Position numbers and translations under genes: made by a program
Notes under the pieces: model-generated
Told to the model about the DNA's origin: nothing
The model's input: only the letters and a program-made list of their open reading frames with translations
The model's database searches: none
From: Gammaproteobacteria bacterium
GTDB taxonomy: Bacteria > Pseudomonadota > Gammaproteobacteria > UBA5861
Direction of reading: 5' to 3'
NCBI GenBank assembly: GCA_022360445.1
Contig: JAKSCV010000070.1
Location: 1 to 43,382 of the forward strand
Length of the DNA stretch: 43,382 bases
In this document: positions 1 through 43,382 of the stretch, in pieces
How positions within the stretch are numbered: the first letter of the stretch is position 1
How the letters are laid out: each line of letters begins with the position of its first letter

Positions 1-1035
1 ACCAATAATGGCATCTGCGACAGCATCAGTATCGGTTGTGCCTGCTTTTTCCACAGCATTGACCCACATGTTAAAACCGATGTAATGAGCTTCCATTGGG
101 TCGTTAGTGACACGCTTGTCATTTTTTATGAAGGTTTTCCAGGCATCGATAAACTCTTCATTGGCCTCGCTATCAACACTCATGAAATAGTTCCAGGCAG
201 CCAAGTGGCCAACCAGTGGCTTGGTGTCTAACCCCGAGAGCTCTTCTTCACCAACAGAAAAGGCTACAACAGGAATATCCTCTGCTGAGATGCCCTGATT
301 GCCCAGCTCTTTATAAAAGGGAACATTTGCGTCGCCGTTAATGGTTGAAACAACAGCTGTTTTCTTACCAGCCGAGCCAAACTTTTTGATATCTGCGACA
401 ATGGATTGCCAGTCTGAATGACCAAACGGTGTGTAGTTGATCATAATATCATTTTCTGCCACACCTTTGGCTTTTAGATAAGCTTCGAGGATTTTATTGG
501 TTGTGCGTGGATAAACGTAATCGGTGCCTGCCAAAACCCAACGTTCAACACCAATCTCATTCATCAGATAGTCAACAGCGGGGACTGCCTGCTGATTAGG
601 CGCTGCGCCTGTGTAAAAAACGTTTTTTGATGACTCTTCACCCTCATATTGCACAGGGTAAAAGAGCAAGCTATTGAGTTCCTCAAAAACAGGCAGAACC
701 GACTTTCTTGAAACTGACGTCCAGTTGCCGAAAACTACAGACACTTTTTCTTTTTCAATGAGTTCTCGTGCTTTTACAGCGAACAGCGGCCAATCAGATG
801 CTGGATCGACAACGACGGGTTCAAGTTTTTTGCCCAAGACCCCGCCTTTTTTATTTTGTTCTTCAATCAGCATCAACACGGTATCTTTCAATGTCGTTTC
901 ACTGATTGCCATCGTGCCGGATAAAGAGTGCAGGATCCCGACTTTGATCGTATCAGCTGCCATCGATAGTTGAGGTAATGCTAAACTGGCTGCAAGAGCA
1001 CAGGTAAGGCCTATTCTTCTTAAATTTGCTTTCAT
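1..1035 (-). CDS. urtA: Urea ABC transporter substrate-binding protein UrtA (C-terminus cut by window edge)
   Basis: Periplasmic binding protein that would capture urea for the UrtABCDE importer. Translating the minus strand gives a signal peptide (MKANLRRIGLTCALAASLAL...MAA, cleavage near residue 27) followed by DTIKVGILHSLSGTMAIS. Further on come VVVDPASDWPLFA, VFGNWTSVSRKSVLPVFEE, YPVQYEGEE, FYTGAAPNQQ, YVYPRTTNKI and VAFSVGEEEL, blocks I recognise from UrtA rather than from leucine or amide binders. The ATG at 1035 has a GGAGAG ribosome site. The frame is open to base 1, giving 345 codons of an expected roughly 420, so the C-terminus and the downstream urtBCDE genes lie outside. A sigma-54 promoter and an NtrC-like site upstream fit nitrogen control. 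The family call is strong; urea as ligand is inferred from family resemblance. Confidence 0.93.
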   Translation of the reverse strand, partial: MKANLRRIGLTCALAASLALPQLSMAADTIKVGILHSLSGTMAISETTLKDTVLMLIEEQNKKGGVLGKKLEPVVVDPASDWPLFAVKARELIEKEKVSVVFGNWTSVSRKSVLPVFEELNSLLFYPVQYEGEESSKNVFYTGAAPNQQAVPAVDYLMNEIGVERWVLAGTDYVYPRTTNKILEAYLKAKGVAENDIMINYTPFGHSDWQSIVADIKKFGSAGKKTAVVSTINGDANVPFYKELGNQGISAEDIPVVAFSVGEEELSGLDTKPLVGHLAAWNYFMSVDSEANEEFIDAWKTFIKNDKRVTNDPMEAHYIGFNMWVNAVEKAGTTDTDAVADAIIG

Positions 1036-1083
1036 TGATGAACTCTCCGATTGGTGTGATGGAACTTTATTCAGAGAGGACTT

Positions 1084-1100
1084 TGCAACTTTTCTGCCAA
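1084..1100 (-). promoter_or_regulatory. Sigma-54 (RpoN) promoter of urtA
   Basis: On the minus strand the sequence reads TTGGCAGAAAAGTTGCA. The GG and GC dinucleotides are separated by exactly 10 bases, as in the -24/-12 consensus TTGGCAC-N5-TTGCW. Only the C after TTGGCA is replaced, by G. The element lies 49-65 bases upstream of the urtA ATG, leaving room for a leader of about 35-40 bases. Confidence 0.75.
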
Positions 1101-1218
1101 GATAGAGTGTCTTTTGTAAAAAAAGAAACCCACCGTCGTTTTGATATTAAAAAACAGTCAGTTAAATGTTTTTTGATACTTGTAGGTAAAGGATTATTTG
1201 AATTTTTATGTGAAGTGT

Positions 1219-1235
1219 CGCACAAACTTTGTGCG
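1219..1235. promoter_or_regulatory. NtrC-type enhancer site upstream of urtA
   Basis: Perfect palindrome CGCACAAA-C-TTTGTGCG. Its core, GCAC-N7-GTGC, matches the NtrC (NR-I) binding pattern. It sits about 120-135 bp upstream of the -24 element, a normal enhancer distance. A further GTGC/GCAC pair (GTGCGCAAGCAC, 1231-1242) overlaps its edge and could be a second half-site cluster. Assignment to NtrC is inferred from motif, spacing and the nitrogen-scavenging target. Confidence 0.6.
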
Positions 1236-1281
1236 CAAGCACACTCTTAAGGCCTGGTCGCCCTATTTTGGTGCGCAGCAA

Positions 1282-1806
1282 TTAAGCGCGGGTGAGGGTA
1301 TGTGATGAGTAGGCTTCAGGCTCGTTACCCTTAGCGTCGTAAGCGGTAACTCCGGGGGTGTGCACTGCATGTGCTTCTTTACCTAATAAAAAGTTTAAGG
1401 CCTTTTTTGTGATCGTTCGGCTCTGCTGGAGAAGTGCATAGCAGCTTTGATTTTCGAGTTGAATTTGTTGCAGTAGTTGCCGAAGCTGAATGAGCTTTAC
1501 TTTTAAATCATTTAAAGGTTGTTCTGGCTTGCACTCCAAATTCGAGCTTTGCTTTAAAGAGCTGCTATCGGAAATGAATGTGATTCCTAATGTTTTCAAG
1601 CGTGGTACGAGGCATGCCATAGATTGGTTAATGCAGGTCACTTTTTCTTGCTGCATGCGTAATAATTTGTCCAGCTTTTGCACATCCAAGTGAGTGATCG
1701 TGTCCTTAAGTGATCGGGTGATTTCTACCGCCTCGTGCAGGCTCGTAATCTGCTTATCAACTTCGTTATGAAGGGCTGGTAAGGCTGAATGATGTGTCTG
1801 TGTCAT
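1282..1806 (-). CDS. flgN: FlgN-family flagellar export chaperone
   Basis: Small, mostly alpha-helical protein of 174 residues placed directly behind flgM. FlgN chaperones the hook-filament junction proteins FlgK and FlgL for export. The protein is rich in Leu/Gln/Glu heptads (for example residues 10-60 and 95-150), as expected for the long helical hairpin of this family. The C-terminal tail of about 35 residues is Thr/Ala/Gly-rich and probably disordered. The sequence is weakly conserved, so the call rests on size, helicity and position 8 bases after flgM. No other flagellar gene is in the window. A general secretion chaperone is the main alternative. Confidence 0.75.
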   Translation of the reverse strand: MTQTHHSALPALHNEVDKQITSLHEAVEITRSLKDTITHLDVQKLDKLLRMQQEKVTCINQSMACLVPRLKTLGITFISDSSSLKQSSNLECKPEQPLNDLKVKLIQLRQLLQQIQLENQSCYALLQQSRTITKKALNFLLGKEAHAVHTPGVTAYDAKGNEPEAYSSHTLTRA

Positions 1807-1814
1807 GGGCGGGA

Positions 1815-2129
1815 TTACACTTTACCCAGTGCTTTTTCGATTTCGATAAATTTTTCTGCGACTTTATCAGCATCCACCTGGTACTTTCCTTCAAGTAACG
1901 CTTGCTTGATGGAGTCAATTTTTTGTTGGTCAACAGCGGGTGCATCGGCCAGTTGCTTTTGCAGTATTTGTAATGTTTCTGCGGTTTCCGTTAAGTTAAC
2001 AACTGCGCTTGACTCGGTGGTCGGCGAAGCCGATACAGGAGGCGTTGCATTCTCTTGGGATGGTTTGGGTTTGCTACCTGTTGGTATATTGCCCGCAGGG
2101 TTTGAGACGCCATTAATTGGATCTGACAT
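1815..2129 (-). CDS. flgM: Anti-sigma-28 factor FlgM
   Basis: 104-residue negative regulator of flagellar class III genes that binds the flagellar sigma factor FliA until it is exported through the hook-basal body. The N-terminus (INGVSNPAG) and the C-terminal half (VNLTETAETLQILQKQLA..., then QKIDSIKQALLEGKYQVDADKVAEKFIEIE) match the FlgM pattern of a disordered head followed by two sigma-binding helices. The GKYQVD-xx-KVAEKFI block is especially typical. The Pro/Ser/Thr-rich stretch at about residues 10-45 is probably unstructured. The start at 2129 has a clear AGGAG site. flgN follows after 8 bases. Confidence 0.9.
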   Translation of the reverse strand: MSDPINGVSNPAGNIPTGSKPKPSQENATPPVSASPTTESSAVVNLTETAETLQILQKQLADAPAVDQQKIDSIKQALLEGKYQVDADKVAEKFIEIEKALGKV

Positions 2130-2142
2130 AAGTTTCTCCTAA

Positions 2143-2421
2143 AAAACTGCTTTTCAGTCGTTAGCGACCAAGTCTCTCGACACTTTAGAATTAAATTTAA
2201 GTGGTTGTGGTAAGCTTACGCTAGGTGTGTTTATCGATGTCAGTGATTTGAGTTCTGTTGTTCAAAACACGCCCTACCTTTATAGCATAAAGTTTTTCCT
2301 GAAGAATATATTTCTCAAAACCAGTACTTTTGTAATAATTTGAGCCTAGCAGGCTATTTGTCATGAGATTTAAACACTAAGCTGATAGCGTTTTATAAAC
2401 TGTATCTAAACCCGTATTCTA
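2143..2421. other. Non-coding region upstream of flgM
   Basis: AT-rich stretch with no convincing gene on either strand. It should contain the flgM promoter. The best candidate is an ATCGATAA box on the minus strand (2231-2238), which resembles the sigma-28 -10 element GCCGATAA at 6 of 8 positions. No good -35 box lies at the right distance, so the promoter is unassigned. Confidence 0.35.
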
Positions 2422-2685
2422 GGGAGCTTCCTGATTAAGTTTATGTTATTTCTGGCTTACCGTTTTTTCGTGGTCGAGGCGTGGTTTAGAGACAATGTTT
2501 AGACCTTATGAAACGCCACAACAAAGAACAGGGGAAAACTAGCAAGCCCTAAAGGACGAGGCCTGAAGCGCACATTTACTGCGTTGCCAATTTCGCCAAG
2601 GACTCAGGCCATTTGCCTTCGCTGTGCACCTTGCAACTACGTTTCAGGTCACTCAGAAACCGTATGGACTGAATCAGAGGCTCCC
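2422..2685. mobile_element. MITE-like non-autonomous insertion (264 bp) with terminal inverted repeats and TA duplication
   Basis: The left end reads GGGAGCTTCCTGATTAAGT. The reverse complement of the right end reads GGGAGCCTCTGATTCAGT. These are about 18-bp imperfect inverted repeats differing by one gap and two substitutions. Both ends are flanked by TA (2420-2421 and 2686-2687), within CTA...TAG. The interior has no open frame of meaningful size. Short inverted repeats plus a TA duplication suggest mobilisation by a transposase acting in trans, of IS630 or IS5-like type. An internal deletion of a larger insertion sequence is equally possible. Confidence 0.6.
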
Positions 2686-2739
2686 TAGATGGTATATTTT
2701 TCTTAAATAAACTTTTTCACTGAACCTAAGGGCTCAAAA

Positions 2740-3486
2740 ATGGAAAGAATTAACCCCAATAAGCATATATCCAGGCAATACAACGAGGAAATTGAAGAGC
2801 TTCGAGATAAAGTTTTAAGTATGGGTGGCTATGTTGAGCAGCAGGTTTCAGATGGCCTTCAAGCTTTACTTGAAATGAATATGGAACTTGCTCAGAAGGT
2901 TGCTACGGAAGACTATAAAATTAATGCGATGGAAGTCGATATCGATGAAGCATGCACGCAAATGATTGCACTTCGTCAACCAACTGCGAGTGATCTGCGT
3001 TTTGTGGTAACCATTATTAAGACGATTTCTGACTTGGAAAGAATAGGTGACCAAGCAGAAAAGCTTGGTCGTTACTCATTGTCATTAAGCGAGCTGGGAC
3101 ATTCGGAAGATGTGCTGATTGGCATTGGGAATTTGGGGGAACGAGTTAAAAGTATGTTGAGAGACACGCTGGATGCTTTCGCTCGTTTGGATGCTGATGT
3201 CGCTGTCAGGACAGCACTTAAGGATAAAAAAATTAACCAGGAATACGATGGAGTTATGCGTCAATTGATTACACATATGATGGAAGACCCCAGATCCATT
3301 AAACGTTCATTACAGGCTCAGTGGTGTGCCAGAGCTCTTGAACGGATAGCCAATCATGCGTGTAACGTATGCGAATATATTGTTTATATCGTCAGTGGTC
3401 GCAATATTCGTCATACGAAACTTGAGCAGGTTGTTGATGAGTTTCTCTCTGAAAAGAACAACAATGATGCGGAAGGTGATGGATGA
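2740..3486 (+). CDS. phoU: Phosphate-specific transport/signalling regulator PhoU
   Basis: 248-residue cytoplasmic protein that links the PstSCAB phosphate transporter to the PhoR/PhoB two-component system. It keeps the Pho regulon off when phosphate is sufficient. The protein is all helical with the duplicated PhoU fold. The first repeat carries the metal-binding signature at about residues 66-110 (EVDIDEACTQMIALRQPTA, then SDLRFVV, SDLERIGDQAEK), and the second has SIKRSLQAQWCARALERIANHACNVCEYIVY. Length is normal. It stands alone here, without pst genes or phoBR. Transcription probably starts inside or next to the MITE-like element that ends 54 bases upstream. It converges with lpxH. Confidence 0.95.
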   Translation: MERINPNKHISRQYNEEIEELRDKVLSMGGYVEQQVSDGLQALLEMNMELAQKVATEDYKINAMEVDIDEACTQMIALRQPTASDLRFVVTIIKTISDLERIGDQAEKLGRYSLSLSELGHSEDVLIGIGNLGERVKSMLRDTLDAFARLDADVAVRTALKDKKINQEYDGVMRQLITHMMEDPRSIKRSLQAQWCARALERIANHACNVCEYIVYIVSGRNIRHTKLEQVVDEFLSEKNNNDAEGDG

Positions 3487-3492
3487 GGGCGT

Positions 3493-4203
3493 TTAACGGA
3501 ACGTTATAAGCGCCATATCCGTAGAGGAACAACGTAATACCTTGGCGTGATCCGTCCATTCACCTAATACCCAACGCTGGCCTGTGTGGTGGGCATGTAC
3601 CGCTGGCCGGTGAGTATGCCCGTGAATGAGTTGTGAAACGCCATGCCGCGTCATGGTCTCTTCAACAGCAGTTTGATTGGCATCCATGATGTCTGAGGTT
3701 TTTTCCTGCATTGCCCCCTGGCTTATCGTCCGTAATTTGCCCACGAACTGGATACGTTCTTCGAGCGTTTGTGACAGTATATTTTCCTGCCAGCTTGGGT
3801 CCCGTACAAGTGTACGAAACTTCAGATAATCATGATCATCCGTACACAGTGTATCGCCATGCATAATTAGTGTCGGTGTACCGTGTAAGTCAATAACCTG
3901 CTCATCACCGGTAATTAGGTCAATATTGTATTGTGAGGCGAATTCATTACCAATTAAAAAGTCCCGGTTGCCATGCATAAATGTGATTTTTGTACCGCTT
4001 TGAGTTAGTGCTGTAAACGCTTCTAAGACGGGTTCTAATCCATGCCTTGGGCTATCGTCTCCTAACCAGTACTCGAATAGATCACCCAGGATATAAACAT
4101 GCTCAGCGCCTTTAGCTGTAGTTGACAGAAAGCGCTGAGCGAGCTCAATGACAGCAGGACGGGAAGGGTCCAGATGCAAGTCAGAGATGAACCAGGTCAG
4201 CAT
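3493..4203 (-). CDS. lpxH: UDP-2,3-diacylglucosamine diphosphatase LpxH
   Basis: Peripheral inner-membrane enzyme of lipid A synthesis that cleaves UDP-2,3-diacylglucosamine to lipid X and UMP. The calcineurin-like metallophosphoesterase motifs are all visible. They are SDLHLD (residues 7-12), GDLFEYW (about 40-46), HGNRDF (about 78-83), MHGDTLC (about 113-119) and HGHTHRP (about 194-200), which supply the two-metal site. The 236-residue length is normal. It lies 7 bases after ppiB, the same pairing as in many gammaproteobacteria, so the two are likely co-transcribed. It faces phoU with only 6 bases between stop codons. Confidence 0.95.
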   Translation of the reverse strand: MLTWFISDLHLDPSRPAVIELAQRFLSTTAKGAEHVYILGDLFEYWLGDDSPRHGLEPVLEAFTALTQSGTKITFMHGNRDFLIGNEFASQYNIDLITGDEQVIDLHGTPTLIMHGDTLCTDDHDYLKFRTLVRDPSWQENILSQTLEERIQFVGKLRTISQGAMQEKTSDIMDANQTAVEETMTRHGVSQLIHGHTHRPAVHAHHTGQRWVLGEWTDHAKVLRCSSTDMALITFR

Positions 4204-4210
4204 GACTTAC

Positions 4211-4708
4211 CTAGGCTCTTGTTATTGACTCAATGACAATGTCTTCGACGGGCACATCGTGATGCATGCCGGCGGTTGTTGTTTGTACTCCAGCGATTTC
4301 CATGACGACATCCAGCCCTTCTGTGACTTGGCCAAAAACACAATAACCCCAACCATTCTGGTTTGGACTGGTGTAATTCAAGAAGTCATTATCATTTACA
4401 TTGATAAAAAACTGCGAACTCGCCGAATGCGGGTCTGGGGTTCTCGCCATTGCGATGCTACCTGTCACATTTTTCAACCCGTTATCCGCTTCATTTTGAA
4501 TCGTATCTTTTGTAGGCTTTTGTGACATGCCAGAGGTGAAACCGCCGCCTTGAATCATAAAGCCGGGTATGACGCGATGGAAAATAGTCCCATCGAAAAA
4601 CTTGTCATCGACATACTCCAGAAAGTTCTGGCAGGTGACAGGGGCTTTTGAATCGTCAAGTTCAAGTACGATAAGTCCGTGATTAGTCTGTATATTTACA
4701 TTCGTCAT
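4211..4708 (-). CDS. ppiB: Cytoplasmic peptidyl-prolyl cis-trans isomerase B (cyclophilin)
   Basis: 165-residue cyclophilin without signal peptide that catalyses proline isomerisation during cytoplasmic folding. The catalytic segment [21 protein letters not shown] (about residues 37-57) carries the active-site Arg. It is followed by [17 protein letters not shown] (about 86-102) and [12 protein letters not shown]. The start at 4708 has an AGAGAG-like ribosome site. It sits 19 bases behind a second, exported cyclophilin gene and 7 bases ahead of lpxH, suggesting one transcript. Confidence 0.95.
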
Positions 4709-4727
4709 AAGTGCTCTCTGGCTAAAG

Positions 4728-5363
4728 TTATTTTAGTCGTGTAATCGACTGGATAATGATAGGAGATTGCGGTACATCTCGGAGAAATGGACCGCCTCTA
4801 CCGGTTGGCTGATTTGAGATTTGATACACAATGTCCATGCCTTCCTTAACTCGGCCAAAAACAGTGTAGCCCCAACCTTGGGCCGTTTGGGTTTGGTGAT
4901 CAAGAAAAGGGTTATCTTTGACATTGATGAAAAACTGAGCAGTGGCAGAGTGAGGGTCACGAGTCCTTGCCATGGCAAGGGTGCCGACCTCATTCATGAG
5001 GCCATTATTGGCTTCGTTTTTAATGGGTGCGAGCGTTGCTTTTTGTTGAAAATCACGCGTAAAGCCGCCACCTTGGATCATGAATTTTGGGATTACGCGA
5101 TGGAAAATAGTTTGATCGTAAAAGCCGTTATCAACGTATCGTAGAAAATTGGCTGTTGTTGTCGGTGCCTTGTCTGGGAACAGTTGCACGATAATCTTGC
5201 CATAATTCGTTGCGATCAGAACATTATGGACAGAGTTTTGTGCGCTGAAGGCTTGTCCGGAGACTGCGATGCAGACAGTCAGAAATAGCAGTAAAAGATA
5301 CTTTTTAAACACAATTATTTTGGGATGCAGAATTTGTAAGTTGCAAATGATAGCATAAGCCAT
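4728..5363 (-). CDS. ppiA: Exported peptidyl-prolyl cis-trans isomerase (PpiA-like cyclophilin)
   Basis: Cyclophilin with the same core as its neighbour ([52 protein letters not shown]) but with an N-terminal export signal: [22 protein letters not shown], cleavage near residue 40. It should act in the periplasm. From the ATG at 5363 the signal has an unusually long 17-residue lead-in. An in-frame GTG at 5312 (VFKKYLLL...) would give a normal-length signal peptide, though neither start has a strong ribosome site. The ATG lies 55 bases from divergently transcribed cysS. Tandem duplication of a cyclophilin followed by a change of compartment is the simplest history. Confidence 0.88.
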
Positions 5364-5418
5364 TTTTTAGAACGAAATCGCCTTCTCATCATCGAAGGTA
5401 TGGGAGTTTCATAGCAAA

Positions 5419-6828
5419 ATGCTGCAGATTTATAACTCTTACAGCAAGCAAAAAGAAATCTTTAAACCCATTGAGCCCAACAAAGTGCGTATGTATGTGT
5501 GTGGGATCACTGTTTATGACCTCTGCCATTTGGGCCATGCCCGCATGTTTGTTGTTTTTGATGTGGTCTTTCGATATCTACAACGGCTTGGCTATGATGT
5601 TACGTATGTTAGAAATATCACTGATATTGACGACAAAATTATCAAGCGAGCGGCTGAAAATGGTGAGAATTATTTTGCCTTGACGCAGCGATACATTGAC
5701 TTGATGCATAAGGATTGCCGGGCTCTGGGCGTGTTGCCACCCACGCTTGAACCAAAGGCTACGGAAAATATTGACGAGATTATCGACATGATCTCAACAT
5801 TGATGGAAAAAGGGTACGCCTATCAGGCGCAAAACAAAGATGTTTATTACCGCGTCAAACAGTTTGAGCCATATGGTGGCCTTTCGGGGCGAAAAATTGA
5901 TGAACTCCGTGCAGGTGAACGAGTGGATATTGATGAGCACAAAGAAGATCCGTTGGACTTTGTGCTTTGGAAAGCCGCTAAGTCAGGGGAACCCAGCTGG
6001 CCATCACCCTGGGGCGAAGGTCGACCCGGTTGGCACATTGAATGTTCCGCCATGTCCACGCGCTTTTTAGGTCATCACTTTGATATTCATGGCGGTGGCA
6101 TGGATTTGCAGTTTCCACACCACGAAAATGAGATTGCTCAGTCAGAAGCGTGCACAGGCGAACAGTATGTTAATTACTGGATGCACAACGGGTTTATCCG
6201 TATGGATGGTGAAAAAATGTCCAAATCGCTGGGCAACTTTTTCACAGTGCAAGATATCATGAAGCGCTTTCGTCCTGAAGAAATTCGCTTTTTTATCTTG
6301 TCGAGCCATTACCGAAGCCCGCTGAGTTATACCGATGCTAATTTACAGAATGCACGCAGTTCACTGAGCCGGCTTTACACAGCTTTAAGAGATTGGAAAA
6401 AGGCCGGTTCGCAAGTTGAGACTCCTGAGCCATCGATTACCGCCCATACAGAGCGCTTTGAAAGGGCGATGAATGATGATTTCAACACCCCGGAAGCGTT
6501 TGCTGTCCTGTTCGACATGGTGGCAGAGGTTAATCGACACCGGGATGAAAATCCGGAATATGCTCAAAGCATGGCGCATGCCCTTCGCGAGAATGCATCC
6601 GTTTTAGGACTCCTTCAAGAAGATGCTGAAGTTTACTTACAGTCAGCACCGGCCAAGTCTGGGGATAACGAGTTAGAGCAAAGTGAAATTGAGGCGCTGA
6701 TTGCCGAGCGCTCAAAAGCCAGGCATACAAAAAACTGGGCGGAAAGTGACCGCATACGCGATTACTTAAAAGATCGTGGGGTCATACTTGAAGACAATGG
6801 ATCAGAGACTATTTGGCGGCGTAAGTAA
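5419..6828 (+). CDS. cysS: Cysteinyl-tRNA synthetase
   Basis: 469-residue class I aminoacyl-tRNA synthetase charging tRNA-Cys. The HIGH-type motif is HLGHARM (about residues 37-43). The KMSKS loop is [12 protein letters not shown] (about 265-276). Zinc ligands are visible as C28 in YVCGITVYD, the Cys in WHIECSAMS (about 209), and His/Glu in [13 protein letters not shown] (about 233-245). The C-terminal anticodon-binding helical bundle ends in WRRK. Start is ATG at 5419 with a GGGAG ribosome site. It is a complete, ordinary single-copy gene. It diverges from the exported cyclophilin and converges with mepK. Confidence 0.97.
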
Positions 6829-6853
6829 TTCACCGCCTTGAAATGAAAATGCT

Positions 6854-7411
6854 TTACCAGGACCTGACAGGCCCGGTATCAAGATGAATAAAGTCAGATT
6901 TTGCGTAGTAACCAACGCCACCGTGCCGCAATGACTTGGCAATATTTCTTAGCTTCGATGTTTTTATATCCGTCAGACGAATATCAATCGCCTTGCCTCG
7001 CATATGGTAACTGCGTTTTGCCACCCCACCGCTTTTCTTTCTGAGCGCTTCATTGGTTTGGGGTGAACGGTAACCAGAAATGACCTCAAATGTTCCGCGA
7101 CTTTGGGCTTGGGTTTTTAATGCAAAGAGGCTATCCAATAATACAGAGTCGAACGAGACCTGCTCGCCAGTGCGGAAATCTTTCAGGAAGTCATTGATTT
7201 CAGCCAGCGCGCTGTTATCGTAGTTCAGCCCGTCAAAATAAGTGGCTGAAAGCTTTTCGTTTGTATGTGTGTGGTAAAAGTCCAGAGTACGCTTTTCGTG
7301 GGTGCCAGCAAATAAAGCATTGGGGGATAAAAAGAGTGGGCTGCATGCTGCGCACCCCAAAAAAGTGATGAATTTACGGCGTGTTAAATGAACAGGTTTT
7401 GATTGATGCAT
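6854..7411 (-). CDS. mepK: MepK-like murein DD/LD-endopeptidase (peptidase M15/DUF882), Tat-exported
   Basis: 185-residue relative of E. coli MepK (YcbK), a zinc endopeptidase that cuts peptide cross-links, notably 3-3 links made by L,D-transpeptidases. The N-terminus has a twin-arginine signal (LTRRKFITFLGCAACS, residues 9-24). The catalytic domain shows ISGYRSPQTNEALR (about 109-122), GVAKRSYHMRGKAIDIRL (about 128-145) with the metal His and Asp, and GGVGYYAKSDFIHLDTGPVRSW at the C-terminus with the final metal His. It lies 131 bases downstream of an LdtD-type L,D-transpeptidase, the same pairing as ycbB-ycbK in E. coli. Synthesis and cleavage of 3-3 cross-links are therefore probably coordinated. 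Confidence 0.9.
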   Translation of the reverse strand: MHQSKPVHLTRRKFITFLGCAACSPLFLSPNALFAGTHEKRTLDFYHTHTNEKLSATYFDGLNYDNSALAEINDFLKDFRTGEQVSFDSVLLDSLFALKTQAQSRGTFEVISGYRSPQTNEALRKKSGGVAKRSYHMRGKAIDIRLTDIKTSKLRNIAKSLRHGGVGYYAKSDFIHLDTGPVRSW

Positions 7412-7542
7412 TCGTAATGGTTCCTATGCGCTTTGCAACATAATTAATATCCATGTTTATAGTATGGCAACGTTATCAATTCAAAAGTTTTAATATTCAA
7501 TGTAGTTCCTCTCAGGATAAACGGTTTGAGCGTAGGTTAATT

Positions 7543-8745
7543 TCATGGTTTATCCCAGTTATAAAGATCTTGACTGAAATTCAATAAGCCTTGCTGATCG
7601 ATCCAGGCTGTTTGGTATGTAAAGTAAACCGGTAGGGGCTTTTTTAATCGAATCACCGTACGTTGCGTACGGGCAACAATCGCTTCAATTTTTTGGACAT
7701 CAAACGTTTCCTTTTCTTGAGCGAGGACAAAAGCTGCAAGTGAAAGTGGATCCCTGAGTCGAATGCAGCCGTGACTAAAATCCCGTTTTGTGCATTCAAA
7801 TAGCTGTTTATGCGGGGTATCGTGCAAGTAAATCCCGTATTGATTGGGAAGTACAAACTTAACCTGTCCAAGTGCATTCCATGGTCCTGGATCTTGACGG
7901 ATTTTATAGACTTTAATCTGTGGTCCTATGGTTTCCCAGTTAATAATCAATGGGTTGAGCTCGATCGCATCTTCGCGCCAGCTACTGAATAAACGCATGT
8001 GCTGGCTGGCAAGATAATTAGGATTTTGCTGAAGTGCTGGCAGAATCTCCTGATAAGCAATACTTGGAGGGACATTCCAAAAAGGATGAAAATCAATGTA
8101 TTCAATTGCATCATTGAAAACAGGTGTTTTAGTCTCTCGGGTCCCTACAACCACGGGCATTTCCAGCACAATTTTTTCTTGTTCGACTGCCTGTAAATGG
8201 AATGCGGGGATATTTACCAGAACATACCGCTGAGGTAAAGACGAGGGAAGCGTTTTCCACCGTTTCAAATTGACTGCAATTTGTTGCAGCCGGTCCTGCT
8301 GTGGTGTGTTGAGTGCCATCAAGGTTTGATTGCCAATCAGCCCGTCAGCAGTTAAGCCATGTCTTTTCTGGAACGTTTTAACGGCACTGACGAGCGCTTC
8401 ATCATAGACGCTGGATACAGCGGATGATTGCTGAAAATCACCTAAGCGGCTTAAGGAGCGCCGTATAGGCTTGATTCGATCATCATGACTCAGCGGTCTT
8501 ATTGTCGGACCGTGAGGAATTATTTCTGCATTTTGTGGCGACCACTGTTGGTAGTACTCGAACGCTTGGGATAAACGCTGATAATGAATATGTTGAGGTT
8601 CGTGGTGGTGTGCTTGAGCGAGGTTGGACGTAAGGGCAGAGGGGATGAGAACACACATAAGTAAGGCTTTCAAGCAAACGGTGGGGTGGTTTGGCCATGG
8701 CCGCACCGTTTGTTTTTGAGCCAGTCTGAGTGGTTTAAGGTACAT
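7543..8745 (-). CDS. ldtD: L,D-transpeptidase of the YcbB/LdtD family
   Basis: Periplasmic enzyme forming 3-3 cross-links in peptidoglycan. The 400-residue protein has a late N-terminal hydrophobic export segment (CLKALLMCVLIPSALTSNLAQA, about residues 24-45). Next comes a peptidoglycan-binding domain 1 repeat (VKTFQKRHGLTADGLIGNQTLMALN, about 122-146), then the YkuD catalytic domain. The active-site signature is YLHDTPHKQLFECTKRDFSHGCIRL (about 306-330), with the nucleophilic Cys in SHGC. It is shorter than E. coli LdtD (about 615 residues), mainly in the N-terminal part. The ribosome site at 8745 is weak. It begins 16 bases after the biotin carboxylase gene and may be read from that operon or its own promoter. 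Confidence 0.9.
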   Translation of the reverse strand: MYLKPLRLAQKQTVRPWPNHPTVCLKALLMCVLIPSALTSNLAQAHHHEPQHIHYQRLSQAFEYYQQWSPQNAEIIPHGPTIRPLSHDDRIKPIRRSLSRLGDFQQSSAVSSVYDEALVSAVKTFQKRHGLTADGLIGNQTLMALNTPQQDRLQQIAVNLKRWKTLPSSLPQRYVLVNIPAFHLQAVEQEKIVLEMPVVVGTRETKTPVFNDAIEYIDFHPFWNVPPSIAYQEILPALQQNPNYLASQHMRLFSSWREDAIELNPLIINWETIGPQIKVYKIRQDPGPWNALGQVKFVLPNQYGIYLHDTPHKQLFECTKRDFSHGCIRLRDPLSLAAFVLAQEKETFDVQKIEAIVARTQRTVIRLKKPLPVYFTYQTAWIDQQGLLNFSQDLYNWDKP

Positions 8746-8761
8746 TAGCTTTTAGAATCGG

Positions 8762-10126
8762 TTAATCCTCATCGTCGTCATCTTCTTCAGGAACAAACTT
8801 TAGAATGTAACCGGTATGAATGTTACCGTGAATAAACTCATCGTCATCCATAATTTCCCGGTGCAGCGATTTGGTTGTTTTAAGAGGGCTCACGTCGAGC
8901 TCATCAAGTGCTCGGCGCATGGTTTGGATAGCCGCCTCGCGGGTGGGACCAAAAGTGATGAGCTTCGCGATCATGGAGTCATAGTAAATAGGTAACGCAT
9001 AGCCTTGGTAAAGGTGTGTGTCCATGCGCACACCAAAGCCAGAAGGTGCATGAAAAGTCGCCAGGGTTCCTGGGCTGGGCATAAAATTAAAGTCAGGGTT
9101 TTCAGCGTTAATCCGGCATTCGATGGCCCAACCACGAGTGGGGAGATCTTCATACGTGTAATCTAAAGCTTCGCCGGCCGCGATTCGTATTTGTTCTTTA
9201 ACAAGATCAAGCCCTGTCACCATTTCAGTGACGGGGTGTTCAACCTGTATGCGTGAGTTGATTTCAATAAAGTAAAAGTTTTTATCCTGATCAAGCAAAA
9301 ATTCCACAGTCCCTGCATTGCAGTAATTAACCGCTTCTGCGGCGGCGACAGCGGCTCGTCCCATCTCAGCGCGTAATTGAGGACTCAGGGCTGTTGAAGG
9401 AGCTTCTTCTATTAGCTTTTGAAAGCGCCTTTGAACGCTGCATTCACGCTCACCCAGGTGGATCGTGTTGCCATGTTGATCGGCAAGGATCTGGAATTCA
9501 ATGTGACGGGGTTTCACAATGCACTTTTCAACAAAAACTTCGTCATTACCGCAGGCGATACGAGCTTCGCTTCGGGCTACGGGGAATTCTTCACGCAGGC
9601 TGGCTTCATCCTCACAGATGCGAATACCGCGGCCGCCGCCGCCGCCAGAGGCCTTTATCATGACCGGAAAACCAATTTCAAATGCAATTGAGATGGCATC
9701 CTCTACGGTGCTGACACCGCCTTCGCTGCTGGGAATCAAAGGCACACCTGCTTCATGCATTAAGCGTTTCGCATTAATTTTGTCGCCAGAATCGTCAATT
9801 GTTTGGGCAGATGGGCCGATAAATACCAGACCCTTTTGCTCACATGTGCGTGCAAACTGACTGTTTTCTGAGAGATAGCCATAGCCGGGGTGAATGGCGT
9901 CTGCGCCTGTTTGGTGTGCAGCGTCAATAATATTGTCAATGACGAGATAACTTTTTGCACTTGGTGCAGGGCCAATGCAGACAGATTCGTCTGCCAGTTT
10001 TCTATGCAGGCTTTCTGTATCGCCTTCGGAGTAGACAGCAACGGTTGGTATGCTGAGTTCTTTGCACGCTCTAATAACACGGACAGCAATTTCACCACGA
10101 TTGGCAACGAGTATTTTTTTAAACAT
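8762..10126 (-). CDS. Biotin carboxylase subunit of an acyl-CoA carboxylase (AccC-like)
   Basis: 454-residue ATP-grasp enzyme that carboxylates the biotin of a carrier protein using bicarbonate and ATP. Seen in order: the N-terminal lobe KILVANRGEIAVRVIRAC, the glycine-rich ATP loop KASGGGGGRGIR (about residues 159-170), HLGERECSVQRRFQKLIEEAPS (about 209-230), and the catalytic EINSRIQVEHPVTE (about 288-301). The C-terminus is short and acidic (PEEDDDDED). There is no fused biotinyl domain. It begins 3 bases after the MFS gene, so the two are translationally close. Genes upstream in the same direction encode a separate biotinyl carrier and two carboxyltransferases. I read it as the BC of a dedicated acyl-CoA carboxylase rather than the fatty-acid-synthesis AccC, because accB is not adjacent. 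Confidence 0.9.
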   Translation of the reverse strand: MFKKILVANRGEIAVRVIRACKELSIPTVAVYSEGDTESLHRKLADESVCIGPAPSAKSYLVIDNIIDAAHQTGADAIHPGYGYLSENSQFARTCEQKGLVFIGPSAQTIDDSGDKINAKRLMHEAGVPLIPSSEGGVSTVEDAISIAFEIGFPVMIKASGGGGGRGIRICEDEASLREEFPVARSEARIACGNDEVFVEKCIVKPRHIEFQILADQHGNTIHLGERECSVQRRFQKLIEEAPSTALSPQLRAEMGRAAVAAAEAVNYCNAGTVEFLLDQDKNFYFIEINSRIQVEHPVTEMVTGLDLVKEQIRIAAGEALDYTYEDLPTRGWAIECRINAENPDFNFMPSPGTLATFHAPSGFGVRMDTHLYQGYALPIYYDSMIAKLITFGPTREAAIQTMRRALDELDVSPLKTTKSLHREIMDDDEFIHGNIHTGYILKFVPEEDDDDED

Positions 10127-10129
10127 GGT

Positions 10130-11359
10130 TTACATTCTTTTTAAGTGATTTGACGGTTGATTGAAATTGATAAAAACAAAGCCAGCCAAACTAACAATGG
10201 CGCAGCACAAAACAAGCAGCCAGCTCCAGGTGTAACCGGCGGTGTCAGCAACCAATCCAAAAATAGGCGGAGCGATAAAAATCCCCGTCCAGCCAATTGT
10301 GATTGCCACTCCCATAACAGAGCCTACGTTTTCCAGACCCGCTAATTCGGCAACCAGCGCCATAAGTGCTGCATTCCATCCGATCAGTGTAAAGCCGGCA
10401 AGTGCAGAAATGATATAAAAAAAGCTGATGGGTGTGCCAGTCGGCAGGTAGGTGATGGCCGCTGCGGCAACACAGCCACCAATCGACAATAAAATGCACG
10501 CTTTTAAAATATTACTCTTAAAAAAACGATCAGCCAGAGTTCCCCAAATCAGCCGCCCCAGCGTTCCACTGATGAGAGTGATCGTTAAACACGCACTGGC
10601 GATGGCAAGTGACATATTATGTGATTCCGTAAGAAATAGTAATAAAAAAGAGGTTATGCTGATTTGGGCAAACGCTAAAAAAGGGAAGATAAAAATCACA
10701 ACCAAAAGTGGCTTGTTTTGCCAGACCAGCTGGATGGGATTCGTTCGCTCGGACGATGAGTTGGCAAAAGTCGTTGGTTCTTCGGGTTTGTCCGGTTGGT
10801 CACGGTAATAAATCGCAGCGGCTAACGTAATGATAGCCAGGGCAATACCCGTACCGGCCAGTGATAGGGGCCAATCCATATATAGACTGCTTATTGGAAA
10901 AATCACAGCGGCCAGGGCCGCTCCCAAGGAGACCCCGGTTTGCTTGATGCCCATCACAGTTGCCCGTTTTTGAGGAGGGAACCAATTCATTAGACCTCTG
11001 GTAGATGTTTGGTTAATCAACCCATAACCCACTCCACTCACCGCCGCTAATGTCAGTAAGATGTTGTAATTTTTCATAAAACCCATGAGTAAGAAGGGTA
11101 CGCATGAGAATATCAGACACACAATTAATGTGTGGTGAGAGCCAAAGCGGTCTACGAGTATGCCGCCGGGAATAGCGATTACAGTCGCCACAACATACAT
11201 CGAAGATGTGATGAGACCCACTTCCGCCCGACTGATCTCCAGTGAGTCAATCAGGAAAGGCGCCAGTGGGCCCCAGGCATAAGCACCGACTGACATCAAA
11301 AATTGCGCAATGACCAATATCCATAACATGGTCCAAGGGGTTTGATGCCGGGGGGGCAT
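10130..11359 (-). CDS. Major facilitator superfamily transporter in the carboxylase operon
   Basis: 409-residue, 12-helix MFS protein. The first helices read WILVIAQFLMSVGAYAWGPLAPFLI, and the loop 2-3 motif is GGILVDRFGSHH (about residues 62-73), close to the G-x3-D-R-x-G signature. A hydrophilic central loop at about 190-205 (RDQPDKPEEPTTFANSSSERT) separates the halves. It resembles the MFS groups that carry organic anions or act as sensors. The substrate is not evident. Its position between carrier and biotin carboxylase genes of an acyl-CoA carboxylase suggests import of the acid that is later activated and carboxylated, or export of a product. That is inference from context only. Confidence 0.85.
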   Translation of the reverse strand: MPPRHQTPWTMLWILVIAQFLMSVGAYAWGPLAPFLIDSLEISRAEVGLITSSMYVVATVIAIPGGILVDRFGSHHTLIVCLIFSCVPFLLMGFMKNYNILLTLAAVSGVGYGLINQTSTRGLMNWFPPQKRATVMGIKQTGVSLGAALAAVIFPISSLYMDWPLSLAGTGIALAIITLAAAIYYRDQPDKPEEPTTFANSSSERTNPIQLVWQNKPLLVVIFIFPFLAFAQISITSFLLLFLTESHNMSLAIASACLTITLISGTLGRLIWGTLADRFFKSNILKACILLSIGGCVAAAAITYLPTGTPISFFYIISALAGFTLIGWNAALMALVAELAGLENVGSVMGVAITIGWTGIFIAPPIFGLVADTAGYTWSWLLVLCCAIVSLAGFVFINFNQPSNHLKRM

Positions 11360-11436
11360 GTGGTTAGCCTACCACGCTAGGGCAGATCAGAGAGGATAAG
11401 GCAGCGATTAGACGAACTCCTGAAGGCATAATGATG

Positions 11437-11466
11437 ACTCCTCTAATAGCGCATAATCAGAGGAGT
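11437..11466. repeat. Inverted repeat between the biotinyl carrier and MFS genes
   Basis: ACTCCTCT (11437-11444) and AGAGGAGT (11459-11466) form perfect 8-bp arms around a 14-base loop. The hairpin starts 16 bases past the biotinyl carrier stop codon in the direction of transcription. No T-run follows on the minus strand, so it is more likely an RNA-stabilising or attenuating hairpin than a classical terminator. It could set lower expression of the MFS and biotin carboxylase genes. Confidence 0.45.
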
Positions 11467-11482
11467 GTTTTGAAGGAGGAGG

Positions 11483-11737
11483 TTACTCTTCTTCAATGAT
11501 GAGCATCAGGTCTTCATCAGCTAATGCTTGTTCATTTTCAGCCAGGATTTCAACCACTTTTCCAGACACAGGCGATTTGACTTTTTGAAAGATCTTCATG
11601 GATTCCAGCAAGGCTAAAACCTGCTTTTTTTTCACCGTATCACCCACTTCGACATAAGGCGCCTCTTCCGGTGATGGCTTACGATAAAAAATACCCGACA
11701 TGGGGGCTCTGACTTCAACACGATTTTTTTCGCTCAT
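11483..11737 (-). CDS. Free-standing biotinyl carrier domain protein of the acyl-CoA carboxylase
   Basis: Only 84 residues: a single biotinyl/lipoyl domain with no N-terminal dimerisation region or Pro/Ala linker as in AccB. Seen: VRAPMSGIFYRKPSPEEAPYVEVGDTV (residues 8-34), the modification loop LALLESMKIFQKVKSPVSG (about 41-59) with Lys48, and the C-terminal acidic strand. The classic biotinyl signature is EAMKM; here it is ESMKI. Ser in place of Ala and Ile in place of Met are tolerated in some biotinyl domains but weaken the distinction from lipoyl domains. Gene context (two carboxyltransferases upstream, biotin carboxylase downstream) supports biotin. The short length means the complex must recognise the isolated domain. 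Confidence 0.88.
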   Translation of the reverse strand: MSEKNRVEVRAPMSGIFYRKPSPEEAPYVEVGDTVKKKQVLALLESMKIFQKVKSPVSGKVVEILAENEQALADEDLMLIIEEE

Positions 11738-11798
11738 GATCGTACTTCCTTTTTATATGTTTATAACGGTGTTTGTATGCGCTCAGTATTACTTGCTG

Positions 11799-13364
11799 CT
11801 AAGTGGGTGGAGCACCATGTTTTTTGGCCTTGGTGGGTAATTCTTCTGACTTATTTTTCAGTAGCCAGAGTGAGTCGGCCAGCCTGGACCGCGTATTTTC
11901 TGGATGAATAATTTCATCTACAAGTTGAGTGGTCGGTGTATGCGCAGCTTCAAAGGCATCTACCGATTCGCGTGAGGCTTCCGAGACCCTTGCCCACTCG
12001 GCTGAGTCCACCCCCAGTTCCTGAATGGTGCATGGATTAAAACGGGACGCGGTGATTGAAAACTCTGCAATGGGCCAGGCAACGTTCATGTCCACACCCA
12101 TGCCTTTATTGGCGCCGAGGATAATACCACCAGCATCGCCGCAGGCTTGTCGCAGAATAACGGCGATTTTGGGTATAGTGCAGCCGGCATATAGGTGTGT
12201 CATTTTGGCGACATGCCTGAGTACGCCTAAGCTTTCTTCTTGCTCATCGGGCAGTGTGGGCGGTGTATCCACCAAGGTGATCAATGGGATGTTGTAAGCA
12301 TCCAGAACCTGGAGAAAGCGGTAGTATTTATCGCACGCATCCCGGGTAACAATACTGCCTGGAAATGCGGGATTACAGGCCACAATACCCACAGGTTGGC
12401 CATCAATATGAGCAAATGCCGTACAGATTTGTCTGGCATATTGTTCACGGATTTCAAAGTACTGAGCGTCATCGGCTAAACACTCAATAACCTGACGGAC
12501 ATCGTAGGTGAGATCGAAGTCATCGGGCACGATAGTCATCAGTTCCGGTGTTTTTCGGTCACGTGGATCTTGGGTTGTTCTAGGGATTGTGGTATCTGCA
12601 AAGCTGAGCGGGAGGTAGTCCATGAGCTGTCGAGCAAATGAAATGGTCTCAGCGTCATTTTCCCCGACCTTGTCACAGGTGCCACTGTGACGTTCGTGAT
12701 AATCTCCGCTACCAACGTCATCATCCATTTTTTCTGACGTTGCTGCCTGAGTCATACGTGGCCCACCAAGCCACAGGTGTGCCGTTTTACGGGTCATAAA
12801 TAAAAAGTCCGTCATGCACGGTGCGTAGGCCTGACCGGCTATGCACGGCCCCATGAGGACAGTAATCTGTGGAACAACGCCAGAGAAGAGGCCTTCTGGC
12901 CAGAAAAACCACTCAACGCCTGCTATCGCCACATCTTCCCAACCGAGGCGACCGCCAGCGGAGTCAAGCAACCAAACGACAGGCATTCGGTACTGGCCGG
13001 CATATTCGATAATTTTAACCATCTTAACGATGTGTTGTTGGCCCAGTGATCCTGCCAATACGGAAAAGTCACTGGCATAGATAGCGACAGGTCGGTCATT
13101 GACTCGTCCATAACCGGTAATGGCACCATCGCAAGGTGATTCTTCTACGGGAAGTTTTTTGCCATCAATGCGCTCACTTGTCGCACGGGCTGCTGAACCG
13201 ATTTCGACAAAGGTACCAGGGTCGACAAGTGCACTAATCCGGTCACGAGGAAGCATCTTGCCTTTGGCAACATGCCGATCGATCATGGCCTGGTTGCCAC
13301 CCGCGAGGTTTTGTTTTTGCAGTTCCTCAAGCTTTTTCAGCGCAATTTGCATTTTTTCGTTCAT
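11799..13364 (-). CDS. Acyl-CoA carboxylase carboxyltransferase subunit, second paralogue
   Basis: 521-residue PccB-type carboxyltransferase that would transfer CO2 from carboxybiotin to an acyl-CoA. The frame is open further upstream, but the ATG at 13364 (MNEKMQIALKKLEELQKQN) has GAGG eight bases before it and follows the preceding stop by 10 bases, so I use it. The N-half has RHVAKGKMLPRDRISALVDPGTFVEIG and WLLDSAGGRLGWEDVAIAG, then LMGPCIAGQAYAPCMTDFLFM. The C-half has TLVDTPPTLPDEQEESLGVLRHVAKM and AWPIAEFSITASRF. Several usually invariant spots differ: GSGDYHERHSGTCD replaces the usual GGAxxHxxxSGVAH, and RQACGDAGG replaces RKAYGGA. It may prefer an unusual substrate or act mainly as a partner of the first paralogue. 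Confidence 0.88.
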   Translation of the reverse strand: MNEKMQIALKKLEELQKQNLAGGNQAMIDRHVAKGKMLPRDRISALVDPGTFVEIGSAARATSERIDGKKLPVEESPCDGAITGYGRVNDRPVAIYASDFSVLAGSLGQQHIVKMVKIIEYAGQYRMPVVWLLDSAGGRLGWEDVAIAGVEWFFWPEGLFSGVVPQITVLMGPCIAGQAYAPCMTDFLFMTRKTAHLWLGGPRMTQAATSEKMDDDVGSGDYHERHSGTCDKVGENDAETISFARQLMDYLPLSFADTTIPRTTQDPRDRKTPELMTIVPDDFDLTYDVRQVIECLADDAQYFEIREQYARQICTAFAHIDGQPVGIVACNPAFPGSIVTRDACDKYYRFLQVLDAYNIPLITLVDTPPTLPDEQEESLGVLRHVAKMTHLYAGCTIPKIAVILRQACGDAGGIILGANKGMGVDMNVAWPIAEFSITASRFNPCTIQELGVDSAEWARVSEASRESVDAFEAAHTPTTQLVDEIIHPENTRSRLADSLWLLKNKSEELPTKAKKHGAPPT

Positions 13365-13374
13365 GGTCATTTCC

Positions 13375-14931
13375 TCAAGCAGGTTTAATTGCGCGTTTAT
13401 TTTTGGGTAATTCAAATTTTTTATTTCGCAATTGTTCCAATGCGCGAACAAGGGCTGAACGAGAGGTTTTTGGGTTGATAACGATGTGGGAGGTGTACAG
13501 ATTGGTCCAGAATTTGGCACATGTCATCACGCTGAACTGATTTTGCAGTTTGGTCAGCAGCGCATCATGCACTTCGTCATAATTGCCTTCTTCCTTTGCT
13601 TTGGCCAATTCTTTATTGAAGACAGCCTGTAGGACGGTTTCTGCACCTGTGGGTGCATACTCGGCAGTCGGCCAGGCGATGATGATGTCTGGCCCCATGC
13701 CTCGGGCGCCCATAACGATGTTACCTCCACCGTAAGATCTGCGGAGTTGAAGTGTAATCTTGGGAATGGTCAGACGGGTATAGGTGTGCAAAAGTTTCGC
13801 TCCATGTCTGAGGATACCCTTTTGCTCCCACTTGTCGCCGGGAACAAAACCGCTGGTGTCGACCATGGTGATAAGCGGAATATTGAAGGCATCAAGGAAT
13901 GACATAAAGCGGTCGTATTTGTCTGAGGAGTCGGGCTCCAGTACGCCGCTTAACTCATCAGGGTTGTTGGCGACAATGCCAACCGTTTCCCCGCTGAGCC
14001 GAGCAAACCCGATGACTAAGTGCAAAGCGTAGTCTGCTTTCAGCTCAAAAAAATCACCGTCATCGACGATCAGATCAATGACGTCATGAACGTCGTAAGT
14101 ATGCCGTGGGTCTTCGGGCATGATGTCGAGAAGTTCTTCTTCAATGCGGTCGACAGGGTCCTCACAAGGTAGCTGAGTTGTTTTTTCCCAGCAGTTTTGT
14201 GGCATGAAGGTCAATAAGGTTTTGGCGGTACGGATTGCGTCTGTGTCGTTGTTGGCGATGATGTCACACTGGCCTGATGCTTCCATATGCCGGTCGGCAC
14301 CGCCTGCACGGAAATGATCAAGTTCTGCACCCAAGCTTAAAAAGCCTGTTTTTTTATTCATGATTAAGAAATTACATAAGCTTGCGGCGTAGGCGAGCAG
14401 GCCTGTGCAGGGGCCAAGTACGAGTGCAATTTGGGGAATCAATCCAGAGTTGAGACTATGGTTGCGAATCGCTTGGGTAAAGCCATCATAACCGACATCG
14501 CCACGCTTGAGTGTGTAACGCTCTCCCGCAGAGTCAAACAGTGCAATCAGGGGAATTTGCATTTTCCCGGCCCAGCTAACGAAATCTGCGATTTTCCAGG
14601 CACCTTGATTGCCGATTGTCCCGGCTATGACAGTGAAATCTGTCCCGTAGACCGCCACTTCGCGACCACCAATTCGGCAGACGCCCATAATGACGCCATC
14701 GCAAGCCGAGCCTGGTGTTTCTTCGCCCGAAATACGGCTTGGCTTTAATTCCCTGACAAGCCCTCCCCATTCACAAAATGAACCGTCGTCAGCCAGCAGG
14801 TCGATGCGTTCCCTGAGTGTGAGTTTCCCGAGTGCGTGTTGTTGCTTAATTTTTTCAACACCGCCACCCAGTTGGTTTTCCTCTCCGACTTTTTCCAGCC
14901 GAGAGACAAAACCATTCATCCAGTCTCCCAT
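13375..14931 (-). CDS. Acyl-CoA carboxylase carboxyltransferase subunit, first paralogue
   Basis: 518-residue PccB-type carboxyltransferase, first gene of the carboxylase operon. Start at 14931 has AGGA four bases upstream. Motifs: QQHALGKLTLRERIDLLADDGSFCEWG (about residues 28-54), ALFDSAGERYTLKRGD (about 124-139), LVLGPCTGLLAYAASLCNFLIM, TMVDTSGFVPGDKWEQKGILRHGAKLLH, LQLRRSYGGGNIVMGARGMGPD and AWPTAEYAPTGAETVL. The C-terminal oxyanion region (RRSYGG) is closer to canonical PccB than in the second paralogue, whereas the N-terminal one (GPCTGLLAY instead of GPCAGGAVY) is not. Two adjacent, differently diverged subunits suggest a mixed hexamer, comparable to AccD4/AccD5 of mycobacteria. The acyl-CoA substrate is unknown. 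Confidence 0.88.
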   Translation of the reverse strand: MGDWMNGFVSRLEKVGEENQLGGGVEKIKQQHALGKLTLRERIDLLADDGSFCEWGGLVRELKPSRISGEETPGSACDGVIMGVCRIGGREVAVYGTDFTVIAGTIGNQGAWKIADFVSWAGKMQIPLIALFDSAGERYTLKRGDVGYDGFTQAIRNHSLNSGLIPQIALVLGPCTGLLAYAASLCNFLIMNKKTGFLSLGAELDHFRAGGADRHMEASGQCDIIANNDTDAIRTAKTLLTFMPQNCWEKTTQLPCEDPVDRIEEELLDIMPEDPRHTYDVHDVIDLIVDDGDFFELKADYALHLVIGFARLSGETVGIVANNPDELSGVLEPDSSDKYDRFMSFLDAFNIPLITMVDTSGFVPGDKWEQKGILRHGAKLLHTYTRLTIPKITLQLRRSYGGGNIVMGARGMGPDIIIAWPTAEYAPTGAETVLQAVFNKELAKAKEEGNYDEVHDALLTKLQNQFSVMTCAKFWTNLYTSHIVINPKTSRSALVRALEQLRNKKFELPKNKRAIKPA

Positions 14932-14960
14932 AAATTCCTGTCCCCATGTTTTTATTTTGG

Positions 14961-14990
14961 TGTAAAAATGTACCTGTGTTCATTTTTACA
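14961..14990. promoter_or_regulatory. Palindromic operator-like site in front of the carboxylase operon
   Basis: TGTAAAAATG, then ten bases, then CATTTTTACA: a perfect 10-bp inverted repeat whose half-sites are centred 20 bp apart, two helical turns. It lies 30-59 bp upstream of the first carboxyltransferase start and overlaps a weak possible promoter on the minus strand (TTGTTT, 17 bases, TACATT). A dimeric repressor or activator site is the natural reading. The regulator is not in the window. Confidence 0.55.
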
Positions 14991-15488
14991 AACAAGTTAT
15001 TCTATACACCCGAATCATGCTTTTCTATTACTGGGCACACTAACCCTATACCTACTGAGTTTGCAGTTTGATCACTTGTAGCGTCATTGGTGGGGCTAGA
15101 AATGTTAACTTCCGATGGAAGTTTGATTCTTAAGTCGTTGATAAAAATAATTAATGACTGATGTCCAAAAGTGATTGTCTCTAGTAAAGAGCGATTAAAA
15201 GCGAAGGAATTTTTTTGCCGACTTATCCTTCACCAAGTAGCTATTTTCAACGGCTAGCCGAGAGAGCTTCTGGCAAAATGTATGATTGTTCCTTTAATGT
15301 GACTTCGCGTAGCGTTAGTTCTTAACGAGAGGGATAAGTACTTTACAGAGTGGGTTATGACATTATCAAAGGGCGCGTTTTACATTTATCCGGTATGTTC
15401 CAGGTGATGGGGTGCATGCAGCTCATTAGGTTCTGCGTTGTAATTTCCCTTTGCAGAAAAGTTTAAAGTGCTTGTCGAGGTTGAATTA
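14991..15488. other. Long intergenic region between the carboxylase operon and pldA
   Basis: About 500 bases with no credible gene on either strand. It must hold the divergent promoters of the carboxylase operon and of pldA. The only clear structure besides the operator-like site is a compact palindrome at 15107-15123, AACTTCC-GAT-GGAAGTT, with seven-base arms. I see no good sigma-70 promoter for pldA. Confidence 0.4.
15107..15123. repeat. Compact palindrome in the pldA/carboxylase intergenic region
   Basis: AACTTCC-GAT-GGAAGTT, with perfect 7-bp arms and a 3-base centre. No T-run follows on either strand, so a terminator is unlikely. A protein-binding site shared by the divergent genes is possible but not shown. 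Confidence 0.35.
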
Positions 15489-16394
15489 ATGTTTAGGAAA
15501 GCGGTGCAAAAAATTTGTGTATTGATTGTTTTTTGTCTGTATTCAGTTGTGTATGCTGAGCCACCTACAGAGCAGCAGTCTGTACCCTCTGGGCTTTCAG
15601 CATTGGATATGCGTATTTCTTCTGAAATTGATGCTGCAGATAACCCGTATGCCATCGCTCCACACCGCCCTAACTATATTCTGCCTCTGGCCTATGACTC
15701 ATCGCCCACAAACAAAGAGCTGGATAATGTTGAAATAAAATTTCAAACAAGCTTTCGTGTCCCGATCTGGACAGAAATATTGGGGGAAAAGAGTCATCTC
15801 TTTTTTGCTTACACGAATAAATCGCTTTGGCAGGCCTATAACTCTGATATCTCAGCACCTTTTCGTGAAACCAATCACGAGGCAGAGCTATTTTTGGTTT
15901 TTTTAACCCATTATCGCTTTTTTAATCTGAATAACCGTGTGGCTGGCATTGGTTTTTCACATGAATCCAACGGGCAGAGTGGTTTGCTTTCGCGTAGCTG
16001 GAACCGCCTATATGCAAATTTTTTATTTGAGCAGGAGAACAACTATTACGTTGGACTGAAAGCTTGGTACAGAATACCAGAATCCAAAAAAGAGGATCCA
16101 CTTGATCCAAAAGGGGATGATAACCCAAGCATAGAACGCTATTTAGGTAATTTTGAGCTAACGGTCTTAAAACGACTTAAAAAACATTCTTTCAGCGTTA
16201 AATTGCACAATAATTTGAGGGCCGACAACAAAGGCTCTATTCAGTTGGACTACACTTATCCTATTGGCGGCCCTTTCAGAGGGTATGTACAAATTTTTAA
16301 CGGTTATGGGGAGAGTCTGATTGATTATAACCATAGTACGCAGCGAATCGGGTTCGGTATTTTGCTAGGGGATTGGTTTCAGGCAAACCCATAA
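15489..16394 (+). CDS. pldA: Outer membrane phospholipase A (OMPLA)
   Basis: Beta-barrel enzyme that removes acyl chains from phospholipids that have strayed into the outer leaflet of the outer membrane. The ATG at 15489 (MFRKAVQKICVLIV) is chosen because GAGG lies eight bases before it and it starts a normal signal peptide ending near VVYA. The frame is open 21 bases further up. The catalytic signature GFSHESNGQSGLLSRSWNRLY gives H158, S160 and N172, with the same H-to-S and H-to-N spacing as E. coli OMPLA. Ca-site and barrel strands follow, ending in GFGILLGDWFQ. It stands before a deacetylase-like gene 47 bases downstream. Confidence 0.93.
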   Translation: MFRKAVQKICVLIVFCLYSVVYAEPPTEQQSVPSGLSALDMRISSEIDAADNPYAIAPHRPNYILPLAYDSSPTNKELDNVEIKFQTSFRVPIWTEILGEKSHLFFAYTNKSLWQAYNSDISAPFRETNHEAELFLVFLTHYRFFNLNNRVAGIGFSHESNGQSGLLSRSWNRLYANFLFEQENNYYVGLKAWYRIPESKKEDPLDPKGDDNPSIERYLGNFELTVLKRLKKHSFSVKLHNNLRADNKGSIQLDYTYPIGGPFRGYVQIFNGYGESLIDYNHSTQRIGFGILLGDWFQANP

Positions 16395-16441
16395 GGTATG
16401 GGCTCCAAAAGAGTTAACACTTTGGATAGTTAGGAATAAAA

Positions 16442-17227
16442 ATGATCGTATTAATGTACCATGCGTTGTACGCAGATGATGCAGAGTTGAACCAAATGCC
16501 AGAGGAAGAAAAAAACTTTGCGGTTTCAACTGAGGTCTTTCGCAAGCAATTGGCTGCTATTCAAATGGAAAGTGGCTTTGTTGATCCTCAACTCCTGCTG
16601 CAGTCGTATAGCAAAAACAAAGTGTCGAAAAAGAAAGTGCTCCTGACTTTTGATGATGGTCATAAGAGTTTCTATACCCATGCAATGCCTATCATGAAGG
16701 AGTTCTCTGCAAAAGGTATTTTTTTTATTACGCCAAAGTTACTTGAAACAAGAGATGACTTTTGTTCATGGGAGCAATTGAAAGAGATGGAAGTGGAAGG
16801 GCATGTCATTGGTTCGCATGGCTACACACACCGATTTTTTACGCTGATGAATGAGCAAGAGTCATCCGATGAATTAGTCGTATCCAAAAAAGTTCTTGAT
16901 AAAAATTTAGGCCATGAAATAACGATGATCTCATTTCCAGGAGGGTGTTTTTCAAAAAGAGAAATTCGTCTGGGCCTTGAGAAAGGGTATCAGTATTTTT
17001 TTACCTCTGCTGAAGGCGTTAGCAGTAAAGAAGATATTTCGCAAAACCGGGGTATAAAGCGGTTTGCGATTCGAAACGGTATGTCGGAAACCATGTTTAC
17101 CAGGCTGATATCAGGCGATAAATTTTATTTAGAAAAAATACGTTTAGTGAATGGCGTGAAGGGGCTATTAAGAAAGGTCATAGGAGACAGCTTATATTAT
17201 TCTCTATACAAGGCTGTAAAAGGTTAG
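16442..17227 (+). CDS. Polysaccharide deacetylase family protein (CE4 / NodB fold)
   Basis: 261-residue protein with the metal-dependent deacetylase motifs LLTFDDGHKSF (about residues 66-76), carrying the catalytic and metal Asp, and SHGYTHRFF (about 119-127), carrying the two metal His. A third motif is SFPGGCFSKREI (about 158-169). The N-terminus (MIVLMYHALYADD) begins directly in the domain with no signal peptide, so the protein is predicted to be cytoplasmic or loosely membrane-bound. Substrate could be an N-acetylated sugar of a surface glycan or a lipid-linked precursor. The C-terminal 60 residues (FYLEKIRLVNGVKGLLRKV...) resemble extensions found in glycan-biosynthesis deacetylases. 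Start at 16442 has AGGA six bases upstream. It follows pldA and may be co-transcribed. Confidence 0.85.
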   Translation: MIVLMYHALYADDAELNQMPEEEKNFAVSTEVFRKQLAAIQMESGFVDPQLLLQSYSKNKVSKKKVLLTFDDGHKSFYTHAMPIMKEFSAKGIFFITPKLLETRDDFCSWEQLKEMEVEGHVIGSHGYTHRFFTLMNEQESSDELVVSKKVLDKNLGHEITMISFPGGCFSKREIRLGLEKGYQYFFTSAEGVSSKEDISQNRGIKRFAIRNGMSETMFTRLISGDKFYLEKIRLVNGVKGLLRKVIGDSLYYSLYKAVKG

Positions 17228-17280
17228 GACTGAGCTGCCGTTATTGTAGTACCGATTTTCAACTAAGCCTTAAATTTTAA

Positions 17281-17365
17281 TGGTGCCGACGCCCGGACTC
17301 GAACCGGGACGGCTTTCGCCACTACCCCCTCAAGATAGCGTGTCTACCAATTTCACCACGTCGGC
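17281..17365 (-). tRNA. leuU: tRNA-Leu (anticodon GAG)
   Basis: The minus strand folds as an 85-base class II tRNA with encoded CCA. The acceptor arms are GCCGACG and CGTCGGC. The anticodon stem-loop is CTATC-TTGAGGG-GGTAG, with GAG at positions 34-36. There is a short variable arm and the T-arm GGTTCGAGTCC. It follows secG, as leuU does in E. coli and many relatives. Confidence 0.96.
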
Positions 17366-17380
17366 TTAAAACTCGTTATT

Positions 17381-17749
17381 TTACTGTATTTTTGGAACGT
17401 CTGAATCAGTTTCTTCAGATTTTTCGTCTATGAAGGGTTGGTCTGAAGGATTTTGTGCGTTCCCGCCTTCAATCTGGGTAGGCGGAACGTCAACAACGCT
17501 TCCAATATTATCCGATGAGTGCTGTGCTGCTAGAATGAACAGACCGATGCTTGTTATAAAAAATAAAGCCACGAAAAGCGTGGTTAATTTTGTTAGAAAT
17601 GACCCGGCGCCTCTCGCACCGAAAACTGTTGCGGATGCGCCACTGCCAAAAGCAGCACCGGCTTCTGCACCTTTTCCGTGCTGGATTAAGACAAGTCCAA
17701 TAACTGTGATTGAAAGAATCACATGAATGATCAATAGTATTGTTTCCAT
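17381..17749 (-). CDS. secG: Preprotein translocase subunit SecG
   Basis: 122-residue inner-membrane subunit of the SecYEG channel. Two transmembrane segments are visible: ILLIIHVILSITVIGLVLIQ (residues 4-23) and LTTLFVALFFITSIGLFILAA (about 55-75). Between them is the conserved cytoplasmic loop QHGKGAEAGAAFGSGASATVFGARGAGSFL. The C-terminal tail of about 45 residues is acidic and Pro/Ser-rich, as usual. The ATG overlaps the tpiA stop by one base (TGATG), so translation is probably coupled. The tRNA-Leu gene follows after 15 bases and is likely in the same transcript. Confidence 0.96.
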   Translation of the reverse strand: METILLIIHVILSITVIGLVLIQHGKGAEAGAAFGSGASATVFGARGAGSFLTKLTTLFVALFFITSIGLFILAAQHSSDNIGSVVDVPPTQIEGGNAQNPSDQPFIDEKSEETDSDVPKIQ

Positions 17750-18528
17750 CAGTTTTTAGTACGCTCTAATCCTACGGCTTCTGCCGCTTTGCAAATTTTA
17801 ATAAAATCTTCTCTTTTCAGAGAAGCTCCACCGATTAATCCGCCATCAATGTCGGGCATGGCAAACAGCTCAGCTGCATTAGACGCGTTCACACTACCGC
17901 CGTAGAGCACTCTTAAGTGTTCTGTGATATTGTGACTAAACTGCCCCATGCGTTCACGAATTAATTGATGCACTTCCTGAGCTTCTTCAGGTGAAGCCGT
18001 TTTACCTGTGCCAATAGCCCAAACAGGCTCGTAAGCGACAACTAGCGCTTCTAATACTTTTGCTGGACTTGAGTGAAGCACAGCATTCAGTTGATCAAGA
18101 ATCACTGATTTCGTTTTGTTGCTCTCTCTGTCAGAGAGGGTTTCTCCTATACAAAGAATCGGAGTCATGCCACAAGCATGCACTGTTTGAATTTTCGCAC
18201 ATATCGTCTTGTTATTTTCAGCAAACAGTGTTCTTCTTTCTGAATGCCCAATTATAACGTATTTACACCCAAATTCACTTAACATGGGGGCGGAAATTTC
18301 ACCTGTAAACGCACCACTTTCGTGCTCACTAACATTTTGTGCACCCAACCAGAGTGGAGTGGTATTAATTAGTTTTTCAACGTCGGCTAAGTGAACAAAT
18401 GGAGGGCAAACACCAATTTCGACATGATCTAAGCTGTCAATACCTTTTGCAATATCCAGTGCGAGTGATGCAGCGCTTGAGCGAGTGCCATGGAGTTTCC
18501 AGTTACCAGCAACGATGGGTTTACGCAT
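17749..18528 (-). CDS. tpiA: Triosephosphate isomerase
   Basis: 259-residue glycolytic enzyme interconverting dihydroxyacetone phosphate and glyceraldehyde 3-phosphate. The active-site residues are visible in GNWKLHG (Asn/Lys, residues 8-14), VIIGHSERR (about 91-99, catalytic His) and VAYEPVWAIGTGKTA (about 164-178, catalytic Glu and the flexible lid). The phosphate-binding LYGGSVNASNA and GGLIGGASL complete the barrel. It sits between glmM and secG, a common arrangement in gammaproteobacteria. Confidence 0.97.
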   Translation of the reverse strand: MRKPIVAGNWKLHGTRSSAASLALDIAKGIDSLDHVEIGVCPPFVHLADVEKLINTTPLWLGAQNVSEHESGAFTGEISAPMLSEFGCKYVIIGHSERRTLFAENNKTICAKIQTVHACGMTPILCIGETLSDRESNKTKSVILDQLNAVLHSSPAKVLEALVVAYEPVWAIGTGKTASPEEAQEVHQLIRERMGQFSHNITEHLRVLYGGSVNASNAAELFAMPDIDGGLIGGASLKREDFIKICKAAEAVGLERTKN

Positions 18529-18595
18529 TCAAGCTGACTCCCTCAGTGGTTTTAAGGCACGAGAGCTTACTCGCATGGTGTTAATAAATCAAGCA

Positions 18596-19936
18596 CTAGG
18601 CTGAGACTGCGTCGTTGACGGCGGTTGCAATGCGATTACAAATTCGTTCAACATCGCTAGCGACACGACCTTCGACCATGACACGTACGACAGGTTCCGT
18701 GCCGGATGGTCTTAACAAGACCCGTCCAGATTCCCCGAGCTCTTCTTCTGCGGCTTTTACTGCTTGTTTGATTTCGTCGTAGGAGTCTAAGTCAACCTTA
18801 AACGGGAGTGGAACATTGATTAAAACTTGTGGGTAACGTGTCATGCCGGATTTGAGTTCATACAGGCTTTTACCTGTCATGCTCATGTAAGCCAATGCTT
18901 GCAGTGCGGCAATAATGCCATCTCCCGTGGTGGTTTGGTTTAATAAAACAATGTGGCCAGATGATTCTCCGCCTAGTGTCCAGTGGTTTTTTTCCAGTAG
19001 TTCCATAACATAGCGATCACCCACGGCAGCTCGTTGAAAAGGGATGTTCATTTCGTTAAGTGCATGTTCGAGTCCAAGATTACTCATGAGAGTGCCAACC
19101 ACCCCCTCTACAGGGCCTGCTTCAGATTGAGCTTTGGCTAAGATGTAGAGAAGTTCGTCGCCATCGACGATTTCACCGCGATTATCAACCATAATGAGCC
19201 TGTCGCCATCACCATCTAAAGCAATTCCAACATCTGCGCGTTGTAATAAAACATGCGCACGCAGGTTGTCAGGTGCTGTGGCGCCGCAATCCTTATTGAT
19301 ATTTAGACCATCAGGCTCGCAGCCAATGATGATAACTTCTGCACCCAATTCTCGAAATACACGTTTAGCAATGTCATAGGTTGCTCCGTTGGCTGAATCA
19401 ACAACCAGCCTCATATTGTTCAGGCGGCCACCGGAGGGAAAAGTACTTTTACAATATTCGATGTATCGGCCACTTGCATCGCCGAGACGAGCAACTTTTC
19501 CGAGGTGGGCCGAATCGACAGTGCTTATTGCCTGATCCAACATCGCTTCGATGGCAAACTCGGTTTCATCAGGCAATTTTTTTCCATCGGTGCCAAAAAA
19601 CTTAAGACCATTATCGTAATAAGGGTTGTGTGATGCACTAATAACGATGCCAGCTGCTGCCCGGAATGTTCGAGTCAGATAGGCAATAGCCGGTGTTGGC
19701 ATTGGCCCCAGTAATTGACAATCGACGCCTGCAGAAGAAAGCCCTGCTTCCAGGGCAGATTCAAACAAATATCCGGATATGCGTGTGTCTTTGCCTACAA
19801 GTACAGCGTTGTTGCCTTGACTTGCGAGAACTTTTCCAACTGCCCACCCTAGTCTGAGAACAAACTCAGCTGTCATAGGGTGGTCGCCGACTTTCCCTCG
19901 AATACCGTCCGTGCCGAAGTATTTCTTTTTGGCCAT
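18596..19936 (-). CDS. glmM: Phosphoglucosamine mutase
   Basis: 446-residue enzyme converting glucosamine-6-phosphate to glucosamine-1-phosphate for UDP-GlcNAc, peptidoglycan and LPS synthesis. The start is [14 protein letters not shown]. The phosphoserine loop is [20 protein letters not shown] (about residues 95-114, Ser at about 101). The metal loop is [13 protein letters not shown] (about 239-251). The sugar loop is GGESSGHIV, and the phosphate site is [15 protein letters not shown]. All catalytic loops are intact and length is normal. A 99-base gap separates it from folP upstream. Confidence 0.97.
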
Positions 19937-20035
19937 TTTTCTCCAGTTCCTTATGCCAATAAAAAGCGTTAGTCTAATCAGAGTTAATTAAAAATAAGAC
20001 GAAACAAGTCTGACTTTTTAGTAGGTTATTTCGTA

Positions 20036-20893
20036 CTATTCACGTTTTAGCGGAAATTTGTTTGATTGCTCCAGGTTTTGTATCGCATTCAGTAGTTTTA
20101 AGGCATCTGAAGTTTCATCAACATCATGCACCCTGATGATTCTAGCGCCTTGCTGAACTGCAAGCAGGGCAGCAGATATGCTGGCCGGCAAACGATTTTC
20201 TGTCATCTTTCCTGTGATATCACCAAGCATACTTTTTCTCGAAAGTCCGACGAGAACCGGGTAGCCTAGCGCACAAAGTGTGTGGAGATTTTTGAGCAGA
20301 GTTAAGTTGTCCTGAACAGACTTTCCAAACCCAAAGCCAGGATCGAGAATGATGTTTTCAGCTTTCATGCCTTGGGATAGACAACTGGCCACACGGTCTT
20401 GGAGAAAAGCGATTACTTCCTTCGTGACGTTATCGTAGGACGGTCTTTTTTGCATCGTACGCGGGTTTCCTTGCATATGCATCAAACAGACAGGTACGGC
20501 AAATTCGATGGCTGTCTCCAATGCTTGACTGACGCGTAACCCACAGACGTCATTGATCATTTCGGCGCCTGCCTTTATGGCCAGCTTCATCACTTCTGGT
20601 TTGCTTGTGTCAATTGAAATAGGGGTATCGAGTTGTGTTTTAATGGCCTCGATTGCTGGAATAACACGGTCAATCTCTTCTTGAGCGCTAATAATCTTCG
20701 CACCAGGTCGGGTTGATTCCCCTCCAATGTCAATAATGTCAGAACCCTCCATGACCATGGATTCCACTTTTGGTAGGTATTGTTGAGGTTGTAAAAACTG
20801 TCCGCCATCCGAAAAAGAATCTGGCGTAATGTTCAAAATACCCATAATTAAAGGAGTATTTTTATGATTGAGTATCTGTGAAACTTTATTCAC
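20036..20893 (-). CDS. folP: Dihydropteroate synthase
   Basis: Folate-pathway enzyme joining p-aminobenzoate to 6-hydroxymethyl-dihydropterin diphosphate; target of sulfonamides. The TIM-barrel motifs are MGILNITPDSFSDGGQ, DIGGESTRPGA, the INDV segment, LMHMQGNPRTMQ, LDPGFGFGKS, VGLSRKSMLG and the terminal RVHDV. The start is uncertain. The frame is open to a TTG at 20908 that lies in the tail of a terminator. A GTG at 20893, with a weak GAGA site, leaves 16 residues before MGILN, the usual family length, so I use it (285 residues). The neighbours ftsH and glmM are standard. An intrinsic terminator separates it from ftsH, so it depends on read-through or a promoter hidden in the terminator region. 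Confidence 0.95.
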   Translation of the reverse strand: MNKVSQILNHKNTPLIMGILNITPDSFSDGGQFLQPQQYLPKVESMVMEGSDIIDIGGESTRPGAKIISAQEEIDRVIPAIEAIKTQLDTPISIDTSKPEVMKLAIKAGAEMINDVCGLRVSQALETAIEFAVPVCLMHMQGNPRTMQKRPSYDNVTKEVIAFLQDRVASCLSQGMKAENIILDPGFGFGKSVQDNLTLLKNLHTLCALGYPVLVGLSRKSMLGDITGKMTENRLPASISAALLAVQQGARIIRVHDVDETSDALKLLNAIQNLEQSNKFPLKRE

Positions 20894-20908
20894 TTTATTT
20901 CTCAACAA

Positions 20909-20938
20909 TAAAAAAGCAGCGATGGTTCGCTGCTTTCA
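20909..20938 (-). terminator. Intrinsic terminator downstream of ftsH
   Basis: On the minus strand GCAGCGA-ACCA-TCGCTGC forms a 7-bp GC-rich stem with a 4-base loop, followed immediately by TTTTTT. It starts about 20 bases after the ftsH stop codon. The folP reading frame opens right behind the T-run. Confidence 0.85.
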
Positions 20939-20957
20939 GCTTTTATCTAAGTATGGC

Positions 20958-22901
20958 TTAATGTAGGCCCGCAGGACCTGGTACAGAGCCGTCATCCTTT
21001 GGTTTTTTTTCAGTATTTTGCTTTTCAGACGTATCGTCTTTTTCGGGTAACGTTTGTGAAGGGTCATCATCAGACCAATCAGCCGGTGGGCCAGGTTTTT
21101 TACCTTTCATAATGTCATTAATCTGGTCGCTGTCAATGGTTTCATATTTGATCAACGCTTCGGCCATAGTATGAAGTTTTTCGATATTTTCTTTAAGCAG
21201 GGAGGTGGCCCGCTGGTAATTGCCATCAATAATCGTACGGATTTCCTTATCGATTGCTTGTACAGTTGAGTCAGACAGGTGCTTTTGATGTGAGGACGAA
21301 CGTCCCAGGAATACCTCACCTTCTTCTTCGCTATAAGCTAAAGGACCCACTGAGTTTGACAGCCCCCATTTAGTGACCATGTTCCGTGCGATTTCTGTTG
21401 CCCGTTCAATATCATTAGAAGCGCCTGTAGTCACTGCCTCAGGGCCAAAAATAAGTTCTTCGGCGATGCGACCTCCATAGAGTGAAGAAATTTGACTTTC
21501 TAGCCGCTGTTTGCTGTGACTGTAGCGGTCTTCTTCAGGCAAAAACATGGTTACGCCCAGTGCGCGGCCTCGGGGTATAATGGTGACTTTGTAGACCGGG
21601 TCGTGCTCAGGCACGAGACGGCCAACAATGGCGTGCCCAGCCTCATGATAGGCTGTCAGTTTCTTTTCGTCCTCACTCATGACCATCGATTTGCGTTCAG
21701 ATCCCATCATGATTTTGTCTTTGGCGCGCTCAAAATCACCCATATCGACAGAGCGTTTGTTAGCACGAGCTGCAAAGAGCGCGGCTTCATTGACAAGATT
21801 AGCGAGATCCGCTCCTGAGAAACCGGGAGTTCCGCGTGCGATGATTTGTGGCTTGACGTTGGTTGAGGCTGGAACCTTGCTCATGTGTACGCGTAAGATT
21901 TGCTCACGTCCCCGTACATCGGGTAAGGGGACTACAACTTGTCGATCAAATCGTCCGGGTCGGAGTAGAGCCGGGTCAAGTACATCAGGTCGGTTGGTTG
22001 CTGCAATGACGATGACGCCCTCATTGCCTTCAAAGCCGTCCATTTCTACTAAAAGTTGGTTTAGAGTTTGTTCACGCTCATCATGTCCTCCGCCAAGCCC
22101 TGCGCCCCGGTGGCGGCCAACGGCATCAATTTCGTCGATAAAGATGATGCAAGGGGAATGCTTTTTAGCTTGATCGAACATGTCCCGGACGCGTGAAGCT
22201 CCAACACCCACGAACATTTCTACAAAGTCCGAGCCTGAAATGGTAAAAAAAGGTACTTTGGCTTCACCAGCAATGGCTTTCGCCAGAAGCGTCTTACCTG
22301 TACCCGGGGAGCCGACCATGAGTACACCACGGGGAATTTTGCCACCCAGTTTTTGAAATTTGCCAGGATCTCTCAAAAATTCGACCAGTTCCTGAACTTC
22401 TTCTTTTGCTTCATCAACACCGGCAACATCAGCAAAGGTGACTTTAACTTGATCTTCGCCCATGAGTCTGGCTTTACTTTTTCCGAAAGACATAGCACCA
22501 CCACGGCCTCCGCCGCCCTGCATTTGTCGCATAAAGAAAATCCAGACGCCAATCAGCAGTAAGAAAGGGAACCAGCTGATGAAAATCTGCATGAGAAAGC
22601 TGCTTTTTTCTGGCGGCTCGGCGCGAATTTCCACGCCAGCATTGAGCAGGTCACCAATCAGTGCTTTGTTGTCTGTTTCTGGGCTGTAGGTGCTGTAAGG
22701 TGTTCCATTACTAAGCCTCCCAGCAATTTCCCGGCCATTGATAATGGCAGATTGAATCTGACCTTGTTTGACTTCATTAATAAATTGCGTATAAGTCAAC
22801 GTTTGGCCCGATTCTTTGCGTCCGCTAAGTCCATTGAAAACAGACATCAGAACAACGGCGATAACCACCCATAGTAAGACGTTTTTTAGTAGGTCGTTCA
22901 A
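20958..22901 (-). CDS. ftsH: ATP-dependent zinc metalloprotease FtsH
   Basis: 647-residue hexameric inner-membrane protease that extracts and degrades membrane proteins and controls LpxC and heat-shock factors. Two N-terminal transmembrane segments (about residues 5-24 and 101-121) flank a periplasmic domain. The AAA core has Walker A GSPGTGKT (about 192-199), Walker [12 protein letters not shown] (about 245-255) and the second region of homology with RPGRFDRQV. The protease zinc site is [12 protein letters not shown] (about 413-424). The C-terminal tail is charged and probably disordered. It follows rlmE by 60 bases, as in E. coli, and ends at an intrinsic terminator. Confidence 0.98.
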
Positions 22902-22961
22902 GTTAATTCCTCTATGACTTTTGTAACGGAAAGTCCTTAACTATTCATACGTTTGACAGTA

Positions 22962-23582
22962 CTACAGTTTAGGGTTTCTTGCCACTATGTAGACCTCACG
23001 GCTACGTTGCCTGGACGCCTTGGGCTTATGAACTTTAACCTTTTCAAAGTGGCCTCTCAGCATCTTGGTGTATTCATTAAATCCATTTCCTTGAAACACT
23101 TTGGTTAAAAAAGTTCCTGGTGAATTTAATGTTTCACAGGCCAATTCACAGGCCAACTCAGCTAGGTGAATGGCTCTTGGCGCATCCAGAGAGCTGTTAC
23201 CTGTGATATTAGGGGCCATATCAGAAATTACAAGGTCTGCCTGTCGCTCATTGGAAAAACCGGCGATAGCCTGATAGGTAGACTCGTCATTGAAATCACC
23301 TTGAATGAAATGAACATTTGCGAAGGTATCCATTGGAAGAATATCAATCGCCAACAATTGGCCGTGCGCGCCAATTTTTTCTGAGATATATTGAGACCAA
23401 CTACCAGGAGAAGCGCCGAGCTCAATCACATAGTCGCCGGGCTTAAACAGTTGCTCTTTGGTATCCAGTTCAGCAAGTTTATAGACGGCACGAGATCGGT
23501 AACCTTCTTTCTTGGCAAGAGCCACAAAGTGGTCAGTGGTGTGTTCCTCAAGCCATCGGCGACTGCTTTTACTGCGACCCAT
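22962..23582 (-). CDS. rlmE: 23S rRNA 2'-O-methyltransferase RlmE (FtsJ/RrmJ)
   Basis: 206-residue SAM-dependent enzyme methylating U2552 of 23S rRNA. Visible: the RNA-binding N-terminus SKSSRRWLEEHTTDHFVALAKKEGYRSRAVYKL with the first catalytic Lys, the SAM loop VIELGASPGSWSQY (about residues 53-66), DLVISDMAPNITG (about 115-127) with the catalytic Asp, and the late Lys/Glu region GTFLTKVFQG and KASRQRSREVYIVA. It is upstream of ftsH in the common heat-shock pair and diverges from yhbY across 84 bases. Confidence 0.97.
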   Translation of the reverse strand: MGRSKSSRRWLEEHTTDHFVALAKKEGYRSRAVYKLAELDTKEQLFKPGDYVIELGASPGSWSQYISEKIGAHGQLLAIDILPMDTFANVHFIQGDFNDESTYQAIAGFSNERQADLVISDMAPNITGNSSLDAPRAIHLAELACELACETLNSPGTFLTKVFQGNGFNEYTKMLRGHFEKVKVHKPKASRQRSREVYIVARNPKL

Positions 23583-23666
23583 TTTTAATTTTTTCTCTCA
23601 ATGACTAGTATGTTTGATAATGAAACAATACGATACAACATTTAGTTTAGAGGTTAGTATTTTGTA

Positions 23667-23960
23667 ATGTTGAATCAGGCGCAAATAAAGTTCTTACGTA
23701 AGCAAGGCCATGTGTTAAAGCCATATATTTGGATTGGTCAGAACGGAATCACTAAGAATATATTGGCTGAAATTGAGCAGGCTCTTTCCGTTCATGAGCT
23801 CGTTAAAATGAGTGTGAAAGTTGGTGGGCGAGAAGAAAAACAAACTGTGGTTGACCAAGTAAGTGAACAAATGAATGCTGAGTGCATACAGCTGGTCGGT
23901 AATATTGCATTGTTTTTCCGAAAAAATCCCCGAAAATCCAAAATTGAATTGCCCGTATGA
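23667..23960 (+). CDS. yhbY: YhbY-type CRM-domain RNA-binding protein
   Basis: 97-residue single CRM domain protein that associates with pre-50S ribosomal subunits. Seen: [31 protein letters not shown], with the conserved GxNG loop at about residues 25-28, then HELVKMSVK and [19 protein letters not shown]. It diverges from rlmE, another ribosome-assembly gene, as in many gammaproteobacteria. Its stop overlaps the purT start by four bases (ATGA), so purT is probably translated by coupling. Confidence 0.95.
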
Positions 23961-25141
23961 TACAGCTTGGAACCCCTTACTCAAAAGATGCTACTCGTAT
24001 TCTCCTCCTTGGGGCGGGTGAGCTTGGTAAAGAAATAGCCATTGAGGCTCAGTGCCTGGGTATTGAGGTCATTGCAGTCGACCGTTACGACAATGCTCCT
24101 GCGATGCAGGTTGCGCACCGCTCACATGTTATTTCAATGTTGGATGGTGATGCCTTGCAAACGGTAGTTGAAAAGGAGGCACCTGATTACATCGTGCCGG
24201 AAATTGAAGCGATCCAGACACAAAAACTGATTGAGTTGGAACAAGCCGGCTATCGGGTTGTCCCTTCGGCAAAAGCTGTTCAGCTTACGATGAATCGTGA
24301 TGGTATCCGGCGCTTAGTGGCGGAAGAATTAGGTATTAAAACATCGAGGTATATCTTTGCTGATAATAAAGAAGCCTACCTTGCGGCGATCAAAGAAATA
24401 GGTTTGCCGTGTATTGTCAAACCGGTGATGAGCTCATCGGGAAAAGGACAGTCACTGATTACCAAACCGACGCAAATTGAGAAAGCTTGGCGGTTTTCTC
24501 AGTCTGGTGGTCGCACCCATGAGCCAGGAAAAGTCATTATTGAAAGTCTGGTTCCGTTTGATTTTGAAATAACCTTGCTCACTGTTCGTCACAGGGGCGG
24601 TACAAATTATTGCTTGCCCATTGGGCACCGTCAGGAAGGAGGTGATTACCGCGAATCCTGGCAACCTCAACCGGTGAGTGATGAAGTCCTCCAAAAAGCG
24701 CAACAAATTGCTTTGCGTGTCACAGAAGCACTTGGTGGGTACGGTGTGTTTGGCGTTGAATTTTTTGTTTGTGGTGAGGAAGTCATCTTTAGTGAAGTGT
24801 CTCCCCGACCGCATGATACAGGGTTGGTCACATTAATTTCTCAAGACTTATCTGAATTTGCCTTGCATGTTCGAGCCTTTTTGGGATTGCCACTCCAAGG
24901 GATCAAGCACCATAGCCCTGCTGCGTCCAGCGTGATTTTGGGCGAAGGGCACAGCCACAATATTTGTTACAGTGGTTTGGAAGAGGCGTTGAGTCAGCCG
25001 GATGTCGAGCTTCGTTTTTTTGGTAAGGGAGATCTTGCCGGCAAACGGCGCTTGGGGGTGGCATTAGCCAAAGCAGATAAGTTAGAAGATGCTGTTGATA
25101 AGGCAAAAGTAGCCTCAGCCGCTATTACTATTAAAAGGTAA
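23957..25141 (+). CDS. purT: Formate-dependent phosphoribosylglycinamide formyltransferase (GAR transformylase 2)
   Basis: 394-residue ATP-grasp enzyme of purine synthesis that formylates GAR using formate and ATP, an alternative to folate-dependent PurN. Motifs: [18 protein letters not shown] (about residues 14-31), [41 protein letters not shown] (ATP loop, about 152-166), [23 protein letters not shown] (metal-binding Glu residues) and [17 protein letters not shown]. Length is normal. The start overlaps the yhbY stop. No purine repressor box could be recognised upstream. Confidence 0.97.
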
Positions 25142-25206
25142 TGTTGTGTTTTGTTTGAAGGATAATGATCACGGGTGATAAAAACTGTGATGATTTATGT
25201 AACACC

Positions 25207-25638
25207 CTAGGGACGATCAAAATGGTTGAGGATCGCCTCGCGATTGCTCCAGGAAGTCACCTTTTTGGCGGCCTCTGACCAGTCCAGCCATTCATAATAC
25301 AAATGTTCGCTGTCACTGATGACTATCGGGCACATCTTTTCGAGTGTAACCGTGAATAAGTGCTCGCGGTTTCGTCTTATCCCTGGCGGGTAACGGAAGC
25401 GCCAACTCGGGAAAATAGTGTAGCTTTGTGAAAAGTGATTATTTTTGACAGGCAGGTCTGCGAGTCCGGTTTCTTCAAATAATTCCCTACGAGCGGCCTC
25501 GACTGGCTCCTCATCCCATTCGAGACTACCGGTGACAGACTGCCAGAAGTCCGGCTTATCCTTTCGTTGAAGCAGGAGCACTTTCCCATCAAGCGCGGTG
25601 ATAAGGACAAGCACAGACTCTGGGCGTTTAAAAGGCAT
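25207..25638 (-). CDS. nudB: Dihydroneopterin triphosphate diphosphatase (Nudix hydrolase NudB)
   Basis: 143-residue Nudix enzyme that removes pyrophosphate from dihydroneopterin triphosphate in folate synthesis. The Nudix box GSLEWDEEPVEAARRELFEETGL (about residues 37-59) matches G-x5-E-x7-REU-x-EE-x-G-U exactly. Family-specific segments resembling E. coli NudB are KPDFWQSVTGS, RFRYPPGIRRNREHLF and KVTSWSNREAI. It lies 11 bases after aspS in the same direction, the arrangement also seen in E. coli. The folate pathway gene folP is also in the window but not linked. Confidence 0.92.
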   Translation of the reverse strand: MPFKRPESVLVLITALDGKVLLLQRKDKPDFWQSVTGSLEWDEEPVEAARRELFEETGLADLPVKNNHFSQSYTIFPSWRFRYPPGIRRNREHLFTVTLEKMCPIVISDSEHLYYEWLDWSEAAKKVTSWSNREAILNHFDRP

Positions 25639-25649
25639 AGGCGAGTGGC

Positions 25650-27434
25650 TTATTTATCGGAAGGTTTGTCTGTACGAACACGAATGGATAACTCTTTCAA
25701 CTGAGCCGAAGACACTGAGGAAGGCGCGCTGGTGAGCGGGCAGCTGGCTGTTTGTGTCTTTGGAAAAGCCATGACATCACGGATAGAGGATGAACCTGTC
25801 ATCAACATGACGAGTCTGTCAATCCCAATTGCCAAGCCACCATGAGGTGGGCATCCGTATCGTAATGCATTGAGCAAAAAGCCGAATTTTTCTTCCGCTT
25901 CTTGCTGGTCAATACCCAGCACACGCAGTGCGGCTGCTTGCATTTCCGGCGTGTGGATACGGATTGAGCCACCACCAATCTCCGCGCCGTTGAGAACAAT
26001 GTCATAAGCCTTTGAAAGACAGGTTTCGTGGTGGGCTTCCAGTTCTTCTGGTGTATCTACGGAAGGAGCGGTGAAAGGGTGGTGAAGGGCTTGCCAGCGT
26101 TTGAGCTTTTCGTCCCACTCAAACATGGGGAAATCAACAACCCACAGCGGTCGCCAGCCGTACTCCACGCGGCCCATGTCGTGACCAATTTTAACGCGCA
26201 GGGCCCCCAACGATTCATTAACAACTGAGGCTTTATCAGCACCGAAAAAGATCAAGTCTCCACTTTCGGCTTGCGTCCGTGTGATAATCCCTTCGATAGT
26301 GTCGTCAGGCAGAAATTTTAGGATTGGGGACTGGAGCCCGTCACGACCCTGACTAATGTCATTGCACTTGATATAGGCCAGACCTTTCGCACCGTACCGG
26401 CCCACGAATTCTGTGTAGACATCAATTTCCTTCCGCGTCAGTTTATTGCCGTCAGGGATGCGCAGTGCGGCAACACGACCATATGGATCTTTTGCAGGGC
26501 CGCTGAAGACTTTGAAGTCGACGTTTTGCATCAAATCAGAAACGGTGACCAATTCCAGATCAATGCGTAAATCCGGCTTATCAGAGCCGTAACGCTCCAT
26601 CGCTTCTGCATAAGTCATGCGAGGGAAGGGATCGTGAAGAGGCACTTCTAACTGCTGGGCGAAGACTTCCCTCAACATATCTTCAACCAGTGCCATGACA
26701 TCTTCTTGTTCGACAAAAGACATCTCAAGGTCTAACTGGGTGAATTCAGGTTGACGATCCGCACGCAGGTCTTCGTCGCGGAAACATCGGGCAAATTGAT
26801 AGTACCGGTCAATGCCGGACATCATCAATAGTTGCTTAAAGAGCTGGGGCGATTGTGGCAATGCATAAAACTCACCGCCATGAACACGGCTGGGCACAAG
26901 GTAATCCCGTGCACCTTCCGGGGTGGCCCGGGTCAGCATGGGTGTGTCGACATCTAGAAAGTTTTTGTCATGCAAAAAGGCGCGCAAGTGCGCGGTGATT
27001 TCCGAACGCATTTGCAGTCGCGTTTGCATTTCTGGTCGACGGAGATCGATATAACGGTATTTAAGGCGATGTTCCTCGTTAACAGTTTGATAATCATCGA
27101 GCTGGAAGGGTGGCGTTTCTGCGCGGTTCAAGACATCAATGGATTGGGAGAGGACTTCAATTTCGCCTGTTCTCAGATTGGGGTTTTCCGTACCTTCTGG
27201 CCGCCGCCTAACTTTTCCCCTGACCTCTAAAACGTACTCGTTTCTGACCTGCTCGGCGACTTGAAATGTTTCGGGGTTGTCGGGATCGAAAACGACCTGA
27301 ATCAGTCCTTCCCGATCGCGAAGATCAATGAAGATAACGCCGCCGTGATCCCGCCTCCGGTGCACCCAACCGCACAGAGTGACTTCACTGTCTAATAAAC
27401 CTGTATCAACTTCTCCGCAATAATGACTTCGCAT
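25650..27434 (-). CDS. aspS: Aspartyl-tRNA synthetase
   Basis: 594-residue class IIb synthetase with the bacterial layout: N-terminal OB-fold anticodon domain ([26 protein letters not shown], about residues 18-43), class II catalytic core, and inserted GAD domain (about 285-410). Motif 2 is [27 protein letters not shown] (about 214-240) and motif 3 is [15 protein letters not shown] (about 525-539). The C-terminus ends in a Ser-rich tail. Whether it is discriminating or also charges tRNA-Asn cannot be decided here, since gatCAB and asnS are outside. It diverges from the PfkB kinase gene across 130 bases. Confidence 0.97.
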
Positions 27435-27564
27435 AATGTATCTAACTTCTTGTCTTGAATGAAAATGATGTTTTGGCGTGAATCAAAGCCCACGAATACT
27501 AAGGGTTCCCGTTCAGGAAGGCAATTAGCTAAACTGGAACCTGCCACTTAATAAAGGTCGGATA

Positions 27565-28548
27565 ATGACTAAATTCCATGTCTACGGTGTTGGTAACGCG
27601 TTGGTTGATATTGAGTATAGAATCTCACTGGATGATTTACGAGCCTTAGGACTCACAAAAGGAAGCCGCTGTTTGATTGATCAATCGGAATGCGAAGCGC
27701 TGATCACCGCTCTGGTGGATTCCCCCTGCCGGCGCATCAGTGGCGGGTCTGTGGCCAACAGTTTGGTTGCTATTGCCCAGCTGGGCGGCTCAGCCTATTT
27801 TGCCGGCACTGTAGCGGCTGATGAAGCGGGATATTTTTATTTGCAGGATCTTGCGACCCACGGTGTGGTGGCCGTAGATACCCCAGTGTTAAAGGGAGCA
27901 ACGGGGGAATGTTTTGTTTTTGTAACGCCCGATGCTGATCGTACGTTACGTACCTTTTTGGGAGTCTCGGGAGATTTGACTTTTGGCAAGCAAGATCATA
28001 AGCGAATAGCCGAGTCAAACTATGTTTTTTTGGAAGGTTATCTGGCTTCAACCGAGACATCGTGTGCTGTAGCATTAGCCACGTTAGAGGCGGCTGTTGC
28101 GGCCGGTGTTAAGACGGCGTTATCACTTTCTGATATCAGCGTGATTGAATCACACAAAAGAGGGCTGGAGGCGTTGCTGTACCGTTCTGTAAACGTGCTC
28201 TTTGCGAATGAGAATGAAGCTTTGCATATGACGAACGCCACCCACCTTTCGTCCGCACTGCTAGGCTTACAACAGCTGGCCAGCTGTTTTTGCATTACCC
28301 GAGGGGGGCAAGGTGTCCTGATTTTTGACGGTGAGCGATACATCGACATCCCCGCAAAAAAAGTGACCGCCGTTGACACGAACGGTGCTGGCGACATGTT
28401 TGCCGGTGCTTTTCTCTATGCTCTTACACAAGGTATGACCGTCGAGCAAGCCGGTGAACTGGCGGTTAAGTCATCCGCTAAAGTGGTGAGCGCGTATGGC
28501 CCAAGATTAAATGCCACAGAGCTGAAGCGCTTGAGCCGTGAGAGATGA
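27565..28548 (+). CDS. PfkB-family sugar or nucleoside kinase
   Basis: 327-residue ribokinase-fold kinase. The N-terminus is FHVYGVGNALVDIEYRIS. The substrate-side di-glycine region is RRISGGSVANSLVAIAQLGG (about residues 56-75). The ATP/anion-hole signature near the C-terminus is VDTNGAGDMFAGAFLYAL (about 271-288), with the catalytic Asp. The family includes adenosine kinase, ribokinase and fructokinase. GNALVDIE and the SGGSVANS segment fit the adenosine kinase-like branch best, but the substrate is not proven. The following DUF3293 gene overlaps by four bases (ATGA). Confidence 0.88.
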   Translation: MTKFHVYGVGNALVDIEYRISLDDLRALGLTKGSRCLIDQSECEALITALVDSPCRRISGGSVANSLVAIAQLGGSAYFAGTVAADEAGYFYLQDLATHGVVAVDTPVLKGATGECFVFVTPDADRTLRTFLGVSGDLTFGKQDHKRIAESNYVFLEGYLASTETSCAVALATLEAAVAAGVKTALSLSDISVIESHKRGLEALLYRSVNVLFANENEALHMTNATHLSSALLGLQQLASCFCITRGGQGVLIFDGERYIDIPAKKVTAVDTNGAGDMFAGAFLYALTQGMTVEQAGELAVKSSAKVVSAYGPRLNATELKRLSRER

Positions 28549-28967
28549 AAACACCGGAATTAGAAACAGCCTACTGTGCTACGGCCTATATTCTTTGTCT
28601 GCCTGATCGACAGATTGATCTCAGAATAGGGGCAATGAGCCCTGAAATGGACGAATTTCTGTACCAGTTAGGCGCTACTTGTTTGGTCTGCCTGACTGCA
28701 GAGAACCCGCGCTCAAAGCTGCTGGAAAGAGAAGACAATATCCAGAGGAATGAAGCATTGAAACGACACCTTGCTGAGGCCGGGCTGATGTACTTCCCAG
28801 GCTTTGCTGAAAGTCTCGACAGTGAATGGCCCACAGAGAATATGCTCTGGGTACCCGATCTATCCACAAAAAGAGCAAAGTATCTGGGCGCTTATTACCA
28901 ACAAAACGCGGTTGTTTATTTATGCCACAGGCAACGTGCAAAGTTGCTTTGGTGTTCTGAAAAATAG
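28545..28967 (+). CDS. DUF3293 domain protein
   Basis: 140-residue protein of unknown function. The conserved pattern is CLTAENPRSKLLEREDNIQRNEALKRHL (about residues 48-75), then MYFPGFAESLDSEWPTENMLWVPDLS (about 80-105), then AKYLGAYYQQNAVVYLC (about 109-126). This is how I recognise DUF3293. It has no signal peptide or membrane segment. It is translationally coupled to the PfkB kinase by an ATGA overlap. Its stop codon lies one base from the stop codon of the convergent chaperone gene, so there is no room for a separate terminator between the two units. Confidence 0.8.
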   Translation: MKTPELETAYCATAYILCLPDRQIDLRIGAMSPEMDEFLYQLGATCLVCLTAENPRSKLLEREDNIQRNEALKRHLAEAGLMYFPGFAESLDSEWPTENMLWVPDLSTKRAKYLGAYYQQNAVVYLCHRQRAKLLWCSEK

Positions 28968-28968
28968 T

Positions 28969-29802
28969 TTATTCGAGGGCAAAAATCGCCTTGCCTAAGA
29001 CCTTACCATCATGAATGCCGGCCTGACGCTCGGTAACAGAAATAATCAGGTTGCTGCCATTCGCATCGAACTGCTGAGGCAAGTTAATAGGGATTAATCC
29101 CGTTGCTTCTGCCTGAGGTGGATACATAACAAACCATGTTTTACCAATTCGCTGCCGGTTACGATTTTTCTCAACATGTGCTTCCATATACGCATTAACA
29201 GACCGTCCACCATCGCGCTTTAGTTGCACACTCAGTGCTGGCTGGCCGTTTGTGTCTTTGGCAAAAGCAACCTCAGAAATACTGATGTTGGCATCAAGCT
29301 CACCTTGGCGCAAAATGAGTGGGAGTGTGACTGAAACCTGCATTTCAACAGATACTGTTGACTGTGTGGGTGCGCGTTTTGTGTTGATTTCCTGGTTTTT
29401 ATCTTCGATATCGACGGGTTTGATGGTTAAAGCCGCCATGTATTCACCTTTTGCCAAGTCAGAGGGTTTGCGACTGTTAACACGGACAATTTGTGATTCT
29501 CCCGGTTTTAATACCACCTTACGGGGAGAAACTCGGAAAAGACGGGTCGTTTTTAATTGTTCTTGATTCGGGTTTGTTATTTTTTCGTATCTGCCGGTTT
29601 CATTGATATAAACCGGTTCTATTTTTACTCTGAATTCCCCGGTTTTGTCACCCGTATTTAAAAGTGTTAATTTTTGACTTCGTAAATTACCTTCAAGTAC
29701 GACTCTTTGGGGAGTTACTGTTACATTAGCGGCCGCCTTTAAATAAATAGGGAAAAGGCTTATTAAAACGACTGAAAACAAACAAAGTCCTTTTTTCATC
29801 AT
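28969..29802 (-). CDS. PapD-like periplasmic pilus chaperone
   Basis: 277-residue exported protein with two immunoglobulin-like domains, predicted to cap fibre subunits and deliver them to the usher. Signal peptide MMKKGLCLFSVVLISLFPIYLKAAA. The N-domain has VTVTPQRVVLEGNLRSQKLTLLNTGD (about residues 26-51), FRVSPRKVVLKPGESQIVRV (about 89-108) and EYMAALTIKPV. The G1-like edge strand is VSVEMQVSVTLPLILRQGEL (about 148-167). The C-domain follows. It diverges from FimC/PapD and is longer, resembling chaperones found with alternative chaperone-usher loci. A second ATG three bases on (29799) is better spaced from AGGA. It is the last gene of the six-gene operon. Confidence 0.85.
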   Translation of the reverse strand: MMKKGLCLFSVVLISLFPIYLKAAANVTVTPQRVVLEGNLRSQKLTLLNTGDKTGEFRVKIEPVYINETGRYEKITNPNQEQLKTTRLFRVSPRKVVLKPGESQIVRVNSRKPSDLAKGEYMAALTIKPVDIEDKNQEINTKRAPTQSTVSVEMQVSVTLPLILRQGELDANISISEVAFAKDTNGQPALSVQLKRDGGRSVNAYMEAHVEKNRNRQRIGKTWFVMYPPQAEATGLIPINLPQQFDANGSNLIISVTERQAGIHDGKVLGKAIFALE

Positions 29803-29824
29803 AAATTCCTTTTAATGAAAACTT

Positions 29825-30316
29825 CTACGGAATAACAAATTCAACATTAACCGTAATGCTTGTTGAGTAACTACAAGGGTAAGCGTCTGGCGAATAATTA
29901 CTTAAATCGAGTGTGCCGCCTAAATAAATATAACAACTGGCGGCTGTGCGGCCTAAATCGCAATCTGAGTCATCTGAATAAAGATGAACTTCACTCACGG
30001 TTAAATTCGGTTTTGATGGGCAAGTCATCGGATAAGTGCCGTTAGGGTACGTCACATCAATCCGGTAACTGGGATCTGCATTTATTTTCACTTTACCAGC
30101 CAGAGGGTTTAAAACAGTCGTCAATGGCCCTGTGAATGTTTTGATGATGTCCGGCGTTCCCGGACCGCCCTGCAGTGAAATTTTCCCCGGCTGGGTTGGG
30201 TCAACGTAGACATCCCCAAACCGAATAGGTTTCAGTACCTCCGTTGCAGCTGCGTAAGTTGCCAAAGGGGTACAGTAAAGAAAAGCAAGAAAAAGTCCCT
30301 TTTTTCTAAAAGTCAT
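29825..30316 (-). CDS. Minor fibre subunit, DUF4402-like
   Basis: 163-residue exported protein. The signal peptide is MTFRKKGLFLAFLYCTPLATYAAA. The mature part ends CDLGRTAASCYIYLGGTLDL, then PCSYSTSITVNVEFVIP. This copies the layout of the major subunit's end (CTIGSTGNCQIYIGGQLTV, then CDYSGTVNMTVAYQ). Both mature proteins carry four cysteines in matching order, suggesting two conserved disulphides. The Gly-Pro-rich segment LQGGPGTPDIIKTFTGP (about residues 49-65) is unlike the major subunit. ATG at 30316 is chosen over a TTG three bases earlier. It may be a tip or adaptor subunit. It is separated from the major subunit gene by a strong hairpin. Confidence 0.72.
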   Translation of the reverse strand: MTFRKKGLFLAFLYCTPLATYAAATEVLKPIRFGDVYVDPTQPGKISLQGGPGTPDIIKTFTGPLTTVLNPLAGKVKINADPSYRIDVTYPNGTYPMTCPSKPNLTVSEVHLYSDDSDCDLGRTAASCYIYLGGTLDLSNYSPDAYPCSYSTSITVNVEFVIP

Positions 30317-30335
30317 CAATCCTTTTCTCGATCTC

Positions 30336-30372
30336 CTGGATTGAGAGGGGTAGAGCCCCCTCCTTAATCCAG
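30336..30372 (-). ncRNA. Stable intergenic mRNA hairpin between major and minor subunit genes
   Basis: CTGGATT (30336-30342) pairs with AATCCAG (30366-30372), and GAGGGG (30345-30350) pairs with CCCCTC (30357-30362). This gives a 13-pair, GC-rich two-part stem with a 6-base loop, starting 6 bases after the major subunit stop codon. No T-run follows, and the ribosome site of the next gene is just beyond. It is a candidate 3'-protecting or attenuating structure that raises the ratio of major to minor subunit, by analogy with hairpins downstream of major pilin genes. It is a cis element, not a separate RNA. Confidence 0.6.
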
Positions 30373-30378
30373 ATTTTA

Positions 30379-31008
30379 TTATTGATAAGCAACGGTCATG
30401 TTGACAGTACCGGAATAGTCGCAGGCTTCCTGGTTTGCGCCAACGGTTAACTGGCCGCCAATGTAAATTTGACAGTTACCTGTAGAGCCAATGGTGCAGC
30501 CAAGCTCCCAATCAGACGCTGTTGCACCAGATGCAACAGTTGCGGGCGCAGTAATGGCTGTATATTCCTTGTCGTCATACTTGGCTAGCGTCATGGTTGA
30601 CAGGGTATTAGTGGCACAGACCAGGTTCGTGGTTGCGGCATCGAATGTCAGTGACGCACGGATTCCATTGATACCACTGACAGTAATCAAACCAGCAGAC
30701 TCACCACTGATGGTTGCTTTAGTACTGCTGAGTACGGCACTGGCATCAGAACCGGTATTATCGCCAGCAGTTGTTGCTGCTGGATAGGTTGTACTACCGT
30801 TACCGGCTTTAATATCAGCCGTAAAGCCTGCGGGATCTGCTGCGATGGATCCAAACCCGAGGTCAGTGACTTTGGTTGCCGTAGCGGCGACTTGAATGGT
30901 TGATAGAACATCCATGCTGAAATCTTCGGCATGAACAGCACCGCTGGCAACCAACAAGGCAGCAGGCAATACTTTAAAGGGTGTATAAAGCTGTTTTTTG
31001 CGAATCAT
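30379..31008 (-). CDS. Major fibre subunit, DUF4402-like pilin
   Basis: 209-residue exported protein with signal peptide ending GAVHA near residue 27. The mature part is rich in Ala, Thr, Ser and Gly and poor in Lys/Arg, typical of polymerising surface subunits. It has alternating beta-strand patterns. The C-terminal signature GNCQIYIGGQLTVGANQEACDYSGTVNMTVAYQ matches the DUF4402 ending (a GG-x-L strand, then YSG...V-x-V-x-Y). It has four cysteines, shared in order with the next gene's product. The composition and the hairpin after the gene point to a highly expressed structural protein. Start at 31008 has both AGGA and GGAG upstream. A 148-base gap from the lipoprotein gene leaves room for an internal promoter. 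Confidence 0.78.
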   Translation of the reverse strand: MIRKKQLYTPFKVLPAALLVASGAVHAEDFSMDVLSTIQVAATATKVTDLGFGSIAADPAGFTADIKAGNGSTTYPAATTAGDNTGSDASAVLSSTKATISGESAGLITVSGINGIRASLTFDAATTNLVCATNTLSTMTLAKYDDKEYTAITAPATVASGATASDWELGCTIGSTGNCQIYIGGQLTVGANQEACDYSGTVNMTVAYQ

Positions 31009-31156
31009 CTTCCTAATACTCCATTAAGTTAAGTTCGTTCTCGGGGCTTGTTTGTTGCCCTCGAACTGTTTAGCGACATGGCTAATTATTTATTTAACCT
31101 TTTTTTGCATTTTTTTATGAACCCACTTAATGTTCATGAAATTTCACAGAAAAAGC

Positions 31157-32185
31157 TTAATAAGTCAGCGCAAAATCACCTTTTGATACCGGTGACAAAT
31201 GTGGTTCCCTATGAACTGCAATAGAGAAGTTTGGAAATACATCTGTCACTAATGCATCGGCAATTTCAATGACTTGGTTTAGCTCTTTTCCATTTCCCAT
31301 AGTTGATATGTGTCGATTCTTTAAAATTTTTAGATTTTCGCCGGCAGTAATACGCGTTTCCATACCAGCATTTAAATAAATTTTTGATCCTTCTGTATTA
31401 ATGACGCGCGCCATTAAAGGCAGGCAAGCCAAGTTAGCATCAATATCATTCGCTTGTTGGGATAAGCTTGTATGAATGATTTTTCCATAATCGCTGTTTT
31501 CAATGCTGTTTATAAAAACATCACGTTCTTTAAATATGACGGAACCTTTTGTTTGATGAAAGTAGTGAAACTGATTCAACTTTGCGCCGGATGCGCCATC
31601 GTAAATTGCAATTTGAGTGCTGAGTCCCCTGCGTTTGGATGTAAAAGGCTTTGCCAGTAACTTTTTAGCTTTTGTTGACCAACCATCTGTAGATAGCCCA
31701 TGATTTTCTATGTGTGCTTTGTCAATAATGTGTGCGGTAATCACAAACTGGGCGTCTTTTTCTCGTGCAAGCTGCTTGATTTGCCCCTCAATGTGCTCAC
31801 TGGCCATACCCAGTGTATTGATCGTTAGCGAAGCAAGTTGGTAATCATCGGATGTCACCAAGTGGTAGCGATCTCTTTGCTCAAGGTACTGCTTGAGGCG
31901 AGTTGAGAGTATCTCTTCCAGCCCGTAGAGCTCAGTTGCCTGGTCGGAAGATAAGTCTTTATAGCGCAAGAGCGCCACGGTCTTTTTGTAATGTGGGGCG
32001 GGTTCTTTATTTGGCCCGCAGAAAATTTGCTGTAGTGGGGGCTCTATGGTCAAGTCCGTTTGTGATGTTTCCACCGTTTCTGAAGGTGGCGACACAATTT
32101 TCATACCACACCCTGCTAAAAAAATTGAGGTCATCATCAATAAGGAAAGGGTCTGCCTACAGCGTGTGCTTTTTATCTTCTGCAT
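31157..32185 (-). CDS. FlgT-like outer-membrane lipoprotein of the fibre operon
   Basis: 342-residue lipoprotein. The lipobox FLAGC places the lipidated Cys at residue 26; the next residues, GM, give no inner-membrane retention signal. The middle part (KKTVALLRYKDLSSDQATELYGLEEILSTRLKQYLEQRD) has the alpha/beta pattern of the CsgG/TolB-N/FlgT-middle fold. The C-terminus (MARVINTEGSKIYLNAGMETRITAGENLKILK...EIADALVTDVFPNFSIAV) matches the small beta domain of FlgT, the H-ring protein of sodium-driven flagella. It is not next to flagellar genes but inside the pilus operon, 15 bases after the glycine-zipper gene. I infer a periplasmic or outer-membrane ring or anchor around the usher. The fold call is moderate. 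Confidence 0.65.
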   Translation of the reverse strand: MQKIKSTRCRQTLSLLMMTSIFLAGCGMKIVSPPSETVETSQTDLTIEPPLQQIFCGPNKEPAPHYKKTVALLRYKDLSSDQATELYGLEEILSTRLKQYLEQRDRYHLVTSDDYQLASLTINTLGMASEHIEGQIKQLAREKDAQFVITAHIIDKAHIENHGLSTDGWSTKAKKLLAKPFTSKRRGLSTQIAIYDGASGAKLNQFHYFHQTKGSVIFKERDVFINSIENSDYGKIIHTSLSQQANDIDANLACLPLMARVINTEGSKIYLNAGMETRITAGENLKILKNRHISTMGNGKELNQVIEIADALVTDVFPNFSIAVHREPHLSPVSKGDFALTY

Positions 32186-32200
32186 GGAAGCTTCACTGGT

Positions 32201-32842
32201 TTATTGGTCAATGCGGATTAACCGCAGCCCATTGGGGGTGATCGTTTTTTTGGATGTTTGCTCTGCTTTAGGAGGCGGAGCGTTTGATGACGTTCTCTCT
32301 TGTGGCCGAACGGTTCCGTTTTCACCGGTATTCCGGTTTAAGCGGTTACGTGAAGAACGAGTTACGTAGTAAGTGGGCTGATAGGCAATATGCGCGGCGA
32401 GTTGTCCACGTGAGTAACGAGGTGCTTGAGTGCCGGAACGTGAGCGGGCAGGAGAGGCCGAAAAATAAGCGGTTCTGAATCCCGATTGTTGAGAAAAGTA
32501 ACCGGGGATGGTGTTACGGCTGAAATACACGAGCTGTGCGTTATCCGTCTGGTGCTTTGCATGCGCTTTAAGGCTGGGCGGGCGATCCTGTTCTGTATCG
32601 CGTGTTAAAAAATCAGACAATTTGGCAATGAGATAGCCGCCGACGCTTCCAACAACCGGCCCAATGGGGTGGGCCGTCAGAGCCCCGCCAAGAATTGATC
32701 CGGTAATAGTGGCGATATTGCTATCATCAGCCAGGTACTCATTGGCCATGTTTGTGGTGCCATATTCAGCCTCTCCTGAGGCAATAGCACGGCCTGTGCT
32801 TAGCGTTATCGTTATGATCAGCGCGATTCCAATCCTTTTCAT
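32201..32842 (-). CDS. Exported glycine-zipper protein of unknown function
   Basis: 213 residues; family not recognised. Signal peptide MKRIGIALIITITLSTGRAIA. Residues about 44-70 (ATITGSILGGALTAHPIGPVVGSVGGYLIAKL) form a glycine-zipper hydrophobic stretch like those of small outer-membrane proteins such as SlyB. The C-terminal 120 residues are basic and rich in Ser, Arg, Gln, Tyr and Asn (SRSGTQAPRYSRGQLAAHIAYQPTYYVTRSSRNRLNRN), probably disordered and possibly peptidoglycan- or LPS-contacting. AGGAG precedes the ATG. It is tightly placed between the usher (15 bases) and lipoprotein (15 bases) genes, so a role in fibre assembly is likely but untested. Confidence 0.7.
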   Translation of the reverse strand: MKRIGIALIITITLSTGRAIASGEAEYGTTNMANEYLADDSNIATITGSILGGALTAHPIGPVVGSVGGYLIAKLSDFLTRDTEQDRPPSLKAHAKHQTDNAQLVYFSRNTIPGYFSQQSGFRTAYFSASPARSRSGTQAPRYSRGQLAAHIAYQPTYYVTRSSRNRLNRNTGENGTVRPQERTSSNAPPPKAEQTSKKTITPNGLRLIRIDQ

Positions 32843-32857
32843 CGTTATGGCTCCTGT

Positions 32858-35800
32858 TTAATCCGTTTGGCGAGCATTCACCATGCAACCCTGGCCGATT
32901 TGTTTTAGTTCGCGGCAAAAACCAGCGGCTTCTTGCTGACTCATATCTTCAACAATCACGCGATGATAAACCCCTTTTTGAGCACCGAGGTCCGCTTTGG
33001 TGATGTTCAGTTTCCGGCCTCCGAGTAATCCGGAAAACGTCATCCACTGGGTTGCTTTGATGTAAGACTCGGCGCTTTTTTCGGTGCGAAAAGCCGCCAG
33101 CTGAACGTAGTACCGCCCTGACTTTTGCTTCAGCGCCGTCTGGTTATTGGCTTTTAAAGCGGTCGACTGAGCAATAGGTTTTAAAGAGGATGCGCGTATG
33201 GGTTTCACCTTTGGGGTGCTTTCAGCTGGCGTGGAAGGTCGTGTCACCTTAAGCGAATCACTCAATCGCAATGTTTTGATCTGCTCTTGGCGCTTATTGG
33301 AAGATGCCACGTTCGTCGCTGGCGGTGATGACTGGGTGGAAACGGAAACAATATCCAGGCCGTTATGCACGCCACCGCGTTGACCAATCGTAACACTGGG
33401 TGGCAGCCGCAGAGGTTTGAGTGGCGCATTGCTGTCGATCTCGACGTGATATTGGCCGCTTGGAATGTGTTCAAATAAATAGTAGCCGTCGTAAGCGGTT
33501 TTTTCTGTGGCGACAATTTGGCCAGTCTGGGTATTAACCAAGTTCAATTTCACATGACTGAGCTCTCGAACAGTACCCTTGTCATTAATGTAAAATGTGC
33601 CGTCAATCTCGCCGGTTTTAATGAATGGCAAATAGAGTTCTGTGACTACGCCCGGGCGTGGTATGACTGAGTAACCGGCACTTGCCGGCGAAAGGGAAAT
33701 GTCCTCCCAGGTGTTAGGCATGACTTGGATATCCGTACGCAGGTCCGCTGTCATGTACTCAATAAAGGCAATACCATCGGCATTGGATTTAGCCCGGTGA
33801 TTGCCCTGCACGGCGATCACTTCTGCGTCTTTTATGGGTTCATCATCGTTATCCCACTTGCCGTTGGCATTTTTGTCCCAAAACATATAAACACGTACCG
33901 TGCCGGAATGACCTCGGCTACGTTTGTTAAAAGCCAGTTTGCCTTCGCTGTTTTCGCTTAAATCGGTTGTGAGAAAAATGAACCCTCTGTAACGTTCTTC
34001 AGAGTCGTAACTCAGGGTTGGGGTGAAGACGAGTTGTTTGATATGCCAATTGAAACCAGAAACATATTTCGTTAAGTCGTCATTACCATTTTGCCCCAGT
34101 GCATGATCGACGCGGAAGTTAGCGCTCAGGTTTTTCCGCATCTTAATCGTCGTGTTTAAATAGCCACTTGTCAGCTCGTTTTCCGGCTCTATCCCATACC
34201 GAAGGCCTGTCCTGAAGCGGAACGGCCCCCACCGTGAACCGAGCCTTAAACTGCCGGTTGTCAGTTCTTCATCACGGCCATCACTGTGTTCTGTGAGTTG
34301 ATATCGTAAAGAGTGATTCCATGACAGTTTACCCAAGTGCCCAGAAAGGGAGTTGCTGGCGATGAGGTCTTCGGATTCATCACTTTTTTGTCTGCTGATG
34401 CTTGTGGCTGTGCTGACTTTGCCAATAGGCCCTAATAATGACAGCTCACTTTTTCCTGTAATCATCCGGTCTTTGTCTTCTTCATCCAGAATTAATAAGC
34501 CGGTATTTTTGATATGACTGGCTCGAATACCAAACTTTCCCAACGGGGCAGAGAGTGAAACCGAATAGCCGTTTTCGCCCATAGAATCACGGCTGGCGCC
34601 TACGGCCCCGAATAGGCTGGAGAATGAAAAAATCAGATCGAGTGATTGATAGTCTACGCGCTCTTCTTCAATCGTGGACAGCTGTAATCCGCCTCGCAGG
34701 CTAAGATTCCGAGTCAAGCCATAAGTGAACTCGCTGACGACTCGGGGGTCGTTGGGGCTATCGGTCGCTTTCTGTTCATCGGTTTCGATCAGGGTTTTGC
34801 CCTGTTCAGTGATGGAGGCGCTATAAGCAAAAACACCCGGTTCGCTCATACCCGAGCCAATGCGGTAGGTTTTGGTTTCCTGGCGTTCCTGACCATTCGG
34901 GCCATAGAACACGAGTTTAATGGTGTTTTTGCCGAAGGTAAGCGGGACATCTTTAAATAGATAGCGACCCGATGGAGCATCTCGTTCGACACCGATTAAT
35001 ATGTTATTCCGGTAGAGCTCGACTTCCCAGTCATTAAGTAAATCGCCTTCAAAGTCAACCGTATCAAAAATAGTGTTTCTAAACAGATCCCGGTTGGTGA
35101 ATTTTATGCCGCGTTCAACCGGGCGGGTTAGAAAGGGCAGATACGGAGGGGCTGTGTCACCGATGGAAAATTGTGTTAAGCCAAGGGGGCCGAAAAGCTC
35201 TCCTTCGGCATCTGAGCGCCAAAAATTCAACCGGGCGTTAGCGATTTCGTTTTCATTCGTGCCGTTAAGGAATAATAATGAGTCCATGTAAGCAATTTCG
35301 CCGGATGAGATTAATGAGTACGTCACGTTGATGTCAGCGTCATCATCTTCATGTTCGCGGTAGCTGTTGTAATTGAGCGTAAATTTGAGGTTGGGGGAAG
35401 AAAGAAATTGATAAGGTGTTTCTTTGAGAGGTAGTTTTGCCGGCTCGGTTTCACTCAATGTTGTCACAGATCGGTTGTAACGGGCCAGGCGCTTTTGGAA
35501 GGGCAGCTCCTCCCTCGGGTGAGCCTCAATCGTTAATGTCGAAAACTGGAGTGAAAGGTCCACGGGAAACCAAATCGACAGTAAGCGGTTATCTACTAAA
35601 AGGTCATTGCCCTGAACAATAACCTGGTCGGGTTTATAGTTGCTCTCCTGGCCGGCAATACGAACGGTGTTAATTGCCGTATCAAGAAAAAAAGTACGGG
35701 ATTCGTGAATAAACCAGCCTGTGACGGTGGCTTGATTATTTTCAAGGGTGATATCCAGAGGGAACTCAAAGGCATCGGCAATGTCGTACAAGGAAAGATA

Positions 35801-36019
35801 CACGTGATCGCCCTGGCCATAGCCGACAAGATTGTTCGTTAGCACCGTCTTATCGACCGTTAAGTCGAGAATGAGTAAATCATCTTCAGAGATAATTTCA
35901 GCTGACGCTAAGCTGGTACAAGCAAGACAAAATATCACAAGGCTAGACAACAGCTGTCGTATCGTTACACTTTGTTTGCTTTGAGCACAGACAGACTTGG
36001 CTAGTGTTTTTTTGATCAT
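32858..36019 (-). CDS. Usher-like outer-membrane protein with C-terminal SPOR domain
   Basis: About 1053 residues from the ATG at 36019, which gives a normal signal peptide (LLSSLVIFCLACTSLASA, cut near residue 40). A TTG 72 bases further up has a better ribosome site but an odd lead-in. Order: periplasmic beta-rich N-domain (about 41-200), long region of alternating strands typical of an outer-membrane barrel (about 210-700: SLRLGSRWGPFRFRTGLRYG and similar), SdrD-like Ca-binding domain with VYMFWDKNANGKWDNDDEP (about 708-727), carboxypeptidase-regulatory-like domain (about 810-870: YDGYYLFEHIPSGQYHVEI), Ser/Pro/Thr/Lys linker (about 890-965) and SPOR domain (about 967-1048: YYVQLAAFRTEKSAESY). 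SPOR domains bind glycan strands stripped of stem peptides. I infer a fibre-translocating usher tethered to the cell wall; no classical PapC signature is claimed. Confidence 0.75.
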   Translation of the reverse strand: MIKKTLAKSVCAQSKQSVTIRQLLSSLVIFCLACTSLASAEIISEDDLLILDLTVDKTVLTNNLVGYGQGDHVYLSLYDIADAFEFPLDITLENNQATVTGWFIHESRTFFLDTAINTVRIAGQESNYKPDQVIVQGNDLLVDNRLLSIWFPVDLSLQFSTLTIEAHPREELPFQKRLARYNRSVTTLSETEPAKLPLKETPYQFLSSPNLKFTLNYNSYREHEDDDADINVTYSLISSGEIAYMDSLLFLNGTNENEIANARLNFWRSDAEGELFGPLGLTQFSIGDTAPPYLPFLTRPVERGIKFTNRDLFRNTIFDTVDFEGDLLNDWEVELYRNNILIGVERDAPSGRYLFKDVPLTFGKNTIKLVFYGPNGQERQETKTYRIGSGMSEPGVFAYSASITEQGKTLIETDEQKATDSPNDPRVVSEFTYGLTRNLSLRGGLQLSTIEEERVDYQSLDLIFSFSSLFGAVGASRDSMGENGYSVSLSAPLGKFGIRASHIKNTGLLILDEEDKDRMITGKSELSLLGPIGKVSTATSISRQKSDESEDLIASNSLSGHLGKLSWNHSLRYQLTEHSDGRDEELTTGSLRLGSRWGPFRFRTGLRYGIEPENELTSGYLNTTIKMRKNLSANFRVDHALGQNGNDDLTKYVSGFNWHIKQLVFTPTLSYDSEERYRGFIFLTTDLSENSEGKLAFNKRSRGHSGTVRVYMFWDKNANGKWDNDDEPIKDAEVIAVQGNHRAKSNADGIAFIEYMTADLRTDIQVMPNTWEDISLSPASAGYSVIPRPGVVTELYLPFIKTGEIDGTFYINDKGTVRELSHVKLNLVNTQTGQIVATEKTAYDGYYLFEHIPSGQYHVEIDSNAPLKPLRLPPSVTIGQRGGVHNGLDIVSVSTQSSPPATNVASSNKRQEQIKTLRLSDSLKVTRPSTPAESTPKVKPIRASSLKPIAQSTALKANNQTALKQKSGRYYVQLAAFRTEKSAESYIKATQWMTFSGLLGGRKLNITKADLGAQKGVYHRVIVEDMSQQEAAGFCRELKQIGQGCMVNARQTD

Positions 36020-36535
36020 GATAAATAGGTGATTACCCAGTACATGAAGCTGCTGAAAAACGCATCCCGCATTGACCCTGCAGTACTTCAATGCATTCCT
36101 GCTAACTCATGTGATGTGAAACTCGAACCAAAACCCTGCGGAATGTTTCTTTAGGTTCAAGTGTAACTTCCTGTTACCAGTCACACGGTGCCGTCCCTGT
36201 GCTGATCCATGTTGGCGGATTGAAGGTCAGCAAAATGGTGAATACGAGACGCGTTTTTCAGTAGCTTCTTTTGTTTCACTCTTGGAAGCAGGGTTCATGC
36301 CATGACTCTATATTGATTTTCAAAATTGATATTTGAATCAATGCAAGTTATTGAAAAGATTGAATTCTTGCTGGCTTCTCCGTGCGCTCTTAATCTTTCT
36401 TTTTCACGTTTTCTTGTAGCCTGTCAAATTTTTGGTGGCAAAAAATTGCCGCTGGAGACAAGCTGTCGCCGATGGGTGATATCATTAGCCCCATAAAACA
36501 TTTGAATTAATAAAGACAAAGAAGGGTTAATAAGT
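36020..36535. other. Intergenic region between the fibre operon and the CaiB-like gene
   Basis: About 500 bases, divergent promoters expected for both sides, no credible gene. Seen: an AT-rich palindromic segment at 36312-36342, a small GTAAC-TTCCT-GTTAC repeat at 36163-36177 and GGCAA-AAAA-TTGCC at 36437-36450. I cannot assign a promoter with confidence. The length and the several dyads suggest regulated expression of the fibre operon. Confidence 0.4.
36312..36342. repeat. AT-rich dyad upstream of the fibre operon
   Basis: ATTGATT (36312-36318) and AATCAAT (36336-36342) are perfect 7-bp arms. The interior (TTCAAAATTGATATTTG) is itself nearly self-complementary with a two-base offset. It may be a binding site for a dimeric regulator or a nucleoid protein. 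No T-run follows. Confidence 0.4.
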
Positions 36536-37714
36536 ATGTTACCGCTTGAAGGCATTACCATTATTTCACTCGAACAAGCTGTTGCGGCGCCATTTGCCAC
36601 ACGACAATTAGCGGAACTTGGAGCACGAGTCATCAAAGTTGAACGGCCTGAAGTTGGCGACTTTGCACGGAGTTATGACGAACGCGCAAAAGGTCTTGCT
36701 AGCCATTTTGCTTGGCTGAATCGTTCTAAAGAAAGCTTAACACTGGACTTAAAGCAACCAGAAGGCCAGAAAATACTGGCTGCATTGGTTGAAAAGGCGG
36801 ATGTTTTTTTACAAAATCTTGCGCCGGGTGCAACAGAACGACTCGGATTTGGTTCCGATGCCTTGCGTGAAAAATACCCCCAACTGATTGTCTGCAATAT
36901 CTCGGGCTATGGTACGGATGGGCCCTATCAAAAGAAAAAAGCGTACGACCTGCTGATTCAGTGTGAGGCCGGTATGCTGTCAATCACAGGTACGGAAGAG
37001 ACGCCTTCCAAAGTGGGTATTTCCGTGGCCGATATTTCAGGCGCCATGTATGCCTACAGCGGTATTTTGACAGCTTTGTATCAACGGACGCAGACGGGGC
37101 AGGGTACCGTTTTAGATGTTTCCTTGTTTGATACGCTCGGCGAGTGGATGGGGTTTCCTGCGTATTTCGCTTACGAGGGTGCGGAACCGCCCAATCGGAC
37201 GGGCGCCAGCCACTCAGCCATCGCGCCCTACGGCCCCTTCACGACAGGTGACAATGAACAAGTCAATCTGGGTGTTCAAAATGAACGCGAATGGGCAAAA
37301 TTTTGTGACATTGTGATACAGCGTCCCGACCTGATCCAAGACGACCGGTTTAACAGTAATTATAAGCGAGTCACTCATCGTGATGCGTTGACGGCATTAA
37401 TTAATGAAGCACTTTCTACCTTATCAACCGAAGAAGTGGTTAAACGGCTTGATGAAGCCTCGATTGCCAATGCGCGTATGAATACGATGGCCGGTTTCTG
37501 GAATCACCCGCAATACGCAGCGCGTGATCGATGGACCCACGTGGAATCACCGGTTGGTCCATTAAAAGCCCTCAAACCGCCAGTGATTATGCGAGATTCA
37601 GACTACAAAATTACTGCAATTCCGGCTTTAGGCGGCAATAATGACGACATTCTGCGAGAAATCGGATACAACGAAAGTGATATTCAAAAGCTAAGGCAAG
37701 AGGGTGTGATATAA
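36536..37714 (+). CDS. CaiB/BaiF family (class III) CoA-transferase
   Basis: 392-residue enzyme moving CoA between carboxylic acids. N-terminus LEGITIISLEQAVAAPFATRQLAELGARVIKVERPEVGDFAR is typical. The catalytic Asp is at about residue 138 in KKAYDLLIQCEAGMLSITG. Other conserved parts are SGYGTDGPY, GTVLDVSLFDTLGEW and SPVGPLKALKPP. The resemblance to C4/C5-dicarboxylate transferases (mesaconyl- or succinyl-CoA type) is suggestive, but the substrate is unproven. It is a single gene with its own promoter region, followed 32 bases later by the DUF2782 gene. A metabolic link to the acyl-CoA carboxylase genes elsewhere in the window is possible. Confidence 0.85.
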   Translation: MLPLEGITIISLEQAVAAPFATRQLAELGARVIKVERPEVGDFARSYDERAKGLASHFAWLNRSKESLTLDLKQPEGQKILAALVEKADVFLQNLAPGATERLGFGSDALREKYPQLIVCNISGYGTDGPYQKKKAYDLLIQCEAGMLSITGTEETPSKVGISVADISGAMYAYSGILTALYQRTQTGQGTVLDVSLFDTLGEWMGFPAYFAYEGAEPPNRTGASHSAIAPYGPFTTGDNEQVNLGVQNEREWAKFCDIVIQRPDLIQDDRFNSNYKRVTHRDALTALINEALSTLSTEEVVKRLDEASIANARMNTMAGFWNHPQYAARDRWTHVESPVGPLKALKPPVIMRDSDYKITAIPALGGNNDDILREIGYNESDIQKLRQEGVI

Positions 37715-37746
37715 CGCCTTATCAGCTTTTAACAGGCGAGGCCGAT

Positions 37747-38055
37747 ATGAAAAGATGGATGTTGTGGTTACTGATGATTTTGTCACCAGTTGTTGGGGCC
37801 GAGACGAACGGGCGACAACCGGGCAGTCAAACAGTCGATGCTTTGGAACCTAAAGTGACAATTACGCCCTCAGACGGTGAGCGCATCATTGAGTACCGTG
37901 CAAATGGTCGAGTGTTTATGGTCAAAGTTCAGCCTGTTAAAGGACCGGCTTATTTTCTAGTCGATTCGGATGGAGATGGCTCACTGGAGACGAAACGCTT
38001 CTCGATAAAAGACGAAGCTTTTGCTCTGCCGCACTGGGTTTTATTCCGATGGTAA
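37747..38055 (+). CDS. DUF2782 exported protein
   Basis: 102-residue protein with signal peptide MKRWMLWLLMILSPVVGA. The conserved core (PKVTITPSDGERIIEYRANGRVFMVKVQPVKGPAYFLVDSDGDGSLETKR, ending LPHWVLFRW) is the DUF2782 pattern. Function unknown. The family is a regular neighbour of homoserine kinase and often polA in gammaproteobacteria. It is kept here directly ahead of thrB. Confidence 0.88.
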   Translation: MKRWMLWLLMILSPVVGAETNGRQPGSQTVDALEPKVTITPSDGERIIEYRANGRVFMVKVQPVKGPAYFLVDSDGDGSLETKRFSIKDEAFALPHWVLFRW

Positions 38056-38086
38056 TATCAACACCCAACGGACAGATTTAAACTCA

Positions 38087-39034
38087 TTGGCTGTTTACAC
38101 AACGCTGGCCGAGTGGCAAATTCAATTGCTGCTGCAAGAATATGATATCGGTGACCTGGTGTCCTTTGAAGGCATTCAGCAGGGTATTTCTAATACAAAT
38201 TATATTCTTGAAACGACTCAAAGCCGTTTTGTACTGACGCTGATTGAACAACCCTCATCGGCAAGCCTCCCGTTTGTTTTTAACTTGATGAAAGATTTAT
38301 CAGCCAAGGGCATACCTTGTCCTGAAATCATGGAGACGGCATCGGGTCGTTTGTGGTCTTCCTTGTATGGCAAGCCAATGGTTATTACACGCGCTATGCT
38401 TGGTGAAAGCCTTGTAATGCCTACACGCAGCCACTGTGTACAATTAGGCGAACTGTTGGGAAGCCTACACTTAGCCGCGAGAGACTTCCCACTAAGTAGA
38501 AACAACCCGCTTGGCAGACCGTGGGCAAAGACAACGGCCGCCAATCTGCTGCCTGTGATTACTCAGCCAGAGAGAAAAACACTCGAGGCGTTTATGCCTC
38601 TATTACTAAAAGCAAGTGATATGAACTTGCCAACAGGAGTGATCCACGGTGATGTATTTCGTGACAATATTTTCTTTGAACAAGGCGTAATCAGTGCCGT
38701 TTTGGACTTCTATTTCGCGTGTACGGATATGCTGATTCTGGATCTGGCGATGTCGGTTCTTGACTGGTGCCAGAGTCCTGACGGAAAGTTTGAGACAAGC
38801 AAGGTAACTGCACTTATGAGGGCTTACCATAAGGTCAGGCCATTGACACTGGCAGAGATTGCGGCCTGGCCTTTGATGATACAAATGGTCATCGCCCGTT
38901 TTTGGCTCTTGCGCTTACAGTGCAAATATACGCTGCAGCAAACGAATCAGACGCTCCCGTTTTCCCGGGCCCCCGAACGTATGCAGGCGATGCTAGCGTC
39001 TACTGAGGCTTTTTCGGCACTGAAGTATTTCTAG
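38087..39034 (+). CDS. thrB: Homoserine kinase (ThrB, APH-fold type)
   Basis: 315-residue kinase phosphorylating homoserine in threonine synthesis. It has the aminoglycoside-phosphotransferase fold, not the GHMP fold of E. coli ThrB. Catalytic loop IHGDVFRDNIFFEQGVISAVLDFYFA (about residues 185-210) contains HGD, DN and the metal Asp. N-terminus LAVYTTLAEWQIQLLLQEYDIG matches the usual family start (M-x-VYT-x-L). I therefore start at the TTG at 38087, although the frame is open to 38021 inside the DUF2782 gene and the ribosome site is weak. The last four bases overlap the convergent CDF transporter gene. Confidence 0.92.
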   Translation: MAVYTTLAEWQIQLLLQEYDIGDLVSFEGIQQGISNTNYILETTQSRFVLTLIEQPSSASLPFVFNLMKDLSAKGIPCPEIMETASGRLWSSLYGKPMVITRAMLGESLVMPTRSHCVQLGELLGSLHLAARDFPLSRNNPLGRPWAKTTAANLLPVITQPERKTLEAFMPLLLKASDMNLPTGVIHGDVFRDNIFFEQGVISAVLDFYFACTDMLILDLAMSVLDWCQSPDGKFETSKVTALMRAYHKVRPLTLAEIAAWPLMIQMVIARFWLLRLQCKYTLQQTNQTLPFSRAPERMQAMLASTEAFSALKYF

Positions 39035-39957
39035 GTTGTTGGTCGGCTACGAAATGTTCGAGCCTCAGCCTCAATGAATATTTTGCTCACTTGCCGATGC
39101 TTTTGTTTGATTTTTGTATCCAGTAGGGCAATACATTTTTCAATCTCATCAGCTGAAATATGATCACTGAAATTTACACTGATATTAACCAGGACATGCT
39201 CTGGACCAAGGTGTATGGTGAGCACCTCATTGACATGGCTGATTTCAGGCTGTTTGCTTAAAAGCCGCCGAATATCACTGACAACACGCGGGTCAGCACT
39301 TTCTCCAATCAATAAGCCTTTGGTTTCAATAGCCAGCCATAAGGCCGTTGCACCCAATATCAGTCCAATTACCAATGAGGCGATGCCGTCAAAAATGATC
39401 AGCCCAGTCAAGTCGATGATAATCAATCCACCGAGTGCAACAAGTAACCCCAACATTGCGGCACTGTCTTCAAAAAGCACAACGAATAAACTGGGGTCTT
39501 TCCCGCTGCGGACAGCCTGGAGGTAGCTTGCCTTACCTTTTTGTTTGCGGAATTCTTTAAATGCAATAAACCAGGCACCACTTTCAAAAACCAATGCGAG
39601 GCAAAGCACGATATAGTTGATGAATGGGCTTTCAATACCATGTGGGGCTTGAATGCGCTGAATACCTTCATAAATCGATACCCCGGAGCCTACGGCAAAA
39701 ATCAGGATTGCCACGACAAAGCTCCAGAAATAAATTTCCTTTCCATAGCCAAAAGGAAAATGCTCATCAGGGGGCTTATTTGCGCGCTTTAAGCCGTGGA
39801 GCAACAAAATCTGGTTACCGGTATCTACGAGTGAATGAATACCTTCAGATAACATGGCTGAACTCCCGGTTATGGAAGCAGCAATAAACTTGGTGATGGC
39901 GATGAGCCCATTGCCGATGAGTGCGGCGTAAATAACTTTTTTTGATGCGTTCGCCAT
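39031..39957 (-). CDS. Cation diffusion facilitator family metal transporter
   Basis: 308-residue inner-membrane transporter, probably exporting zinc or other divalent metals by proton antiport. The six-helix domain includes AALIGNGLIAITKFIAASITGS, the metal-site helix AMLSEGIHSLVDTGNQILLLHGL (about residues 34-56) and VLFEDSAAMLGLLVALGGL (about 158-176). A C-terminal cytoplasmic domain holds LTIHLGPEHVLVNISVNF. It resembles the ZnT9-like branch. No regulator is adjacent. It converges with thrB, with a four-base overlap of stop regions. Confidence 0.9.
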   Translation of the reverse strand: MANASKKVIYAALIGNGLIAITKFIAASITGSSAMLSEGIHSLVDTGNQILLLHGLKRANKPPDEHFPFGYGKEIYFWSFVVAILIFAVGSGVSIYEGIQRIQAPHGIESPFINYIVLCLALVFESGAWFIAFKEFRKQKGKASYLQAVRSGKDPSLFVVLFEDSAAMLGLLVALGGLIIIDLTGLIIFDGIASLVIGLILGATALWLAIETKGLLIGESADPRVVSDIRRLLSKQPEISHVNEVLTIHLGPEHVLVNISVNFSDHISADEIEKCIALLDTKIKQKHRQVSKIFIEAEARTFRSRPTT

Positions 39958-40147
39958 ACGAAACCTAATGGGTATAAACAGAATTTTGTGTGCTATTAAG
40001 GGTACCGCGTTTGATCACGCTCCGCATGGGTAGAGTGACAGAATTGTATTTGCAGAGGCAGGTCACCGGCATAGAGAAGGACTCAAGTTAAAACATGAAC
40101 TGCCAATACATTTAGAAGCAGTATGCAGTTTAATTTTTTAGAGGGTT

Positions 40148-40702
40148 ATGAAAATGATTGTAAGTCAAGGTTTTAGCAAAGGCTTCACTCTGATTGAACT
40201 TGTGGTTGTCATGGTCATTTTAGGCTTGCTCTCAGCGGTGGCGGTGCCAAAATTTCTGGACCTAAGTGCCGATGCAGAAGCCGCCTCAGTAAAGAATATA
40301 TTGGGGTCATTGCGAAGCGGATTGAGCATAAAAGTAGCCTCTGGGCTGATCAGTGGAACAGATATCAGCACCTGGCGATATAACGGTTCTGCGGCATTAT
40401 CTCCCATGGAAGATCTACTTGCAGATAAACCAGAGAGCTATATCGGGCTGAGGACTTCGGGGTCAGCGCCGGTCGAAAACGGTGTGTGGTGGGATCGTCA
40501 AACTTCAGCGACTAATAATTGGGTCATGTACTCCTTGAAAAAGGATACTATCATTACCAATCCTGACGGGTCCGCCGGTGGTGGTTGGAGCAACAATGGC
40601 AAGAATATTATCCATCGCATTGAGGCCATTACCGAAGATGGCAACACGGTAGGGTTGACGTTGACTCCTTCGGCAAACTTTGACTTCGCCTGGGCGAAAT
40701 AA
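40148..40702 (+). CDS. Type IV pilin-like prepilin (MSHA/GspG-like)
   Basis: 184-residue prepilin. The processing site KG|FTLIELVVVMVILGLLSAVAVPKFLDLSADA has the G at residue 12, mature Phe at position 1 and Glu5. The N-terminal hydrophobic helix is followed by a globular domain with WWDRQTSATNNWVMYSL and a C-terminal strand. A prepilin peptidase (PilD) must act in trans. The second ATG (40154) is better spaced from GAGGG than the first. No pilus assembly ATPase or platform gene is adjacent. Instead, an ABC ATPase gene follows after 59 bases in the same direction. Confidence 0.85.
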   Translation: MKMIVSQGFSKGFTLIELVVVMVILGLLSAVAVPKFLDLSADAEAASVKNILGSLRSGLSIKVASGLISGTDISTWRYNGSAALSPMEDLLADKPESYIGLRTSGSAPVENGVWWDRQTSATNNWVMYSLKKDTIITNPDGSAGGGWSNNGKNIIHRIEAITEDGNTVGLTLTPSANFDFAWAK

Positions 40703-40761
40703 GCCAGAACGGCGTACTCGCAACAGGGACGATAAAGTCAGTTAAATGTAATCGTGAGAGG

Positions 40762-41418
40762 ATGATGGATACATCCACCCTTATCTTGCTGGGCCACAAT
40801 GGAGCAGGGAAGTCGACGTTGATACGTCACTTTCTCGGTTATTACCGCCGGGAAAGTGATCATCCGTTCCTGAAAACCTGGCGGGATATTCAACCACTGG
40901 ATAAGCAGAAGCTGGGTTTTGTCCCCGAGTTACCCTGGCTGGACGCTCAACTTACAGGTCGAGAACAGTTTCAGCTCATGGCTGGTCTTAAATCGTGCCG
41001 GATCAGCCGGGATGACATGGCGCACTTAACTCAGAGGGTAGGCTTGGATACCGGAGCGCTTGATCATCCGGTCAGCCATTACTCAAAAGGGATGAAGCAG
41101 CGTTTACTCATTGCGTTGGCTTTGATTAATGAGCCAATGGTTTTGCTGCTGGATGAACCTCTTTCGGGCTTAGATCCTTTTGGGCATGAACAGATCATGT
41201 CCCTGTTGTTGGCATTAAAAGCGGATAAACACCTCATTATCTCAACCCATCAGCTGGATGATGCCTGGAAACTGGCTGATCAAATATGGGTATTACAAAA
41301 CGGTGTGCTTGTTTTCCAAGGGCCGCGTCCGGACTCTGCAGATGCGCTGAGTCAACTCTACTTTCGTTATCCCCCGCATGGCGCGGACAGTGTCCACCGG
41401 AACGCATCATTATGTTGA
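40762..41418 (+). CDS. ABC transporter ATP-binding protein with short N-terminus
   Basis: 218 residues. Walker A GHNGAGKST (residues 11-19), Q-loop region GFVPELPWLDAQLTGREQF, signature HYSKGMKQR (about 108-116), Walker B MVLLLDEPLSGLDPFG (about 130-145) and H-loop LIISTHQLDDAW. Walker A normally starts near residue 35-40; here only 10 residues precede it. The two first beta strands with the A-loop aromatic that stacks on adenine are therefore absent. The upstream frame stays open for about 85 bases but has no start codon and no such sequence. The gene is either adapted to this or damaged. It overlaps the permease start by seven bases. Confidence 0.88.
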   Translation: MMDTSTLILLGHNGAGKSTLIRHFLGYYRRESDHPFLKTWRDIQPLDKQKLGFVPELPWLDAQLTGREQFQLMAGLKSCRISRDDMAHLTQRVGLDTGALDHPVSHYSKGMKQRLLIALALINEPMVLLLDEPLSGLDPFGHEQIMSLLLALKADKHLIISTHQLDDAWKLADQIWVLQNGVLVFQGPRPDSADALSQLYFRYPPHGADSVHRNASLC

Positions 41419-42194
41419 GTCGATTCATGCCGGTTATCGCGCTGACACGCGCAACAGCATTGTCACTGCTGCGCAACGGGTTTTCCCGATTCTTGTTTAT
41501 ACTGGCGTGTTTTTTCATGGCCGGAGCCCTGTTGATGCTGAGTTTTGATATCGGCGTTCGCTACCGTCTACTGGAAAATACACTGCTCGCATCCCAGTGT
41601 TTTCTTTTGCATTTGTTTGCCTGGAGCTTCGGTTTTGATGTATTGAAAAAAAACACGGCCGAAAAACTCTATGTGTTGCCGTTCAGTACAAGCTTATCAG
41701 CCCGCTCTTGGCTGTTAGGACGGTTTTCCGGTGCGGCCATTCTGGTGGTAGGCATGGGCTTACTGTTTTTATTGGTGGATACGGTGCTCTTTGCCGCATT
41801 GAAAATCGATATATTCTCTGTGTTAATGCTCCAAGTTCTGCTCTACGTAGCTTCTGCGTGTTTATCTTTAGCCGTTATTTTTTTTCTGAGCTGTTTTTTG
41901 GATGTGTTGAGCGCCTTGATTTATGGCGTGGTGCTTTGGATCATTGGCCATGGCCTGGATGAGTTGCTGCTATTGACCGATCAGCAATTTGAGCCCGCCG
42001 TACAAATACTTGTTCAGTGTTTTTATTATCTATTACCCAACTTTAGTTTTTTTGATATCAGCAGCCAGGCCTTGAACCGTTTACCTATAGAAACCGAGAA
42101 GCTTGTTTTTATCCTGACATACCCGCTAATTTATATTGTGGTACTGCTCGACATTGGCGCCGCTATTTTTTCACGAAAACCGATCGGCCAATAA
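41412..42194 (+). CDS. ABC-2 type permease partner
   Basis: 260-residue integral membrane protein. The ATG at 41412 (MLSRFMPVIALTRATALSLLRNGFSRFLFILAC) overlaps the ATPase stop (ATGTTGA). The frame is open further up inside the ATPase gene, but that would be unlikely coding. Six hydrophobic segments can be followed, e.g. FSRFLFILACFFMAGALLML, FSGAAILVVGMGLLFLLVDTVLFAAL, LQVLLYVASACLSLAVIFFL and LIYGVVLWIIGHGL. There are no solute-binding protein genes, so it is an exporter or a mechanical/assembly transporter. The coupling with a pilin gene recalls PilI of Myxococcus pil loci. Confidence 0.8.
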   Translation: MLSRFMPVIALTRATALSLLRNGFSRFLFILACFFMAGALLMLSFDIGVRYRLLENTLLASQCFLLHLFAWSFGFDVLKKNTAEKLYVLPFSTSLSARSWLLGRFSGAAILVVGMGLLFLLVDTVLFAALKIDIFSVLMLQVLLYVASACLSLAVIFFLSCFLDVLSALIYGVVLWIIGHGLDELLLLTDQQFEPAVQILVQCFYYLLPNFSFFDISSQALNRLPIETEKLVFILTYPLIYIVVLLDIGAAIFSRKPIGQ

Positions 42195-42198
42195 CGGG

Positions 42199-42894
42199 AT
42201 GGCCGGAGTGCTCAGAAAAAGAACAGGGCGGGAGTTTTTATCTCAGGCAAATCATTTACTCTATGCCGCTCTTGTTATCAGCTTTTTTGTTTACTTTGCT
42301 CCTAGCCCTTTGGAGAACTCAATAGAACCTGTTGTATCGGCTGATTATATTGGACATGAACGACCATTATCCGGTGCGTTTCACACACTTTTGGCCGACC
42401 ACTATTGGCTTTTGTCCGCACGCCGTTTGGAACAGCATCCAGAGCAGGGAACACCTGTTGCAAAACAGAATTTTTTCAAAGAGATGAAGCGCATTTTGAC
42501 TTTGGATCCTGGTTTTACACCTGGGTTACATTATGGCGCAACGTATTTGGCTTCTATCTACCGGGACGTAGATCTATCTCATGCTTTGGTTGACGTTGTC
42601 TTGGATTATTACCCTTATTGGGCTGATTTGATCATTTTCAAGATCACACAGGAAATCAGCTATCGTTATCCGCCACGCCCAGCCCTGATTGACCAGTGGT
42701 TAAAAGTGTTGGACGATTTAAGTTACCCAACGCCTGTCAGGCTGAATGAGGCGCTTGTGTACGCACGTGAACAGCAGGCGGCCTGGCAGCAAAAAGACTT
42801 ACGCTGGTTGTTGAATAATGCGCGGACATCGGCTGAAAAACAGATCATTCAAAAACGGTTGCATGATCTTGAGTCAGATCGCCCGAGTAGATGA
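42199..42894 (+). CDS. Membrane-anchored TPR-like protein of the pilin/ABC cluster
   Basis: 231 residues from ATG 42199, which follows the permease stop by four bases. One N-terminal transmembrane segment (LLYAALVISFFVYFAPSPL, about residues 20-38) places the rest in the periplasm. That part has helical-repeat features: HTLLADHYWLLSARRLEQHP, FKEMKRILTLDPGFTPGLHYGATYLASIYRDVDLSHALVDVVLDYYP and similar, which look like degenerate TPRs. Family not firmly recognised. Tight spacing with the ABC genes suggests the third subunit of the same machine, comparable to PilG or to TPR proteins next to pilus-linked ABC genes in deltaproteobacteria. Confidence 0.7.
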   Translation: MAGVLRKRTGREFLSQANHLLYAALVISFFVYFAPSPLENSIEPVVSADYIGHERPLSGAFHTLLADHYWLLSARRLEQHPEQGTPVAKQNFFKEMKRILTLDPGFTPGLHYGATYLASIYRDVDLSHALVDVVLDYYPYWADLIIFKITQEISYRYPPRPALIDQWLKVLDDLSYPTPVRLNEALVYAREQQAAWQQKDLRWLLNNARTSAEKQIIQKRLHDLESDRPSR

Positions 42895-42901
42895 GGTGAG
42901 G

Positions 42902-42939
42902 GCACTGTGGTGACAGCGATTAAAGCGCCACCACAGTGT
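42902..42939. terminator. Bidirectional terminator-like hairpin
   Basis: CACTGTGGTG (42903-42912) and CACCACAGTG (42929-42938) are perfect 10-bp arms; GCG/CGC inside can extend the stem. It lies between the convergent TPR-like and acyl-CoA synthetase genes. T-runs are poor on both sides (TTAATT on the plus strand). A second dyad, TAATTGAC-G-GTCAATTA (42940-42956), follows directly and overlaps the synthetase stop codon. Confidence 0.6.
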
Positions 42940-42953
42940 TAATTGACGGTCAA

Positions 42954-43382
42954 TTATCCCATCAAATGATTCATATACTTTTCACGTAAAGAGAGTTTTA
43001 AGAGTTTGCCTGTCGCGGTATGCGGCAGCTCATCGACAAAAACCACATCGTCTGGTTTCCACCAGGTGGCAACCTGATGACCAACAAAGTCCAGAATAGC
43101 CTCTTTTGTTAAATCGGCCTCATCTTGTTTTACGATAAAGAGAAGCGGGCGTTCATCCCATTTTGGGTGTTTGACGCCAATGACACAGGCTTCTTTAACG
43201 TCAGGGTGGCTGACTGCAATATTTTCAAGGTCAATCGAACTGATCCACTCACCGCCTGACTTAATAACGTCTTTTTTTCTATCAACAATCTGGATGTTGG
43301 CATCCTTATCCATTGTGACGACGTCGCCGGTGTCAAACCAACCGTCTTCAAAAGAAGATACATCATCATTTCTGAAATAAGC
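42954..43382 (-). CDS. AMP-binding acyl-CoA synthetase, C-terminal part (AlkK-like), cut by window edge
   Basis: Frame runs off the window at 43382; 142 residues seen. [69 protein letters not shown] is the A8-to-C-terminal hinge region of adenylate-forming enzymes. The late Lys is in [12 protein letters not shown] (ATGKLLK). The [13 protein letters not shown] segment is characteristic of the medium-chain (AlkK) and related fatty acid-CoA ligases. N-terminal acyl-binding and ATP domains are outside, so substrate length is undetermined. It supports fatty-acid or short-chain acid activation, as does the CoA-transferase upstream. Confidence 0.88.

Follow-up and report, generated by a model that had tools for sequence, protein, structure and literature searches.

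The operon and its genomic setting

The window, a 43,382-nucleotide stretch of contig JAKSCV010000070.1 from a gammaproteobacterium of the UBA5861 lineage, contains six open reading frames between positions 28969 and 36019, all on the minus strand. A first-pass annotation of this DNA had described six same-strand genes for a large exported barrel-like protein with a terminal SPOR domain, a glycine-zipper protein, a FlgT-like lipoprotein, two DUF4402-like subunits and a PapD-like chaperone, and ORF calling places all six, of these types, at the same positions. The genes and the predicted domains of the usher are the following:

32858..36019, minus strand: predicted usher-fold outer-membrane protein, 1053 aa, with a C-terminal SPOR domain (ORF, Pfam, AlphaFold2, Foldseek, VIA)
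35516..35878, minus strand: usher N-terminal domain, residues 48-168, alpha/beta (model secondary structure)
33950..35398, minus strand: predicted translocation barrel, residues 208-690 (model, VIA)
35062-34862, minus strand: predicted internal plug, about residues 320-386 (model, VIA)
33338..33907, minus strand: C-terminal beta-sandwich domains, about residues 705-894, at the position of usher CTD1/CTD2 (Pfam, model, VIA)
33122..33328, minus strand: disordered linker, residues 898-966 (about 70), pLDDT below 50 (model)
32870..33112, minus strand: SPOR domain, residues 970-1050, glycan-contact Gln present (Pfam, model, alignment)
32201..32842, minus strand: exported glycine-zipper protein, 213 aa (ORF; weak match to the PdsO N-terminus; orthologues in 11/11 members of the subclade)
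31157..32185, minus strand: lipoprotein (LAGC lipobox) with FlgT middle and C-terminal domains (Pfam, profile search)
30379..31008, minus strand: DUF4402 subunit A, 209 aa, predicted to be pilin-like (Pfam; structure model; pilin matches)
29825..30316, minus strand: DUF4402 subunit B, about 163 aa (Pfam; alignment)
28969..29802, minus strand: putative PapD-type periplasmic chaperone, 277 aa (weak Pfam match; profiles; orthologues; RefSeq names of relatives)

The gaps between the genes, from usher to chaperone, are 15, 15, 148, about 60 and 22 bases. With the ATG at 36019, the usher already starts ahead of its signal peptide, and the longer TTG start at 36091 is unnecessary. Since scans of the locus for promoters and terminators gave nothing above chance, the limits of the operon are drawn from gene order and spacing alone. 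The sister genome G001, also from UBA5861, carries the identical six genes in the identical order. The sole interruption of its usher gene is an assembly gap (Ns); the stop adjoins this gap, and a frame break was therefore rejected. Genome searches at family and order level returned one other genome only. Scanning viral contigs with the usher gave no relatives, and a PHROGs search yielded a single weak match with no function assigned there.

The usher, its subunits and its chaperone

In line with the barrel proposed by the first-pass annotation, the 1053-residue protein is predicted to be an usher barrel with a plug and C-terminal domains. Its AlphaFold2 model (pLDDT 86.5) finds FimD as its best match in the PDB (Foldseek E 5e-31), and the top 17 rows are all FimD or PapC. 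VIA gives Z scores of 20.8 to FimD and 20.7 to PapC, and of 18-21 for 15 usher entries versus 16 for the best unrelated barrel, with residues about 190-892 aligned. The N-terminal domain corresponds in relatives to Pfam Cu_amine_oxidN1, not to PapC_N, and the C-terminal beta-sandwich domains match SdrD_B (1.6e-8) and CarboxypepD_reg.

The sequence of this usher is classified less readily. It reaches 17.4 bits (E 0.0021) with PF00577, below the cut-off of 27.1, compared with 761 bits for FimD. E. coli ushers served as controls for the Pfam classification: FimD and HtrE match both PapC_N and PapC_C, and EcpC matches both TcfC and CooC_C, whereas in the same Pfam comparison none of these four domains was found in the window usher and its relatives. 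A PF00577 scan of the window's own genome gave no match, with the E. coli control positive. Using hhalign, the usher profile gave nothing beyond short, weak matches when compared with FimD and EcpC, the latter not significant, and a PDB search with the single usher sequence found no match. The earlier claim that the system falls outside the textbook clades agrees with the lack of matches to the classical-usher and alpha-clade Pfam models, which the E. coli controls do match. These comparisons suggest that, by sequence, this chaperone-usher operon belongs to a lineage that the described usher models do not cover.

The lineage is a large one. More than 500 usher relatives were found in one scan, nearly always with DUF4402 and chaperone genes adjacent, and RefSeq names them 'carboxypeptidase regulatory-like'. 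DUF4402-chaperone-usher loci are carried by plasmids and by alpha-, beta- and gammaproteobacterial genomes, and they extend beyond these groups; the loci of plain usher relatives consist of subunits, chaperone and usher only. The gene content is kept in many other genera, and the concern that the gene order might be conserved nowhere else is thereby removed.

The two DUF4402 subunits named in the first-pass annotation are both over the Pfam cut-off (4e-12 for subunit A and 4e-6 for subunit B). A sequence profile search matched designed and Ig-like proteins only, and no pilins; therefore, the likeness to pilins needed structure to be seen. With the subunit model, the first 18 Foldseek rows are chaperone-usher subunits (E about 0.04), and in VIA so are nearly all of the top 50 rows, with moderate Z scores of 5.6-7.4 (below 8). 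The top matches are Caf1, CfaB, CsuA/B, FimG and the PapG pilin domain. The alignments for the structure models were built without plasmid-collection rows. The DUF4402 proteins are thus predicted to resemble chaperone-usher pilins, and the immunoglobulin-fold subunits expected of such an operon are present in the model. No paper mentioning DUF4402 was found in a search of the open-access literature.

The last gene is, judged from its sequence relatives, a PapD-type chaperone, as first annotated. The window protein itself stays below the PapD_N cut-off (0.0038), and its orthologues in G010 and G142 exceed it. Its profile matches CupB2, PapD and FimC, and an hhalign comparison with FimC gives E 6e-4.

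With the classical FimD/PapC-type systems (PF00577), the operon shares the barrel, plug and periplasmic C-terminal domains of the predicted usher, a PapD-type chaperone, Ig-like pilins and clustered genes. It differs in the usher's score below the PF00577 cut-off, the missing PapC_N and PapC_C, and the added C-terminal SPOR domain, FlgT-like lipoprotein and glycine-zipper protein. Alternate (alpha-clade) ushers such as EcpC likewise lie outside PF00577 and have a C-terminal carboxypeptidase-regulatory-like match in common with the window usher. However, the window usher lacks TcfC and CooC_C and shows no significant hhalign match to EcpC, and the Ecp operon has no SPOR, glycine-zipper or FlgT partner.

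The SPOR domain and the accessory proteins

The SPOR domain claimed at the end of the exported protein is genuine. PF05036 matches the C-terminus with E 2e-6 (28.5 bits versus a cut-off of 21), and the predicted structure has the beta-alpha-beta-beta-alpha-beta order over residues 970-1049. The domain exceeds the Pfam cut-off in the window usher as well as in nine further usher genes that were examined. The SPOR domains characterised to date have as their ligand denuded glycan, in which the septum is enriched, and a Gln is reported to be their highly conserved glycan contact (PMC6895207). All nine aligned domains from the window's subclade have this Gln, and it is kept there together with an Arg despite about 20-27% overall identity; at the same position, subclade 1 has Q in 10/14 domains and H in four desulfobacterial ones. 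The domain is doubled in the usher of G035 and tripled in that of L039. In the Pseudoalteromonas/Vibrio subclade (subclade 2), the fused SPOR-like domain has lost the Gln, and its Arg is retained only rarely. Some of its tails are strongly degenerate, and the fused tails of L075, L096 and L008 have no Pfam SPOR match; in this subclade, intact SPOR domains are found in separate lipoproteins beside the degenerate fused one. With FtsN, DamX and RlpA, the window domain shares the RNP-like fold, the glycan-contact Gln and a flexible linker, but it sits on the periplasmic end of an usher and not on an inner-membrane anchor or a lipoprotein enzyme.

In the usher tree, the SPOR-ended ushers make up one main clade (31/34 rows), and separate gains are seen in L056/L062 and in L010. 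One candidate SPOR-less usher, L043, was rejected: the gene runs off its contig, and another contig of the genome starts with SPOR. Nested inside the main clade is a subclade (SH-aLRT 98) in which all 11 rows have the glycine-zipper and FlgT-like lipoprotein genes, compared with 0/77 of the other rows. In an independent-pairs comparison of SPOR and the glycine-zipper gene, there are very few changes on the tree. The two accessory proteins are fused in Marinobacter (L041, L042, L046), and a second contig of G129 has the SPOR domain at its start, followed by the glycine-zipper gene, subunits, chaperone and FlgT. The three accessory envelope components of the first-pass annotation hold up in part: accessories are present, but only two of them are separate proteins, the third being the SPOR domain fused to the usher, and they are characteristic of one subclade and not of the family at large.

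The FlgT-like lipoprotein was also correctly named, as FlgT_M is over its cut-off (E 7e-13, 49.4 bits versus 31.2) beside the LAGC lipobox. Its profile matches the FlgT structure 3w1e with E 1.7e-28, covering both FlgT domains. FlgT of the Vibrio flagellar H ring has the middle and C-terminal domains in common with it. In contrast to Vibrio FlgT, the window protein is a lipoprotein, is encoded in an usher locus, is of a type also found without FlgH and lacks the N-terminal domain: FlgT_N has no Pfam match in it and is present in the flagellar FlgT of L096. FlgT-like lipoproteins also occur away from usher loci (G190, G329, G117). The FlgT type of the fibre loci is not simply flagellar, as G035 has the lipoprotein and no FlgH.

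A putative wall-tethered fibre system

The operon probably encodes a chaperone-usher fibre with an usher that is tethered to denuded peptidoglycan and has the FlgT-like outer-membrane lipoprotein as its brace. In the periplasm, the PapD-like chaperone would hold the DUF4402 subunits; the fold and gene content suggest that the usher would polymerise and secrete them via donor-strand exchange. The SPOR domain, on its flexible linker at the periplasmic C-terminus, may bind peptide-stripped glycan strands. This would fix the assembly platform to the wall, and the usher would probably be concentrated where cells divide or where amidases have otherwise processed the wall. The glycine-zipper protein and the lipoprotein may together support the usher as a brace or collar associated with the outer membrane, because they co-occur strictly and are fused in Marinobacter, and because the lipoprotein is related to FlgT, which anchors Vibrio flagella (PMC6504787). 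A more detailed version comes close to an even chance, if slightly under it. In this so far undescribed, trans-envelope branch of the chaperone-usher pathway, the SPOR domain would place fibre growth at division sites or new poles and a FlgT/glycine-zipper collar, related to parts of the flagellar H ring, would brace the assembly platform at the outer membrane, while a marine sister branch would instead use separate SPOR lipoproteins for wall binding.

SPOR could be no more than a general tether to the wall, keeping the usher steady under pulling forces, with no septal or polar role, and this is a serious contender at somewhat less than an even chance. The long flexible linker and the anchoring role of FlgT would suit it, and the intact SPOR lipoproteins of subclade 2 fit a tether as well as targeting, but a non-localising force role would be unusual for a domain known to bind septum-enriched glycan. 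It is unlikely that the usher, glycine-zipper protein and FlgT-like lipoprotein are a secretion or envelope machine of their own, with DUF4402 and chaperone as one of several cargoes. The complete genome of G035 points that way: it has the usher with two SPOR domains and both accessory genes, and neither DUF4402 nor a PapD chaperone nor the flagellar L-ring gene could be detected in it, so that the trio may act there on a different substrate or a diverged one. The other ten subclade members, however, carry DUF4402 subunits and chaperone in the locus or on a matching contig, and plain relatives have no more than subunits, chaperone and usher.

That the lipoprotein is flagellar, and lies among these genes by chance or for the sake of co-regulation, is very improbable. 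The window genome does have FlgH and no further FlgT, and the fibre loci of L045 and Pseudoalteromonas adjoin flagellar genes; against this stand the absence of FlgH in G035, the missing N-terminal domain, the Marinobacter fusion and the strict co-occurrence with the glycine-zipper gene in one usher clade. A vestigial or chance SPOR addition without function would explain the degenerate tails of subclade 2, yet it is hardly credible beside the Gln and Arg kept in the window's subclade, the doubled and tripled domains and the separate gains.

To our knowledge, no usher studied to date has a dedicated wall anchor. An open-access literature search found no paper joining an usher with SPOR or FlgT in such a sense. 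The more than 500 usher relatives represent an extensive group of likely pilus loci now annotated as 'carboxypeptidase regulatory-like' and DUF4402; this large lineage is not yet listed under pili in databases, and DUF4402 gains a likely function as a pilin-like subunit. If the reading of a wall-tethered usher with a flagellar-collar relative is true, it would show that pilus assembly can be tied spatially to cell-wall turnover, and how an usher platform withstands pulling.

Operon organisation and predicted folds

The putative fibre operon consists of six genes on the minus strand between positions 36019 and 28969, transcribed in the following order:

36019-32858, minus strand, 1053-aa barrel protein ending in a SPOR domain
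minus strand, 213-aa glycine-zipper protein
minus strand, 342-aa lipoprotein
minus strand, first DUF4402 protein
minus strand, second DUF4402 protein
minus strand, 277-aa chaperone-like protein

In this operon, SPOR, SdrD_B, FlgT_M and DUF4402 exceed the curated Pfam cut-offs, and matches to Usher and PapD_N are weak only. All six genes recur in identical order in the UBA5861 sister genome, a Halothiobacillaceae assembly; its usher and that of the window share about 90% identity. The gene positions, domains and conserved order bear out the six-gene operon of the first-pass annotation.

The AlphaFold2 model of the 1053-aa protein was built on 68 sequences (mean pLDDT 86.5). From the N-terminus, it begins with an alpha/beta domain and continues with a long barrel, into which a plug is inserted, and C-terminal beta-sandwich domains. 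These are followed by some 70 linker residues of pLDDT below 50 and by a terminal domain with the topology beta-alpha-beta-beta-alpha-beta. In a Foldseek search against the PDB, places 1 to 17 were all FimD or PapC (best E 5e-31). With VIA-align, ushers reached Z 18-21 versus Z 16 for the next barrel, with residues ~190-892 aligned. The N-terminal domain lies outside this alignment and, in several relatives, matches Cu_amine_oxidN1 in Pfam and not PapC_N. Judged by its modelled fold, the large protein is an usher.

The model of the DUF4402 subunit is modest (pLDDT 75); nearly all of the PDB entries that it matches best are chaperone-usher subunits, namely Caf1, CfaB, CsuA/B, FimG and the PapG pilin domain. 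The chaperone profile first matches CupB2, PapD and FimC (hhalign against FimC, E 6e-4), and chaperone orthologues from other genomes exceed the PapD_N cut-off. The earlier structural claims, i.e., a barrel-type usher (best matched by FimD and PapC), a terminal SPOR domain (above the Pfam cut-off and with the modelled topology), pilin-like subunits and a chaperone, are supported by these models and profiles.

The usher family and its gene neighbourhoods

As controls, Escherichia coli FimD and HtrE match PF00577, PapC_N and PapC_C, and the alpha-clade usher EcpC matches TcfC and CooC_C, whereas neither the window usher nor any tested relative has a Pfam match to one of these models at cut-off. 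In terms of sequence, the window usher is a member of a family outside the known models of ushers, of which six clades have been described (PMC3559732). One pattern scan retrieved at least 538 relatives, labelled in RefSeq as 'carboxypeptidase regulatory-like domain-containing protein', 'SdrD B-like domain-containing protein' or hypothetical, and a sample of 369 genomes from across the class contained 13 with a match. DUF4402 and chaperone genes adjoin nearly all of the 80 fetched usher loci, save where contig ends intervene, and therefore subunits, chaperone and usher are considered the minimal system. The usher tree was drawn from the best 80 matches among those listed and hence leans towards the window.

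The chief exception is the complete genome G035, which has the usher, the glycine-zipper protein and the FlgT-like lipoprotein, and in which no DUF4402 subunits or PapD chaperone were detectable. Its locus (L029, 8786-15932) encodes a two-SPOR usher, with a membrane GGDEF protein between the glycine-zipper protein and the lipoprotein. Plain subunit-chaperone-usher cassettes are present on Polaromonas plasmids near IS6-family transposases (L006, L011), which suggests horizontal spread. Also, a Wzy_C/TPR membrane protein, O-antigen-ligase-like, adjoins the fibre genes in Marinobacter (L041, 12115-14091) and UBA5122 (L105, 12865-14811); such ligases can glycosylate pilins.

The lipoprotein family profile covers both the middle and C-terminal domains of solved FlgT (E 1.7e-28). 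These domains are shared with flagellar FlgT, but the window protein has a lipobox and lacks the FlgT N-terminal domain. The lipoprotein and the glycine-zipper protein together accompany 11/11 ushers in a single clade (SH-aLRT 98) but none of the 77 other tree rows, some of whose loci are truncated by contig ends. In three Marinobacter strains the two are a single fused protein. In genome G129, the usher is broken at a contig end, and a second contig starts with a SPOR domain, followed by the glycine-zipper, subunit, chaperone and FlgT genes. The lipoprotein is not simply flagellar, because G035 has it without FlgH. FlgT-like lipoproteins are also found outside usher loci; in the incomplete assembly G080, which yielded no usher of this family, one precedes DUF4402 genes (L165, 1-2657).

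The Vibrio H ring is built from FlgT and FlgO, and flgT mutants shed their flagella easily (PMC6504787). Pseudoalteromonas loci have three genes for FlgO-family lipoproteins (PF17680) after the usher region (L063, L066, L087, L094, L096, L097, L100, L101, L108, L112, L113, L114), and in L094 and L096 the locus directly adjoins flagellar flgT, with apparent flgP and chemotaxis genes. In Paraglaciecola (L102), the FlgO genes are upstream of the subunit genes and have no flagellar genes in their vicinity.

The SPOR domain and proposed fibre assembly

Pfam detects SPOR above cut-off in the ushers of the window, L029 (two copies), L010, L040, L041, L105, L048, L102, L056 and L062. In the tree of 88 ushers, the main group of SPOR-ended ushers is one set of 34 rows (SH-aLRT 99), 31 of them with SPOR; SPOR labels in its Pseudoalteromonas/Vibrio branch rest on our own HMM or a tail of 75 residues or more, and Pfam recognises only some of these domains. 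L056 (Pseudomonas tumuqii) and L062 (Marinobacter denitrificans) lie deep within a SPOR-less Halomonas/Massilia branch, and SPOR-ended L010 sits on a long branch in another part of the tree.

The glycan-contact Gln of SPOR domains is highly conserved (PMC6895207). Of the 14 fused domains in the window's part of the clade, 10 keep this Gln and the other four, desulfobacterial, have His; 13 retain the Arg. A Desulfobacterales usher (L039, 5887-9936) has three terminal SPOR domains, in which His replaces the Gln. In the Pseudoalteromonas/Vibrio branch without L010, the fused SPOR-like domains have Gln in 0/18 and Arg in 1/18, and separate SPOR proteins in the loci of this branch have them in 16/29 and 15/29, respectively. 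One to three such proteins flank ushers whose fused domain lacks the contact residues (L008, L048, L063, L066, L075, L094, L100, L102, L108, L112, L113). From these residues, wall binding seems to have been transferred from the usher to a partner protein in this branch, a pattern expected if wall binding is of importance to the system.

Donor-strand exchange polymerisation is established for chaperone-usher systems, and denuded glycan is enriched at septa. In the proposed mechanism, chaperone-bound DUF4402 subunits would dock on the usher, which would polymerise them outward through donor-strand exchange. As the C-termini of ushers point into the periplasm, the SPOR domain is correctly placed for wall binding; it would tether the usher platform to denuded glycan, probably at septa, and the FlgT-like lipoprotein and glycine-zipper protein would serve as a brace for it at the outer membrane. 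With the modelled folds, residues and gene content observed and the fibre predicted, the operon most likely encodes a chaperone-usher fibre system and, judged against the open-access literature, an apparently new variant of this kind.
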